Below are positions 1 to 64,000 of a stretch of DNA of 64,000 bases, one piece after another. The first letter of the stretch is position 1; every line of letters begins with the position of its first letter. The DNA is from Silurus meridionalis (lineage: Eukaryota; Chordata; Actinopteri; Siluriformes; Siluridae), in contig NC_060890.1 of the NCBI RefSeq assembly GCF_014805685.1, positions 23,588,000 to 23,651,999 on the forward strand. The letters are read 5' to 3'. The notes beneath the pieces were generated by a model. It was not told the origin of the DNA. It ran no database searches and worked only from the letters and a program-made list of their open reading frames with translations. Made by a program: the position numbers and the translations under genes.

Positions 1-207
1 GCTGGGAATGGTTTCTCATCAATTCCCTGGGGATTCATGAAATTCCTGAGTAAGAATGGGAGCTTTGAGGATGGATTTGGACTGTAGTTAATGTGTACAG
101 TCTGCTACACTGACTCAGGAGTACAGTTTGCTTATGATCCCCATCACCGCACACCTCAACATTGTTTATCTGTAATAAATTGACATTCAGTGCAACCCAA
201 ATAAGGA

Positions 208-412
208 TGGGTTCCCTCTTGAGTCTGGTTCCTCTCAATGTTTCTTCCTTATGCCATCTCAGGAGGTTTTTCCTTGCCGCAGTCGCCCGTCAAGGACAAA
301 CTTACACTTATTCATTTTTTTCACCACATTATCTGTGTAAAGCTGCTTTAAGACAATGTTCATTGTAAAAAAAAATATGCAAATAAAAATTAATTGAATT
401 GAATTGTAATCT
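208..412 (+). repeat. Teleost interspersed repeat, 3' end
   Basis: A stretch ending in an A-rich run and a short tandem of TTGAATTG-like units. The part reading GTAAAGCTGCTTTAAGACAA recurs in reverse complement near 63180-63215, so it is dispersed. It resembles a common non-coding teleost repeat that encodes nothing obvious. The class (SINE or LINE tail) cannot be decided here. Confidence 0.55.
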
Positions 413-419
413 GTTCATA

Positions 420-1490
420 TACATTACTACATACTACATACATAATTCATACATAATTCATACTACAACAGGAAAAAAGTTGAACCAACTAATAGCAACA
501 CATACATTAAGTTAGATCTTACAATCAGTAATAATTATTTAGATTGACAAAAGTAATAGTAAAAAACAAACATTTAAACTCTAAAACCAAATATTTAAAA
601 TAAAAATAAAAAATCCAAGAAAAAAATATATATATCTTTTGGTTTAATAAAAGATAATGGAGAAAATGTATGTGTGTGCACATCTGTGTTCACAAAAGAA
701 ACTTTAGAGGTCTTGGCACAATGTGGTTGTCACCACAAGCTGCTCTGCTTGCTGAGTGTTAAAATGATTTTTCACACATTTGCAGCATACCATGCATGGA
801 GCTTAATTTTTTACTTGTCTCACTGAGCTAGATACAATAACCTGTGGCTTTCCACAAGCCTATTATTAATTATTTCATTTAATTTTTAGCATGCACTGAA
901 CTGGCTACTCACAATTGGCAAGTGTTTGCATACTGCACATCAGTGTGTACCACAGAGTAAGTGATGTACAGTGATTTCACTTTTTACAAGGCCATAAAGT
1001 GGAGGAAGAAATTCTGACTGAACAAGAAAAGCAGGTGGTAGTCAGTTTAGTCCAGGCTAGAAATCATACTCACCTTATAGATATTTATCAGTAAACTTTT
1101 CATGATGATGTTCAACAACAGTGGTGTAAATTATTTGAGTAAATATACGTTGTTACTGTATTTAGGTATTTTTTGGCCACTTTCATTATTAAAGATATAG
1201 GCAACATTTACTTTCTATTTAACTACATTTATCATTCGATATATGTTATTTTTTACTGCACTATATTTTAATTGGCAATGCACATTACAAATACAATTTT
1301 GCAGCACAGCTTTCTCTGCTGTGGCTTATTTTTTCTGCAGGAAAGCTGATATTGCCAACCATATTTCATTTGTCCATTAAATACCAATGGTTCTTCTAAT
1401 TATTGACATGATACTGTAATTTTATTTGTTAATTAAAAATACCTTTTTGAAAGATATCCTTACTGCTTTGTCTATTTTTTAGTATTCTAA
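420..1490. other. AT-rich stretch without recognisable gene
   Basis: No coding region, RNA gene or repeat family is recognised here. The base composition is strongly AT-rich and stop codons are frequent in all frames. Confidence 0.5.
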
Positions 1491-1497
1491 TTCCTTT

Positions 1498-1700
1498 CAA
1501 AGGTGTTCAGTAGGATGGAGGTCAGAGCTGCATATCAGGCCACTCAAGATCTCCAGTCAAACCAATGTAAAGCATATCTTTATGGACTGACATGATGGAA
1601 CATGTTTGGGTCTCCTGGTTTAAGTGAAGGGATAATTTCATGCTACTACAATTGTGTGCCTTCAACTTTATGGTTGGAATTCCTTTGTTATGCTAATTCC
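1498..1700 (-). mobile_element. Tc1/mariner-like fragment
   Basis: Read on the minus strand, 1500-1550 gives a degraded version of the Tc1 C-terminal block that normally holds the third catalytic residue (WPD...PTEH-like). The following part contains a CCTTCAACTTTATGG motif that recurs near 62575 and 63828. It is a short, stop-ridden remnant. Confidence 0.5.
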
Positions 1701-1794
1701 AGCATACAGACCGCTCTTCAGATGATTGGCTAGCATGACCCACCTCTGCTCTTCAGGGCTATTTTGAGTGCACCCTGTTTAGGGAGACTGCAAC

Positions 1795-2100
1795 AAACAG
1801 CGATTCCTTCAACTTGGAGACCCTACAGAGGATAGTGAGGACGGCTGAGAAAATAATTGGAGTCTCTCTCAATTCCATCGCAAACATGTACAGCACACGC
1901 GGCATCCGCAAAGCCAAGAGCATTGTGGACGACCCCATTCACCCCTCACACACACACTTCAAACACACCCCTCTCACACACTCTTCACCCTCCTGCCATC
2001 AGAAAAGCGGTTCTAAAGCATTCGGGCCTCACATCCAGACTGTGCAACAGTTTTTCCCCTTAAGCAATCACACTCCTCAACACACAGACCTGACCTGAAA
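1795..2100 (+). pseudogene. Non-LTR retrotransposon C-terminal fragment (CR1/L2/Rex1-like)
   Basis: The reading frame begins with LQRIVRTAEKIIG and continues with a basic stretch, DPIHPSHT and a Cys/His-poor tail. This resembles the extreme C-terminus downstream of the reverse transcriptase in CR1/L2/Rex1-type LINEs (pattern LQR-TA-I, then HPSH-LF-LLPSG). The RT domain is absent, so this is a 5'-truncated copy. A related fragment lies on the minus strand near 40356-40544. Confidence 0.6.
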
Positions 2101-2383
2101 CTGAAACTCACACACACCCACACTCACTCAACTGTGTTTTACTGAACTGTACAACCTGAACTCAACACACACTCATTATTTATCTTAATTTATTCCACCA
2201 TATTATATTTATATTTAACCATATTATACTGTTTACATGCTGTTTTTTGCACAATATTGTGTTTATGTTTACAAATACTCTCTTGTTTATAGTCCTCTTT
2301 TCCACATTACTGTATAATCAGAGTATACTGCAGGTTTACTGGTTTGGCACTAACTTATCCAAACCTAGGCTAAAGTAAGTGTG

Positions 2384-2623
2384 AATAACAGAGAGCAACA
2401 GTTTTACTGCACATACAATCACACCTCAAAAACTGTTAACCAACCACATACCGTGGTCTGACTGAGTTAAGACAGGAGTTGTGTATAAATAGTGTCAATT
2501 ATTACTTGTAGGCAGGAAGACTGGCTGAATGTCAGAGGTGATAGTTTGAGCAGGTCTTTGTTATAAACAAACTTGTGTCTTTTTTTTTTTTACAAATTGA
2601 GAAGCCTTGAAAGCATCAGAGCT
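2384..2623 (+). promoter_or_regulatory. ART unit A promoter and non-coding leader exon
   Basis: This block is repeated upstream of the other ART copies (13400, 30240 and 47700). It has a TATA box TATAAATA at 2484-2491, so transcription should start near 2515. The leader exon ends at 2623 before a consensus donor (GAGCT then GTGAGT). The next acceptor in the same gene lies at 8236-8237, giving a first intron of about 5.6 kb filled with transposon debris. Unlike the other three blocks it lacks the AAGGGAAA motif. Promoter use is inferred from repetition and signals, not shown. Confidence 0.6.
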
Positions 2624-3160
2624 GTGAGTATTATGATCAAATCATACCGAATGTTATGTAACTTTTATCAGATTCTGTTTAATCAGATAAAAACCATGAA
2701 TCTTTACTCTAACGATCTAACAATTGAATCATTAAGCATTGATTTTTTATCCTTAAGACATGTTTCTTCATTGTTCATGGTATAACAAGACTTAATTCAT
2801 GCTGAAATGTTTAATATCATTCATTGTGCTTTAAATAATGTTGTGTTGTTGATTTTACAGTATGCGCTGTGTCATTGCACTGCGTGAAAAATAGATTTCT
2901 TGATAGGCTGAAAGTTACATGCTCATTGTGAGGAGGTTATAACAATTTCACACAATGGTTTTCACAACTCACTTGTTTCTGCAGATTTTTTTGCACCATA
3001 TGAACTGTCACACTAATGTTAAAACAAAATGAATGTTATAATACTCAAATCAAAAGGACATTTTATTTGTCACATACACATACAGAGTATAATATGTAGT
3101 AAAATGCTTTTATACAACAGTTACAGTTTTATATATATGTATATATATATATATTATATA

Positions 3161-3467
3161 TACATACAGGTAGTCTTCTACTTACAATGGAGAAACGTTA
3201 CGACGACCCCATCGTGAGTCAAAGATATCGACTGTGACAGCCTGATTTATAATTTTAATTTTCTGCTGTAAAATGATGGCTTTCCTCTTTTTTTTCACTA
3301 CCAGCAGACTAAAATTGCTGTTTGAAACCATTTGAAACAGAAAATAATACACACTGAGGCAACTTTACCTGTCGACAGCTAGCAAAAGTGGGGCAAGTCT
3401 GCCACCTCCAGCTCCACCTCCTGTCACTAAAAGACAGTAAAAGACAGTAGGCTACTTTGCTATGTTT
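3161..3467. repeat. Direct repeat, copy 1 (second copy at 5416-5711)
   Basis: The sequence starting with CATACAGGTAGTCTTCTACT and running to CTACTTTGCTATGTT occurs again at 5416-5711 in the same orientation, with a few substitutions and small indels. No coding potential is seen. It is probably a non-autonomous element, or a local duplication that copied the flank of the pogo element at 4717. Confidence 0.7.
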
Positions 3468-3575
3468 GAGGCTTTTGCACGTGAAGAATGGGCAAAGATT
3501 CCAATCGAGAGGTGTAAGAAGCTTGTCAGCACTTATCGAAAACGCTTGTTAGAAGTTATAAAAACTAAAGAGCGC
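3468..3575 (+). pseudogene. Tc1-like transposase C-terminal fragment
   Basis: Translation gives EEWAKIPIERCKKLVSTYRK followed by a basic tail, which matches the usual end of Tc1 transposases (EEW-IP...C-KLV-S-PKR). Only about 35 codons remain and nothing upstream continues the frame. Confidence 0.6.
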
Positions 3576-3755
3576 TCCACAAGGTACTGAAGCTGCAGGT
3601 TGAATAATACTGCACATGCTCATGTGTTACAAGACTCACAATTTTCATTTGAACTTCAAAGTTAAGTCAACTTCTGTTGTCAATATAACTCAAATCATCT
3701 TTCATCAACATCACTGTATTGTCTATTGAGGTGAGGGCGTTGAATATTTCTGCGA

Positions 3756-3758
<3 letters not shown>

Positions 3759-3817
<59 letters not shown>
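3759..3817. repeat. (TA)n microsatellite
   Basis: Uninterrupted alternating TA run of about 60 bp. Confidence 0.95.
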
Positions 3818-3822
<5 letters not shown>

Positions 3823-4019
3823 CACTATACTATCAAATATATATACAAAACAAAACAATTTACAAAACATATAAGATATACCTTTATTCATCCCACAGTG
3901 GGGAAATTTCTGAAAGTTTTTTGCTTATCCCAGCTTGTCTGGAAGCTGGGGTCAGAGCGCAGGGTCAACCATGGCACGGCGGAGCAGATTGGGTTAAGGG
4001 GCTTGTTCCAGGTGTCAAC

Positions 4020-4520
4020 AGTGGCAGCTTGGCAGTACAAATACAAATACTTTGTAACAGTACTTAAGTAGATTTCTCTGGTGTCACCGCTGTACTATTC
4101 ATTTTCCGGACAATTTTTCACTTTCACTCATTACATTTTTACACAAATATCTGTACTTTTACCTCATACATTTTCAAACCAGGCTAATTACTTTAGTTTA
4201 GTTTTAGTAAAATGTCAATATATTTTTTTTCATTTCTCCGGTTTCAGACCATCAAATTATTTCCTGTCTTTGTGTGGCCTTTTCAATCTACCACTGGTGT
4301 ATCATTTTCTGGCTCTCACACACCACAGATGTAGACTAGTTTAGTAGACAATCAGCAAGACAGAAGGCAACAAGAAGTATGTTAACGTGGATGAGACAGA
4401 GGGAGTCAGTGATGTAAACATGACTGAGAACAGAGACATTCCTGATCAGTTCATCCTGGATACATTTATTAGGTAACAATATTTGAAATTCGTTTTGTAT
4501 TAATGAATTAATTAGGGCTG
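4020..4520 (+). repeat. Interspersed repeat, inverted relative to copies at 27.3-27.7 and 40.7-42.0 kb
   Basis: The text around 4090-4200 and 4370-4460 is the reverse complement of parts of 41680-41980, 40860-41060 and 27530-27700. A short coding-like stretch reads VNVDETEGV and MTENRDIP. The family resembles the common teleost repeat with ACTCAAGTAAAAGTAC-type motifs, perhaps hAT-derived. That assignment is uncertain. Confidence 0.5.
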
Positions 4521-4716
4521 TCAAAATTAATCTGTTAATAACGTGTTAACACAAATTCATTTTAACGGCACTACTTTTATTAACTCACGATTAATGCAGC
4601 CCGCATTTCTTTTAGATCATTTTTATAAAAAAAATTTAAATATAAAAGAGGCAGAATTAAAACCTGCAATGCAACATACTTTTATTTACCACGTACTTTC
4701 TATATATATAAACATA

Positions 4717-5411
4717 CTGTAATTTCCGGACTATTGAAACGCACCCAAATATAAGCCGCACCCACTGAATTTTACAAAGATTTTTATTTTGAACATAAAT
4801 ACGCCACACCTGTCTATAAGCCGCAGGTGTCTACACTGAAACTAATGAACTTTACACAGGCTTTAATGAAAGACAGTGTCTGTTACACGGCTTGTATCTA
4901 AACAGTACCCTACCAAAAAAGTCAGTGTTCACTGTCTTCCTTCTTCCCTTCGCAAAAATTTCTCTCTCGGTTTTTTTTTGGCATCGTCGTGCGTTTAAAA
5001 ATCACCATCGGTGAAGCTTTTCTCCCGATGCCGTGCAGCTCAGAACACAGGTGAAGTGTTTTTTCATGCCCGGTTGTTTTCAGCGTGACGAATGATTCGC
5101 ATTTCCTGTAGACAGTCCGAGTGAGCGGCAGGTCAAACGTCAGAGGAACATCCATATTTATTATGTGGTGCGGCCCGATTCAGTGGAAGCACACACGATT
5201 TAATAAAGATTTTTTAAAGAATTACATTGGTTCACCTGAACCTGTTCTGCAATTTCATTGGTATAATGTTACGGGGGTCAGTTTTTTGGCTTGAAGTTTG
5301 TCAAACCGGAAAAAAAACAGGAAAAATCCATAAATTAGCCGCTTCATTGTTTAAGCCGCGGGGTTCAAAGCGTGGGGAAAAAAGTAGCGGCTTATAGTCC
5401 GAAAAATACGG
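4717..5411 (-). mobile_element. Pogo/Tigger-like DNA transposon remnant
   Basis: The ends are imperfect terminal inverted repeats (CTGTAATTTCCGGACTAT at the left; CCGTATTTTTCGGACTAT on the other strand at the right), both flanked by TA, the target duplicated by Tc1/mariner/pogo elements. The minus strand at 4922-5155 encodes 77 residues resembling the DDE_1 core of pogo-type transposases (FDLP-TRTV, KTTGHEK and PMVIFKRTTMPK). The DNA-binding part and most catalytic residues are missing, so it cannot move by itself. Confidence 0.75.
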
Positions 5412-5714
5412 TAATTACATACAGGTAGTCTTCTACTTACAATGGATATACGTTAAGACGACTCCATTGTGAGTCAAAAATATCGACTGTGACAGCCTGA
5501 TTTATAATTTTTATTTTCTGCTGTAAAATGATGGCTTTCCTCTTCTTTTTTTCACTACCAGCAGACTAAAATTGCTGTTTGAAAATAATACACACTGAGG
5601 CAGCTTTACCTGTCGACAGCTATCAAAAGTGGGGCAACTCTGCCACCTCCAGCTCCACCTCCTGTCTTTTAGTCAATGCCACTTAAAGTCAGTAGGCTAC
5701 TTTGCTATGTTAGC

Positions 5715-6980
5715 ACACGGACAGTTTTAATTGCCAGATGTGTGCATCATGGTGGATTTTGGTGCTTGATCTGAGACTTCAGTACAACAAATGTTTAATG
5801 AATATTAAAAAAGAAATTTTAGTGGAGTTTATTTGTTTCATTTATATCCAAACAAAGAAAAGACGCAGATTTGGAACTCAGACCCCATGTCCGATCAGAC
5901 ATATCAGTTAAGTGGCTTAATACTTAAATTAGTTTTAGCTATTGACTGATTAATTACCAATAAGTTCCAAAACTTTAAATAATACATAAACAAACGAAAT
6001 TAAGACATCTTCCAGTCACAATTGAGATGGAGCAATTATTATTTTCCTATTTTCTCTAATATCTCCTCTCTAACAATTTACATCCACCAATAATTTTATG
6101 AGGGCTTGCATACTCCACCATTTGCTTCCGCACATTCTGGTAAAAGAATCCTCTTTCCTGGAAGTCTCATTTAACTCCATACTATTCTAATTTACATGTA
6201 CAAAAAATATCTCTTGATAGTGAACTTTTCTTAACAAAATCCCCTGATTGTGCACTTTTGCAAATAACAATGCAACAGATCATCCCCCGCAATATTCACA
6301 CCTTTTCTTAAAATCTCATCTGGGTTTTTTTCTCTGTCTGCAAATCATCCTTTGATTTGTTTACACCTTGTCTAGAAACGTGTTATTTGTTATAATAGTT
6401 TTTCCGAACTAGTGCTTTAGTTTTAAACACTAGCACTTTTCTCTAAATGCTTTTCTTATTATTTATTGCTCTCGTCTGTTAGTTAGTTTTTCTTAAACTG
6501 TTCTCAATATATATTTCTCATGCCATAATAATTTTTTATATGGAATTTCCTGTCTTACTCTCATCCTGCCTGTACCTTAAGCTCATGCTCTCATAGAAAC
6601 ATCTTACTTCCTGTGTGTTTTAGGCATTGGAAGTAAGCATCTCTTATACAATTTCTTGCAACTATTCTCCTACGTTGCTTATTAAAAGCTGAAGCTGACA
6701 TAAGCTAAGTTATATGGGTGAACTTTATGCATACTATTATGCAAGATAAGTCAAGACGTCATGCAGTCTCTGTTTTCATCACATAGCCAAGGTGTTTAAC
6801 CACAGAGGCAGCAGAGGTGTATCAAAATCTTTGTCTGACATTTACATACCATCGTATAGACTCAATGTTTTTCTGTTTGGGACATTTTCTGACTTTTACT
6901 ATCTTGCTCTCTGCCTGCATTTTGCAATGTGCACACTAATTTTTTTGCTTACATACCTGGGTACCTAAATCAGGGAGCAG
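5715..6980. other. AT-rich stretch without recognisable gene
   Basis: Lies inside the inferred first intron of ART copy A. No open frame of note, no RNA gene and no repeat that I recognise. Confidence 0.5.
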
Positions 6981-6984
6981 ACAC

Positions 6985-7560
6985 CCTCTCGAGGCAAGGG
7001 TAGAGGATCCAGCCCGAGGTAATGGAACTGACATGGCGGAGGTTTTACAGAGCACAAGTGGATTTGTTTGCAACTCAAGAGGCATCGCGTCTCCTCTGGT
7101 TTTCCCTCACTCACTCAGCCCCCCTGGGGCTGGACACCATGTACAGAAGTGGCCGAGTGGCCGAGTCTCCCATTGCGCTGCCCAGAGTGCCTGTGTGGTA
7201 CTTGGTTCACTACTGGCATGGCCAGTGCCTTTCTTTACGTTGGTCCCACTCCAGGAGATTAGCAACGCTGTGGGCTGGTTAACCCCACTGACCTTCATCA
7301 GGTTCTATGACCTTGACATTAGAGCCACTCCCGGCTATCTGTCCTGCACTCTTGCTGTGCCCATACACACTAGGCAGGGACTGGTCAATGTGGCGTGATT
7401 GGACACTCGTTCCCAAAGCATTGTTGATGCAGCTTGAGTTCCTGAAAGGGAACGTCTCTATGTTACGTATGTAACCCTAGTTCCCTGAGGGAAGTGACCC
7501 TGCGTCTCCAAGCCACACTACCTGCATCCCTGCGGCACTTCATTCGCCTTTCAGAAGCTA
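6985..7560 (+). mobile_element. DIRS-like retrotransposon fragment
   Basis: Two overlapping frames at 7022-7398 contain RRFYRAQVDLFATQE and SLTHSAPLGLD, which match the conserved stretch after the RT/RNase H of teleost DIRS elements (VDLFA-E...PLG-D). The following DNA carries TACGTATGTAACCCTAGTTC and a GGGAA-rich end at 7460-7500. The same end sequence occurs in reverse complement near 54795-54825 next to DIRS RT remains. The copy is frameshifted and truncated. Confidence 0.65.
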
Positions 7561-7744
7561 GCATCAGCTCCACCACATGTGTGGTTTATAGCTTCCTGGT
7601 CTGGTTCCTGAATCTATATAATATGAGTTACACTATTTTAATTGAATTACTGAAATAAATCAACTTTCCAGTGATATTCCAATTTATTAAGATGCACCTG
7701 AATATCTCTAAAATCACACACAGTAGTTTGAAAATTGTTTGAAA

Positions 7745-7835
7745 GAGGCAGATGTAGAGGACAGAGTAGTATGGAGACAGATGATCCGCTGTGGCGACCC
7801 CTGGTGGGAGCAGCTGAAGGAAGAATAAGAAGAAA
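7745..7835 (+). mobile_element. RTE LINE 3' end, severely 5'-truncated
   Basis: About 90 bp matching the 3' terminus of the full RTE copy at 49220-52339: AGGCAGATGTAGAGGACAG, then GATCCGCTGTGGCGACCCC, ending in an AAGAATAAGAAG tail. Only the tail reached the genome, as is usual for target-primed LINE insertion. Confidence 0.8.
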
Positions 7836-8244
7836 ATTTAATAATAAATAATTATTTATGGTCTGAATTAAAGACAAATCTAAAAAAAAATTTAACATTT
7901 GTAATGGCACGTACCACTTTATTTTATAAATTATAATAATTCAATTATTAAATAATTATTAAACTAATTTTAATTATGGGCAAAATGAGTATTAGTATTA
8001 GTATTAGTATTCTTGAATATATATATATACACATACTGTATGTACACTGAAGCACTTAAAAAAAAGAGAATTAAGGCAAAGAATTTGTGATAATAGTATA
8101 AAATCAGTAAAGAATAAAAAATAAATAAAAAAAGACAGAACAACATGGGGAAGAATGGTGACATCTGTTGGATACACCACACTGCCAAAACACTGACACA
8201 AAATAGACATACATGTGGAATTTGCTTCTCTTTTTAGATTAAAA

Positions 8245-9300
8245 ATGAAGACAGCTGTGAAGTTCTCCAGCACTGGCAACAACATCGTCCCTGCACTCCT
8301 CATTATTTTGACTGTTTGCTGCCCAGTGGTGAGTTTCTATGTCCAGTTAAACTAACCAGAATTTTTTAATCACTAGTGTTGCACAAACATTGTTTTTTCT
8401 CCATTTTTTAATAGAAACTGTCCCGGACATCAGACTCTGGATATAAACTGGACATGGCAAAAGATTCTGTCGATGATCAATTCAAAGGCTGCGAGAATAA
8501 AATGTTCCAGCTGATTAAAGACAAGATTCTACCTAAAGAATTCAAATTTGATGTAAATTTTACTACAACTTGGAACAAATACAAGAACATTCAGAATTAT
8601 TTTAAAAGGATAATAAAAGTCTACACATCTCCTACTGGGTCTTATTCAAAGCTCAATGATGCTGTGAGCTCAGGAAGGCCAAAATATAAAACACATTTCA
8701 ATTATAAAGCCTACCATTTCTTGCTAACACGCGCCATACAAACATATCAATTAAAAAAATGCACTGATGTTTATCGTAAGACCCCCACTACTTTTGATTT
8801 AGCTGTTCGTGCTCAGGAAATGCGATTCGGCAGGTTTACCTCAACTTCGCTTAAAAATAATTTTCCTGGATTTGGTAACGCCACCTGTTTCAAGATTAAG
8901 ACCTGCTTTGGTGCAGACATATCCAGTATGTCTTCTGTGCCTTATGAGAAAGAGGTGCTAATCCCACCTTATGAAAAATTCAAAATAAAAAAAATTCAGA
9001 AAAACAAGAACAAATGTAATGTCTGTTACACGCTAGAGAGCGCTGGCAGATTTAGTAATATGAACTGTGTGCTGCAACCCAATTCACACCTGTAAGTAAA
9101 TCCACATTTCCTCAGTGCTTGGTGAAGTGACTTTAAATGTCAGAAATATTTATCAAATTTCTATCAGCTATTTGATATTTTGTGTCAACAACTTTTTAAA
9201 TGCATTTGTCCATCACAGTTTCAGCTTTTCTGCTGTAAACTTCAGCATACTCATCCTCATTTTATTGTCAATATTCGTCCTTTCTGTATCCCATAGTTGA
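8245..9300 (+). CDS. Ecto-ADP-ribosyltransferase copy A, intact, predicted GPI-anchored
   Basis: Predicted mono-ADP-ribosyltransferase of the vertebrate ART family, which transfers ADP-ribose from NAD to arginine on cell-surface or secreted proteins. Exons: 8245-8328 (start and 28 residues, signal peptide with core ALLIILTVCC), 8415-9091 (catalytic) and 9219-9300 (hydrophobic tail). Splice signals are consensus (GTGAGT/TAG and GTAAGT/CAG) and the frame stays open, giving about 280 residues. The R-S-EXE signature is present: Arg149 in DVYRKT, STS near 171-173, and E206-K-E208 just before VLIPPYE. Several Cys could form disulfides. The last exon (SILILILLSIFVLSV) is typical of a GPI-attachment signal. 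If the last intron is retained, TAA at 9093-9095 ends a 254-residue secreted form. Family assignment is firm; activity and anchoring are inferred. Confidence 0.9.
9092..9097 (+). promoter_or_regulatory. Splice donor overlapping an in-frame stop codon (copy A)
   Basis: The consensus donor GTAAGT lies at 9092-9097. Read through, the same bases give CTG TAA, so the stop of the unspliced frame is inside the donor. Splicing to 9219 removes the stop and adds 26 residues plus the shared Leu codon. Confidence 0.7.
9219..9300 (+). other. GPI-signal exon of ART copy A
   Basis: Preceded by CATCACAG (acceptor at 9217-9218; a second possible AG at 9223-9224 keeps the frame and drops two codons). Joined in phase to the catalytic exon it encodes FSFSAVNFS, then a hydrophobic run of about 15 residues, and stops with TGA at 9298-9300. 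Equivalent but decayed exons occur near 15391 and 42359. Confidence 0.7.
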
Positions 9301-9339
9301 ATTTTCTTACATTTCTTTTTCTTAAAAAAATCATTTTCC

Positions 9340-9950
9340 AGATTTAGTTGAATTCTATGACTGCTGGCAATTTGACAGATCGCAGGTATCAACCTGAGCT
9401 AGTTTGGATGTAGCATGCTGTATTTTGAATTGATTTCTCATCAGACAATTTGTTCATCAAACATGGCTGCCTTGGACCCCATCTCTATTATAATAATGCT
9501 GTAAATAAAAAGGTAAAAAGAAAGAAGCTAACAATGTCTGAGATATTCTATAAAAAAATATATCCTGTAAATTACTTTTTGATTGTTTAAAAATAAAAAT
9601 TTGATTTGCCAACATGTGAAATGCAAATCCTGTCTGCAGTGTGGCATTTCTGCATTCTGTATTTTTTTTTTTTTTTTTTTTTGGTTTATTGATCCAAACT
9701 GTTTCTATACATTTTCCTTTATATATTTGTGTGATATTCTGTACATAATGGCTATAAAATGTTATTAGGAATTGTTTTACGAATGTTTATCCACACCGCC
9801 TTTCATTTTAACTTTGATAATGCCTTTCATATCTTTTTATTTTTTTCTAGCACTTGACAGGTAGTTTTGGTCGCTTTATTAGAAAGTTGTTTCTGTGTGT
9901 GAAACAAAATATAAGTTGTTTTACTCAATTGTTGACTTCCTGGTGACAGT
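9340..9950 (+). repeat. Conserved 3' flank of the ART unit (copy A)
   Basis: Segments such as TCAACCTGAGCTAGTTTGGA, AACATGGCTGCCTTGGACCC and TAGAAAGTTGTTTCTGTG recur downstream of the other copies (15500-15905, 42430-43130, partly 27990-28075 and 54390-54480). This marks the end of a tandemly duplicated unit. No coding function is seen. Confidence 0.75.
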
Positions 9951-9977
9951 TGTTCACCCCCACCCTACATCCATCAA

Positions 9978-9979
<2 letters not shown>

Positions 9980-10042
<63 letters not shown>
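9980..10042. repeat. (CA)n microsatellite
   Basis: Pure CA run. A CA run also sits at the same place after copies B (15926) and E (54504), so it was probably part of the duplicated unit. Confidence 0.95.
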
Positions 10043-10044
<2 letters not shown>

Positions 10045-10801
10045 TGATTACTATATATATATTTACATGGTCTACATAAAGTTTAATAATAATTATTCAT
10101 TGATTTCTTGTGGCATAATACCACTTTTTTATTTATTATATAAATGATCATACATATAAATATTATACTAATCTACATTTCTTGATTTGCTATTACTTGT
10201 AATTCATTAATTAATAATTTGTGACAGCAAAAAAAAAACCAACTTTTAAATTTAAACCTTTATATAAACATATTTTCACCTAAAGCACTTAAAGATACAG
10301 ATTTCACACAAAGTCACATACATTATATATCTAATGAATCGTTAATAAAGATACACTATATGGCGAAAGTATCTGTAATCTGTAAGTAAACCCCTGTTGC
10401 CATGCCACTGACACTATTATCACTCAGAGATTAAAGAACATTGTAATATGTTCAATAATCTTGATTTCACACTGAAAAAGTCTGACAGAAGGATAAGGAT
10501 AGATATTGTGAACTTGCTTTGTTAATGTATTTGATGTATTACAGCTTATTAAAAAACAACCATCATATGAGCTGAGCAGCTCTGACCTAACCGTCATGCA
10601 ATAAAACATTTCAGGACCAGGACTTGTATCAGCGTCAATTGTACGACACTCTTATAGTGAGCCACAGGAAAGCAGATCAACCAACTACAGAATTAAAAAA
10701 AGTTTTTTTCTTCACCAGATGTCATCATTATTCCTCCAAGTCGTTCATCCCATGTGTGTTTATCAATTTTTAATCACCACTTGTGTTCAATTTCCCTTTT
10801 C

Positions 10802-10802
<1 letters not shown>

Positions 10803-10886
<84 letters not shown>

Positions 10887-10901
10887 ATCTATCTATCTAT
10901 C

Positions 10902-10960
<59 letters not shown>

Positions 10961-10980
10961 ATCTATCTATCTATCATCTA

Positions 10981-11010
<30 letters not shown>
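10803..11010. repeat. (TATC)n / (TGTC)n microsatellite
   Basis: About 180 bp of TATC with occasional ATC slips, then a block of TGTC. The long frames across it are low-complexity artefacts. Confidence 0.95.
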
Positions 11011-11015
<5 letters not shown>

Positions 11016-11029
11016 ATGGATGAACAACA

Positions 11030-11245
11030 TGGAGAGAAATGATGACATATGGTGGACAAAAAACAAAAGTAAAATAACAGACAACTTGAGAACAAATCAC
11101 TGACACAAAATAGATATACATGTGAAATTTGCTTATCGTGTCATTTTAACAATGAAAGCAGCCATGGAGTTTTCCCATCCGTCAGCAACATAGTTGCTGC
11201 AATCCTTAATATTTTAATTGTTTGCTACACAGTGGTGAGTTTCTT
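11030..11245 (+). pseudogene. Decayed ART signal-peptide exon (relic F1)
   Basis: Upstream text ACACAAAATAGATATACATG and AAATTTGC matches the segment before exon 2 of the other copies. An ATG at 11152 starts MKAAMEFSHP, then runs into a stop, while the downstream CAGTGGTGAGTTTC donor is still visible at about 11232. No catalytic exon follows. Confidence 0.7.
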
Positions 11246-11439
11246 TCTTAATTTAATGGAGACAATTCAGTAAGTATAAAATATACATGATACTTTTTCA
11301 ATGTCTTCTACACATTTTATATCATAAGTGTTCTTTTTATTAGTGTACATTTTTAGCTCAGGCTCTTTTAACTGTATAAAACATAAGAAATTCAACAATC
11401 TACACACATTTGTTTGGGTTGTTTTAAGTGATATTGAGG

Positions 11440-11770
11440 TCAGGTGGATCTAGATAAACAGCTGAAGATCCCTAGCAGAATATCATCTACACAACTTTGT
11501 CTCAGATTCCACCAATTGATTTTATTGGAGCTCACTGTGCACTGGAAGAGGCCAACAAGAGGGTTAGTTGAAGAGGGTAGAAAGCAAGGCTGGAAAACGC
11601 ATTGCGAGCCGTTGGATGTGGGCTGTAAAGATTTTGCAGGGCGTTCACTCTGTAAAATATTTACTCAACTAGGCATCACTGGGGAGGCAAAGAGGAAGGC
11701 GATTAGAACCGCAACTGAAGCCGCAGAAAAAGCCACTATCATGTTGTTAACTTGCTGTCCATGATGAAAA
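11440..11770 (+). pseudogene. LINE C-terminal fragment with restriction-like endonuclease resemblance
   Basis: The frame 11444-11764 contains LLELTVHWK, KQGWKTHCEP, VGCKDFAGRSLCK and ATEAAEKA. This resembles a C-terminal region found in teleost retroelements with a PD-(D/E)XK-like nuclease domain. The expected Pro-Asp part before LLELTV appears deleted. The exact clade is not clear to me, and it could belong to another retroelement type. Confidence 0.5.
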
Positions 11771-12480
11771 TGCAGATGTGGTAATGCACGTACCCAGGAC
11801 GATGTCTTTTGACACAAACATAGTCTAAATACCTTTTTTGTGGCATTTAGCATTTTTGATACCACCTTGTACTCGAAATGACAAACTTAGAGAGGAGGAA
11901 GATAAGACCCAAAGGGGGACAATTGTAAAGATTTGATGTGACTGACTTGCAAGCCTACATTGGCTTTCTCATTTTTACAGGAGTGTGCAAGTCAAAAGGA
12001 GACATTGCTCTCCCAATCTCAGCATCCCACACACTTTTAGACAACTCACCTCTTGACCTATAGACACCAGCAAGGATGGGTTAGGGATAAAGATAGGCAT
12101 GCAGATGCATGTTGTTCATCTTTTTCCACTGGTCACCGAAAACTCCCCTCAAGATTGATCATATCCAGAATAAATTTCTAAATTGTTAGGAATCAGCAGC
12201 TCAAAGGATGACCATGACTCACTGTAAATTGTGTGGGTCCTGGTACCATCCGTGTCATGTTAGCACCTGAGCGTGAGGGATCTCTTATTTGAGATAATTC
12301 AATATGTCCATTCTAAGACAAATAAGTCTGTGGGGTTGCTCCATTGGCTGATTGTGGGGCTTTTGTAGTGGCTGGCTCTTGGGCTGCTCCAGCAGCCATC
12401 TGTGGAGCTCCTTGTCGTGCATATTCTGAGTGAAGCCAATCTACGAATTTACTTCCATAATTTAAATTGATTTCTTATTA
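11771..12480. other. Stretch without recognisable gene
   Basis: No sustained frame and no known repeat signature recognised. It may be non-coding flank of the preceding retroelement fragment. Confidence 0.4.
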
Positions 12481-12488
12481 TCCTCATA

Positions 12489-13056
12489 TTACATTACACA
12501 TTACATTTATATAGCGCTTTTCTGCAGCACTCAAAGCACTTTACATATGAAAGGGGGGATTCTCCTCAACCACCACCAATGTGCAGCATCCACCTGGATG
12601 ATGCGACGGCAGCCATATTGCGCCAGATCGCCCACCACACACCAGCATATTAGTGGAGAGGAGATAGAGTGATATAGCCAATTAATATGAGGGGATAAGT
12701 AGTAGGCCAGCAGGCAAGTTTTTTTTTGTCCAGGATGCCGGGGCACACCCCTACTCATTTTTCGAAAGACATCCTGGGATTTTTTATGACCACAGAGAGT
12801 CAGGACCTTAGTTTAACGTCTCATTCGAAGGACGGTTCTTTTTTGACAGTATAGTGTCCCCGTCACTATACTGGGGTGTTAGGACCACCACAGACCACAG
12901 GGTGAGCACACCCTGCTGGTCTCACTAACACCTCTACCAGCAGCAACCTGGTTTTCCCCAGGTGGTCTCCCATCCAAGTACTGGCCAGGCTGAGCCCTGC
13001 TTAGCTTCAGTGGGCAAGTTGTCTTGGGCTACAGGGTGATATGGCTGCTGGCATAT
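12489..13056 (-). mobile_element. 5S rRNA-derived SINE (SINE3-like)
   Basis: On the minus strand the 5' end (13056 down to about 12945) is a diverged 5S rRNA. It keeps the internal promoter pieces GAAGCTAAGCAGGG and TACTTGGATGGGAGACC. A unique body follows, and the 3' end is a TGTAA-type tandem (AAATGTAATGTGTAATGTAA). This layout matches 5S-headed SINEs known from fish. It is not a functional 5S gene. Confidence 0.85.
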
Positions 13057-13171
13057 TCTGAGACACCTTTCTCTTCCACATCACTATGTGCCTGACTCTC
13101 TTTGAATATGAACTCTAAAGCCCTCTGACAGCTTTCTTTTGGTCATACTGATGGTGGAAGATTCTATACTG

Positions 13172-13172
<1 letters not shown>

Positions 13173-13246
<74 letters not shown>
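13173..13246. repeat. (TA)n microsatellite
   Basis: Uninterrupted TA run of more than 70 bp. Confidence 0.95.
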
Positions 13247-13250
<4 letters not shown>

Positions 13251-13399
13251 GTGTGTGTACTTAATAATCTGTCACAGAAAATAAGCCAAGGCCATTAAGT
13301 ATCAGGTAGAAAAAAAACTGTATTAGTACCATATTTCATCTTGTAGACATTTGAAACAGGACAATTCAACCAAAATAACATAAACAGGCTACACAGTGT

Positions 13400-13687
13400 A
13401 ACAAGTTTACTACACACACAATGACACTTTAAATCTTTTAACCAATCTTGTACTGTCATCTGAAAACAACCCCATTTATGGTATTGGGATTAAAAAAAGT
13501 TGTGTATAAATAATGGTGAGATGTGGCTTTAACAACTTTAGCTGTATCAGGAAATCTTACAACTATCACCTATAGGCAAGAAGATTGGACGAATCTCATG
13601 GGTGATTGATTGAGCACGTTATTACACACAATAACTTAGAGCTTAAAGGGAAACTAATATAGAAGAAGTCTTGAAAGCACCGGAGCT
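13400..13687 (+). promoter_or_regulatory. ART unit B promoter and non-coding leader exon
   Basis: TATAAATA at 13505-13512 follows a conserved ACAAGTTTACTACACACACA block. The leader exon runs from about 13537 to 13687, ending before GTGAGTATT. An IRF-like core AAGGGAAA lies at 13646-13653 within the leader and is shared with copies D and E. The leader splices 569 bp downstream to the start-codon exon at 14257. Function is inferred from the repeated structure. Confidence 0.7.
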
Positions 13688-13784
13688 GTGAGTATTATGA
13701 TCACATCACACCAAAAATATTATGGTATCTGATTTTCAATTTTTTCTCTTTCAAGAATTCTACATTTACAACAAAATTCTCCAT

Positions 13785-14195
13785 AATTTGTGGCACCTGT
13801 TAGTGGGTGGGATACATTTATTAATCAGCATATGAACATTTTGCCTTCAAAGTCAATGTGTTGGAAGCAGGAAAAATGGGCAGGCGTAAGGATTTGTGGG
13901 AGTTTATCAAGGACCAACATTTTTCTAGCTACTGTATCTCACATTGCTGAAGAAGTTAATGCTGTTAATGCTTGATGGATCACGACTGTTTTGGAAGCAA
14001 AACGGGGTCCAACATATTAGGCAAGTGCTCATGATGTAGTTTGCCTCGGTCGTCTAGACATCACAATTTGGCCCTTGTCAAACTCCCTCAAATGCCTACG
14101 CTTGCCCATTTTTCCTGCTTCGAACACACCAACATTGAGGACAAAATGTTCACTTGTTGCCTACTATATCCCACCTACTAACAGGTGCCATGATA
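13785..14195. repeat. Inverted-repeat element (foldback MITE) in intron 1 of copy B
   Basis: The left arm (GGCACCTGTTAG, then CAATGTGTTGGAAGCAGG, then AAAAATGGGCAGGCGTA) is met by its near reverse complement on the right (CTTGCCCATTTTTCCTGC, then ACCAACATTGAGG, ending CTAACAGGTGCC). The transcript would form a long hairpin. The same family appears once near 32690-32960 and once near 46395-46635. Confidence 0.75.
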
Positions 14196-14265
14196 AATGA
14201 TAGTTCATTATTCTAATGAGTAAATATATATAAACCACAAAACTAAATTTTTTTAGATTAAAAAA

Positions 14266-15108
14266 ATGACAGCTGTGAAGTTCTCCAGCACCGGCAACAA
14301 CATCGTCGCTGCACTTCTCATTATTTTCACTGTTTGCTGCCAAGTGGTAAGTTTTTGTCTCCATTAAAAGTGAACAGACTTTTTTAATCACTAGTTTTGC
14401 ACAAACCATGTTTTTTCTTTATTTGTTTAATAGAAACTGTCCCGGACATCAAACTCTGGATATAAACTGGACATGGCAAAAGATTCTGTCGATGATCAAT
14501 TCATAGGCTGTGAGAAAACAATGTTCTACAAGATTAAACAACAGATTCTACCTAAAGAGTTCAAATTTGATGTAGGTTTTACTACAACTTGGAACAAATA
14601 CAAGAACATTCCGGATGATTTTAAAAGGATAATAAAAGTCTACACATCCCCTTATGGGTCTTATTCAAAGCTGAATAATGCTGTGGGCTCAGGAAGGCCA
14701 AAATATAAAACACATTTCAATTATAAAGCCTACCATTTCTTGCTAACACGCGCTATACAAAAGTATCAAGTGAAGCAATGCACTAATGTTTTCCGGTGGA
14801 CCAAGGTTAATTTTGATTCAGCTTTTCGTGGTCAGCAGATGAGATTCGGCAGGTTTGCGTCAACTACACTTAAATCTAACTTGCCTGGATTTGGTACAAA
14901 GACCTGTTTTAAAATTAGAACCTGCTTTGGTGCATACATATCCAGTATGTCTGTGTTCCCTAATGAGCAAGAGGTGCTAATCCCACCTTATGAAAAATTC
15001 ATAATCACAAATGTTATGTATAACACAATGAATTGCAGGATTGTTTACACTCTACAGAGCACTGGCAAATTTAGTAATATGAACTGTGCGCTGCTGAAAA
15101 ATTATTAA
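14266..15108 (+). CDS. Ecto-ADP-ribosyltransferase copy B, intact, predicted secreted
   Basis: Paralogue of copy A with the same family role (arginine mono-ADP-ribosylation outside the cell). Exons 14266-14346 (signal peptide, 27 residues, one Lys shorter than A) and 14434-15108 give 251 residues; donor GTAAGT and acceptor TAG are consensus. The signature is complete: Arg in NVFRWT (residue 148), ASTT in place of STS with the key Ser kept, and E205-Q-E207 before VLIPPYE. The frame ends KNY-stop at 15106 with no donor at that point, and an AT-rich spacer of about 140 bp separates it from a decayed anchor exon. It is therefore expected to be soluble, like mammalian ART5. No inactivating change is visible. 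Confidence 0.9.
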
Positions 15109-15390
15109 AATATAAATAAAACACTTAAAAAAAGCTTGTTTGAAATGCTCCTTGCTAATTAGAAGAACTCTTGATTGTTGTATCATTAATATTATTATCA
15201 TTATATTTTTATCATTAGCTTTAATAATAGGTTAAAAAATATAAAATATTATATTATGTATATCCACATTTTCTCAGTGCTCTGTGAGGTGATTTTCTGT
15301 TGCTGAAATTTCTATTAATTTCTATTCAATATTAGATATATTGTATCAACAATTAACTTTTTAAAATGTATTTGTTCGTCACTTATTCAG

Positions 15391-15560
15391 CTTTTCTGAA
15401 GTCAAAGTCAACATAATCATCCTCATTTTATTGTTAAGGTCGTCCTTTTGTTTTTCCTGGTCCCAGAGAATTTTATTAATTGTAAATGTCCAAGATTCTA
15501 TGACTACTGGCCATTTTGCAGGTAGCGCATATCAACCTGAGCTGGTTTGGGTGTAGCATG
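15391..15560 (+). pseudogene. Decayed GPI-signal exon after copy B
   Basis: The acceptor ACTTATTCAG is followed by FSEVKVNIIILILLL in the frame homologous to the copy A anchor exon. The frame then runs on into polar sequence before a stop. The upstream donor of this intron has decayed to GTATAT and lies outside the coding frame of copy B. Confidence 0.6.
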
Positions 15561-15923
15561 CGGTCATTTAAACCAATTTGAGTTACAGGTGTTGAACTGA
15601 ACTCCTTCAAACATTTTGCCTTGGGTCAGCACAAGCTTACATGGAGCCTATTGTGATAATACATGTGAAACAAAAAGCTTACAATGTCTAATTCTGCAAA
15701 TTAATATTCAATTGTTTTTGTTGTATGCAAATCTTGTGGCCTTTCTGCCGTTATTGATTTATTTTTTTGTTTATTGATCTGAAATGTTTTTATAAATTTT
15801 CTTTTCATTTAAATTTCAGCTTAAAAAAGATTTAAAAAAAAGTCATTGTCTCTTTCGTCTATCATTTGACAGGCAGTTTTGGTTGCTTTATTAGAAATAA
15901 ATGTTGTCTTTGTTGTCCCCCCA

Positions 15924-15925
<2 letters not shown>

Positions 15926-15970
<45 letters not shown>
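15926..15970. repeat. (CA)n microsatellite
   Basis: CA run at the 3' boundary of unit B, in the position corresponding to 9980. Confidence 0.95.
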
Positions 15971-15971
<1 letters not shown>

Positions 15972-17077
15972 CCACCTCCATGGTCTTCCTCTTTTCCTCC
16001 ATCCTGGTGGCTCCATCCTCAGCATTCTCCTACCGATATACCCCATGTCCCTCCTCTGCACATGTCCAAATCATGTCAATCTCACCTCCCTCACCTTGTC
16101 TCCAAAATGTCCTACATGTGCTGTCCCTCTAATAAACTTGTTTCTAATCCTGTCCATCCTCGTCCTTTCCAACGAAAACCTCAACATCTCATTTACATTT
16201 ACATTTACATTTACATTTGCGGCATTTAGCAGACGCCCTTATCCAGAGCGACGTACAAACGTGCTTTAAATCTCTAATAGTGAATAAATCTACACTGGTA
16301 CGCAAGAATACAAACTCAATATAAATATAACTCGAATTCTACAAACTTGGAAAGTGCTAATTTAGGTATTTCAGGAAGAGGTAGGTCTTCAGTCGTCGCT
16401 TAAAGATAATCAGGGACTCTGCTGTACGGACATCTAGGCGAAGTTCATTCCACCACCTCGTTGCCAGAACAGAGAAGAGCCTTGAATTGTACTTACCTCT
16501 CATTCTGAGAGAAGGTGGTACCAGTCGAGCAGTGCTGGAGGATCTCAGACAGCGTGGTGCAGTGCGAGATGTGATGAGGTCACTGAGGTAAGATGGTGCT
16601 GGTCCATTTTGGCCTTGTAGGCAAGCATCAGTGTTTTGAATCTGATACGTGCAGCTACTGGAAGCCAGTGAAGGAGCGCAGCAGTGGGGTGGTGTGGGAA
16701 AACTTGGGCTGATTGAACACAAGTCGTGCAGCTGCGTTTTGGATCATTTGCAGTGGACGAATAGCGTTCAGGGGAAGACCTGCCAGCAGAGAGTTGCAGT
16801 AGTCCAGTCTTGAAATGACAAGAGACTGAACAAGCAACTGGGCAGACTGTATGGACAGAAATGGTCGAATCCTTCGGATGTTATAGAGAAGAAATCGACA
16901 AGAACGAGCAACATTAGCGACACGTGGGAAAAAAGACAGTTCATTGTCCATAGTTACCCCAAGGTTACGAGCAGTGGCTGAAGGGAGAGCAGAGAGTCAT
17001 GAAGTGTTATTTGTAGATCTTGACCTGGAGATGAATCACCTGGGATGACCAGCAGTTCTGTTTTGCTGGGGTTGAGT

Positions 17078-17956
17078 TTAAGTTGGTGAGCCCTCATCCA
17101 TAAAGATATGTCTGACAAGCATGCTGAGATCCGAGCGAAGCTGTGGTATCTGATGGAGGAAAGAAAAGATGAGTTGAGTGTCATCTGCATAGCAGTGATA
17201 AGAAAACCCATGTGAGGATATGACTTCACCAATGGAGTGGGTATAGAGGGAGAAAAGGAGGGGACCAAGTACCGAGCCTTGTGGGACACCAGTGGTGAGT
17301 CTGCATGGGGCAGATGTGGATCCCCTCCATGTTACCTGGTATGAGCGACCTTCCAGGTAGGAAGCAAACCATTCCCATGCTGTTCCGCAGATACCAAGGC
17401 TCTTGAGGGTTGACAAAAGTGTCTTGTGGTTGACTGTGTCAAATGCTGCTGAAAGGTCCAGAAAGATAAGTACAGATGACAGCTTGGCTGACCGAGCAGC
17501 ATGTAGTTTCTCAGAAACAGCCAATAGGGCCGTCTCTGTGGAATGTGCCGCTTTGAACCCAGACTGGTTCGGATCGTGGAGGTTGTTCTGTGAGAGATAG
17601 ACAGACAGTTGGTTAAAAACAGTGCGTTCCAAAGACTTAGAAAGAAAGGAAAGGAGTGATACCGGTCTGTAGTTGTTGATGTCTGATGGATCCAGAGCCG
17701 GTTTCTTCAAGATAGGAATGACCCTTGCTTGCTTGAAGGTAGTTGGTACATAGCCAGATGTTAATGACCCATTGATGATTGTGGAGATGAAGGGCAGGAG
17801 ATCTTGCGTGATGGTCTGGAGCGTAGTTGAAGGGATTGGATCCAGAGGACAGGTGGTGGGATTGCAGGATCGGATGACTTGCAGTATCTCATCTTCTGTT
17901 AAGGTTGAGAAGCTTGACAGAGACGTAGTGGATTGTTGGCTGTGTTGTGTAATCAT
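17078..17956 (-). pseudogene. L2-type reverse transcriptase segment
   Basis: A 292-residue open stretch holding the RT core: NNYRPVSLLSFLSKSLE, FLDLSAAFDTVNH (first catalytic Asp), TTGVPQGSVLGPLLFSLYT and CYADDTQL (the YADD box). The order and spacing fit the CR1/L2 group. It lies in the middle of the LINE, with the endonuclease upstream at 18565-19258 in other frames. The polymerase core itself is open, but it is disconnected from its neighbours by frameshifts. Confidence 0.85.
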
Positions 17957-18564
17957 TGTTGGAGAGGAAGTGAAGGTCTGGCAGATTTTCCTAATCTTCT
18001 CATCATAGAAGGAGGCAAAGTCATTAGCAGTCAGGAGGATGGAGCAGGTGCAGCAGGGGGGTTTAGTAGAGAAGAGAAGATGTTGTGAAGCTTACGAGGA
18101 TCTTGTGCAGAGGCCTCAAGCTTTTCCTTGTAGAAGGCAGTTTTGGCAGAAGTCACCTCAAAGAAAATTTGGTCAGGAGTGCACGGTAAGATGAGAGGTC
18201 TACATCAAGTTGTGATTTTTTCCACTTCCTCTCTGCAGATCGGAGTTCTCGTCGATTACTGCGCAAAACTTCTGACAGCCACGGTGTGGGACAAGAAGTC
18301 TTCTTGGGTCTTGTAGTCAAGGGACAAAGGAGGTCCATGGTTGAGGAAAGAGATGAGAGGAAGGAGTCCGTAGCAACGTCTAAGGGTAGAGAGGAAAAGG
18401 AGACGGGTCAGGAAGAGATGAAAGAGTACATGAAGTTACAGAGGAGGGAGATAGAGTGAAGGTTAGGACGGATAAGAGAGACATGTAAATTATTTTTAGG
18501 TTGAATAGGAAGAGTGATTAAAAGGAAACCAGGTGATGATCAGAGATTGGAAGTGGAGTGGCAG

Positions 18565-19258
18565 TCATGTCTGTAGCTGGAGTAGGACGGTGAAAACCAG
18601 GTCCAGGACATTTCCTCCCTTGTGTGTTGGAGGGCAGCTGTTAAATGTCAAGGAGAAGGTATTCAGAAAAGGCAAGAGGCAAGATGACTGAAGTTTGTCG
18701 GATGGGAGGTTGAAGTCACCAAGAACTGTCAGAGGGGTGCCGTCAGAGGGGAAAGTACTGAGGAGCGTGTCCATCTCTTCAGGAAGTCCCCAAGGGGCCA
18801 GGAGGGCGGTAGATGACAATGATGAAAAGGTTGATTGGAGAGGTAACTGAAACTGCATGAAATTCAAAAGAAGAGATGGTTAAATGAGACAAAGGGAGAG
18901 GTGTGAAACACCATCTCCGTGATAAAAGTAGACCTGTACCACCACCTCTGCCAATTTCTCTTGGTGAATGAGAGAAAGCATAGGCAGAAGACAGAGCAGC
19001 TGGTGTAGCAGTGTTCTGTGGGGATATCCAGGTCTCAGTAAGTGCCAGAAAGTCAAATGTGTAGTGGGAAGCCAAGCCTGTGATGAAGTCAGCTTTCCTT
19101 ACAGCAGACTGACAATTCCAGAGCCCACCTACCACCGCTGTTTGAGATTGAGACAACAGGGAAGGGTAGATGAGGTTACTGACGATGTGACATCTGTTCT
19201 GTGGATAGGAACGTCTGTGTCTGTAAGAGATTACTACAGAGATGGGTTTGAGGCACAT
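18565..19258 (-). pseudogene. L2-type APE endonuclease segment
   Basis: Two overlapping frames carry LWNCQSAVRKADFI, LALTETWISP, GRGGGTGLLLS, IVIYRPPGPLG and VLGDFNLPSD, the ordered motifs of apurinic-like LINE endonucleases (TETW, YRPP and GDFN). A frameshift near 18780-18860 splits the domain. Confidence 0.8.
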
Positions 19259-22117
19259 GACTAATCTCCCAGTTTGAGATCAATGTGGTTTTAAAGTAAG
19301 AAATAGTATAAATAGGACTTTCTAAATAACACTAAGAGTTACTGACTTTAAGGGGGTTACCTACTTGTGGGGACTACCTACTACCGCTACAGACCGCTAC
19401 AGGTGCGCCTTCAATATAAGTGAGTAAGCCCTACCCACAATTCACACCTCAAGTGAGACTGAAACTACTCTTGATTAATCACCTGACCAAGCTAATAAGC
19501 ACAGACCAACACTCTAGAATCAACTGAGTTAAATAGATATACAAAGTTAGAATCCTACCTTACCAGAAGAGAGTAAACATCTCCAACTCCACATCATGTC
19601 TTTTAGACAATGCCACTGTCTTAACACCATACAACATCGCAGGTCTCTCCACAGTCCTATAAACTTTCTCTTTCACTCTTGCAGATACCCTTTTATCACA
19701 AATCACTCCTACTACTCTTCTCCACCCACGTCTGCACTCTTTTCTTCACTTCTCTAACACACTCTTCATTAATTTGCACTTTTGAACCCAGGTACCTGAT
19801 CTCCTCCACCTTCTCCACCTCTTCTCCCTGCAACCGCACCACTCCACTGCCCTCCCTCTTCTTCACACACATGTATTCTGTCTTACTCCTACTAACTTTC
19901 ATTCCCCTTCTCTCCAGCGCATACCTCCACCTCTCCAGGCTCTTCTCAACCTGCTCCACACTCTCACCACAAATCATAATATCATCCGCAAACATCATAG
20001 TCCATGAAGACTCCTGTCTGACCTCTTCCGTCAACCTGTCCATCACCACTGCACACAGGAAAGGGCTTAGAGCCGATCCTGATGCAGTCCAACCTCCAAT
20101 TTGAAACAGTCTGTTATTCCTACTGCACACTTTACTGCTGACGCACTGTCCTCATACAGTACCAAAAGTGTGCTTTGTCTAAATCCACAAACACACAATG
20201 CAACTCCTTCTGACCTTCTCTATACTTCTTCATCAACATTCTGAAAGCAAATAATGCATCTGTGGTGCTCTTCCTCTGCATAAAACCTGTTGCTCACAGA
20301 TGGTCACCTCTTCTTTCAGCTTGGCTTCCACTACTCTTCCCATAACTTCATGGTGTGACTGATCAACTTAATTTCCCTGTAGTTACTGCAGGTCTGCCCA
20401 TCTCCCTTATTCTAAAAGATCAGTACCAGCACACTCCTTCTTTATTCCTCAGGCATCCTCTCACCTTCCAAAATCCTGTTAAACAATCTTGTTAAAAACT
20501 CCACTGCCATCTCAGCTAAACATCTCCATGCTTCTACCGGTATGTTATCTGGTCCGACTGACTTTCCACTTTTCATCCTCTTAATTGCTCTCACTTCATC
20601 CTTACTAATCCTATGCACTTCCTGCTTAACCAACTCCACACCACATCTCTCTCTCTCATTTTCCTCGTTCATCAGCTGCTCAAAATACTCCCTCTCAATA
20701 CACTCTCCTCACTAGTCAACACATTTCCATCTACATCCTTTATTGCTCTAACTTGCAGCACATCCTTCCCAGCTCTGTGTCTCTGCCTGGCCAATCGGTA
20801 CAAATCCTGTTCTCCTTCCTTAGTGTCCAACTTCTCATACAGCTCTTCTTATGCCTTTTCCTTGGCTTTCGGCACATCTCTCTTTACCTGCTGCCCCATC
20901 TCCTTCTACTCCTGTTTACTTTTCTCATCACTCTGTCAATCCAAATTCTGTTTTCTGTTTCTGCTTTGTCTTCCTTTCTATTTCCAGATATCGCACCAAG
21001 TACCTTTCTAGCTGTCTCCTTTTTCACTTCTGCAGTAGTTGCCCAATCATCCAGCATCTTAATAACTCCACCTAGCCCCTGTCTGACCTCTTTCCTGAAT
21101 CTCACACTAGAGTCTTCCGCCTTCAGTTTCAACCATCTTATTCTTCTTTCAGTCTTCACTCTCCTCCTCTTCTTTTTCACCCCCAAAACCATCCTACAGA
21201 CCACCATCCGATGTCTAGCTACACTGTCCCCTGACAACACCTTACAATCTCCATTCTCCTTCAGGTTGCATCTCCTACATAGAACATAGTCCACCTGTGT
21301 GCACCTTCCTCCACTCTTATACGTCACCCTATGATCCTCCTTCTTCTTAAAATAAGTGTTTACCACTGCCATTTCCATCCTTTTAGCAAAATCTACCACT
21401 ATCTACCCCTCCACATTACTCTTCTTAAAGCCATACCTACCCATCACCTCCTCATCACCTCTGTTCCCTTCACCTACATGCCCATTGAAATCCGCCCCAA
21501 TCACTATGAAAGATTAATTTCTAGGTACACCTTCTACCAATTCATCCAACTCACTCCAGAATTTTTCCTTTTCCTCCATCTCACAACCCACTTGTGGAGC
21601 ATAAGCACTGATGACATTTATCATCGCCCCTTCAACTTCCAGCTTCACAATCATTACCCTATCAGAACGTCTCTTCACCTCCACTACACTCTTACTGTAC
21701 TCTTACTTCAGAATCACCCCTACACAATTTCTCTTTCCATCCACACCATGAAAGAACAGTTGAAACCCACCTCCAATGTTCCTGGTTTTACTCACTTTCC
21801 ACTTGGTCTCCTGAACACACAACATATCTAGCTTTCTCCTCTCCATCATATCAGCTACCTCCCTCCAACCCTAACCTCCACTCTCCTACAGTTCTCCTTT
21901 CCCTGCTGTCTCTGTAGACGTCTTTTTCCTCCCCTTTTCCACCTTTGGTACCCTGTTGGCTTAGGATAAATGTGGGGGTCGTTGGTCACCTGGGCCTCAA
22001 CCGATCTGTTATGAAATTCTCTTTTGTGATCCACATATTTGATTTAGCGCATGTTGTACGCTGGATGCCCTTCCTAATGCAACCCTCTCCATTTATCCAG
22101 TGTGTGTGTGTGTGGGG

Positions 22118-22590
22118 GGTACTCGTGACAGCCTCATATCATTCTCTGGTTCTAGCCTTGCCCTGTACTTGTTCTTTAGATATGCCAGTGTGGAAAAACC
22201 GCTCTCATAAAGGTAAAATACACCTCAATGCTTTTACTGTAAGCTTATTATTAGCACACTGTATTGAATGACATAAATGGAGAAAACCAAATAGTGCTCT
22301 CCCACATAATTTAAGTTTGTAGATGCAAAATGCCATGGTTTAAAAAAAAGAATTGTATTGTTCACTAAAACATACTGCTAAACGCTGTGTCAGTTTATCT
22401 TGTGTCAGTTTGAATATTTTAGATATTTTTATTAAATTCAGTTTACCCACTAATGTGCAAATATTCTGGAAATGTTTGGAAAAATAAATTATGGAAAGAA
22501 AAGTGATTTTAATAGTGAAATGATGTAGGCTGTCACGGACCACATGCAATGCCGCTGCAGACCACCGGTTAAAAACCCCGGTCTTAGAGC
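22118..22590 (-). mobile_element. hAT transposon remnant
   Basis: The minus strand of 22128-22210 reads YESGFSTLAYLKNKYRARLE, the C-terminal dimerisation signature of hAT transposases. The element's presumed 5' end at about 22585 contains ACCGGTGGTCTGCAGCGGC, typical of hAT terminal regions. Most of the transposase is deleted and the 3' end is cut by the neighbouring RTE copy. Confidence 0.65.
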
Positions 22591-22724
22591 GTTACTGTTA
22601 CTGACTGAAAAACAATTGTATAGAAAATTCTCATACAATGTTTTCTTTTAATAAGCTCCTTACTGAAACTGATTAGTAATTTCAAATATTGTGAAATATT
22701 ACTGCCATTCCGTTGACAAGTACT

Positions 22725-23090
22725 AATGGTGAAATACACCCCGAATTGTTGTGGAAATGTTGCAACATTATTTTAATTTGATATAAAACTAAAAGATTTT
22801 CATATTTCATAAAACAATATTTTATTCACAATAGAACATAGAGAACATAACAAATGTTTAAACTGAGAAATTTTACACAAAATGAGATCATTTCAAATTT
22901 GATGCTTGCAACAGGCAATAAGTTGTCACGGGGGGAAACAAAGAGCTGAAAAAGCCAGAAATTTTGAAAATATGCAGCTGGAAGAACATCTAGCAACTAA
23001 TCAAGTTAATTGACATCAGGTTTAAACATTTGTTATGTTCTCTTTATTCTATTTTAAATAAAATATTGGCTCTTCCAGAATTTGGGTTGT
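22725..23090. mobile_element. Tc1-derived non-autonomous element
   Basis: Two inverted arms share AACATTTGTTATGTTCTC (right, near 23025) and its complement (left, near 22845), similar to the ends of the Tc1 copy at 37284-40200. The middle lacks coding sequence. The outer ends are too diverged to fix precisely. Confidence 0.55.
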
Positions 23091-23167
23091 AGTAAATGGT
23101 AGTAAAAGTACAAATACTCAAATGCTAATCAGAAAATGTTAGTATATGTAACTTAAAAATATACTAA

Positions 23168-24850
23168 CAACTTTGGAAAAACAATGTAGACCTCACTTAA
23201 ATTTTGTAATATTGAAATAAAAAAATAAGCTGTATTCAATCAAAAGTACACATTTTAGGTACAATTGTCCAATCTCTTACCATGTTTTTTCAGTTTACCT
23301 GGCTGATTTTCTGGAGGACTGTATATGGTCTTTGCCAGTGTACCAGGAACTAGTAGCACCTATTTCCCTGCTTGGCCACATCTAACAGTCATTGTGGTCT
23401 TCTCCCAAATAGGAGCGTGAACGGGGTGAAATCTGTTAAAGCTTGGGGCATCTCTCTTGCAGCAAACAGAACATTCAACGTTTCCTTCCTGGGTGACCTG
23501 GTGGAGCACATTGAAGACTGGGTTAGTGAAAACATTTGACTTACATTTGGTGCCGGTGTCATTGTTTTCCACTTACCATGCCATAAGCACTGTTTGTGAT
23601 TGTGTTTTTTTATGCAGATGCTTTTGACTTTTCCTGGTACACTGGGCCTTCCTTACAGGGACTACATCTGCCAGGAATCCCCCCCAGTCTCTCCCTATGA
23701 GTAGAAGGACAGGTAAATTGGTTATGAGCCCAACCAGAAGTGACCATTCACCTTTATTGCTTCCCACCCACACTTTGGCTGTGGGAACCTCGTGTATGTC
23801 CCCATTTATGCAGATGACTGGGATCGCACCTTTGCAGTCCCTGGCAGCATGGCTTCCCGGGCTAGAGTAATGGTGCTTTTTGTGTATAACAGCATCTGGG
23901 TGGGGCTGCCATTTATTTTGTATGCGTTTTTGCGGTTCAGACTGAGTGGGCATGGGCTTGTCTTGAGGAAAGTTATAGTGCGAGGTGGTGGAATATTCAA
24001 TTGCCACTTGTTCAGTTATCTCTTCCGTTGTAACCACCTCTTTGTGGTGTGCAGCAGACCGTCTTTTTAGGCATGGGGCATGCACTTTACTCTGTAAACC
24101 CACTGATGAAATTCTGTGTTTGCATTTGTAGGCAACAGACCAAAGTGTGCCATGAGATCTCCTCTTTCACAGTGTCACAATCATCAGCCTCCTGCTGTGG
24201 TCCATGTTCATGTTTGCTTTCTACAAACTCTCTTTTTGAGTGTCGTGACTGTATGTGAGTTAGAGATCTGGCAAGAGTGAAAGAGTGGCATGTGAAAGGG
24301 GGCGTCTGTGTGGGTGAAGGCACCAAGGTGTGGCCGGCGGCAAAGCCGTGCGGTGTCAATTCGGTGGTGAAGCGCAGCGCTAAACAGCTTTGGTCTAATA
24401 GGAGGTCAGAAGCACCTGCTGAGATACCATGGTTGGGGCTTTTTGTGACAAGCCAGGATTTGCACGGGGAGGGAACCTTCGTCCTCCTGATGCTGCTGCT
24501 GCCTAGAAGAAAAGCAACACATGGCATTAATGTAGTCCAAATCCAGCTCCCCTCCGCTGCAGGTTCTTCAATCTTATCATAATTGCGTGACTTATCACAC
24601 TTATGCATAACCCGTGTGAGTAACCACACTACTCTGAAAAACTTCTTCTTATGCAACTTGGCTTTTTTGAATATATTCTGCAATTCTGCACTACCTTGTG
24701 GTCTGTATGCAATTATCATGGCCATAAACTCACGTATCACAATGTGCAAATTTCCTTTGCGGTTGGGGTAGTTCTCCTTTTGCAGCTTTTGTTTTTTTAA
24801 AAACAAAAGCCAGTCTGTGTGTGTAAATGTGTACGCTTATAAAAAAAAAA
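23168..24850 (-). mobile_element. Ty3/gypsy-like fragment, tandem copy 1
   Basis: This block and 24857-26614 are direct tandem copies. On the minus strand, 23573-24103 reads IPVICINGDIHEVPTAKVWV and LPVLLLIGRDWGG. That pattern fits the retropepsin/linker region of teleost Ty3/gypsy Pol (V-GD---YPTA-V and P-VLG-D). Neighbouring frames are gag- or LTR-like but degenerate, and no RT or integrase is present. Confidence 0.55.
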
Positions 24851-24856
24851 AAAACC

Positions 24857-26614
24857 ACAACTTTGGAAAAACAAAGTTGACCTCACTTGAATTTTGTAAT
24901 ATGGAAATAAAAAAATATAAGCTGTATTCAATCAAAAGTACACATTTTAGGTACAATTGTCCAATCTCTTACCATGTTGTTTCAGTTTACTTGGCTGACT
25001 TTCTGGAGGACTGCATACGGTCTTGGCCAGTGTGCCAGGAACTAGTAGCACCTAATCCCCTGCTTGGCCACATCTAAAAGTCATTGTGGTCTTCTCCCAA
25101 ATAGGAGCTTGAACGGGGTGAAATCTGTGAAAGCTTGGGGGAACTCTATTGCAGCAAACAGAACATCCAAAGTTTCCTTCCTGGATGGCCTGGTGGAACA
25201 CATTTAAGACTGGGTTAGTGGAAACATTTGACTTACATTTGGCGCCGGTGTCATTGTTTTCCGCTTACCATGCCATAAGCGCTGTTTGGGCTTTTGATTT
25301 TTTTCTGGTCCCTTGGGCCTTCCTTACAGGGACTACATCTGCCAGGAACCCTGGTCAGTCTCTCCCTATGAGTCGAAGGACAGGAAAATTGGTTATGAGC
25401 CCAACCAGAAGTGACCACTTGCCTTTATAGCTTTCCACCCACACTTTGGCTGTGGGAACCTTGTGTATGTCCCCATGTATGCAGATGACTGGTATCGCAC
25501 CTTTGCATTCCCTGGCAGCATGGCTTGCCGGGCTTGAGTAATGGTGCTTCTTGTGTATAACAGCATCTGGGTGGGGCTGTCATTTATTTTTAATGCGTTT
25601 TTGCGATTTTGCGGTTCTGACTGAGTGGGCATGGGCTTGTGTTGAGGAAAGGTATAGTGCGAGGTGGTGGAATATTCCATTGCCACCTGTTCAGTTATCT
25701 CTTTCGTTGTAACCACCTCTTTACCACCTTTTTAGGCATGTGAAATGGGGGCATGTGTGTGGGTGAAGGCACCAAGGTGTGGCCAGGGGCAAAGCCGTGC
25801 AGTTCCAATACGGTGGTGGAGCGCAGCGCTAAACAGCTTTGGTCCAATAGGAGGTCAGGAGCACCTGGCGAGATGCCATGGTTGGGGCTTTTTGTGACAA
25901 GCCAGGAGTTGCACAGGGAGGGAATCTTCGTCCTCTCTGATGCTGCTGCTGCTGCCGCCTGGAAGAAAAGCAACACATGGCATTAATGTAGTCCAAATCT
26001 TGCTCCCCTCCGCTGCAGGTGCAAGCTGCAAGTGCAAAGCCTTTGATACTATTTTGTCTCTTCTAGGACAGTGTTCCATTTCTCTCCCCTGCCATTGCAC
26101 CTTTTACTATGGTATGTTGCTAAGCCTGAATAAATAAACACAGCTGTACATCTATTATATTTGCATAAGGTATCACACTTATGCATAACCCGTGTGAGTA
26201 ACCACACTACTCTGAAAAACTGCTTCTTATGCAACTTAGCTTTTTTGAATATATTCTGCAATTCTACACTACCTTGTGGTCTGAGGAGGTGGTAGCTCAA
26301 TGGTTAAGGCATTGGGCTTTGGATCAGAAGATCACAGGTTCAAATCCCACCACCACCAAGCTGCCACTGCTGGGCCCTTGAGCAAAGCCCTAAAACCCTC
26401 CCCTGCTCAGTTGTAAGTCGCTCTGGATAATGGCGTCTGCCAAATGCCGTAAATGTAATGGTCTGTATGCAATTATCATTGCCATAAAAACATGTATCAC
26501 AATGTGCATATTTCATTTGCTGCTTGGGTAGTTCCCCTTTTGCAGCTTTTGTTTTTTTAAAAGCAAAAGCCAGATTGTGTGTGTAAATGTGTGCGCTTAT
26601 AAAAAAAAAAAAAA
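24857..26614 (-). mobile_element. Ty3/gypsy-like fragment, tandem copy 2
   Basis: Repeats copy 1 nearly throughout (for example CTTTGGAAAAACAAAGTTGA at the start and a poly-A tract at the end). It carries a SINE at 26284-26458 that copy 1 lacks, and has deletions in the protease-like part. Confidence 0.6.
26284..26458 (+). mobile_element. tRNA-derived SINE
   Basis: Pol III A box TAGCTCAATGG at 26293-26303 and B box GGTTCAAATCC at 26337-26347 form the tRNA-like head. The 3' end, with CTCTGGATAATGGCGTCTGC, resembles the L2-type LINE tails in this window, suggesting L2 machinery. It is flanked by TGGTCTG on both sides (26277-26283 and 26459-26465), and the empty site is visible near 24697-24710 in tandem copy 1. 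Confidence 0.9.
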
Positions 26615-26929
26615 AGTTTTAGTGGATTGGGCACTCTTTAGAATCTGTTCCAATATGAAAATTTATCTGAGGAAACTTCGGCAGCTGGGCTGAATACTTT
26701 GAATTTTGGTTGGCCCAGGCCATGTAAAGCTCTGATTTCATAGCTGACATTATATAGGTATGTACAAGTATGAATTTATGTATATACAGAATAAATATGG
26801 GTGGAATATACAGTAGTGCAATGATAAACCTGTTATCGATGAAGCAAAAATGCATAGTGGTTAAAGCAGTGCAAAATACACAGAAAGTAACAGTGCAGTA
26901 GTGTGTTGTTAGCATTGTATGACGATCAG

Positions 26930-27270
26930 CTGTTCAGTGCAGTAAGAGCTGCAGGAAAAAAAGCTATTCTTCACTCTGCCCGATGGGAGACGGGTAAATA
27001 GTCCATGGTCGGGGTAAGAGGTAACTTAGATGATGCCCCTCATCCTTTGCAGACAGCATTTATTGGAAATGTTCTCCAAGGTGGGTAGATGAGTGCTGGT
27101 GATTCGTTGGGTACCCTCTAATGGGCTTTTTTATGGTCCGAACAGTGTAGCTGCTGTGCCACACTGAGATGCAGTTTGTTAGGATGCTCTCAATGGCACA
27201 ACTGTAAAAGTTCTCCATTGTCCTGTAGAACAGACGGCTCTTTATAAGTCTCCTCAGGAAATAGCAGAGG
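26930..27270 (-). pseudogene. LINE 3' coding fragment (CR1/L2/Rex1-like), copy 1
   Basis: Homologous to 40310-40640: text such as TGGGTAGATGAGTGCTGGTG and CCACACTGAGATGCAGTTTG is shared. The minus strand has remnants of the ALQRVM...PTLENIY C-terminus, seen better in copy 2. Truncated and frameshifted. Confidence 0.55.
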
Positions 27271-27274
27271 TGGC

Positions 27275-27960
27275 AAAAATACACACATCCTTCACTCAAG
27301 GAGAAGAACATATACTCATGTATTAAAAGACTCTGGTAAAAGTTGAAGTACTAAAATACACTTTTTCACTTAATTTAAAGTAAAGAAGTTTGGGGTCTAA
27401 TTTAAAAAATGTAGCCATTATTACTACCTATTTTAGTGTCCAGCTGGTAACTGGACCTCACGTCATATTAATATATTAATACACAACAAATTTTGTTATC
27501 TAATAAATGTATCCAGACTGAAAAAACACCATATGGAACACAAGCAGAGAAAAGATGATGTCTCTGTTCTCAGTCATTTTTATATTACTAACTCCTTCTG
27601 TCTCATCCACGTTAACACCAGACTTCTTGTTGCCTCTGCTGTGCTCATTGTTAGCTTCGTAAACTAGTCTATGTCTGTGGTAGCAGCCTGCATTCCCCCA
27701 CAGGACCTGATGCACATGAGTGCGGCTCGGGACAAGATTTAATTGGTGAATGCAGGTGCGGGCGATAAAATACTCGCGTGTGCATGTTGCGGGACAATAA
27801 AATTATTCACGGGACTCCCACAGAATGATCTTAAAAATATAAAAAAAATAGTAAATTACTAAAAACAAATAAACTGGTATGTATCTATGGTAAAAAAGCA
27901 ACAATGGCAACTAAAATAAAATAAATCAACACAGGCACAAGGTAGTAAGTAAACTCTCAA
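27275..27960 (-). repeat. Interspersed repeat, paired with 40645-41345
   Basis: Shares long stretches with 40645-41345 (GGTAAAAGTTGAAGTACT, ACCTCACGTCATATTAATAT and GGACAATAAAATTATTCAC) and, inverted, with 4020-4520. Together with the LINE fragment before it this shows a duplication larger than any single element. Confidence 0.7.
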
Positions 27961-28560
27961 AAAAGATAAAAACGCATCGTTAGTTTTTTTTAGCACTTGA
28001 CAGGCAGTTTTGATCGCTTTATTAGAAAGTTGTTTGTGTGTGAAAGAAAATAAAAGTTGTTTTACCCACTTGTTTTTGTTCTGTTATAACCCTTTATGGT
28101 TACCTATAACAAGTTTACTGCACACACAATCACACTTAAAAACTGCTAACCAACCTTTTCCCATCAGCTGAAAACAACTACATTTATGTTATTTATAATT
28201 ATTTATTTGTTGTTTTTTGTTTTGGTGCTCACGATTACTCTTGTAATCATCAAAAATGTCTAACAGTTTATTTGCTTTTAGTTTGGCAAAAATATGTTGT
28301 TAAACTTGAATGTGTTTTCATTTTGTAGAACTAAAGTAGAAATGTTTTCGTTGATCCGGTTTATGAACTTCACTATACTGGAGACAAACCCCTCTGTTTT
28401 CCAGTAAACATGAACACATACTATATATAGAATAAATGTGCATGTTAAAAGTAAATTGTATGACTATACTATGGAAATGCTATATTTAAACTACAACTAT
28501 ACACTGAGGCCACTAGGGGATGTAAAGGATATTATTTATTAACTAATTAGAGAACTAGAA
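27960..28560 (+). repeat. ART unit 3' flank within a segmental duplication (partner 43034-43640)
   Basis: About 600 bp closely similar to 43034-43640. It includes the unit-end motif TTTGATCGCTTTATTAGAAA and a partial promoter-like ACAAGTTTACTGCACACACA block without a usable TATA-leader module. No ART exon lies in front of it, because the segment corresponding to 41345-43030 is missing here. Confidence 0.75.
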
Positions 28561-28687
28561 TGTTACTGACTCTAAGACAAATACTGGTCTTTTTCCTATT
28601 ACAAACTTTAAACACAATTATTTTTTACAATCACTTTGGCCTTAATTTTACAAACTGTCAGTTTTCACAAGTCTACACACAAAAATC

Positions 28688-29437
28688 ACAACTTCTTCTT
28701 CTTTCATCTTGTCCCATCAGGGGTCACCACAGCAGATCATTCGTCTCCATACCCCCCTGTCCTCTACATCTGCCTCTTTCAAAACAACTACCTGCATGTC
28801 TTCCCTCACCACATCCATAAACCTCCTCCTTGGTCTTCCTCTTTTACTCCTTCCTGGTGTCTCCATCCTCAGCATTCTCCTACCGATATACCCCATGTTC
28901 CTCCTCTGCACATGTCCAAACCGTCTCAATCACACCTTCCTCACCTTGTCTCCAAAACCTCCTACATGCGCTGTTCCTCTAATAAACTCATTTCTAATCC
29001 TGTCCATCGTCGTCACTCCCAATGAAAACCTCAACATCTTCAGCTCTGCTACCTCCAGCTCCGCCTCCTGTCTTTTACTCAATCCCACTGTCTCTAAACC
29101 ATACAACATCTCAGGTCTCACCACAGTCCTATAAACTTTTAGCCTACACTCTCACAGATACTCTTCTATCACAAATCACTCCTGCTATCACTCTTCTCCA
29201 CCCACTCCACCCTGCCTGCACACTTTTCTTTACTTCTCTAACACACTCTCGATTACTTTGAACTGTTGACCCCAGGTACCTGAACTCCTCCACCTTCTCC
29301 ACCTCTTCTCCCTGCAACCGCACCACTCCACTGCCCTCCCAATCACAATATCATTCGCAAACATCATAGTCTGGGAAGACTCCTGTCTGACCTCGTCCGT
29401 CAACCTGTCCACCACCACTGATAACAGGAAAGGGCTG
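28688..29437 (-). mobile_element. RTE LINE, 3' fragment
   Basis: Minus-strand copy of the RTE 3' end: the tail complement (CTTCTTCTTTC, then GGGGTCACCACAGCAGATCA), the C-terminal MRRFGHVQRRN and GRRMLRMETPGR stretch, and AMLYGLE-type remnants. There is an internal deletion near 29340. It ends abruptly at the hAT sequence starting at 29438. Confidence 0.8.
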
Positions 29438-29950
29438 TGAGCCGATAACGCGTTACTTTTAAAAATAAAGTAACTTCGTTACTGTATGGTGCGTTACCCG
29501 TTACTTTTTTAAATGAATTAATTTCGGCTGAAGTGTAGTATACAGCCTAACTTACAGCAGTGTCGCATTGTAGGATTGGTGGATAACCCACTGTAAACAG
29601 GAAGAAGACGCACTGTAGAATTGGTGGATTACCCTCTGTAAACACGAGGAAGACGCGCTGTGGGCGTGTCTCCGTTTATTCAGGTCTGTGCGGCAGTAAT
29701 GGCGAGTCGAGGCGAGAGCAAGACGAGTTTCTCAAAGTGGAAATATGCTCATTATTTCACTTAAGTTGAGTATAAAGACTATAACTTTTAAGTCAAATGT
29801 AAGCTGTGTCTTTTTGGTTCGAAGCTCGTATCTACTGCGATAAACAGCAACTCCAATCTGTTGAAGCTCCTCCAGGACCTACATGCCTGAGGAGCTAGAA
29901 GCTAGAAGCTAACCCGGTGTTCTGTTCTACATTGTTGATAGATTTCATAC
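29438..29950 (+). mobile_element. hAT element 5' fragment with BED zinc finger
   Basis: Begins with ATAACGCGTTACTTTTAAAA, a motif common at the ends of a teleost hAT group. The plus strand from 29699 reads MASRGESKTSFSKWKYAHYF, then VKCKLCLFGSKL and NLLKLLQDLHA, i.e. a BED-type finger (C-x2-C...H). The catalytic part is absent. Confidence 0.65.
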
Positions 29951-30235
29951 TTCAACTGTGAAGGGAACATTTTTAGGAGCTCAACACAACAGCAGAAGCC
30001 ACTTTAGTTTTTGATTGTGAATATATTATTCAGCTTGTTTTGTTATTTATTTCAGAAATCCTTGTGATATATTCAGTTTGTGCTGGTCTGACTTTAATAA
30101 AATAGTGTTTAAAAATTACTCTATATATACACTGTATACATATACATATACATGCCCAGCTGAAAAGCTCTACATACATTGAATTCACTGTTTCATGAAT
30201 TTCACGACATATCTATTGAATTCTCATGATTAAAG

Positions 30236-30565
30236 CAAGTTTGAGAAACACAGTGTAACAAGTTTACTGCACACACACACAGTCACACTTTAAAACTGTT
30301 AAACAAATTCATACAGTCAGCTGAAAACAACTCCGTTTAAGCACTGGGGTTAAAAAAGGTTGTGTGTAAATAATACTGAAATGGTGCTTTTATTAGACAG
30401 GAACAACTTCAGCTGTATTACTAAATATACAATCTTACAAAGATTAAATGTTTGCAAGAAGATAGTAAGAATTTCAGAGGTGATTGTTTGAGCACATCCT
30501 CGTGACACACGATAACTTAGAACCTAAAGGGAAACTAATATTTGAGTCTTGAAAGCATCAGAGCT
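30236..30565 (+). promoter_or_regulatory. ART unit D promoter and non-coding leader exon
   Basis: Same block as in B and E, but the TATA position reads TGTAAATA (30365-30372), a weaker variant. AAGGGAAA is present near 30527. The leader ends at 30565 before GTGAGTATTC, and the next acceptor is at 31207-31208. Confidence 0.6.
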
Positions 30566-31215
30566 GTGAGTATTCTGATCACATCACAAATTACATTACA
30601 AAACGTTATAGTATCAGATTCAGTTTTAATCACTTATAAATATATTGTTGTTGTTTACAACTGGAACAATTAATGGTAGAATGTGTAAGATTTTTGATTG
30701 TGAATCTTTTAATATTCTTCATGTTTATTTTATAGTTCCGATTGTGCTATTGCCTTGGATATGCAAAAGATCAGGACATTTTTTTTTAAAGAAATCATTT
30801 TCCTTATAGGCTAATTTTACAGTTACAGATAGATTGTAAAAGTGGATATTGTTTTTTGACAAATGTTGTTTTTGCTGACTTAATTTATAATTGTAATGAT
30901 GCAAAATACTACTTTATTATATAAATTCAAATATTTATCAAAATATGAAATCATTAATTTGATCTAAACTGGTCTCAATTTTGGGACAAAATAAATCATC
31001 ATGAATTATTAGCTACAAATGTTTCTCTTATAACCAACAAAGCTTGTATATTTCAACCGAACCAAAAAAATAATAATAACAACAAACAACAATGCAACGA
31101 GTGACAACAGTATAACGAATAGAAAATAATAAAAAATTAAAACATCAACACACGATCAAAACACTGACAAAAAGTAGACATACATGTGGAATTTGCTTCT
31201 CTTTTTAGATTAAAA

Positions 31216-31540
31216 ATGACGACAGCTGTGAAGTTCTCCAGCACCGGCAACAACATCGTCACTGCACTCCTCATTATTTTAACTGTTTGCTGCTGGTGAG
31301 TTTCTATGTCCACTTAAAGTGACCAGACTTTTTTTAATCACTAGTTTTGCACAAACAATGTTTTTTTCACATTTGTTTAATAGAAATTATCCTTGACTTC
31401 AGATTTTCGATATAAACTGGACATGGCACCAGATAGCACCAGATTCTGTATTTGATGTAAATTTTAATACAACTTGGAACACATACATGAACATTTCGAA
31501 TTATTTTAAAAGGATAATAAAAGCCTACACATCCCCTAAA
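31216..31540 (+). pseudogene. ART copy D, 5' part (broken)
   Basis: The start-codon exon (31216-31295) still reads MTTAVKFSSTGNNIVTALLI, but a 4-bp loss before the donor puts the next exon out of frame. The catalytic exon from 31384 has lost the segment encoding VDDQF...KEFKF and stops matching after TACACATCCCCTA at about 31540. No catalytic motif remains here. A matching 3' piece starts 10.4 kb further on at 41973. Confidence 0.85.
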
Positions 31541-31716
31541 TTTGTTTTGATTTTATACGCTTTTTTTTATATCTTTTGTATTTTTGTTTTAAAAAAGGTT
31601 TTAACTCAGATCTGGAGTCCTTGTAATCCATACAAATTATACTGTATTACACAAGTATGACCAGAGATTGCAAAAGTAAAATAGCCTTTATTTGTCACAT
31701 ACACATTACAGCATAT

Positions 31717-32673
31717 GAGGAGCTGTAGGAGAAGTTGGACTCTAAGGAAGGAGAAAAGGATTTGTAGCGATTGGCCAGGCAGAGGGACCGAGCTGGGAAG
31801 GCTGTGCTGCAAGTTAGAGCAATAAAGGATGAAGATGGAAATGTGATGACTAATGAGGAGAGGGTGATGGAGGGAGTATTTTGAGCAGCTGATGAATGAG
31901 AAAAATGAGAGAGAGAAGGTTGGATAATTTTGAGATGGTGAAGCAGGAAGTGGATAGGATTAGTAAGAAGGACGTGAGAGCAGCGATTAAGAGGATGAAG
32001 AGTGGAAAATCGGTAGGACCAGATGACATACCAGTAGAAGGGTGGAGATGTTTAGGAGAGATGCAGTGAAGCTTTTAACCAGATAATTCAACAAAATTCT
32101 GGAAGGTGGGAGGATGCCTGAGGAATGGAGAAGGAGTGTGCTGGTACTGATCTTTAAGCATAAGGGAGATGTTCAGACCTGCAGTAACTACAGCGGAATA
32201 AAGTTGATCAGTCACACCATTAAGTTATGGGAAAGAGTAGTGGAAGCCAGGATGATAGGAGATCTTCTGTGAGCAGCAGTATGGTTTCATGCTGAGGAAG
32301 AGCAACACAGATGCATTATTTGCTTTGAGAATGTTGATTGAGAAGTATAGTCAGAAGGAGTAGCATTGTGTGTTTGTGGATTTAGAGAAAGCGTACGACA
32401 CTTGTGCCAAGAGAGGAGTTGTGGTATTGTATGAGGAAGTCAGGTGTGTCTGAGAAGTATGTGAGGGTGGTGAAGGACATGTATGAGGACTGTGAGAGAG
32501 CAGTAAAGTGTGCGGTAGGAATGACAGGTTCAAGATGGAGGTGGAACTGCATCAAGGATCAGCTCTGATTTACTGTTTTAAACCTTTCCTGTTTGCAGTG
32601 GTGATGGACAGGTTGAAGGACAAGGTCAGAGAGGAGTCTCCATTGACTATGATGCTTGCCAATGACACTGTCC
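31717..32673 (+). mobile_element. RTE LINE, internal fragment
   Basis: Matches the central part of the RTE copy at 49220 (for example GATTGGCCAGGCAGAGGGAC, and AGAGGATGAAGAGTGGAAAA encoding the pre-RT MKSGK...GPDD region), up to GGTGATGGACAGGTTGAAGG of the RT. It ends where the MITE at 32674 begins. Many frameshifts. Confidence 0.8.
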
Positions 32674-32965
32674 AGACATAATATTATGGCCTCCGATTAG
32701 GCATTAACATTAAGACCACTGCCTAAAATTGTCCTGCCAAGACAGTCTTGGCCACTATTCCTTTCTTGGACCACTTTTGATAGATACTGACCACTGCTGA
32801 TAAAATCCCACTGCAGTTCAAATCCTTTTGCTTGTGCTATTTTACCTGCTTCTAACACATCAACATTGAGTACAAAATGTTCACTTGCTGCCTGATATCT
32901 CACCCACTTACAGGTGCTATGATGAAGAGATAGTCAATGTTATTCACCTCACTGGTCATAATGTT
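32674..32965. mobile_element. MITE with AT-rich inverted ends
   Basis: The ends CATAATATTATGGCCTC and GGTCATAATGTTAC are inverted repeats. The body matches one arm of the foldback element at 13785-14195 and part of 46395-46635. The open frame on the minus strand is not a host gene. Confidence 0.7.
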
Positions 32966-33099
32966 ACAATGTCATAATAATTGCTGTGTATATACATAAA
33001 TATATAAAGGGGAAATTGAACGCCGATTGTGATAATTAAAATAATAACAATGGCGACATCTGGTGGACAAGCCAGCCAATCCAGTTCCCTTTCTCTATA

Positions 33100-34008
33100 C
33101 ACCATTTACATTTGCGGCATTATCCAGAGCGACGTACAGAAGTGATTTGAGTCTCTAGCAATGAATAAATCTACACTGGTACGCCAGATTACAAACTTAA
33201 TATAATTATAATTTTTGAATTCTACAAAGCAAACTTGGAAAGTGCTAAATTAAGTGTTTCAGGAAGAGGTAGGTCTTCAATCGTTGCTTGAAGATAGTCA
33301 GGGACTCCGCTGTACAAATATCTGAGGGAAGTTCATTCCACCACCTCATGGCCAGAACAGAAAAGAGCCTTGAAGTATACTTACATTCATTCTGAGAGAA
33401 GGTGGTACCAGTTGAGCAGTGCTGGAGGATCTCAGACAGCGTGGTGCAGTGCAAAATGTGATGAGGTCTCTGAGGTAAGATGGCACCGGTCCATTTTTGG
33501 CCTTGTAGGCAAGCATCAGTGTTTTGAATCTTATACATGCAGCTACTGGAAGCCAGTGAAGGAGCAGCAGTGGGGTGGTGTGGGAAAACTTGGGCAGATT
33601 GAACACAAGCTGTGCAGCTGCGTTTTGCATCATTTGCAGTAGATGAATAGCGTTCAGGGGAAGACCTGCCAGCAAAGAGTTGCAGTAGTCGAATCTTGGA
33701 ATGACAAAAGACTGAACAGGCACCTGTTCACCTGTGTGGACAGAAATGGTTGAATCTTTTGGATGTTGTAGAGAAGAAATCGACAGGAACGAGTCACATT
33801 AGCAACATGTGGGAAGAAGGTCAGTTCATTGTCGATAGTTACTCCAAGGTTATGAGCAGTGGCTGAAGGGGAGAGCAGAGAGTCAAGAAGTGTTATTTGG
33901 TGATCTTGACCTGGAGATGAATCACCTGGGATGACCAGCAGTTCTGTTTTGCTGGGGTTAAGTTTTAGTTGATGAGCACTTATCCATGAAGATATGTCTG
34001 CAGGTATT
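33100..34008 (-). mobile_element. L2-type LINE, 5'-truncated
   Basis: Second copy of the LINE at 16191-19575. It starts with ACCATTTACATTTGCGGCAT (3' end of the element) and covers the C-terminal region up to GGGTTAAGTTTTAGTTGATG of the late RT part. The minus strand shows PSYLRDLITFCTAPRCLRSS and FDYCNSLLAGLPLNAI. The frame is broken near 33540. Confidence 0.85.
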
Positions 34009-34050
34009 AAGCAGGTGGGTAGTGGATCCTATCTTGTTGGCTCCTCTGCA

Positions 34051-34051
34051 A

Positions 34052-34088
<37 letters not shown>
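34051..34088. repeat. (TA)n microsatellite
   Basis: Short TA run followed by CACACATACACATACAC. Confidence 0.9.
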
Positions 34089-34094
<6 letters not shown>

Positions 34095-34154
34095 ACATAC
34101 ACACAAGAAGGGAAATTATTCATAGATGGTGATTAAAAATTGATAATTAAAAAC

Positions 34155-35385
34155 AAATGGGATGAACAGCATGGAGGAACAATGGCGACATCTGGTGGAC
34201 ACAAAGTTAAACAATAGACACTCGAGACCAGATCGCTGACACAAAATATATATACAGTGAGGAAAATAAGTATTTGAACACCCTGCTATTTTGCAAGTTC
34301 TCCCACTTAGAAATCATGGAGGGGTTCTGAAATTGTCATCGTAGGTGCATGTCCACTGTGAGAGACACTGTGAGAAATCACAATATATGATTTTTTAACT
34401 ATTTATTTGTATGATACAGCTGCAAATAAGTATTTGAACACCTGAGAAAGTCAATGTTAATATATGGTACAGTAGCCTTTGTTTGCAATTACAGAGGTCA
34501 AACATTTCCTGTAGTTTTTCACCAGGTTTGCACAAACTGCACTAGGGATTTTGGCCCACTCCTCCACACAGATCTTCTCTAGATCAGTCAGGTCTCTGGC
34601 CTGTCACTGAGAAACACGGAGTTTGAGCTCCCTCCAAAGATTCTCTGTTAGGTTTAGGTCTGGAGACTGGCTAGGCCATGCCAGAACCTTGATATGCTTC
34701 TTACAGAGCCACTCCTTGGTTATCCTGGCTGTGTGCTTCGGGTCATTGTCATGTTGGAAGACCCAGCCCCAACCCATCTTCAATGCTCTAACTGAGGGAA
34801 GGAGGTTGTTCCCCAAAATCTTGCAATACATGGCCCCGGTCATCCTCTCCTTAATACAGTGCAGTCGCCCTGTCCCATGTGCAGAAAAACACCCCTAAAG
34901 CACAATGCTACCACCCCCATGCTTCACAGTTGGGATGGTGTTCTTGGTGTACTCATCATTCTTCTTCTTCCAAACACAGCCTTGTGGAGGTGTACAATTT
35001 TGTCTCTATTGTCTTTGGACAGCTCTTTGGTCTTGGCCATGTTAATAGTTGGACTATTACTGATTGTATGGGGTGGACAGGTGTCTTTATGCAGCTAACG
35101 ACCTCAAACAGGTGCATCTAATTTAGGATAATAAATGTAGTGGAGGTGGACATTTTAAAGGCTGACTAACAGGTCTTTTAGGGTCAGAATTCTAGCTGAT
35201 AGACAGGTGTTCAAATACTTATTTGCAGCTGTATCATACAAATAAATAGTTAAAAAATCATTTATTGTGATTTCTGGATTTTTTTTTTCAGATTCCATGA
35301 TTTTTAAATGGGAGAACTTGCAAAATAGCAGGGTGTTCAAATACTTATTTTCCTCACTGTATACACGTGAAATTTGCCCAACTTG
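34155..35385 (+). pseudogene. ART upstream relic F3, split by a Tc1 element
   Basis: The flank 34155-34254 (GGAGGAACAATGGCGACATC, then ACACAAAATATA) and 35360-35385 (ACACGTGAAATTTGCCC) together match the intact stretch at 36745-36850. The Tc1 copy at 34255-35359 sits between them. No signal-peptide exon survives after it. Confidence 0.65.
34255..35359 (-). mobile_element. Tc1/mariner element, internally deleted
   Basis: Terminal repeats start CAGTGAGGAAAATAAGTATT and are flanked by TA on both sides (34253-34254 and 35360-35361). The minus strand at 34604-34843 keeps the C-terminal part of the transposase, including [11 protein letters not shown] (second catalytic Asp) and a mutated DLNLTENLW block. 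The N-terminal helix-turn-helix and first catalytic Asp are deleted. Confidence 0.9.
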
Positions 35386-36144
35386 ATAAAAAGTGCAGAG
35401 GATAAAACAGTAGGAAAAATTGTAATTAAGGTGAACTTTGCTGCATCTTCTGGGGTGTTTGCTGATGGAGAGGTTACTTCTAAAAACTCTGCGGAACACA
35501 CTGACCGACTGCAATTTAAACAAGTTTGCTCCATGTCTGAAAGATTCTTCATTTTGGTAAAGTTAAATTGTTAATATTAAGCAGGTGTGAAAAATTGTGG
35601 TGAGATCGGTTAAGTAATTCATTTTCTTACTCTTTTACTATTTGGAATTAGGATTGTAATAGTATGGATATAAATAATTATTAAACCAACTAAACAAATC
35701 TAAACAAATATTTGTTAATTCTAAATATTTGTGAGAACAATTTACAATAATATTTATTAATTAAATTACGATTTAAGCCACACTGTGAATGTGTCTACTT
35801 GGAGAATCAGCCAGGAGCTCAGTGGGTCAGCGAAGTTCACCAAACCGGGACCGTCCACCCTCAAGGCTGCAGGTACCAGCATGTAATAAAAGGTTAGAAG
35901 ACACCTGTTATATTCAAAAGTCTGTTAGTTGATCTGTGGCCTGAAGGGGAAGTCAGTCTTGGGTAGGGAGGAAGTTAGCTGGGCTTGAGCCAAAGAATCG
36001 TAAGGGTGGCAGTACGAGACAGTGTTGAATGAGAAGCAGCAAATGTTAAGTACCTCCTGCCAGTAAATTAGCAAGACTTCCTATTAGCTTCCCACACACA
36101 AGAATTAGACGATAAATGAAATATGTTAGCAGACTTTCTCACCC

Positions 36145-36545
36145 CTACAGTCAAACACTGAGGTGGAAACTTAATGGTTTGTGTTTTTTTTGGAGCAGGA
36201 AATGTCGGAGACATATTCCGGAAAGTGAAAGGAATCCTGAACCAACATAGCTCCTATTCCATACTTCAACACCATGCATTTCCATCTGGACTGCAGCTCA
36301 GTGAAACCAACTTCACCATACAACAAGACAATGACACGAAGTGTACGTCCGAGCTCCAATTTAAAGAATAAACAGTAGTCTGGAGTGTTATCTAATATGG
36401 AATGGCCTGCCCAGTCACCACACCTTAATGCTATTGAACTACTTTCGGATGAACTGGGTGATGAGGTCAGAAGGAAATTTTTAACTTGTGAAGAACACCT
36501 TTGGCGAATTTCACAAGAGCTGAATTTACATTTCACACAAAATCA
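36145..36545 (+). pseudogene. Tc1-like transposase fragment
   Basis: Plus-strand remains in shifting frames: TVKH-GG-LMVCVFF-GAG, LQLSETNFTIQQDNDTKC (second Asp region) and MEWPAQSPHLNAIELLSDEL (third acidic region). Both ends are lost, so only an internal piece is left. Confidence 0.65.
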
Positions 36546-36734
36546 CATACATTTCATATACAATCAATCTTTAATAAAATAATACAATAAAACATAATAA
36601 AATTTAATAAAATAAAACAATCCCACCCTTCTGCAACACAATATGTAAGTATATCCCTGTTGCAAGTCCAGTGCAATGACACCATTATCACTGGGACAGA
36701 TGGTGATAATTAAAAATTGATTATTAAACACAAA

Positions 36735-36940
36735 TGGGACGAACAGCATGGAGGAACAATGGCGACATCTGGTGGACAAAAAGTAAAACAACAGACAACT
36801 TGAGCCTAGATCACCGACACAAAATATATATGCACGTGAAATTTGCTTATCGTTTCAGATTAACAATGAAAACAGACATGAAGTAAGCAACAACATCATT
36901 GCTGCACTCATGATTATTTTGATTGATTGTTTGATTGATT
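36735..36940 (+). pseudogene. Decayed ART signal-peptide exon (relic F2)
   Basis: The upstream text and GTTTCAG acceptor are conserved. The ATG at 36866 gives MKTDMK and then a stop; the later CATCATTGCTGCACTCATGA still resembles the signal-peptide core. It is followed by a TTGATTGA repeat, not by a catalytic exon. Confidence 0.7.
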
Positions 36941-36959
36941 GACTTTGGGGAATTTCTAT

Positions 36960-37283
36960 TAGATTAGATTAGATTAGATTCAACTTTATTGTCATTGTGC
37001 AAGGTACATGTACAGAGCCAATAAAATACACTTAGCATCTAAAAAGAAGTGCATACACTGCCTATTCACAATAAACAGCAGTATGCTATACAAGGGTATG
37101 GGGTCCATTAGTACAGGGGTGAGGGTGACATGAACAATGTATGGAGCATATACAGTAACGTATAACTGTGCAAAAATTGTGCATAGGATAGACATGCCAG
37201 AAGATAACATGCTCAAATAACATTATAAAGATATGTACAAGTATGAATTTATGTATATACAGAATAAATATGGCTGGAATATA
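36960..37283 (-). pseudogene. LINE 3' region, part cut off by the Tc1 insertion
   Basis: Starts with an AGATT tandem (36961-36980). The later part matches 26745-26815 (AAGTATGAATTTATGTATAT). The sequence resumes after the Tc1 insert at 40202, so the two pieces were one element. Confidence 0.6.
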
Positions 37284-37863
37284 CAAACTTGATTCCAAAT
37301 AAGTTGGGACACTCTACAAATTGTGAAAAAAAAAAGAATGCATTGATGTGGAAGTTTCAAATGTTAATATTTTATTCAGAATACAACATAGATGACATAT
37401 CAAATGTTTAAACTGAGAAAATGTATCATTTTAAATGAAAAATAAGTTGATTTTAAATTTCATGGCATCAACACATCTCAAAAAAGTTGGGACAAGGCCA
37501 TATTTACCACTGTGTGGCATCCCCTTTTGTTTTTATAACAGTCTGCAAACGTCTGGGGACTGAAGAGACAAGTTGCTCAAGTTTAGGAATAGGAATGTTG
37601 TCCCATTCTTGTCTAATACAAGCTTCTAGTTGCTCAACTGTTTTAGGTCTTCTTTGTCATATTTTCCTCTTTATGATGCGCCAAATGTTTTCTATGGGTG
37701 AAAGATCTGGACTGCAGGCTGGCCCTCAGTACCCAGATCCTTCTTCTATGCCGCCATGATGTTGTAATTGATGCAGTATGTGGTCTGGCATTGTTATGTT
37801 GGAAAATGCAGGGTCTCCCCTGAAATAGACGACATCTGGATGGGAGCATATGTTGTTCTAGAA

Positions 37864-39176
<1,313 letters not shown>

Positions 39177-40201
39177 TTCTAGAACTTGGATATACCTTTC
39201 AGCATTGATGGTGCCTTTCCAGATGTGTAAGCTGCCCATGCCACACGCACTCATGCAACCCCATACCATCAGAGATGCGGGCTTCTGAACTGAGCGCTGA
39301 TAACAACTTGGGTTGTCCTTATCCTCTTTAGTCTGGATGACATGGCGTCCCAGTTTTCCAAAAAGCACTTTAAATTTTGATTGGTCTGACCACAGAACAG
39401 TTTTCCACTTTGCCACAGTCCATTATAAATGAGCCTTGGCCCAGAGAAAACGCCTGCGCTTCTGGATCATGTTTAGATATGGCTTCTTTTTTGACCTATA
39501 GAGTTTTTTACCCAGCAATGGCGAATGGCACGGTGGATTGTGTTCACCGACAATGTTTTCTGAAAGTATTCCTGAGCCCATGTTGTGATTTCCATTACAG
39601 TAGCATTCCTGTATGTGATGCAGTGCCGTCTAAGGGCCCGAAGATCACGGGCATCCAGTATGGTTTTCTGGCCTTGACCCTTACGCACAGAGATTGTTCC
39701 CGATTCTCTGAATCTTTGGATGATATTATGCACTGTAGATGATGATAACTTCAAACTCTTTGCAATCTTTCTCTTAAAAACTCCTTTCTGATATTGCTCC
39801 ACTATTTTTCGCCGCAGCATTGGGGGAATTGGTGATCCTCTGCCCATCTTGACTTCTGAGAGACACTGCCATTCTGAGAGGCTCTTTTTATACCCAATCA
39901 TGTTGCCAATTGATCTAATAAGTTGCAAATTGGTCCTCCAGCTGTTCCTTATGTGTACATTTAACTTTTCCGGCCTCTTATTGCTAGCTGTCCCAACTTT
40001 TTTGGAATGTGTAGCTCTCATGAAATCTAAAATAAGCAAATATTTGGCAAGACATTTCAAAATTTCTCACTTTCAACATTTGATATGTTATCTATATTCT
40101 ATTGTAAATAAAATATAAGTTTATGAGATTTGTAAATGATTGCATTTCTTTTTTTATTCACAATTTGTACAGTGTCCCAACTTTTTTGGAATCGGGTTTG
40201 T

Positions 40202-40640
40202 ACAGTAGTGCAATGATAAACCTGTTATCGATGGTGCAAAAATGTATAGTGGATAAAGCAGTGCAAAATACACAGAAAGTGACAGGCTAGTAGTGTGTTG
40301 TTAGCATTATATAACAATCAGCTGTTCAGTGCAGTAACAGCTGCAGGAAAAAAAGCTACTCTTCACTCTGCCCGATAGGAGAAGGGTAAAAGAGGTATCT
40401 TTTGATGATGCCCCTTGCCCTTTGCAGACAGCATTTATTGTAAATGTTCTCCAAGGTGGGTAGATGAGTGCTGGTGATTCGTTGGGCAGTTTTCATCACC
40501 CTCTGAAGGGCTTTAAGGTCCGAACAGTGCAGCTGCTGTACCACACTGAGATGCAGTTTGTTAGGATGCTCTGAATTTCACAGTGTTAAAAGTTCTTCAG
40601 TTTCCTGTAGCAAAGACGGCTAATTTTAAGTCTCCTCAGG
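40202..40640 (-). pseudogene. LINE 3' coding fragment (CR1/L2/Rex1-like), copy 2
   Basis: Minus strand 40356-40544 reads LHCSDLKALQRVMKTAQRI, HLPTLENIYNKCC and LQRARGIIKR, the C-terminal signature of this LINE group. The rest of the element is missing. It is the homologue of 26815-27270 and continues from 37283 across the Tc1 insert. Confidence 0.65.
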
Positions 40641-40644
40641 AAAT

Positions 40645-41972
40645 ACCAGAGGTGGCAAAAGTACACACATCCTTCACATTAAGTAAAAGAACAGATACTC
40701 ATGTTTTAAAAGACTCTGGTAAAAGTTAAAGTACTGAATACACTTTTTCACTCAAGTTAAAGTAAAGTATATTTTGGGGATCTGTTTTAGTTTCACGCTG
40801 GTTACTGGACCTCACGTCATATTAATATATTAATACACAACAAATTTCTAATGTTGTTACCTAATGAATGTATCCAGGCTGAAAAACCACCATATAGAAC
40901 ACAAGCAGAGAAAAGCCGATGATGATCTGGTGATCTGGGATGTCTCTGTTCTCAGTCATGTTTATATTTCTGACTCCCTCTGTCTCATCCACGTTAACCC
41001 CAGACTTTTTGTTGCATTCTGCCCTGCTCATTGTGAGCTTCGTAAACTAGTCTACGTCTGTGGTAGCAGCCTGCATTCCCCCACAGGACTCGATGCAAAT
41101 AATTGCGGCTTGGGACAAGATTTCATTGGTGAATGCAGGTGCGGGTGATAAAATACTTGTGTGTGAAAGTTGCGGGACAATAAAATTATTCACAGGACTC
41201 CTGAAGAATGGTCTTAAAAAATTTTAAAACAAATAGTAAATTACTGAAAACAAATAAACTGGTATGTATCTATTGCACAAAAGCAACAATGGCAACTAAA
41301 ATAAAACAAAATTTATAACAGGCACAAGGTAGTAAGCGAACTCTCAAATGGTTCATGAGCAGTAAATATTAGACCACACCAAAGCACAACATCTGAAGCA
41401 CAGGACAGCGGAGAATCTCTGAATGCTACAGGTATCACTTCATTATTAAAGAAAGGAACAAACAACATAAAACCGTTTTTTTTTTTTTTCTTCAGTTAAT
41501 GTTCTACCGTATGTTCTGAAAAGTTCCTTGTTCATGTCCATGTTCATCATTTACACAAGTCAAACTTAAATGAAACGCAACGTTTGTTAATTTTGTGTTT
41601 CTTTTTATTTATATTCCAAAGGGAACGAGTGAAACTAAAAAGAAAAAAAAGCAGAGTAGCAGGAAGCAGTTTTTTTTTTTGCTGGAGCAGGACAGAAAAA
41701 CCCGTCCTGCACAGGTCTCTAGTCTGTGGTGTGTGAGAGCCAGAAAAATACACCAAAAAGCTGTGCAATGACAGGAAATCGGTTGATGGGCTGAAAATGG
41801 TATCCAATTAAAGGAAAAATATTTTTTGTCACCAAATAGATTAAAACTAAAGTAACGAGTCTGGTTTGAAAATGTAAGAAGTAGAAAGGAAAGATATTTG
41901 TGTAAAAAATGTAATGAATGAAAGTAAAAAGTTGTTTGAAAAATAAATAGTGAACAAAGTACAAAAAAACAT
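40645..41972 (-). repeat. Interspersed repeat, longest copy
   Basis: Contains everything seen at 27275-27960 and, further right (41680-41970), the part seen inverted at 4090-4200. The minus strand has only scattered coding-like pieces. It ends directly at the ART fragment that starts at 41973, suggesting insertion within copy D. Confidence 0.6.
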
Positions 41973-42110
41973 GATACATATCCAGTATGTCTGTAAACCT
42001 CTAAGAGGAAGAGGTGCTAATCCCACCTTATAAAAAATTCCAAATCACAAACATAACGAAACACAAGATGTGGTGTCTTTTACACAGATTGTTTAAAATG
42101 TTTGTTTCAC
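41973..42110 (+). pseudogene. ART copy D, 3' part of the catalytic exon (broken)
   Basis: ATACATATCCAGTATGTCTG and GAGGTGCTAATCCCACCTTA correspond to the YISSMS and EVLIPPY region of copy B. Changes near 41992-42006 disrupt the frame and the first Glu of the EXE motif, and the Glu after PPY has become a stop (TAA). Confidence 0.85.
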
Positions 42111-42358
42111 CATAGAAGAATTCTTGATTGTTTTATTATTAATATTATTATCATCATTATATTATTATCATTATCTCAAATGAAGTAAGGTAAAAAATAT
42201 TAACTCTCTTTGAAAAAACTGTGAGTAAATCCACATTTCCTCAGTGCTCGCTGAAGTGACTTTCTATGTCTATCATTTTTATTACATTTCTATATTCTTT
42301 GTAATATTATGTGTCAACAATTAAGTGTTTAAAATATATTTGTCCATCACATTTTTAG

Positions 42359-42474
42359 CTTTTCTGCTGTCAACTTACTCATCCTCATTTTACTGTCAAT
42401 GTCGTCCATTGTGTTTTTTATCTTCCAGAATTTCAATATGTTCTATGACTACTGGCCATTTTGCAGGTAACAGG
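42359..42474 (+). pseudogene. GPI-signal exon of ART copy D (relic)
   Basis: After ATTTTTAG it reads FSAVNLLILILLSMSSIVFF in the same phase as the copy A anchor exon. A donor-like CTGTGAGTAAATCC is kept at about 42220. The spacer of roughly 150 bp before that donor is present, as in copies B and E. Confidence 0.7.
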
Positions 42475-43033
42475 TATTGACCTGATAGTTTGATTGTAGC
42501 ACGCGGTCATTTAAACCAACTCATATAACTGTTCTCAAGCTTTCTATTTTGACTTGAACTCCATTTCTTATTAGACACTGTGTCCTTCAAACATGGCTGC
42601 CTTGGACCCCAACTGCCAGCACATGATTGCATACAGGCTTATATTATGATGCGGTAAATATAAATGTGAAAAAAAAGGTATCAATGTATGGGTTGTTCTG
42701 TAAAAGTATATTCTGTAAATAATTTGTAACTTTTTTCAGGGTACACTGTACTTGGAGCACGCTCGCACAGGCAATTTAGCCAATTTATTTTGAGTTGCCA
42801 ACATGTGAAATGCAAATCCTGTCTGCAATGTGGCATTTCTGCACTTATTTACTGTATTTGATTTTTTATTTTTTTTTTGGTTTATTGATTCAAACTGATT
42901 CTTTACATATATTCTTTTTTTTTTTTTACATTTTTGTGTGATTATTATGTTTGTTGTGGCTTTAAAATGTTATGAGGAATTATTTTATGGATATTTATAC
43001 ACATTGTCTTTCAATTTAACTTAAAAAATATAA

Positions 43034-43640
43034 AAAGCATCGTTAGTTTCTTCTAGCATTTGACAGACAGTTTTGATTGCTTTATTAAAAAGTTGTTTGT
43101 GTGTGAAAGAAAATGAAGTTTTACCCACTTGTTTTTGTTCTGTTGTAACCCTTTATGGTTACCCATAACAAGTTTACTGCACACACAATCACACTTAAAA
43201 ACTGCTAACCAATTTTTTTTCCATCAGCTGAAAACAACTACATTTATGTTATTTATAATTATTTATTTGTTAGTTTTAATATTTTGTTTTGTTGCTCACT
43301 ATTACTCTTGTAATTCTTAGTAATCATCACTAATACAAACGTCTAACACAGTTTATTTGCTGTTAGTTGTGGCAAAAATTTGTTGTTAAACTTGAATGTG
43401 TGTTTTCATTAAACTATTGTAGAAATGTTTTTGCGGGTGCAGATTATGAACTTCACTAGACTGGAGACAAACCTCTCTGTTTTCCAGTAAACATGAACAC
43501 ATACTGTAACTAGAATAAATTGTTTGTATAACTATATATCTTAACTACAACTATACAATGTGACCACCAGGGGATGTAATGTATATTATTTATTAACTAA
43601 TTAGAGAACTAGATTGTCATTTGTTTGTTAAACCAAAGTC
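43034..43640 (+). repeat. ART unit 3' flank, partner of 27960-28560
   Basis: Closely similar to 27960-28560 over about 600 bp. The order is unit-end motif, partial promoter-like block, then ACATGAACACATACT and a shared CCA(C/G)-GGGGATGTAA segment. Confidence 0.75.
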
Positions 43641-43649
43641 TAACCTTTG

Positions 43650-43790
43650 TGGTCTGCTATAGGGCTCTGATCTAATCCCTACTGAACACCTTTGGGATGA
43701 ATTACAAAGATGACTGCCTCCCAGGTCTCTTTACCTACATCAGTACCTGCCTTCCGTAACACCCTTGTGGGTGATGAACACAAAAAAGCA
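43650..43790 (+). pseudogene. Tc1-like transposase C-terminal fragment
   Basis: Translation gives SDLIPTEHLWDELQR, the third catalytic block of a Tc1/mariner transposase, then a stop and a degraded tail. It belongs to a different subfamily from the neighbouring copies. Confidence 0.65.
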
Positions 43791-43914
43791 CACACTGATA
43801 TCTAGAGGAACAGTGAAATTGAAATGTGAAATACAATGCTCAAAATTCACATACCATACTTTATATATAATATATAGTATATATATATATATATATATAA
43901 GATTAATGAATCTT

Positions 43915-45032
43915 TACAACATCACAAACTCATTCAAGTCCTCCAAGAAGGCTGGTCGTCCACGGAAGACAAATACAAGAGAGGACAGGATACTGTGGAG
44001 GATCTCAATGGGCAATCATTTCCACACTGCAGCTGGAATTACTCACTAGTTCAGCGCTGAACAGGGTAAGGATCTGTCTCGTCATACAGTGTCTCGACGT
44101 TTAAGAGCATTTGGACTGAAAGCCCAATCTGCAGTGACAAAACCTCTCATTAGCAAAAAGAATCAAAAGGCTAGACTAAGCTTTGCTGAGGAGCATGTTG
44201 TGTGGACAGAGGAGAAAGCAAGTTTAATTTATTTGGGTCTGATGTTAAACATTATGTTTGGCGACAACCTGTAGAAAGACTGAACCCAAAGTGTGTAAAG
44301 AAGTCAGTGAAAAGTGGAGGAGGAAGTGTCATGGTTTGGAGCATGTTTCCTGCAGCAGGAGTTGGGCCTCTTCAACAGCTACATGGCAGAGTGAATGCAA
44401 ATGTTTATCAGAACCTTCTTCAACAACATATGGTTCCTTCCCTGCGTTCATCACCCAATCAGCCTGCAGTGTTCATGCAGGACTACGCTCCATGTCACAC
44501 AGCAAAACGGGTAAAGCAGTTCCTTGAAACTGAAAACATTGAAATAATGACATGGCCTGCCCAGAGTCCTGATCTCAACCCAATAGAGAACCTCTGGAAA
44601 ATCCTTGGCAACAAAGTTATGGCCAAGAAACCCACTACAGTCACCGAACTGTGGAGGAAACTGGAAGAAGAGTGAACGAAAATCACACCAGAGCAGTGTG
44701 AGAGACTAGTGCTGTCCTGTGGCTGCAGATGTGCTGAAGTCATTCAGAGCAGAGGCCTGGACACTTCCTACTAATTGCTGACTGTTGTAACCTTCAGAAA
44801 ATTTAGTTGTAAACTTTTTCCATGCTACAGTCATTGTTGTTCTCTAATTTTGATCAGTGTGTTTTCTGCAAAATAATGTTTTTTTTTTTTTAAATGCCTT
44901 TTATGGAAAAGGTGTTCTGGTAGCATGGTATAGACAGGACAAAAACTCCTTCAACTGTTGAGCAGTGAGGATGACATTATTTCAGAATTGTTAAATTGTT
45001 TATAAATTGTTCTCTAATTTTGATCACCAGTG
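43915..45032 (+). mobile_element. Tc1/mariner element, plus strand, damaged
   Basis: Reading on the plus strand in three frames: KAGRPRKTNTREDR (second helix-turn-helix linker), MSRRLRAFGLKAQSAVTKPL, WTEE-SKFNLFGSD (first catalytic position, Asp replaced by Glu), SVMVWSMF, MQDYAPCHTA (second Asp) and [10 protein letters not shown] (third). The right end TTCTCTAATTTTGATCACCA lies at 45010-45028 and repeats internally near 44845. The left terminal repeat is missing. Frameshifts occur near 44075 and 44215. Confidence 0.85.
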
Positions 45033-45038
45033 TATATA

Positions 45039-46346
45039 CAGTGAGGAAAATAAGTTTTTGAACACCCTGCTATTTTGCAAGTTCTCCCACTTCTCCCACA
45101 AATCATGGAGGGGTCTGAAATTGTCATCGTAGGTGCATGTCCACTGTGAGAGACATAATCTAAAAAAAAAAAATCCAGAAATCACAAGGTATGATTTTTA
45201 AACAATTTATTTGTATGATACAGCTGCAAATAAGTACCTGAGAAAGTCAATGTTAATATTTGGTACAGTAGCCTTTGTTTGCAATTACAGAGGTCAAACG
45301 TTACCTGTAGTTTTTCACCAGGTTTGCACACACTGCAGGAGGGATTTTGGCCCACTCCTCCACACAGATCTTCTCTAGATCAGTCAGGTTTCTGGCCTGT
45401 CGCTGAGAAACACGGAGTTTGAGCTCCCTCCAAAGATTCTCTATTGGGTTTAGGTCTGGAGACTGGCTAGGCCATGCCAGAACCTTGATATGCTTCTTAC
45501 AGAGCCACTCCTTGTCATGTTGGAAGACCCAGCCTCGACCCATCTTCAATGCTCTAACTGGGGGAAGGAGGTTGTTCCCCAAAATCTCGCAATACATGGC
45601 CCCGGTCATCCTCTCCTTAATACAGTGCAGTCGCCCTGTCCCATGTGCAGAAAAACACCCCCAAAGCATGATGCTACCACCCCCATGCTTCACAGTAGGG
45701 ATGGTGTTCTTGGGATGGTACTCATCATTCTTCTTCCTCCAAACACGTTTAGTGGAATTATGACCCAAAAGTTCTATTTTGGTCTCATCTGACCACATGA
45801 CTTTCTCCCATGACTCCTCTGGATCATCCAAATGGTCATTGGCAAAGTTAAGACGTGCCTGGACATGTGCTGGTTTAAGCAGGGGAACCTTCCGTGCCAT
45901 GCATGATTTCAAACCATGACGTCTTAGTGTATTACTAACAGTAACCTTGGAAACAGTGGTCCCAGCTCTTTTCAGGTCATTGACCAGCTCCAGGATTCTT
46001 ACTGATTGTATGGGGTGGACAGGTGTCTTTATGCAGCTAACAACCTCAAACAGGTGCATCTAATTTAGGATAATAAATGTAGTGGAGGTGGACATTTTAA
46101 AGGCAGACTAACAGGTCTTTGAGGGTCAGAATTGTAGCTGATAGACAGGTGTTCAAATACTTATTTGCAGCTGTATCATACAAATAAATAGTTTAAAAAT
46201 CATTGTGATTTCTGGATTTTTTTTTTTTAGATTATGTCTCTCACAGTGGACATGCACCTACGATGACAAGTTCAGACCCCTCCATGATGTCTAAGTGGGA
46301 GAACTTGCAAAATAGCAGGGTCTTTAAATACTTATTTTCATCACTG
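45039..46346 (-). mobile_element. Tc1/mariner element lacking one catalytic Asp
   Basis: Same family as 34255-35359, with CAGTGAGGAAAATAAG ends flanked by TA (45037-45038 and 46347-46348). The minus strand has a 252-residue frame at 45301-46059 with [16 protein letters not shown] (first Asp) and [13 protein letters not shown] (third residue). A short in-frame deletion joins WVFQHD directly to KEWLCKK, removing most of the NDPKHTA block, and the N-terminal DNA-binding domain is also deleted. Not autonomous. Confidence 0.9.
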
Positions 46347-46394
46347 TATATATATTATATATATATATATATATATATGTACAGAAATATGAAT

Positions 46395-46635
46395 AGTTGA
46401 TGTGTTAGAAGCAGGAGAAATGGCTAGCGTAAGGATTTGAGCTTAAGTTTGATTAGGGCCAAATTGTGATGTCTATACGTCTAGCTCAGAGCATCTCAAA
46501 AACTGCAGCTCTCGTTGGATGTTTCTGGTCTGCAGTGGTCAGTATCTATCAAAAGTGCTCTTAGGAAGGAACAGTGGTGAACAGGTGACAGGGTCGTGAG
46601 CGGCTGAGGCTCATTGGTGCACGTGAGGAGCAAAG
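46395..46635. mobile_element. MITE of the 13785/32674 family
   Basis: Contains GATGTGTTAGAAGCAGGAGA and AAATGGCTAGCGTAAGGATT, matching one arm of the foldback element in copy B intron 1, then GTCAGTATCTATCAAAAGTG as in 32770-32790. Confidence 0.6.

Positions 46636-46673
<38 letters not shown>
46636..46673. repeat. (CA)n microsatellite
   Basis: Pure CA tract. Confidence 0.95.
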
Positions 46674-46675
<2 letters not shown>

Positions 46676-46724
46676 ATGATTATATATGTACATTGGAGTG
46701 AAAGTCTTGTCCTGATTTCTTTTT

Positions 46725-47525
46725 TTTTTTTTCATGTTTGTCACACTTTAATGTTTCAGATCATCAAACTTATTTAAATATTAGCAAAAGATAACAAGAG
46801 AACAACATGCAGTTTTTAAATTAAGTTTTTTTTAATAGCAACAATATGCAAAATGCAATACATGTTCTTTTTGCTCAGCAGTGGTTTAGGTTTTGGAACT
46901 CTGCCATGCAGACCATTTTTGCCGTCTGTTTCTTATGGTGGAGTCATGAACACTGACCTTAACTGAGGCAAGTGAGGCTTGTAGTTCTTTGGATGTTGTT
47001 GTGGGGTCTTTTGTGAACTCTTGGATGAGTCGTCGCTGTGCTCTTGGGGTAATTTTGGTCGGCCGGTCACTCCTGGGAAGGTTGTCTACTGTTCCATGTT
47101 TTTGCAATTTGTGAATAATGGCTTTCACTGTGGTTTGGAGTCTCAAAGCTTTAGAAATCTCTTTATAACCTTTTCCATACTGATAGATCTTATTTACTAT
47201 TTCAGATCTAGCTTTTGAGGATCTTTTGGTCTCCTTCACTTTGTCAGGCAGGTCCTATTTAAGAGATTTCTTGATTGCAAACAGGTGTGGCAGTAATCAG
47301 GCCTGGGTGTGGCGAGAGAAATTTAACTCACTTGTGATAAACCACAGTTTTAACAGGGGGCGAACGTTTTTTTAGACAGGGCAATGTAGTTTTGGATTTT
47401 GTTTTCCATCAATAATAAAAACCTTTATTTAAAAACTGAATGATGTGTTCACTTGTGTTTTCTTTTACTAATATTTAAATTAGTTTGATGATCTGAAACA
47501 TTGTGACAAACATGCAAAAAAATAA
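46725..47525 (-). mobile_element. Tc1/mariner element keeping only the N-terminal transposase
   Basis: Long inverted ends (ATGTTTCAGATCATCAAACT on both sides) enclose a minus-strand frame at 46886-47239 with KARSEIVNKIYQYGKGYKEI, then ALRLQTTVKAIIHKL and RPTKITPRAQRRL, the paired-like DNA-binding domain. The catalytic DDE part is deleted. It may still encode a DNA-binding peptide, but no evidence of use is visible. Confidence 0.85.
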
Positions 47526-47694
47526 GGAATCAGGAAGAAAAAGAAGAAATCACTGTTATATAATGTGTGTATGTGTGGGTGGGTGGATGGTTGTGTGTGT
47601 GTGTATACATGCCCAGCTGAAATGCTCTACATAAATTTAATTCACTGTTTTATCAATTTCACAACATATCTATTCAATTCTCATGATTAAAGCA

Positions 47695-48021
47695 AGTTAG
47701 AGAAACAGTGTAACAAGTTTACTGCACATACAGTCACACTTTAAAACTGTTAACCAACTTCATACAGTCAGCTGAAAACAACTCCATTTATGGCACTGGG
47801 GTTAAAAAACATTGTGTATAAATAATGCTGAAATGGGGCTTTTATCAGACAAGAACAACTTCAGCTGTATTAGGAAATAAACAATCTTACAATTATTACC
47901 TGTATGCATGAGGATTGGAAGAATTTCAGAGGTGATTGAGCACGTCCTCGTTACACACGATAACTTAGAGCCTAAAGGGAAACTAATATTTGAGTATTCA
48001 AGTCTTGAAAGCATCAGAGCT
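47695..48021 (+). promoter_or_regulatory. ART unit E promoter and non-coding leader exon
   Basis: TATAAATA at 47817-47824, AAGGGAAA near 47975, leader end at 48021 before GTGAGTATTC. The acceptor of the start-codon exon is at 48574-48575. This block is well preserved although the gene behind it is broken. Confidence 0.65.
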
Positions 48022-49219
48022 GTGAGTATTCTGATTACATCACAAATTACATTAATAAACTTTATAGTATCAGATTCAGTTTAATTACCTTTAAATATAT
48101 TGTTTGATATTCAAGCATTTCAAGAATTTAAAATTTAAGACAAAATTGTGCATTGTTCATGGTATAACCAGAATCACTTTGTTTGCAACACAAATTATTC
48201 ATGCTAGAAAGTGTAAGATTGTCGATTGTGAAGCTTTCAATATTCTTCATGTTGATAATAAAAAGTTCTGATTGTGCTATTTATTATATAAATAAAAAAA
48301 TGTATCAAAATATGAAATCATTAATTTGATCTAAACTGTTCTTTATTTTGAAAAAAAATTATATAAGCAGCAGCTAAAATTTGTTCTTTAATAACCAACA
48401 AAGCTTGTATATATAAACCGAAGCAAAAAAAAAACCCAACAACAAAAAACAACAATTAGTGATAACAGTATAACTTCCATAAATAATAGAAATTTAAAAC
48501 ATCTGGATATAACACACAACCAAAACACTGACAAAAAAAAATAGACATACATGTGGAATTTGCTTCTCTTTTTAGATTAAAAATGAAGACAGCCGTGAAG
48601 TTCTCCAGCCCTGGCAACAACGTTGTCACTGCACTCCTCATTATTTTGACTGTTTGCTGCCCAGTGGTGAGTTTCTATGTCCAGTTGAAGTGAACAGAAT
48701 TTTTTATCACTAGTTTTGCATAAACAATGTATTTTCCTTATTTGTTTAATCGAAACTGTACCGGACATCAGACTCTGGATATAAACTGGACATGGCACAA
48801 GATTCTGTCGATGATCAATTCACAGGCTGCGAGAATAAAATGTTCCAGCTGATTACAAAAGAGATTCTACCTAAAGAGTTCAAATATGATGCAAATTTTA
48901 CTAGAGCTTGGAACGAATACCAGAACATTCAGAATGATTTTAAAAGGATAATAAAAGTCTACACATCTCCTACTGGGTCTTATTCAAAGCTTAATGATGC
49001 TGTGGGCTCAGGAATGCCAAAATATAAAACACATTTCAATTATAAAGCCTACCATTTCTTGCTTATGTGACCGAATGAATGAGGTTCAGGTGGTGATTGA
49101 CACTCCTGACCACCAATCAGTAGCGAGCAGGCACTATTTAGAGCGGGTTGGTTTGAGCCTGGCATGCGTCACGTCCGTATCCTCCCCTTTTTCAGTTGCT
49201 ATAGTGATTTCAGGTATGT

Positions 49220-52200
49220 AACCCAGCCATTATGGATGCACAAGCCAGTGCACTCTTAGTGCCGGTCCCAAGCCCGGGTAAATGGGGAGGGTTGCGTTAG
49301 GAAGGGCATCCAGCGTAAAACGTGCCAAATCAAATATGCGGATCACAAATGAGAATTCCATACCGGATCGGTCGAGGCCCGGGTTAACAACGACCGCCAC
49401 AGGTATCGTTAGCCGACAGGGTACCGGTGGAAATTGGGCTACTGTTGGCCGAAGGAGGAGAAGGAGAGGAGGAAGATGTCTACAGAGACGGCAGGGAAAG
49501 GAGCAGTGTAGGAGAGTAGAGGTTCGGGTTGGTACTTTAAATGTTGGTACTATGACGGGTAAAGGGAGAGAGGTAGCTGATATGATGGAGAGGAGAAAAG
49601 TAGATATGCTGTGTGTTCAGGAGACCAAGTGGAAAGGGAGTAAGGCCAGGAACATTGGAGGTGGATTTAAACTGTTTTATCATGGTGTGGATGGAAAGAG
49701 AAATGGTGTAGGGGTGATTCTGAAGGAAGAGTACAGTAAGAGTGTAGTGGAGGTGAAGAGAGTTTCTGATAGGGTGATGATCGTGAAGGTGGAAGTTGAA
49801 GGATGATGATAAATGTCATCAGTGCCTATGCTCCACAAGTTGGCTGTGAGATGGAGGAGAAGGAAAGATTCTGGAGTGAATTAGATGAAGTGGTAGATGG
49901 TGTACCTAGGAAAGAACGATTGGTGATTGGGGCAGACTTTAATGGGCATGTAGGTGAAGGGAACAGAGGTGATGAGGAGGTGATGGGTAGGTATGGTTTT
50001 AAGGAGAGGAATGTGGAAGGGCAGATGGTGGTAGATTTTGCTAAAAGGATGGAAATGGCAGTGGTGAACACTTATTTTAAGAAGAAGGAGGATCATAGGG
50101 TGACGATAAGAGTGGAGGAAGGTGCACACAGGTGGACTATGTGCTATGCAGGAGATGCAACCTGAAGGAGATTGGAGACTGTAAGGTGTTGGCAGGGGAC
50201 AGTGTAGCTAGACAGCATCGGATGGTGGTCTGTAGGATGGTTTTGGAGGCGAAGAAGAAGAGGAGGAGAGTGAGGACTGAAAGAAGAATAAGATGGTGGA
50301 AACTGAAGGAGGAAGAGTGTAGTGTGAGGTTCAGGGAAGAGGTCAGACAGAGGCTCAGTGGTGTTAAGGAGGTGTTGGATGATTGGGCAACTACTGCAGG
50401 AGTGATGAGGGAGGCAGCTAGAAAAGTACTTGGTGTAACATCTGGAAATAGAAAGCAAGACAAGGAGACGTGGTGGTGGAATGAGGAAGTGCAGGAGAGC
50501 ATAAGGAGGAAGAGGTTGGCAAAACAGAAGTGGGACAGAGAGTGATGAGAAAAGTAGGCAGGAGTACAAGGAGATGCGGCAGCAGGTTAAGAGGATGTGG
50601 CGAAAGCCAAGGAAAAGGCATATGAGGAGCTGTATGAGAGGTTACTAAGGAAGGAGAAAAGGATTTGTACCGATTGGCCAGGCAGAGGGACCGAGCTGGG
50701 AAGGATGTACTGCAAGTTAGAGCAATAAAGGATGGAGAGGAAATGTGTTGACTAGTGAGGAGAGTGTGTTGAGAAGGTGGAGGGAGTATTTTGAGCAGCT
50801 GATGAATGAGGAAAATCAGAGAGAGAAGGTTGGATGATGTGGAGTTGGTGAAGCAGGATGTAGATAGGATTAGTAAGGAGGAAGTGAGAGCAGCGATTAA
50901 GAGGATGAAGAGTGGAAAGTCGGTTGGACCAGATGACATACCGTAGAAGCGTGAGATGTTTAGGAGAGATGGCAGTGGAGTTTTTGACCAGATTGTTTAA
51001 CAGGATTTTGGAAGGTGAGAAGATGCCTGAGGAATGGAGAAGAGTGTGCTGGTACCGATCTTTAAGCATAAAGGAGATGTGCAGTCTTGCAGTAACTACA
51101 GGGGAATTAAGTTGATCAGTCACACCATGAAGTTATGGGAAAGAGTAGTGGAAGCCAGGCTGAGAGAAGAGGTGACCATCTGTGAGCAACAGTATGGTTT
51201 CATGCCGAGGAAGAGCACCACAGATGCCTTATTTGCTTTGAGAATGTTGATGGAGAAGTATAGAGAAGGACAGAAGGAATTGCATTGTGTATTTGTGGAT
51301 TTAGAGAAAGCGACGACAGGGTGCCAAGAGAGGAGTTGTGGTATTGTATGAGGAAGTCAGGTGTGTCAGAGAAGTATGTGAGGGTGGTGCAGGACATGTA
51401 TGAGGACAGTGTGACGGCAGTGAAGTGTGCAGTAGGAACGACAGACTGGTTCAGGGTGAAGGTTGGACTGCATCAAGGATCGGCCCTGAGCCCTTTCCTG
51501 TTTGCAGTGGTGATGGACAGGTTGACGGACAAGGTCAGACAGGAGTCTCCCTGGACTATGATGTTTGCGGATGATATTGTGATTTGTTGTGAGAGTAGGG
51601 AGCAGGTTGAGAAGAGCCTGGAGAGGTGGAGATATGCACTGGAGAAGGGGAATGAAACTCAGTAGGAGTAAGACAGAGTACATGTGTGTGAATGAGAGGG
51701 AGGGCAGTGGAGTGGTGCGGTTGCAGGAGAAGAGCTGGAGAAGGTGGAGGAATTCAGGTACCTGGGGTCAACAGTGCAAAGTAATGGAGAGTGTGTTAGA
51801 AGTGAAGAAAAGAGTGCAGGCAGGGTGGAGTGGGTGGAGAAGAGTGACAGGAGTGATTTGTGATAGTAGGGTATCTGCAAAATGAAAGGAAAGTTTATAG
51901 GACTGTGGTGAGACCTGCGATGTTGTATGGATTAGAGACAGTGGCATTGAGTAAAAGACAGGAGGTGGAGCTGGAGGTAGCAGAGCTGAAGATGTTGAGG
52001 TTTTCGTTGGGAGTGACGAGGATGGATAAGATTAGAAATGAGTTTATTAGAGGACAGCGCATGTAGGATGTTTTGGTGACAAGGTGAGGGAGGCGAGATT
52101 GAGATGGTTTGGACATGTGCAGAGGAGGGACATGAATTATATTGGTAGAAGAATGCTGAGGATGGAGCCACCAGGTAGGAGGAAAAGAGGAAGGCCAAGG

Positions 52201-52339
52201 AGGAGGTTCATGGATGTGGTGAGGGAAGACATGCAGGTAGTTGGTGTAAAAGAGGCAGATGTAGAGGACAGGGTGGTATGGAGACAGATGATCCGCTGTG
52301 GCGACCCCTAATGGGAGCAGCCGAAAGAAGAAGAAGAAG
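49220..52339 (+). mobile_element. RTE-clade LINE, full length, nested in the LTR
   Basis: Exact 19-bp target duplication ATAGTGATTTCAGGTATGT at 49201-49219 and 52340-52358. The 3120 bp carry a 5' UTR, endonuclease motifs (VRVGTLNVGTMTG, CVQETKWKGS and IGADFNGHVG), a pre-RT part, RT motifs (YGFMPRKSTTDALFALRMLM, GLHQGSALSPFLFAVVMD and MMFADDIVICCES) and a C-terminal GHVQRRDMNYIGRRML...RCGDP tail, ending in an AGAAGAAG repeat. The coding region is interrupted by frameshifts (near 49803, 50160, 50545, 50940, 51315, 51660 and 52065), so this copy is inactive despite its clean ends. Confidence 0.92.
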
Positions 52340-53246
52340 ATAGTGATTTCAGGTATGTGCTGCTAGTATGTAGCGTTGGCTAATTAGTTTTTCTTTGCTC
52401 GTTGCACTAATGGCTCGTTTGTGTATCCTTAGCCTGTCTTTTCAGTGTGTGTCCCTGCTGGATGCTGTTTTGGATCTGTTTACTGCCCTCCCTGCAGGTA
52501 TGAGGAAGTTGTTTAGTAATGTTTAGCTTTAATGCGGGTCAGGTGGCGTGAGTAATGTGCAGTCCTTGAACTTCAGTTTAACAGCAGGTTATTTGAAGGC
52601 TGCGTATCCTGAGCGGTGAATTGATTCTCAGGAACTTATCTATCCGCGTTTGGTAAGTTGTTTCGGTTTGTTAGGGGGAATTACAGCTTGTAGTTGTGCA
52701 ATTACTTGTATCATTTATATCCTGTATTATCGTTTGTATTATAGGATCCTCCCTTTTCCGTCCTGGGTGATTATTGCTGCGATTCGACTTTTCCCTCGCT
52801 GCGAGCCGAGTGAACAACCTCGGCTTACAACTATTTAAAAGGGGAATTCTGCTGCTGCCGTTTGGCTTTTGTGATTTGTTTTAACCGGTATTGTCTGGTC
52901 TACTGTGGGGTCGAGCAACGTGCAAGTATCGGGGCTGGCTTAAGGACGACGCGGCCACTCCTTTTGAGTTTTGCTTCCCTCAAACTTTTAATAAAGTTTT
53001 TCATTGTTTTTCTTTTAAGCGGTGTATATGGTAAATCATATTGTGCTTTGGTGACCATCCATCATATTATGATGGAATTGTGACCTTAATTCGCTTTTTC
53101 CTTCATCTTTGTCTGAGATTTATTTTGCTTTTGGTTTCTTTCAGGAGCTGGGGTCCCACGGGTGAAAGGTCTTTGGTGGTGCTATTTCTACATTTGCCGT
53201 GCGACACTTTTGACGTGTATGAGTGGGTGCTCTGAGTTCACGGTGA

Positions 53247-53247
53247 G

Positions 53248-53324
<77 letters not shown>

Positions 53325-53350
53325 GAAGTGTGTGTGTGTGTGTGGGGAAG
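53247..53350. repeat. (GT)n microsatellite
   Basis: GT run with two GGGGAA interruptions, inside the LTR. Confidence 0.95.
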
Positions 53351-54389
53351 TGTGCTTTTGATAATTAGTGCTGATCACTCTGGTGGGTAACCCCAGCCCT
53401 GTATTTAATGATTCTATTGTTTTGTTTATTTGGAAATTGTGTAAATTGGTTGTTTAATATTTTGTGTCTGTTTATTTTTGTTATTTGTGTAATTGTCACC
53501 GGACCGTATTCACCAGCGAGAACATTTTCTTTTTGTTTATTTTTAAAGTTTTCAATAAACTCAATAAAATAAATTTTTTATACGATGCCCACGTTTCCTG
53601 CCTACACTCATTAATAAGGGAATCGAACTTGTGTGATCTAATAAACTCTGGGGTTTACTTCTATTTCCTGGGTATAACCCTCCCAGGTGGCGTAGTCGAC
53701 TTGGTTAAGTATATAAAGTGGAGCTTGGGTGTGACGAGCCGTTCGGCTCTTGCCCCTAGGACCCCACATCCCTCGTGCCACACTTACACGCGCCATACAA
53801 ACATATCAATTGAAGAACTGCACTGATGTTTCCCGTTCGACCACCGTTAATTTTGATTCAGCTAAGCCTGGTCAGCAGATGAGATTTGGCAGGTTTGCAT
53901 CAACTACACTTAAATCTAACTTGCTTGGATTTAGTACAAGCACCTGTTTTAAGATTAGGACCTGCTTTGGTGCATACATATCCAGTATGTCTGTGTTCCC
54001 TAATGAGGAAGAGGTAATCCCACCTTATGAAAAAGTCGAAATCACAAATGTTATGTATAACACAACGAATTGCAGGATCGTTTACATTCTAAAGAGCAGT
54101 GGCAAATTTAGTAATATGAAGTGTGCGCTGCTAAAAAAAAGATTTTTTAAATAAAACGCACAGCTTGTTTGAAATGCTCCTTGCAAATTAAAAAGAACTC
54201 TTGTTGTTGTAGCTTTAATATTATCATTATACTATTATTATTCGATTTAATGAAGTTAGTTTAAAAATATAAAATATTAAACCTCTACTTATCAACTGTG
54301 AGTAAAGAAAAAAAATTCTTTCAATTTCTATTCATTTATATATTTTTATATCAACAATTAACTTTTCAAAATGTATTTGTCCATCATTT

Positions 54390-54526
54390 TTTCATGAGTT
54401 CAGTTTTGATCGCCTTATTAGAAATTTGTGTCTGTGTGCTGTGTGTGAAAGAAAATAAAAATAGTTTTACCCACTTTTGACTACCTGATGTCGTCCCCAA
54501 CAAACACACACACACACACACACACC
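54390..54526 (+). repeat. 3' boundary of ART unit E
   Basis: TCAGTTTTGATCGCCTTATT and TTTACCCACTTTTGACTACC followed by a CA run match the unit ends after copies A and B. The segment holding the GPI exon in other copies is deleted just before this point. Confidence 0.7.
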
Positions 54527-54552
54527 CTTAGATGAATGGAAAGAAAGAAGGA

Positions 54553-55455
54553 ACGTTACTAGGTTACGTATCTCACAGTAGTTCAATGAGGGAACGAGAT
54601 GCTGCTTCGGAACGTTTTGAGAACACGACCGCATTGTCCACGCTCTGAAATAATCTGTGTAATCAGTAAAAATTGAATGCAGGCCGTCACCGGCGGTGTG
54701 ATATCACGATTAGGAAGTATAAAATGCACATGGAGTAAAGTTGGCAAGCACTGCAGGGACGCCGGCAGTGTGGCCTAGAGACACAGCGTCTCCTTCTCTC
54801 AGGGAACTAGGGTTACATACGTAACCTAGAGACGTTTCAGATGGCAGGATGTGATGAGAAGATGAGTAGATGGGGCCCTTCCTATGACCTTGGATGGGGT
54901 GACCACTCATGAACGTGATGTCGGACCGCTTCCTGTGAGAAGGAAGGATGGATACATCAATGTATGCATCCTTTAGATCTACCATGACAAACCAATCCTC
55001 AGATTTGATTTGAGACACAACCTGCTTGAGGGTCAGCATCCTGAACCTGAGTCTCACGAGTGAGCTGTTTAGCTGACATAGACAGAATAGGACGCAACCC
55101 ACTGTCCTTTTTGGGATACAGCGTCAAGAAAGTGGCTAAAGGGGCGGGCCGAAAAAGGATTCACCCATGACCATGAAACCTCAGTTTGCAGGTTGGGAAA
55201 GAATGGGAGACCCCGATGTGGAGGTTGCGATTTTATTATACAAACAATTGACAGAGAATTCAACACATACACACAGAGTGCTTCATAAACAAACAGAAGC
55301 TGGAACCAGTTTCACTCTATGTGCGTTTTATACTTCCTGTTTGTGACGTCACCCCGCCAGTGACAGCCTGCCTCCAATTTTGTCTGAATACAAACATATT
55401 TTAGAGCATGGACAACACAGTCGCGTTCCAAAAGCGTTCCGAGGCAGCTCGAGTT
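54553..55455 (-). mobile_element. DIRS-like retrotransposon fragment with RT remains
   Basis: Minus strand 54710-55102 reads LRFRMLTLKQVVSQIKSEDW, FVMVDLKDAYIDVSILPSHR and GHPIQG, the RT fingers and palm start of DIRS elements. The stretch at 54800-54825 (GGGTTACATACGTAACC) and GAGGGAACGAGATGCTGCTT at 54580 match the end sequence seen at 7460-7500. Other parts, including the tyrosine recombinase, are absent. Confidence 0.75.
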
Positions 55456-55489
55456 CCTGAATGGGAATGAAGGAATAGATGAATGAATG

Positions 55490-56070
55490 AATGATTGGAG
55501 GGATGGATGCATGGATGGATACATTTGTTTTTTTTATTATTTTTTATAAGCTTTTATATATATGTTTTATTTTGGTTTCAATAAAGGATTTATACATTTT
55601 TTCAATTACATTTTTAACTCATGTCAGGAGTACTTGTAATTCATACAAATTATATTATGCAACTATAAACAGAGATGGCAAAAGTACACACATCCTTCAC
55701 TGAAGTCGGAGTACAGATTTTTGTCTAAATTGTGTATATTTTATGAGTGAAAGGAAAAAGTGGTCTGAAAAAAAAGAGAGAAGTAAAATTCTAATAACAG
55801 AAAAATTGGCAGTAATGAACCTTATAACGTCTCTAATACAAATCTAGTGTAAAAAAGTGGTTACATGTCCCTGATGAGTGAGCTAGAATCCATGTTTTAC
55901 TATGAATAATACCATCGTCCAACTCAAGCCAAAAGTACAAGCTATGGCGGCAAATAAAGTATGACGCTTAGTAGCACCAGCACTAGCAGTAGGAATATTA
56001 AAGTCAGAAATTTAACAGTCAAGACACTTTCCCAAGACACACAAATTCAATACAAACACAAGTGTGAGTA
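55490..56070. other. Low-complexity and unassigned stretch
   Basis: Starts with a GAATGAATG/GGATGGAT short tandem. Later text near 55675-55700 (GATGGCAAAAGTACACACAT) is a scrap of the repeat family at 27275 and 40645. No gene is seen. Confidence 0.5.
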
Positions 56071-56076
56071 AACATT

Positions 56077-56300
56077 CATCCTGGTGGTCTAGTGGTTAGG
56101 ATGCGGCGCTCTCACCGCTGTAACCCGGGTTCGATCCCTGGTCAGGGAACCAACCCCAGCCACTTTCAGTGCCGGTCCCAAGCCTGGATAAATTGGGAGG
56201 GTTGTGTTAGGAAGGGCATCCAGCATAAAAACATGTGCCAAATCTAACATGCAGAGGATCCGCTGTGGCGCCCCCTAACGGGAGAAGCCGAAAGAAAGTT
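56077..56300 (+). mobile_element. SINE with a tRNA-Glu head joined to RTE LINE ends
   Basis: The head (56077-56153) is a nearly complete tRNA-Glu: A box TGGTCTAGTGG, anticodon loop with CTC, B box GGTTCGATCCC, and TCAGGGA at the acceptor end followed by A and CCA. The body GTGCCGGTCCCAAGCC matches the RTE 5' UTR at 49260, and the end GATCCGCTGTGGCGCCCCCT plus GAAAGAAAG matches the RTE 3' end. Acceptor-stem mismatches at the first positions argue against a working tRNA gene. Confidence 0.85.
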
Positions 56301-56309
56301 TAACCAGAA

Positions 56310-56880
56310 CGTAGCAACTACATGCACACTACATAAGACAATATTCTTTTATTTTTTTACCTTTTAATTGATTTTATACATTATATTACATTATTTTATA
56401 TATTTTATTATATATATAGTAATGCAAATTTGCATGACTCTATAGTTTTTCATTTATATTTTTTATCTTTGTTTTTAATATTTTTTGCTGATGTAATAAC
56501 ATAAACTAACTTTTTCAAATTATTATAAATATATTTGTCATAAATGAAAAGTTAAAACGAAGAGGTAAATGGAGGTATATCTTTAATTCCCGGGTTCTAA
56601 AAATGCTGGAGCTATCACATACATAGAGGTTGCAGTCAAAATTTAATTATTTAAAATACTTTGTATTTGAATGCAATTACTTTATGCTATTTTGGCTATA
56701 GGATATAGTGTCCTATAATACATTTAAATCCATTATATACATACACACTTGGCTTTTGCTTTGTTATTTAAAAAAAAGAGCAATGCAATAAGGGACACGC
56801 AATGGAAGCACAAAGAACCAAAAGTTGAGCATTACAGGAATACAGCAAAACAGGAATTAATATCACAAATAAAATAATGT
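56310..56880. other. AT-rich stretch without recognisable gene
   Basis: Nothing recognised; ends in a poly-A tract at 56886-56906. Confidence 0.5.
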
Positions 56881-56907
56881 TAAAGCAAAAAAAAAAAAAA
56901 AAAAAAG

Positions 56908-57420
56908 CAGTAGTAGTAGTGGAAGCAGCAGTAGGAGTAGTAGTGGCAGTAGTAGTAGTGGCAGCAGTAGTAGGAGTATTGGCATCAGCAGTAGTAGAAG
57001 AAGTGGAAGTAGTAGGAGAAGGGGTAATAGAAGTAGTAGAAGTGGCAGCAGTAGTAGGATTAGTGGCAATAGTTTGAGTAATGGTAGTAGTAGTAGTAGA
57101 AGTGGCAGTAGTAGGAGTAATAAGTGGCAGCAGAAGTATAAGTATTGGTAGTGGTAGAAGTGGCAGCAGTAGTAGGAGTAGTGGCAGTGATACGAGTAGT
57201 GGTAGTAGGTGTAGAATTAGGGGCAGCAATAGTAGAAGTAGTAGTAGCAGCAGCAGTAGTAGGAGTAGTGGCAGTTGTTGAAGTAGTGGCAGCAGTAGTA
57301 GGATTAGTGGCAGTAGTGTTAGTAGTTGTAGTAGTAGAAGTAGTAGTACTAGTAATGGCAGCAGTATTAGAAGTAGTTGCAGTAGTAGTAGCAGCAGTGG
57401 TAGAAGTAGCAATAGAAGCA
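56908..57420. repeat. Imperfect trinucleotide tract (AGT/GCA/GAA)
   Basis: About 510 bp built from GTA, GCA and GAA triplets with longer repeating sub-blocks such as GGCAGCAGTAGTAGGAGTAG. Six-frame translations give poly-Leu, poly-Thr, poly-Val or poly-Ser, typical of repeats. It follows a poly-A run. Confidence 0.9.
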
Positions 57421-57529
57421 GAAAAACTGTCAGTAGTGGTATCTTTACAGGCTTGGCTGTCCACTGAAACCGGTTTTAACACAATCATTGCTAGATTATT
57501 GGTAGCCATAAAGCAGTAAAGTTGATTCA

Positions 57530-60500
57530 TTTCAGACAGGTCTCACAATGTTTTTAATAAATATTATAATACAAAATACAATACATTTATTTTAGTTGCA
57601 TTGAATGATGTCTCACATTTGAGAGAAAAGTTTCTATTTTAACATCCATCATAGCAGCACCTCCCTACAAAACCACTGGGAGGCGCTAAAGCACTGCAGT
57701 GTGCAGGACGCTTCCTTTCTGTGCTTTGTGTATTAGAGTAATTTAAAACATTTACTGAATAAATTTACACTTTTTTGGTTTGCAATTCCTCCAAATGTCT
57801 CTGTCTCGGAGACTTGGTGTTGTCTATAGATAACAAATGTAGGATTGATTTCATACCTTTACTGGTTGTCTGGTTAAATCTGCTACACTTATTCTACACT
57901 TATTATGAAGATATTCTCTATACACTCTCGCCTGTAAGGAATTCACATCCAAGTCAGTCTTTCAGTAACCCCTGGAGCCGGGTTTTTGTGAAAGCAGGAA
58001 CTTTACAAGACCTCGAGTGACTGCATGAACCACGTCAGATCAGTGTTTTCAATGGCTGATTCAGGGGATTTCTTCTGAAAAATGATTGTGGCAACAGCTT
58101 TTTGGCACGATTATAACCAGGGACACAGAGGCAATATGACTTTTCAGTCGTCAAATCTTGAACAAGTCTAGATATATTTATTGTATGTAAATATTATATG
58201 TATTTATGAAATGGATTTATTAAAGCTGTTATAGGACAATGCCCAATTGTCTGCTAATGGAATAAGATCATTTTGAAACAAAGCTCTAGATAGAGGGCAT
58301 ATAAATATATTTTTTGCTTCTATTTGTTCTTATATTTGTGTGTTTTTTGGGATTTCTATCCATCCTGTGTATCTCTATTCTGTTTATGCAGGCTGGCCTG
58401 AACTACCGTAGATGACTCACTTGAGAAAATTCACACCCTGTACCTTTAGGAGGTGAGTGTAAAGCCGTGGTAGACCTCAGAAACCCCGATCACTATCTTT
58501 CCGTCTGCCAGTCACTCCGTCGCTCACCACTCCATCTCACTTTACAGACTGAACCTCGCAGTGGGAGGCTCATCTCTCGAAAGGGACAGCTTGAGAGGAA
58601 CCAGGCCTATTTTCTTCATTCTCGCTTTACTCTCTGTCGCACCCCAATGCCTCGAGGGACTGCTAATCAATGCTGCACTCTTGCCCCTGCTCATGATCTC
58701 CGTCCTCTAGCAACCTGATGCGATTGCTAATTGCGTTATTTGTGTAGAGCCGTCCGTCATTCATCACGCCACGTCTCTCTGTGGAATCGAGCACAGGCAT
58801 GCTATGCTTTATGATGTATTAAGTCAGTGATATATTCGTTTAAAAAAATCCAATGCCTCTTGAAAAGTGCCCTGCTCAGTCTGTCCGTGAGGCTGAAGCT
58901 CTGATAGTCTCAGGGAGTCTCTGGAGGGTGTGTATGTGTCAGTGAGTGTGTGAGTGAGTGTGTGTTTGACTGTGTGTCTTGGTGCTACAGGCAGCAAAGG
59001 CCTGTCCAAGGCTGAAGGAGTGTCCTAGACCACTCGGTATTCATTACACATGGTCACCCTCCGGGGCGTTTTTTATTAACATTCCAATCAGCAGCATGTG
59101 AGATTGCTCGATCTGAGGACACAAATTGGGAATAGTCTTTGATGTAGGAGTTTGAAAAATGTTCCTGCAAGAGGAAGCAAAAAAAAAGAAAAACCCTGAG
59201 CAACTCGGCCCTCAAAAAAGTTCCTAATGGTATACAATGGCATTATTAGCTAATTTTTGGATAATGAAATGGTTTGTGTGTGTGTGGGGGTCAATATGAC
59301 ATGGGCTCCAACTAAGGCTAATCCAAAATAATTCGAAAACGGCGTTTACACTTACGTTTTCAATCAATTGCCAAAAGTTGCTCATCCGCATTGCAAACGC
59401 TCACGTCCCTGTACTATACTGCAACTGTACTGCAACACAAAAACGACGTTTTCATATTTATCCAACTTTGGAGAGCGTTTTCAAAAAGCTACATTTTTGC
59501 TGACTGAAAACAGCACCGCCGTGTGGACGGAAGACCAAAACAGAGGAAAAATATGTGTTAAAACCGATTACTGTGGACATGAAATAAAAGGCTATAAGGT
59601 CTATTTTTCTGGGATTCCTGAGCAAGGAGATTTTACTCTCATGCTTAAAGAACTGGGCGATATTCACTCTCGAGTCAGCTTTTTTTTTGTATCTCTAATG
59701 CATACAGGATTGAGGAAATGCACACAACACTTCTCCGACCCTGAAACATCACCAACCTTGTCCTTATTCGATGATAGACACTTTTCCTGCTTCTCTAGGG
59801 CTCCATGCTTGACCCAATTCCTCTCTTCCCGTGCCAGTGATGGATTTCTGCAACACAGACACTATGACAGCCGTAGCTCTCCCCAAAACACACACTTTGC
59901 TCTCGCACGAAAGAGGCACTGAGGAATGACGGAGAAAAGACATAAAGGTGTCATTCCTCACGTTTCAGTCGCTCAGGCCTGTCAAGGTTCCAGAAGAAAA
60001 AAGTCTCTATCTACAGTATATGTCTCTGTATCTCTGGAGTAAGGAAGCTGTTTCAGCGCTGGCGGTGGAAGCGTAAAGGATTTGCATGACATCGTTGAGG
60101 TATAAATATTTACAATACACGTGGTTAGAAAACAGTTACGTACTTGAATCTCCAGGGTCCCTGGTAAGTCTATATTAATCGAATTGGTAAGTGTGTGAAT
60201 GGGTGTGTGATCAAAATGGCACACTATTTATTCATTTATTGTTAAAGAAAAGGGTATGAAAAAATCTCCTTAAGTATCGGGACTGAGATACCATGGGTTG
60301 TGACAAGAAAGACGAGCACAAGGTTTTCACTTTCACGCTTGCAGAATGAACGGCAGTTTTATTTCCGCTAATTTGTTGATATTTTGGGAGGAAACACAAT
60401 TTGTTCAAGGCAGGAACAACGAATCATAACAACTCTGTCAATGTGAATATAAAAAAACACCTCAGCGATAAGAGGAATAAACAATGAAAGAAACTTTAAC

Positions 60501-62250
60501 TCGCCACAACACCTGTGGCCTCATTTGCGTGATTTTTTTAGTAGTTGAAAAGACGATTTTGGGATAATTGTAATAGAAATCAATTAGTGTTTGACTCATT
60601 CATTTCATTCTATTAATAGATCAGTGTGCTGAGAGTGTGCTGTCTTTTCACATAAACTTAAATACATTTAAAGGCAAATAATTTGGTACTTTTACTCAAG
60701 TGAAGGTTTAAAGGGACACTTACTTTTACTGGAGTCATATTTTACCCACTGTATCTCTACTTCTACTCAACTACTTGGTTTATGTACTTCATCCAACACT
60801 GATTATTTTAAATTTAATTATTATATATATAAAATGCTGCCTCGAAGCCCTTGAAGTTCTTGGTTATGATATTTAGTGTGTTCATGGTGTTTAGACAGAA
60901 AAAAACAAATTAGTTTCTCATTTTTGTGTGCCATCATTGACCAGAAATTCATTTCATCTGACTGGAAGAAAAATAAGGAGTCTACATTTATGGGGAAAAA
61001 AAGAGTCCCTTAACTCTTTTGAAGTGAGGAAAGTCAGGGCTTATTGGAAAATACGAGTTCCCGAGTTTGACACAAGCTCGTAATTATGCTCAGGATTTAA
61101 AGGCAATATCAGTCTAATATCAGACCTTTCCTTGGAATGGTGATTAGGTTTGGATACACTGCTGTGAGTTTCAACTGGGGTCCTGATTTAAAGGTGATAT
61201 AGGTGGTGTTCTTTACAGTAACGGATCCAACCGCACCCCTAAGACCACCAAGCCAAGAGACATTGCAGAGCAAGGAGCTTATCTAGAGTTGCAACTTGAA
61301 CAAAATAATAATTGGATCTAGGTTCTCAAAAAATGATTTTCTTATAACACGACTGATTTTTTTTCCTCTATGCTTAAATGTAGGCAGGAAGTCTGTTGCA
61401 GTCTGGCAACTTAGGGCAATTTTATATCATGGTAACATAACATGAAGGTTATTTGATTGACATAAAAAAAAAGGGAAAATATTTTTTTCTATATTTCTAA
61501 ATTAATATAAGACACAAAACACCTTCAGATTATATTATTGAATTATTTGTCTCAATATCAGTCCATGACTGTCCAATTTCTTTGATTGGATTTTGTCTAC
61601 AGGATTTGTATAAAAAAATCTGATATTTTTAGTCACATTTATGCAGAAATATAGAAAGGTTTTCTAAAGCACCACTGTATTGTCCACTCTGATAACTTGA
61701 TAACATCCCACCGAAGATGATGCCCAAACCATGATCGTTACACTGAGACATACACAGAAAGCAGCTGCTAGGAATCGCACATCAGGTCCAATCCAGAACA
61801 CAAACTGGATAAAAGGAAAGAAGAAAGATAAGAAGTTCTACAGCTTGCCAGGCTTGGTGTAAAAGTCTTCAGGATAAACCATTTTGAAACAGGCTGGTGT
61901 GGGTGAGGCTTAGCAGACCTGACGGTCAGGGTGAGAGTCATGCTTACCTGCCCACTGAGCAATCCATACAGAGCTCTGTCTGAGAGATTCTCATCCTTCA
62001 CTCATGTCTGAAGCTTTCGTTTTGGAGAAACTACACACAGACTGACTAGTTGGCAAGGCGTATTGTTGGCTCGACTATTGCTTTTGAAATACTCCCAGGT
62101 GCTGTGGATGTAAAAATCAACCCCAGAAAATTCTGAAAAATAATTTTTTGGTTTGGTGTCTTTTAATAAATTGGCACTTGCAAACACACACATAAGAATA
62201 ATTCTCCAGGAGGAAAAAACACAAAACTTTTATATATGTAAGCCCGTTTC
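57530..62250. other. Less repetitive region without recognisable gene
   Basis: Apart from scraps of dispersed repeats (59340-59560 with a GCGTTTACACTTACGTTTTC type sequence; 60670-60790 with a TACTTTTACTCAAGTGAAGG type sequence) no family is recognised. Frames at 58467-58718 and 59368-59922 have no domain I know. A GC-richer stretch at 58390-58790 stands out. It could be intergenic DNA or an intron of a neighbouring gene. Confidence 0.5.
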
Positions 62251-62264
62251 TGGCACATGTCTGA

Positions 62265-62475
62265 CTTAAATCCTCGCAATTCCATCTTTATTTTTCACAA
62301 TTCTGTCTTATTTCTCACGATTCTGACTTTATTTCTCGTAAGTCTGACATTTTTTTCCGCAATTCCGACTTTTTCTATGCAATTCCTACTTTTTTTTTCT
62401 CAATTCTGACTTTATTACTGCCAATTCTGACATTATTTTCTCGCAATTCCGACTTTTTTTCTCACAAAACTGACT
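62265..62475. repeat. Short minisatellite, about 22-bp units
   Basis: Around nine imperfect units of the type TTTCTCGCAATTCTGACTTT follow one another, with variable T runs. Confidence 0.8.
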
Positions 62476-62574
62476 ACATTTCGAACAACAGAGAGCAAAT
62501 TGCTCTTAATTCAAGCAAAGGGAAAATGTAGTTTCCCTTAATCTAAAAACATTCTATCCAATTGTGTACCTTCA

Positions 62575-62665
62575 ACTTTGTGGGAACAGTTCAGGAAATG
62601 AATACATATGGATGGAAAAGTCAGGCGTCCCAATACTTTCATTTATACAGTTTATATTGAACAAA
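62575..62665. mobile_element. Tc1/MITE terminal scrap
   Basis: Contains ACCTTCAACTTTGTGGGAAC and CGTCCCAATACTTTCATTTA, also seen near 63828-63915 and partly near 1665. Confidence 0.5.
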
Positions 62666-63004
62666 AATAACATTGTGAACTTTTACTTTCTTTCCTTTTC
62701 TTGAACTTTTTCCCCCTCCACATGTACATACTCTGTAATTTTCCTCTCATGTGTCATGTCTCAGGCAAAAGAACTTTCAGCGATGCAAAAAATATCCTAA
62801 CAGCTTATTACCTGCTCACATACAGTATATAAATGTTAAAGTTTAGAATTGGCGAATGACATCGGCGGCACGTACTTCTCATATTATTGATGAATTAAAG
62901 AAACTGGGGAATGGTGAGGGGGGGTTTTGCAGTATGAAATATGCCAGCGAGTGAATGTACGGCTTTAAACTTTTTTTTAGGTGTTCTACAGTAACTTGTA
63001 GGGT

Positions 63005-63805
63005 AAGAAACAAAATATGAAGACAAAAAAAGAAAAGAGAGCAGAAAGTCATAAAGAGAGAAAAGGCTGAAGAGAACAGGAAATGAGAGGAGAAATAAAA
63101 GAGAAGATAAGAGAAGAGAAGTTGCGCGAGAAAAAGTCAAGTCAAGTCAAGTTTATTTCTATAGCGCTTTTCACAACAGACATTGTCTCAAAGCAGCTTT
63201 ACAGAAATCAACAGTCAAGGTGAATGGTGTGCATTTATCCCTGATTAACAAGCCATGGCGAAGCAAAGAGGAAATGAGAATTGAGAAGAGAAGACATGAG
63301 AGAAAGGAAGATTAGAGAGGAAAAGAAAAGACAAGATGAAAGAAGGAAGGAAAGGAAAGAAAAGAAAATAAAAGGGATGAGGGAAGAGAAGAGGAAAAGA
63401 GAGAAGAGAGGAGAGGAGAAGAAAAGATGAGAGAGGAGAAGAGATGAGAGAAGAATGAAAACAGAGGATTCAAGAAGATAAAATAAGAAAAAGGAAATGT
63501 GAAAAGAGCATAAATGGGAAAAGAAGACAAGACAAAATGAGAGAAGTGAAGAGAAGAGAAGAGAAGAAGAGAAGAGAAGAGAAGAGAAGAGAAGGGAAGA
63601 GAAGTTGCGAGAAAAAAGTAAAGAGTAAATAAGAAGAGAAGAAAAGATAAGAAGAAAAGAGAGAAGAGAAGATAAAAGAATAGAGGAGAGAAAGAAAAGA
63701 AAAGAGAAGATTAAAGAGAAGAAAAGTTGCAAGAAAAAAAAAAGCAGAGTAAATGAAAAGAGAAGAAAAGAGAAGAAGAAAAGAGAGAAGAGAAGTAAGA
63801 AAAAA
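63005..63805. repeat. Purine-rich (GA/GAA/AGAAG) tract
   Basis: One strand is almost purely A and G from 63025 to 63800, interrupted at 63136-63250. The long minus-strand frames rich in Phe, Ser and Leu are artefacts of this composition. Confidence 0.9.
63136..63225 (-). repeat. Teleost interspersed repeat, inside the purine tract
   Basis: Begins with AAGTC tandem units, then TTTATTTCTATAGCGCTTTT and ACATTGTCTCAAAGCAGCTT. This is the reverse complement of the 3' end seen at 330-412. Confidence 0.7.
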
Positions 63806-63827
63806 TGTCATGATAAAGAATTAATTG

Positions 63828-63935
63828 TGGGCCTCAAACTTTGTGGTAACAGTTTGGAAAGAACCACATATGGCTGGAAAATATTAGAGGTCCAAATACT
63901 TTTGTCCACATTGTGTATTTACCAAGGGTGCCAAT
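63828..63935. mobile_element. Tc1/MITE terminal scrap
   Basis: AACTTTGTGGTAACAGTTTG and GGTCCAAATACTTTTGTCCA are typical of Tc1-like element ends. Related to 62575-62665. Confidence 0.55.
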
Positions 63936-64000
63936 ATTATTGGAGCTCAATATATATCAAGCACTGACCTAAATAAAAAATACAATAAATTAAAAACCAT

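What the first reader, a model, noticed from the sequence alone, without database searches (positions are those of the whole stretch)
9085..9300. A stop codon sits inside a splice donor, so copy A may make both secreted and GPI-anchored enzyme
The catalytic frame ends CTG TAA, and the same bases form a consensus GTAAGT donor. Splicing to 9219 keeps phase and adds a hydrophobic tail typical of GPI signals. Intron retention would give a soluble protein, splicing an anchored one, a one-site switch for enzyme location.
Basis: partly seen in the sequence, partly recalled or inferred. Interest (0 to 1): 0.75.

Follow-up and report, generated by a model that had tools for sequence, protein, structure and literature searches.

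The report
Catfish ADP-ribosyltransferase with donor-like stop codon
A catfish gene for an enzyme that tags proteins with ADP-ribose ends in a stop codon that also looks like a splice site, but this overlap is automatic for many introns, and relatives suggest the enzyme is simply secreted.

Summary
The anatomy is real. Copy A is an ecto-ADP-ribosyltransferase (ART) gene of a Silurus catfish. Its catalytic frame ends CTG TAA (9090-9095) inside the donor-like CT|GTAAGT. Joining 9091 to 9219 (or 9225) keeps phase and adds a hydrophobic, GPI-signal-like tail ending at 9300.

The headline coincidence is automatic: a phase-2 intron with GTAAGT or GTGAGT reads TAA or TGA at its start, a published point. 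It is no evidence of a switch.

Comparison leans against the spliced form. None of 33 non-partial siluriform relatives listed has a hydrophobic tail. A Silurus asotus relative ends at the same ...VLQPNSHL. Copy B, identical to a S. meridionalis database protein, stops inside exon 2. Copies B, C and E carry about 150 nt that A lacks between catalytic end and donor homologue, so A's link to the donor is probably a later deletion. The tail region is no more conserved than its flanks. Against this, the tail is rarely matched by chance in the window.

I judge soluble-only most likely (0.5), constitutive splicing to a GPI form next (0.3), a regulated dual product 0.12. No RNA was available; junction reads would settle it. 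Interest is low.

The parts
8245..8328 (+). copy A exon 1: start codon and hydrophobic signal-peptide-like leader; intron 1 follows in phase 0
   Evidence: GTGAGT donor at 8329, acceptor TTTTTTAATAG before 8415
8415..9091 (+). copy A exon 2: ART catalytic domain with R-S-EXE (R149; STS at 171-173; E206-K-E208 in the 280-aa numbering)
   Evidence: Pfam PF01129 1.5e-40; rat ART2 alignment E 1e-21; motif positions
9093..9095 (+). in-frame TAA stop if the exon is read on
9092..9097 (+). donor-like GTAAGT overlapping the stop; U1 duplex -7.0 kcal/mol, 158 of 3845 plus-strand GTs as good or better; intron 1 donors of A and B give -9.2 and -9.1
9092..9218 (+). candidate 127-nt intron 2, phase 2; no AATAAA or ATTAAA inside
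9217..9224 (+). two tandem candidate acceptors, AG 9217-9218 (not in B, C, E) and AG 9223-9224 (kept in A, B, E); both in frame
9219..9300 (+). candidate exon 3: hydrophobic GPI-signal-like tail (L)FSFSAVNFSILILILLSIFVLSVSHS and TGA
9504..9509 (+). AATAAA poly(A)-signal-like site that could serve either isoform
14266..15108 (+). copy B, two coding exons (14266-14346, 14434-15108 with its stop), stop inside exon 2, AATAAA at 15115; 251-aa product identical to P0003 (S. meridionalis)
15255..15569 (+). copy B homologue of A intron 2, tail and 3' flank: donor lost (TATGTATAT), first AG lost, frame shifted relative to A
41976..42896 (+). copy E, broken ART remnant whose donor homologue reads CTGTGAGT at 42219-42226; second AG kept, 6-nt and 1-nt length differences from A in the tail

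Best explanation
Copy A encodes a small secreted arginine-type ecto-ADP-ribosyltransferase, and the TAA at 9093-9095 is its ordinary stop codon. The ancestral gene of this Silurus cluster already stopped just after the last conserved cysteine (...NCALLK...). In the A lineage a deletion of about 150 nt removed that stop and placed the exon 2 end next to an older donor-like CTGTAAGT, so the frame now runs eight residues past the cysteine (VLQPNSHL) and stops in it. The hydrophobic frame downstream is then a decayed or never-used tail. Shown: gene anatomy, catalytic residues, the sibling comparison, tail-less relatives. Inferred: the deletion, that the donor is little used, and that the product is secreted.
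For: 0 of 33 non-partial siluriform relatives among the 120 listed (of 342 found) have a hydrophobic C-terminus, while tailed fish ARTs are annotated elsewhere (15 of the other 79; 41 of 120 in the list for zebrafish ART4). P0002 of S. asotus ends exactly ...MNCVLQPNSHL. Copy B equals P0003 and stops in exon 2. B, C and E share a segment of about 150 nt (B-C 112 of 147, B-E 99 of 127, C-E 87 of 125 aligned bases alike, gaps left out) that A lacks, although in most of the flank A is closest to E (intron 105/128 against 95/127 for A-B and 98/133 for B-E): a deletion in A is the simplest account. Exon 3 is no more conserved than its flanks: A-E 58/70 in exon 3, 105/128 in the intron, 226/276 beyond 9420. 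Inside the tail A carries one base more than B and E. A search with residues 241-280 found 3 candidates and none at E 10 or below. The tract before 9219 is weak: 10 of 17 pyrimidines against 14 of 17 before exon 2.
Against: The tail is strongly hydrophobic and in phase; 0 of 61 control donors give one as strong. The donor is in the best 4% or so of plus-strand GTs. An AATAAA lies beyond exon 3 at 9504. The A-E kinship that makes a deletion the simpler account is not uniform: the stretch just after exon 3 puts B with E (56/70 against 60/84 for A-E), and the small catalytic piece left in E is equally like A and B (73/97, 74/98); the cluster shows signs of exchange between copies. Relatives' C-termini are database gene models and may miss a small last exon. 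No RNA was seen.
Confidence: 0.5

Rival explanations
1. Copy A is an ordinary three-coding-exon, GPI-anchored ART. Intron 2 is normally removed, exon 3 supplies the GPI signal, and the stop in the donor is only the usual by-product of a phase-2 GTAAGT donor.
For: Hydrophobic tail in phase, with three candidate omega sites by a recalled rule; good donor; a GPI signal in a separate third coding exon is the ART4 plan (PMC2576468, abstract and passages).
Against: ART4 introns are phase 0 and 1, here 0 and 2; no tail in 0 of 33 listed siluriform relatives; tail not conserved over flanks; similarity to 23 cyprinid tails is inconclusive (p 0.07 and 0.02 against full shuffles, 0.31 and 0.13 against split shuffles, for the 9219 and 9225 acceptors).
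Confidence: 0.3
2. One reading: both forms are made, intron retention giving the secreted and splicing the GPI-anchored enzyme, in regulated proportions.
For: Retention in the last intron leaves no downstream junction, so the retained form should escape nonsense-mediated decay (general knowledge). No poly(A) signal lies in the intron, so retention, not intronic polyadenylation, would make the soluble form. Intermediate donor, weak acceptor tract and tandem AGs would allow inefficient splicing. In chicken ART4 a database model without exon 3 was suggested to be a splice variant (PMC2576468).
Against: No transcript evidence; all the evidence against a used exon 3 counts here too; the stop-donor overlap itself carries no weight because it is automatic.
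Confidence: 0.12
3. Copy A is a young, barely expressed or decaying duplicate in a fast-turnover cluster, and neither form matters.
For: Several sibling copies are broken (C split by about 4.7 kb, D and E fragments). A-B exon 2 dN/dS is 0.71. No protein identical to copy A is among the 120 listed.
Against: Intact frame, R-S-EXE kept, and a S. asotus protein, P0001, 95% identical over 78% of it.
Confidence: 0.08

Closest known systems
Vertebrate ecto-ADP-ribosyltransferases (ARTC; Pfam PF01129), rat ART2 1gxy
   Same: one exon for the whole catalytic domain after a leader exon; R-S-EXE; cysteines aligned with rat ART2
   Different: tandem copies in a catfish; C-terminal state uncertain
Chicken ART4 (PMC2576468; abstract and passages seen)
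   Same: three coding exons with the GPI signal in exon 3; a database model lacking exon 3 ends just past the exon 2/intron 2 junction and was suggested to be a splice variant
   Different: chicken intron 2 is phase 1 and surface protein was reduced by PI-PLC; here intron 2 would be phase 2 and nothing is shown
Phase-2 introns with GTGAGT/GTAAGT donors (Yarrowia survey, PMC2911113, passages)
   Same: the donor itself reads as an in-frame stop if the intron is retained, whatever its length
   Different: there the consequence discussed is decay of retained transcripts; here the intron would be the last one
Uromodulin exon 10 skipping (PMC12165797, passages) and CD55/DAF intron retention (recalled, no call)
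   Same: alternative splicing removes a GPI signal and changes protein location
   Different: other genes; exon skipping in uromodulin; RNA evidence exists there (seen for uromodulin, recalled for CD55)

Membership tests
ecto-ADP-ribosyltransferase (ARTC, PF01129) | ART domain | tested here: met
   PF01129 E 1.5e-40, 139.4 bits against a cut-off of 22.3
ecto-ADP-ribosyltransferase (ARTC, PF01129) | R-S-EXE motif of arginine-specific members | tested here: met
   VYRKT at 147, FTSTS at 169, EKEVL at 206, aligned to rat ART2
ecto-ADP-ribosyltransferase (ARTC, PF01129) | enzyme activity | not testable with these tools
   needs an assay
GPI-anchored ART subclass | C-terminal hydrophobic GPI signal in the mature mRNA | tested here: inconclusive
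   present only if 9091 is joined to 9219 or 9225; no transcript seen; 0 of 33 listed siluriform relatives tailed
[quoted passage not shown]
   phases 0 and 2 against 0 and 1 in ART4
intron-retention location switch | both retained and spliced transcripts present | not testable with these tools

The most novel reading that the evidence does not exclude
A small deletion in one catfish ART copy fused a soluble enzyme's reading frame to a pre-existing donor-like site and hydrophobic downstream frame. It thereby created, from scratch or from a fossil exon, a gene whose stop codon and splice donor are the same bases and which makes both secreted and GPI-anchored enzyme: a localisation switch at its birth, with siblings B, C and E showing the state before.
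Probability: 0.1. Interest if true: 0.5.

Novelty: new member of a known kind. Interest (0 to 1): 0.2.

Why it matters
Where an ecto-ART sits decides which proteins it can modify, and catfish carry many copies. If copy A did splice to a GPI form, the cluster would show step by step how an anchored enzyme arises from a soluble one. As it stands, the main lesson is cautionary: a stop codon inside a phase-2 donor is expected and is not by itself a sign of regulation.

Tried and rejected
Own-genome search for ART copies was asked six times in the same form and never answered, so copies beyond the window were not counted. A search for relatives of the tail gave none. Similarity of copy A's tail to 23 tailed cyprinid proteins, chosen by me from the two lists, is inconclusive. 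A list seeded with zebrafish ART4 (120 of 454 shown) held no row that I could read as siluriform, so it served only as a control that tailed models exist in other fish. Pfam on the insert that splits copy C found no family at E 0.01 in three plus-strand stretches read in one frame (other frames and the minus strand not tried). Rfam at gathering scores found three matches in the window, none in the finding. Papers, judged from the listed rows only: searches (splicing or retention with GPI and soluble forms; ecto-ARTs; catfish ARTs; 10 of 837 rows listed) showed none on this gene. Passages were seen in PMC2575215 (no use for the C-terminus) and PMC5946108 (trout Art2a expression only). A paper asked for by DOI was not held. 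Rejected: intronic polyadenylation as the way to a soluble form (the first AATAAA/ATTAAA after 9092 is at 9504); and the stop-donor overlap as evidence of design.

Full report
What is there. The window comes from a Silurus catfish: the spliced product of copy B is identical over 251 aa to P0003, named as a Silurus meridionalis protein, which suggests that species or a near relative. Copy A has a leader exon (8245-8328), a phase-0 intron, and a single exon (8415 on) holding the whole ART domain (PF01129 1.5e-40; rat ART2 1e-21) with R-S-EXE intact. The frame ends CTG TAA at 9090-9095 and the same bases form CT|GTAAGT; joining 9091 to 9219 keeps phase and gives 280 aa with a hydrophobic end.

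Why the overlap is ordinary. In a phase-2 intron the last codon before the break reads NN|G and the next triplet is bases 2-4 of the intron. With GTAAGT that is TAA, with GTGAGT it is TGA. Every such intron shows a stop at its start when retained. This is in print: in Yarrowia the GTGAGT motif makes an in-frame stop in phase-2 introns whatever their size, and GTAAGT likewise (PMC2911113, passages). The homologous site in copy E reads CTGTGAGT, again both stop-like and donor-like. The overlap carries no information about a switch.

Is the tail more than chance? 70 GTRAGT sites lie in the window on both strands; 61 remain after masking the ART copies. Read in phase 2 with any YAG 60-400 nt on that has at least 8 of 15 pyrimidines, 4 of 61 give a GPI-like tail at mean hydropathy 2.0, 1 at 2.5 and none at 2.8 or 3.0; with only the first eligible acceptor none does at any of these thresholds. 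Copy A scores 3.3. Over all 1606 such YAGs in the window, 21 (1.3%) pass at 2.5, and that count includes copy A's own. So the tail is unusual. It could be a used exon, a fossil, or a lucky T-rich stretch.

Which acceptor.

What the siblings show. The window holds copies or pieces at 14.3, 31.2, 42.0 and 48.6 with 53.8 kb, and exon-1-like pieces at 11.1 and 36.8 kb. In B and C the catalytic exon ends ...NCALLKNY* and ...KCALLKKRFFK*, with an AATAAA at or just after the stop and about 150 nt or more before the region homologous to A's intron 2; E keeps that segment too, but its catalytic end is damaged. A lacks the segment. In most of the downstream flank A is closest to E (aligned bases alike, gaps left out: intron 105 of 128, exon 3 58 of 70, beyond 9420 226 of 276), with B further from both (A-B 95/127, 54/77, 131/195; B-E 98/133, 51/70, 152/224). 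Two results do not fit: just after exon 3 B and E are closest (B-E 56/70, A-E 60/84, A-B 72/102), and the small catalytic piece left in E is equally like A, B and C (73/97, 74/98, 67/91). A deletion in A remains simpler than separate insertions, though exchange between copies could mislead. If so, the reading frame met this donor only after the copies split. The exon 3 region is no better kept than its flanks, and inside it A has one base more than B and E.

What relatives show. Of 342 relatives found, 120 were listed. I read 41 of these as siluriform; 8 labelled partial were set aside; 0 of the other 33 has a hydrophobic C-terminus (best 14-residue mean 1.19, in P0036, whose model ends early). 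15 of the other 79 do, as do 41 of the 120 listed for zebrafish ART4, so tailed models are annotated in other fish. P0002 of S. asotus ends ...MNCVLQPNSHL like unspliced copy A. No protein with copy A's tail was found. These are database gene models whose RNA support I could not see, and 222 of the 342 hits were not shown.

Splice-site strength. Duplex energy with U1 is -7.0 kcal/mol for copy A's donor (158 of 3845 plus-strand GTs as good or better), -7.1 for E's homologue, -9.2 and -9.1 for the intron 1 donors of A and B; B's homologue gives -1.9. The tract before 9219 has 10 of 17 pyrimidines, before 9225 12 of 17, before exon 2 of A 14 of 17 and of B 13 of 17. The site is usable but second-rate.

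Precedent. In chicken ART4 the GPI signal lies in the third coding exon after introns in phase 0 and 1, and a database model without exon 3 was noted as a possible splice variant (PMC2576468, abstract and passages). Chicken has both soluble and GPI-anchored ARTs (same paper). Uromodulin loses its GPI site by exon skipping (PMC12165797, passages). Intron retention giving soluble CD55 is recalled, from no call. A splice-controlled GPI anchor would therefore be a new case of a known kind.

Verdict. Anatomy confirmed; the switch is unproven and its headline clue is automatic. I favour an ordinary secreted ART (0.5) over a spliced GPI-anchored one (0.3), a regulated dual product (0.12) or an irrelevant young copy (0.08). 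RNA reads would decide at once.

Noticed in passing
48753-54131: Copy C's catalytic exon is split by about 4.7 kb; the two matches meet at residue 132 of copy A. The region has strong G-over-C skew (0.42 over 48-52 kb) and a GT repeat at 53250-53344; three plus-strand stretches read in one frame matched no Pfam family.
   Followed up: partly
48753-54131 against 8415-9092 and 14434-15095: Copy C looks mosaic: its 5' half of exon 2 is nearest A (292 of 310 bases; B 280 of 310) and its 3' half nearest B (313 of 348; A 273 of 348), which suggests gene conversion or unequal exchange in the cluster.
   Followed up: partly
12935-13052 (-), 16216-16269 (-), 56078-56149 (+): Rfam matches: a 5S rRNA-like sequence, a UnaL2 LINE 3' element and a tRNA-like sequence; they may be repeats rather than genes.
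   Followed up: no
11093-11244 and 36812-36929: Isolated exon-1-like pieces of the ART gene; one search showed no catalytic-exon match close beside them.
   Followed up: no
14434-15107 and 8415-9091: Exon 2 of A and B differ with dN 0.163 and dS 0.230 (ratio 0.71), high for an enzyme with intact catalytic residues; relaxed or diversifying change is possible.
   Followed up: partly
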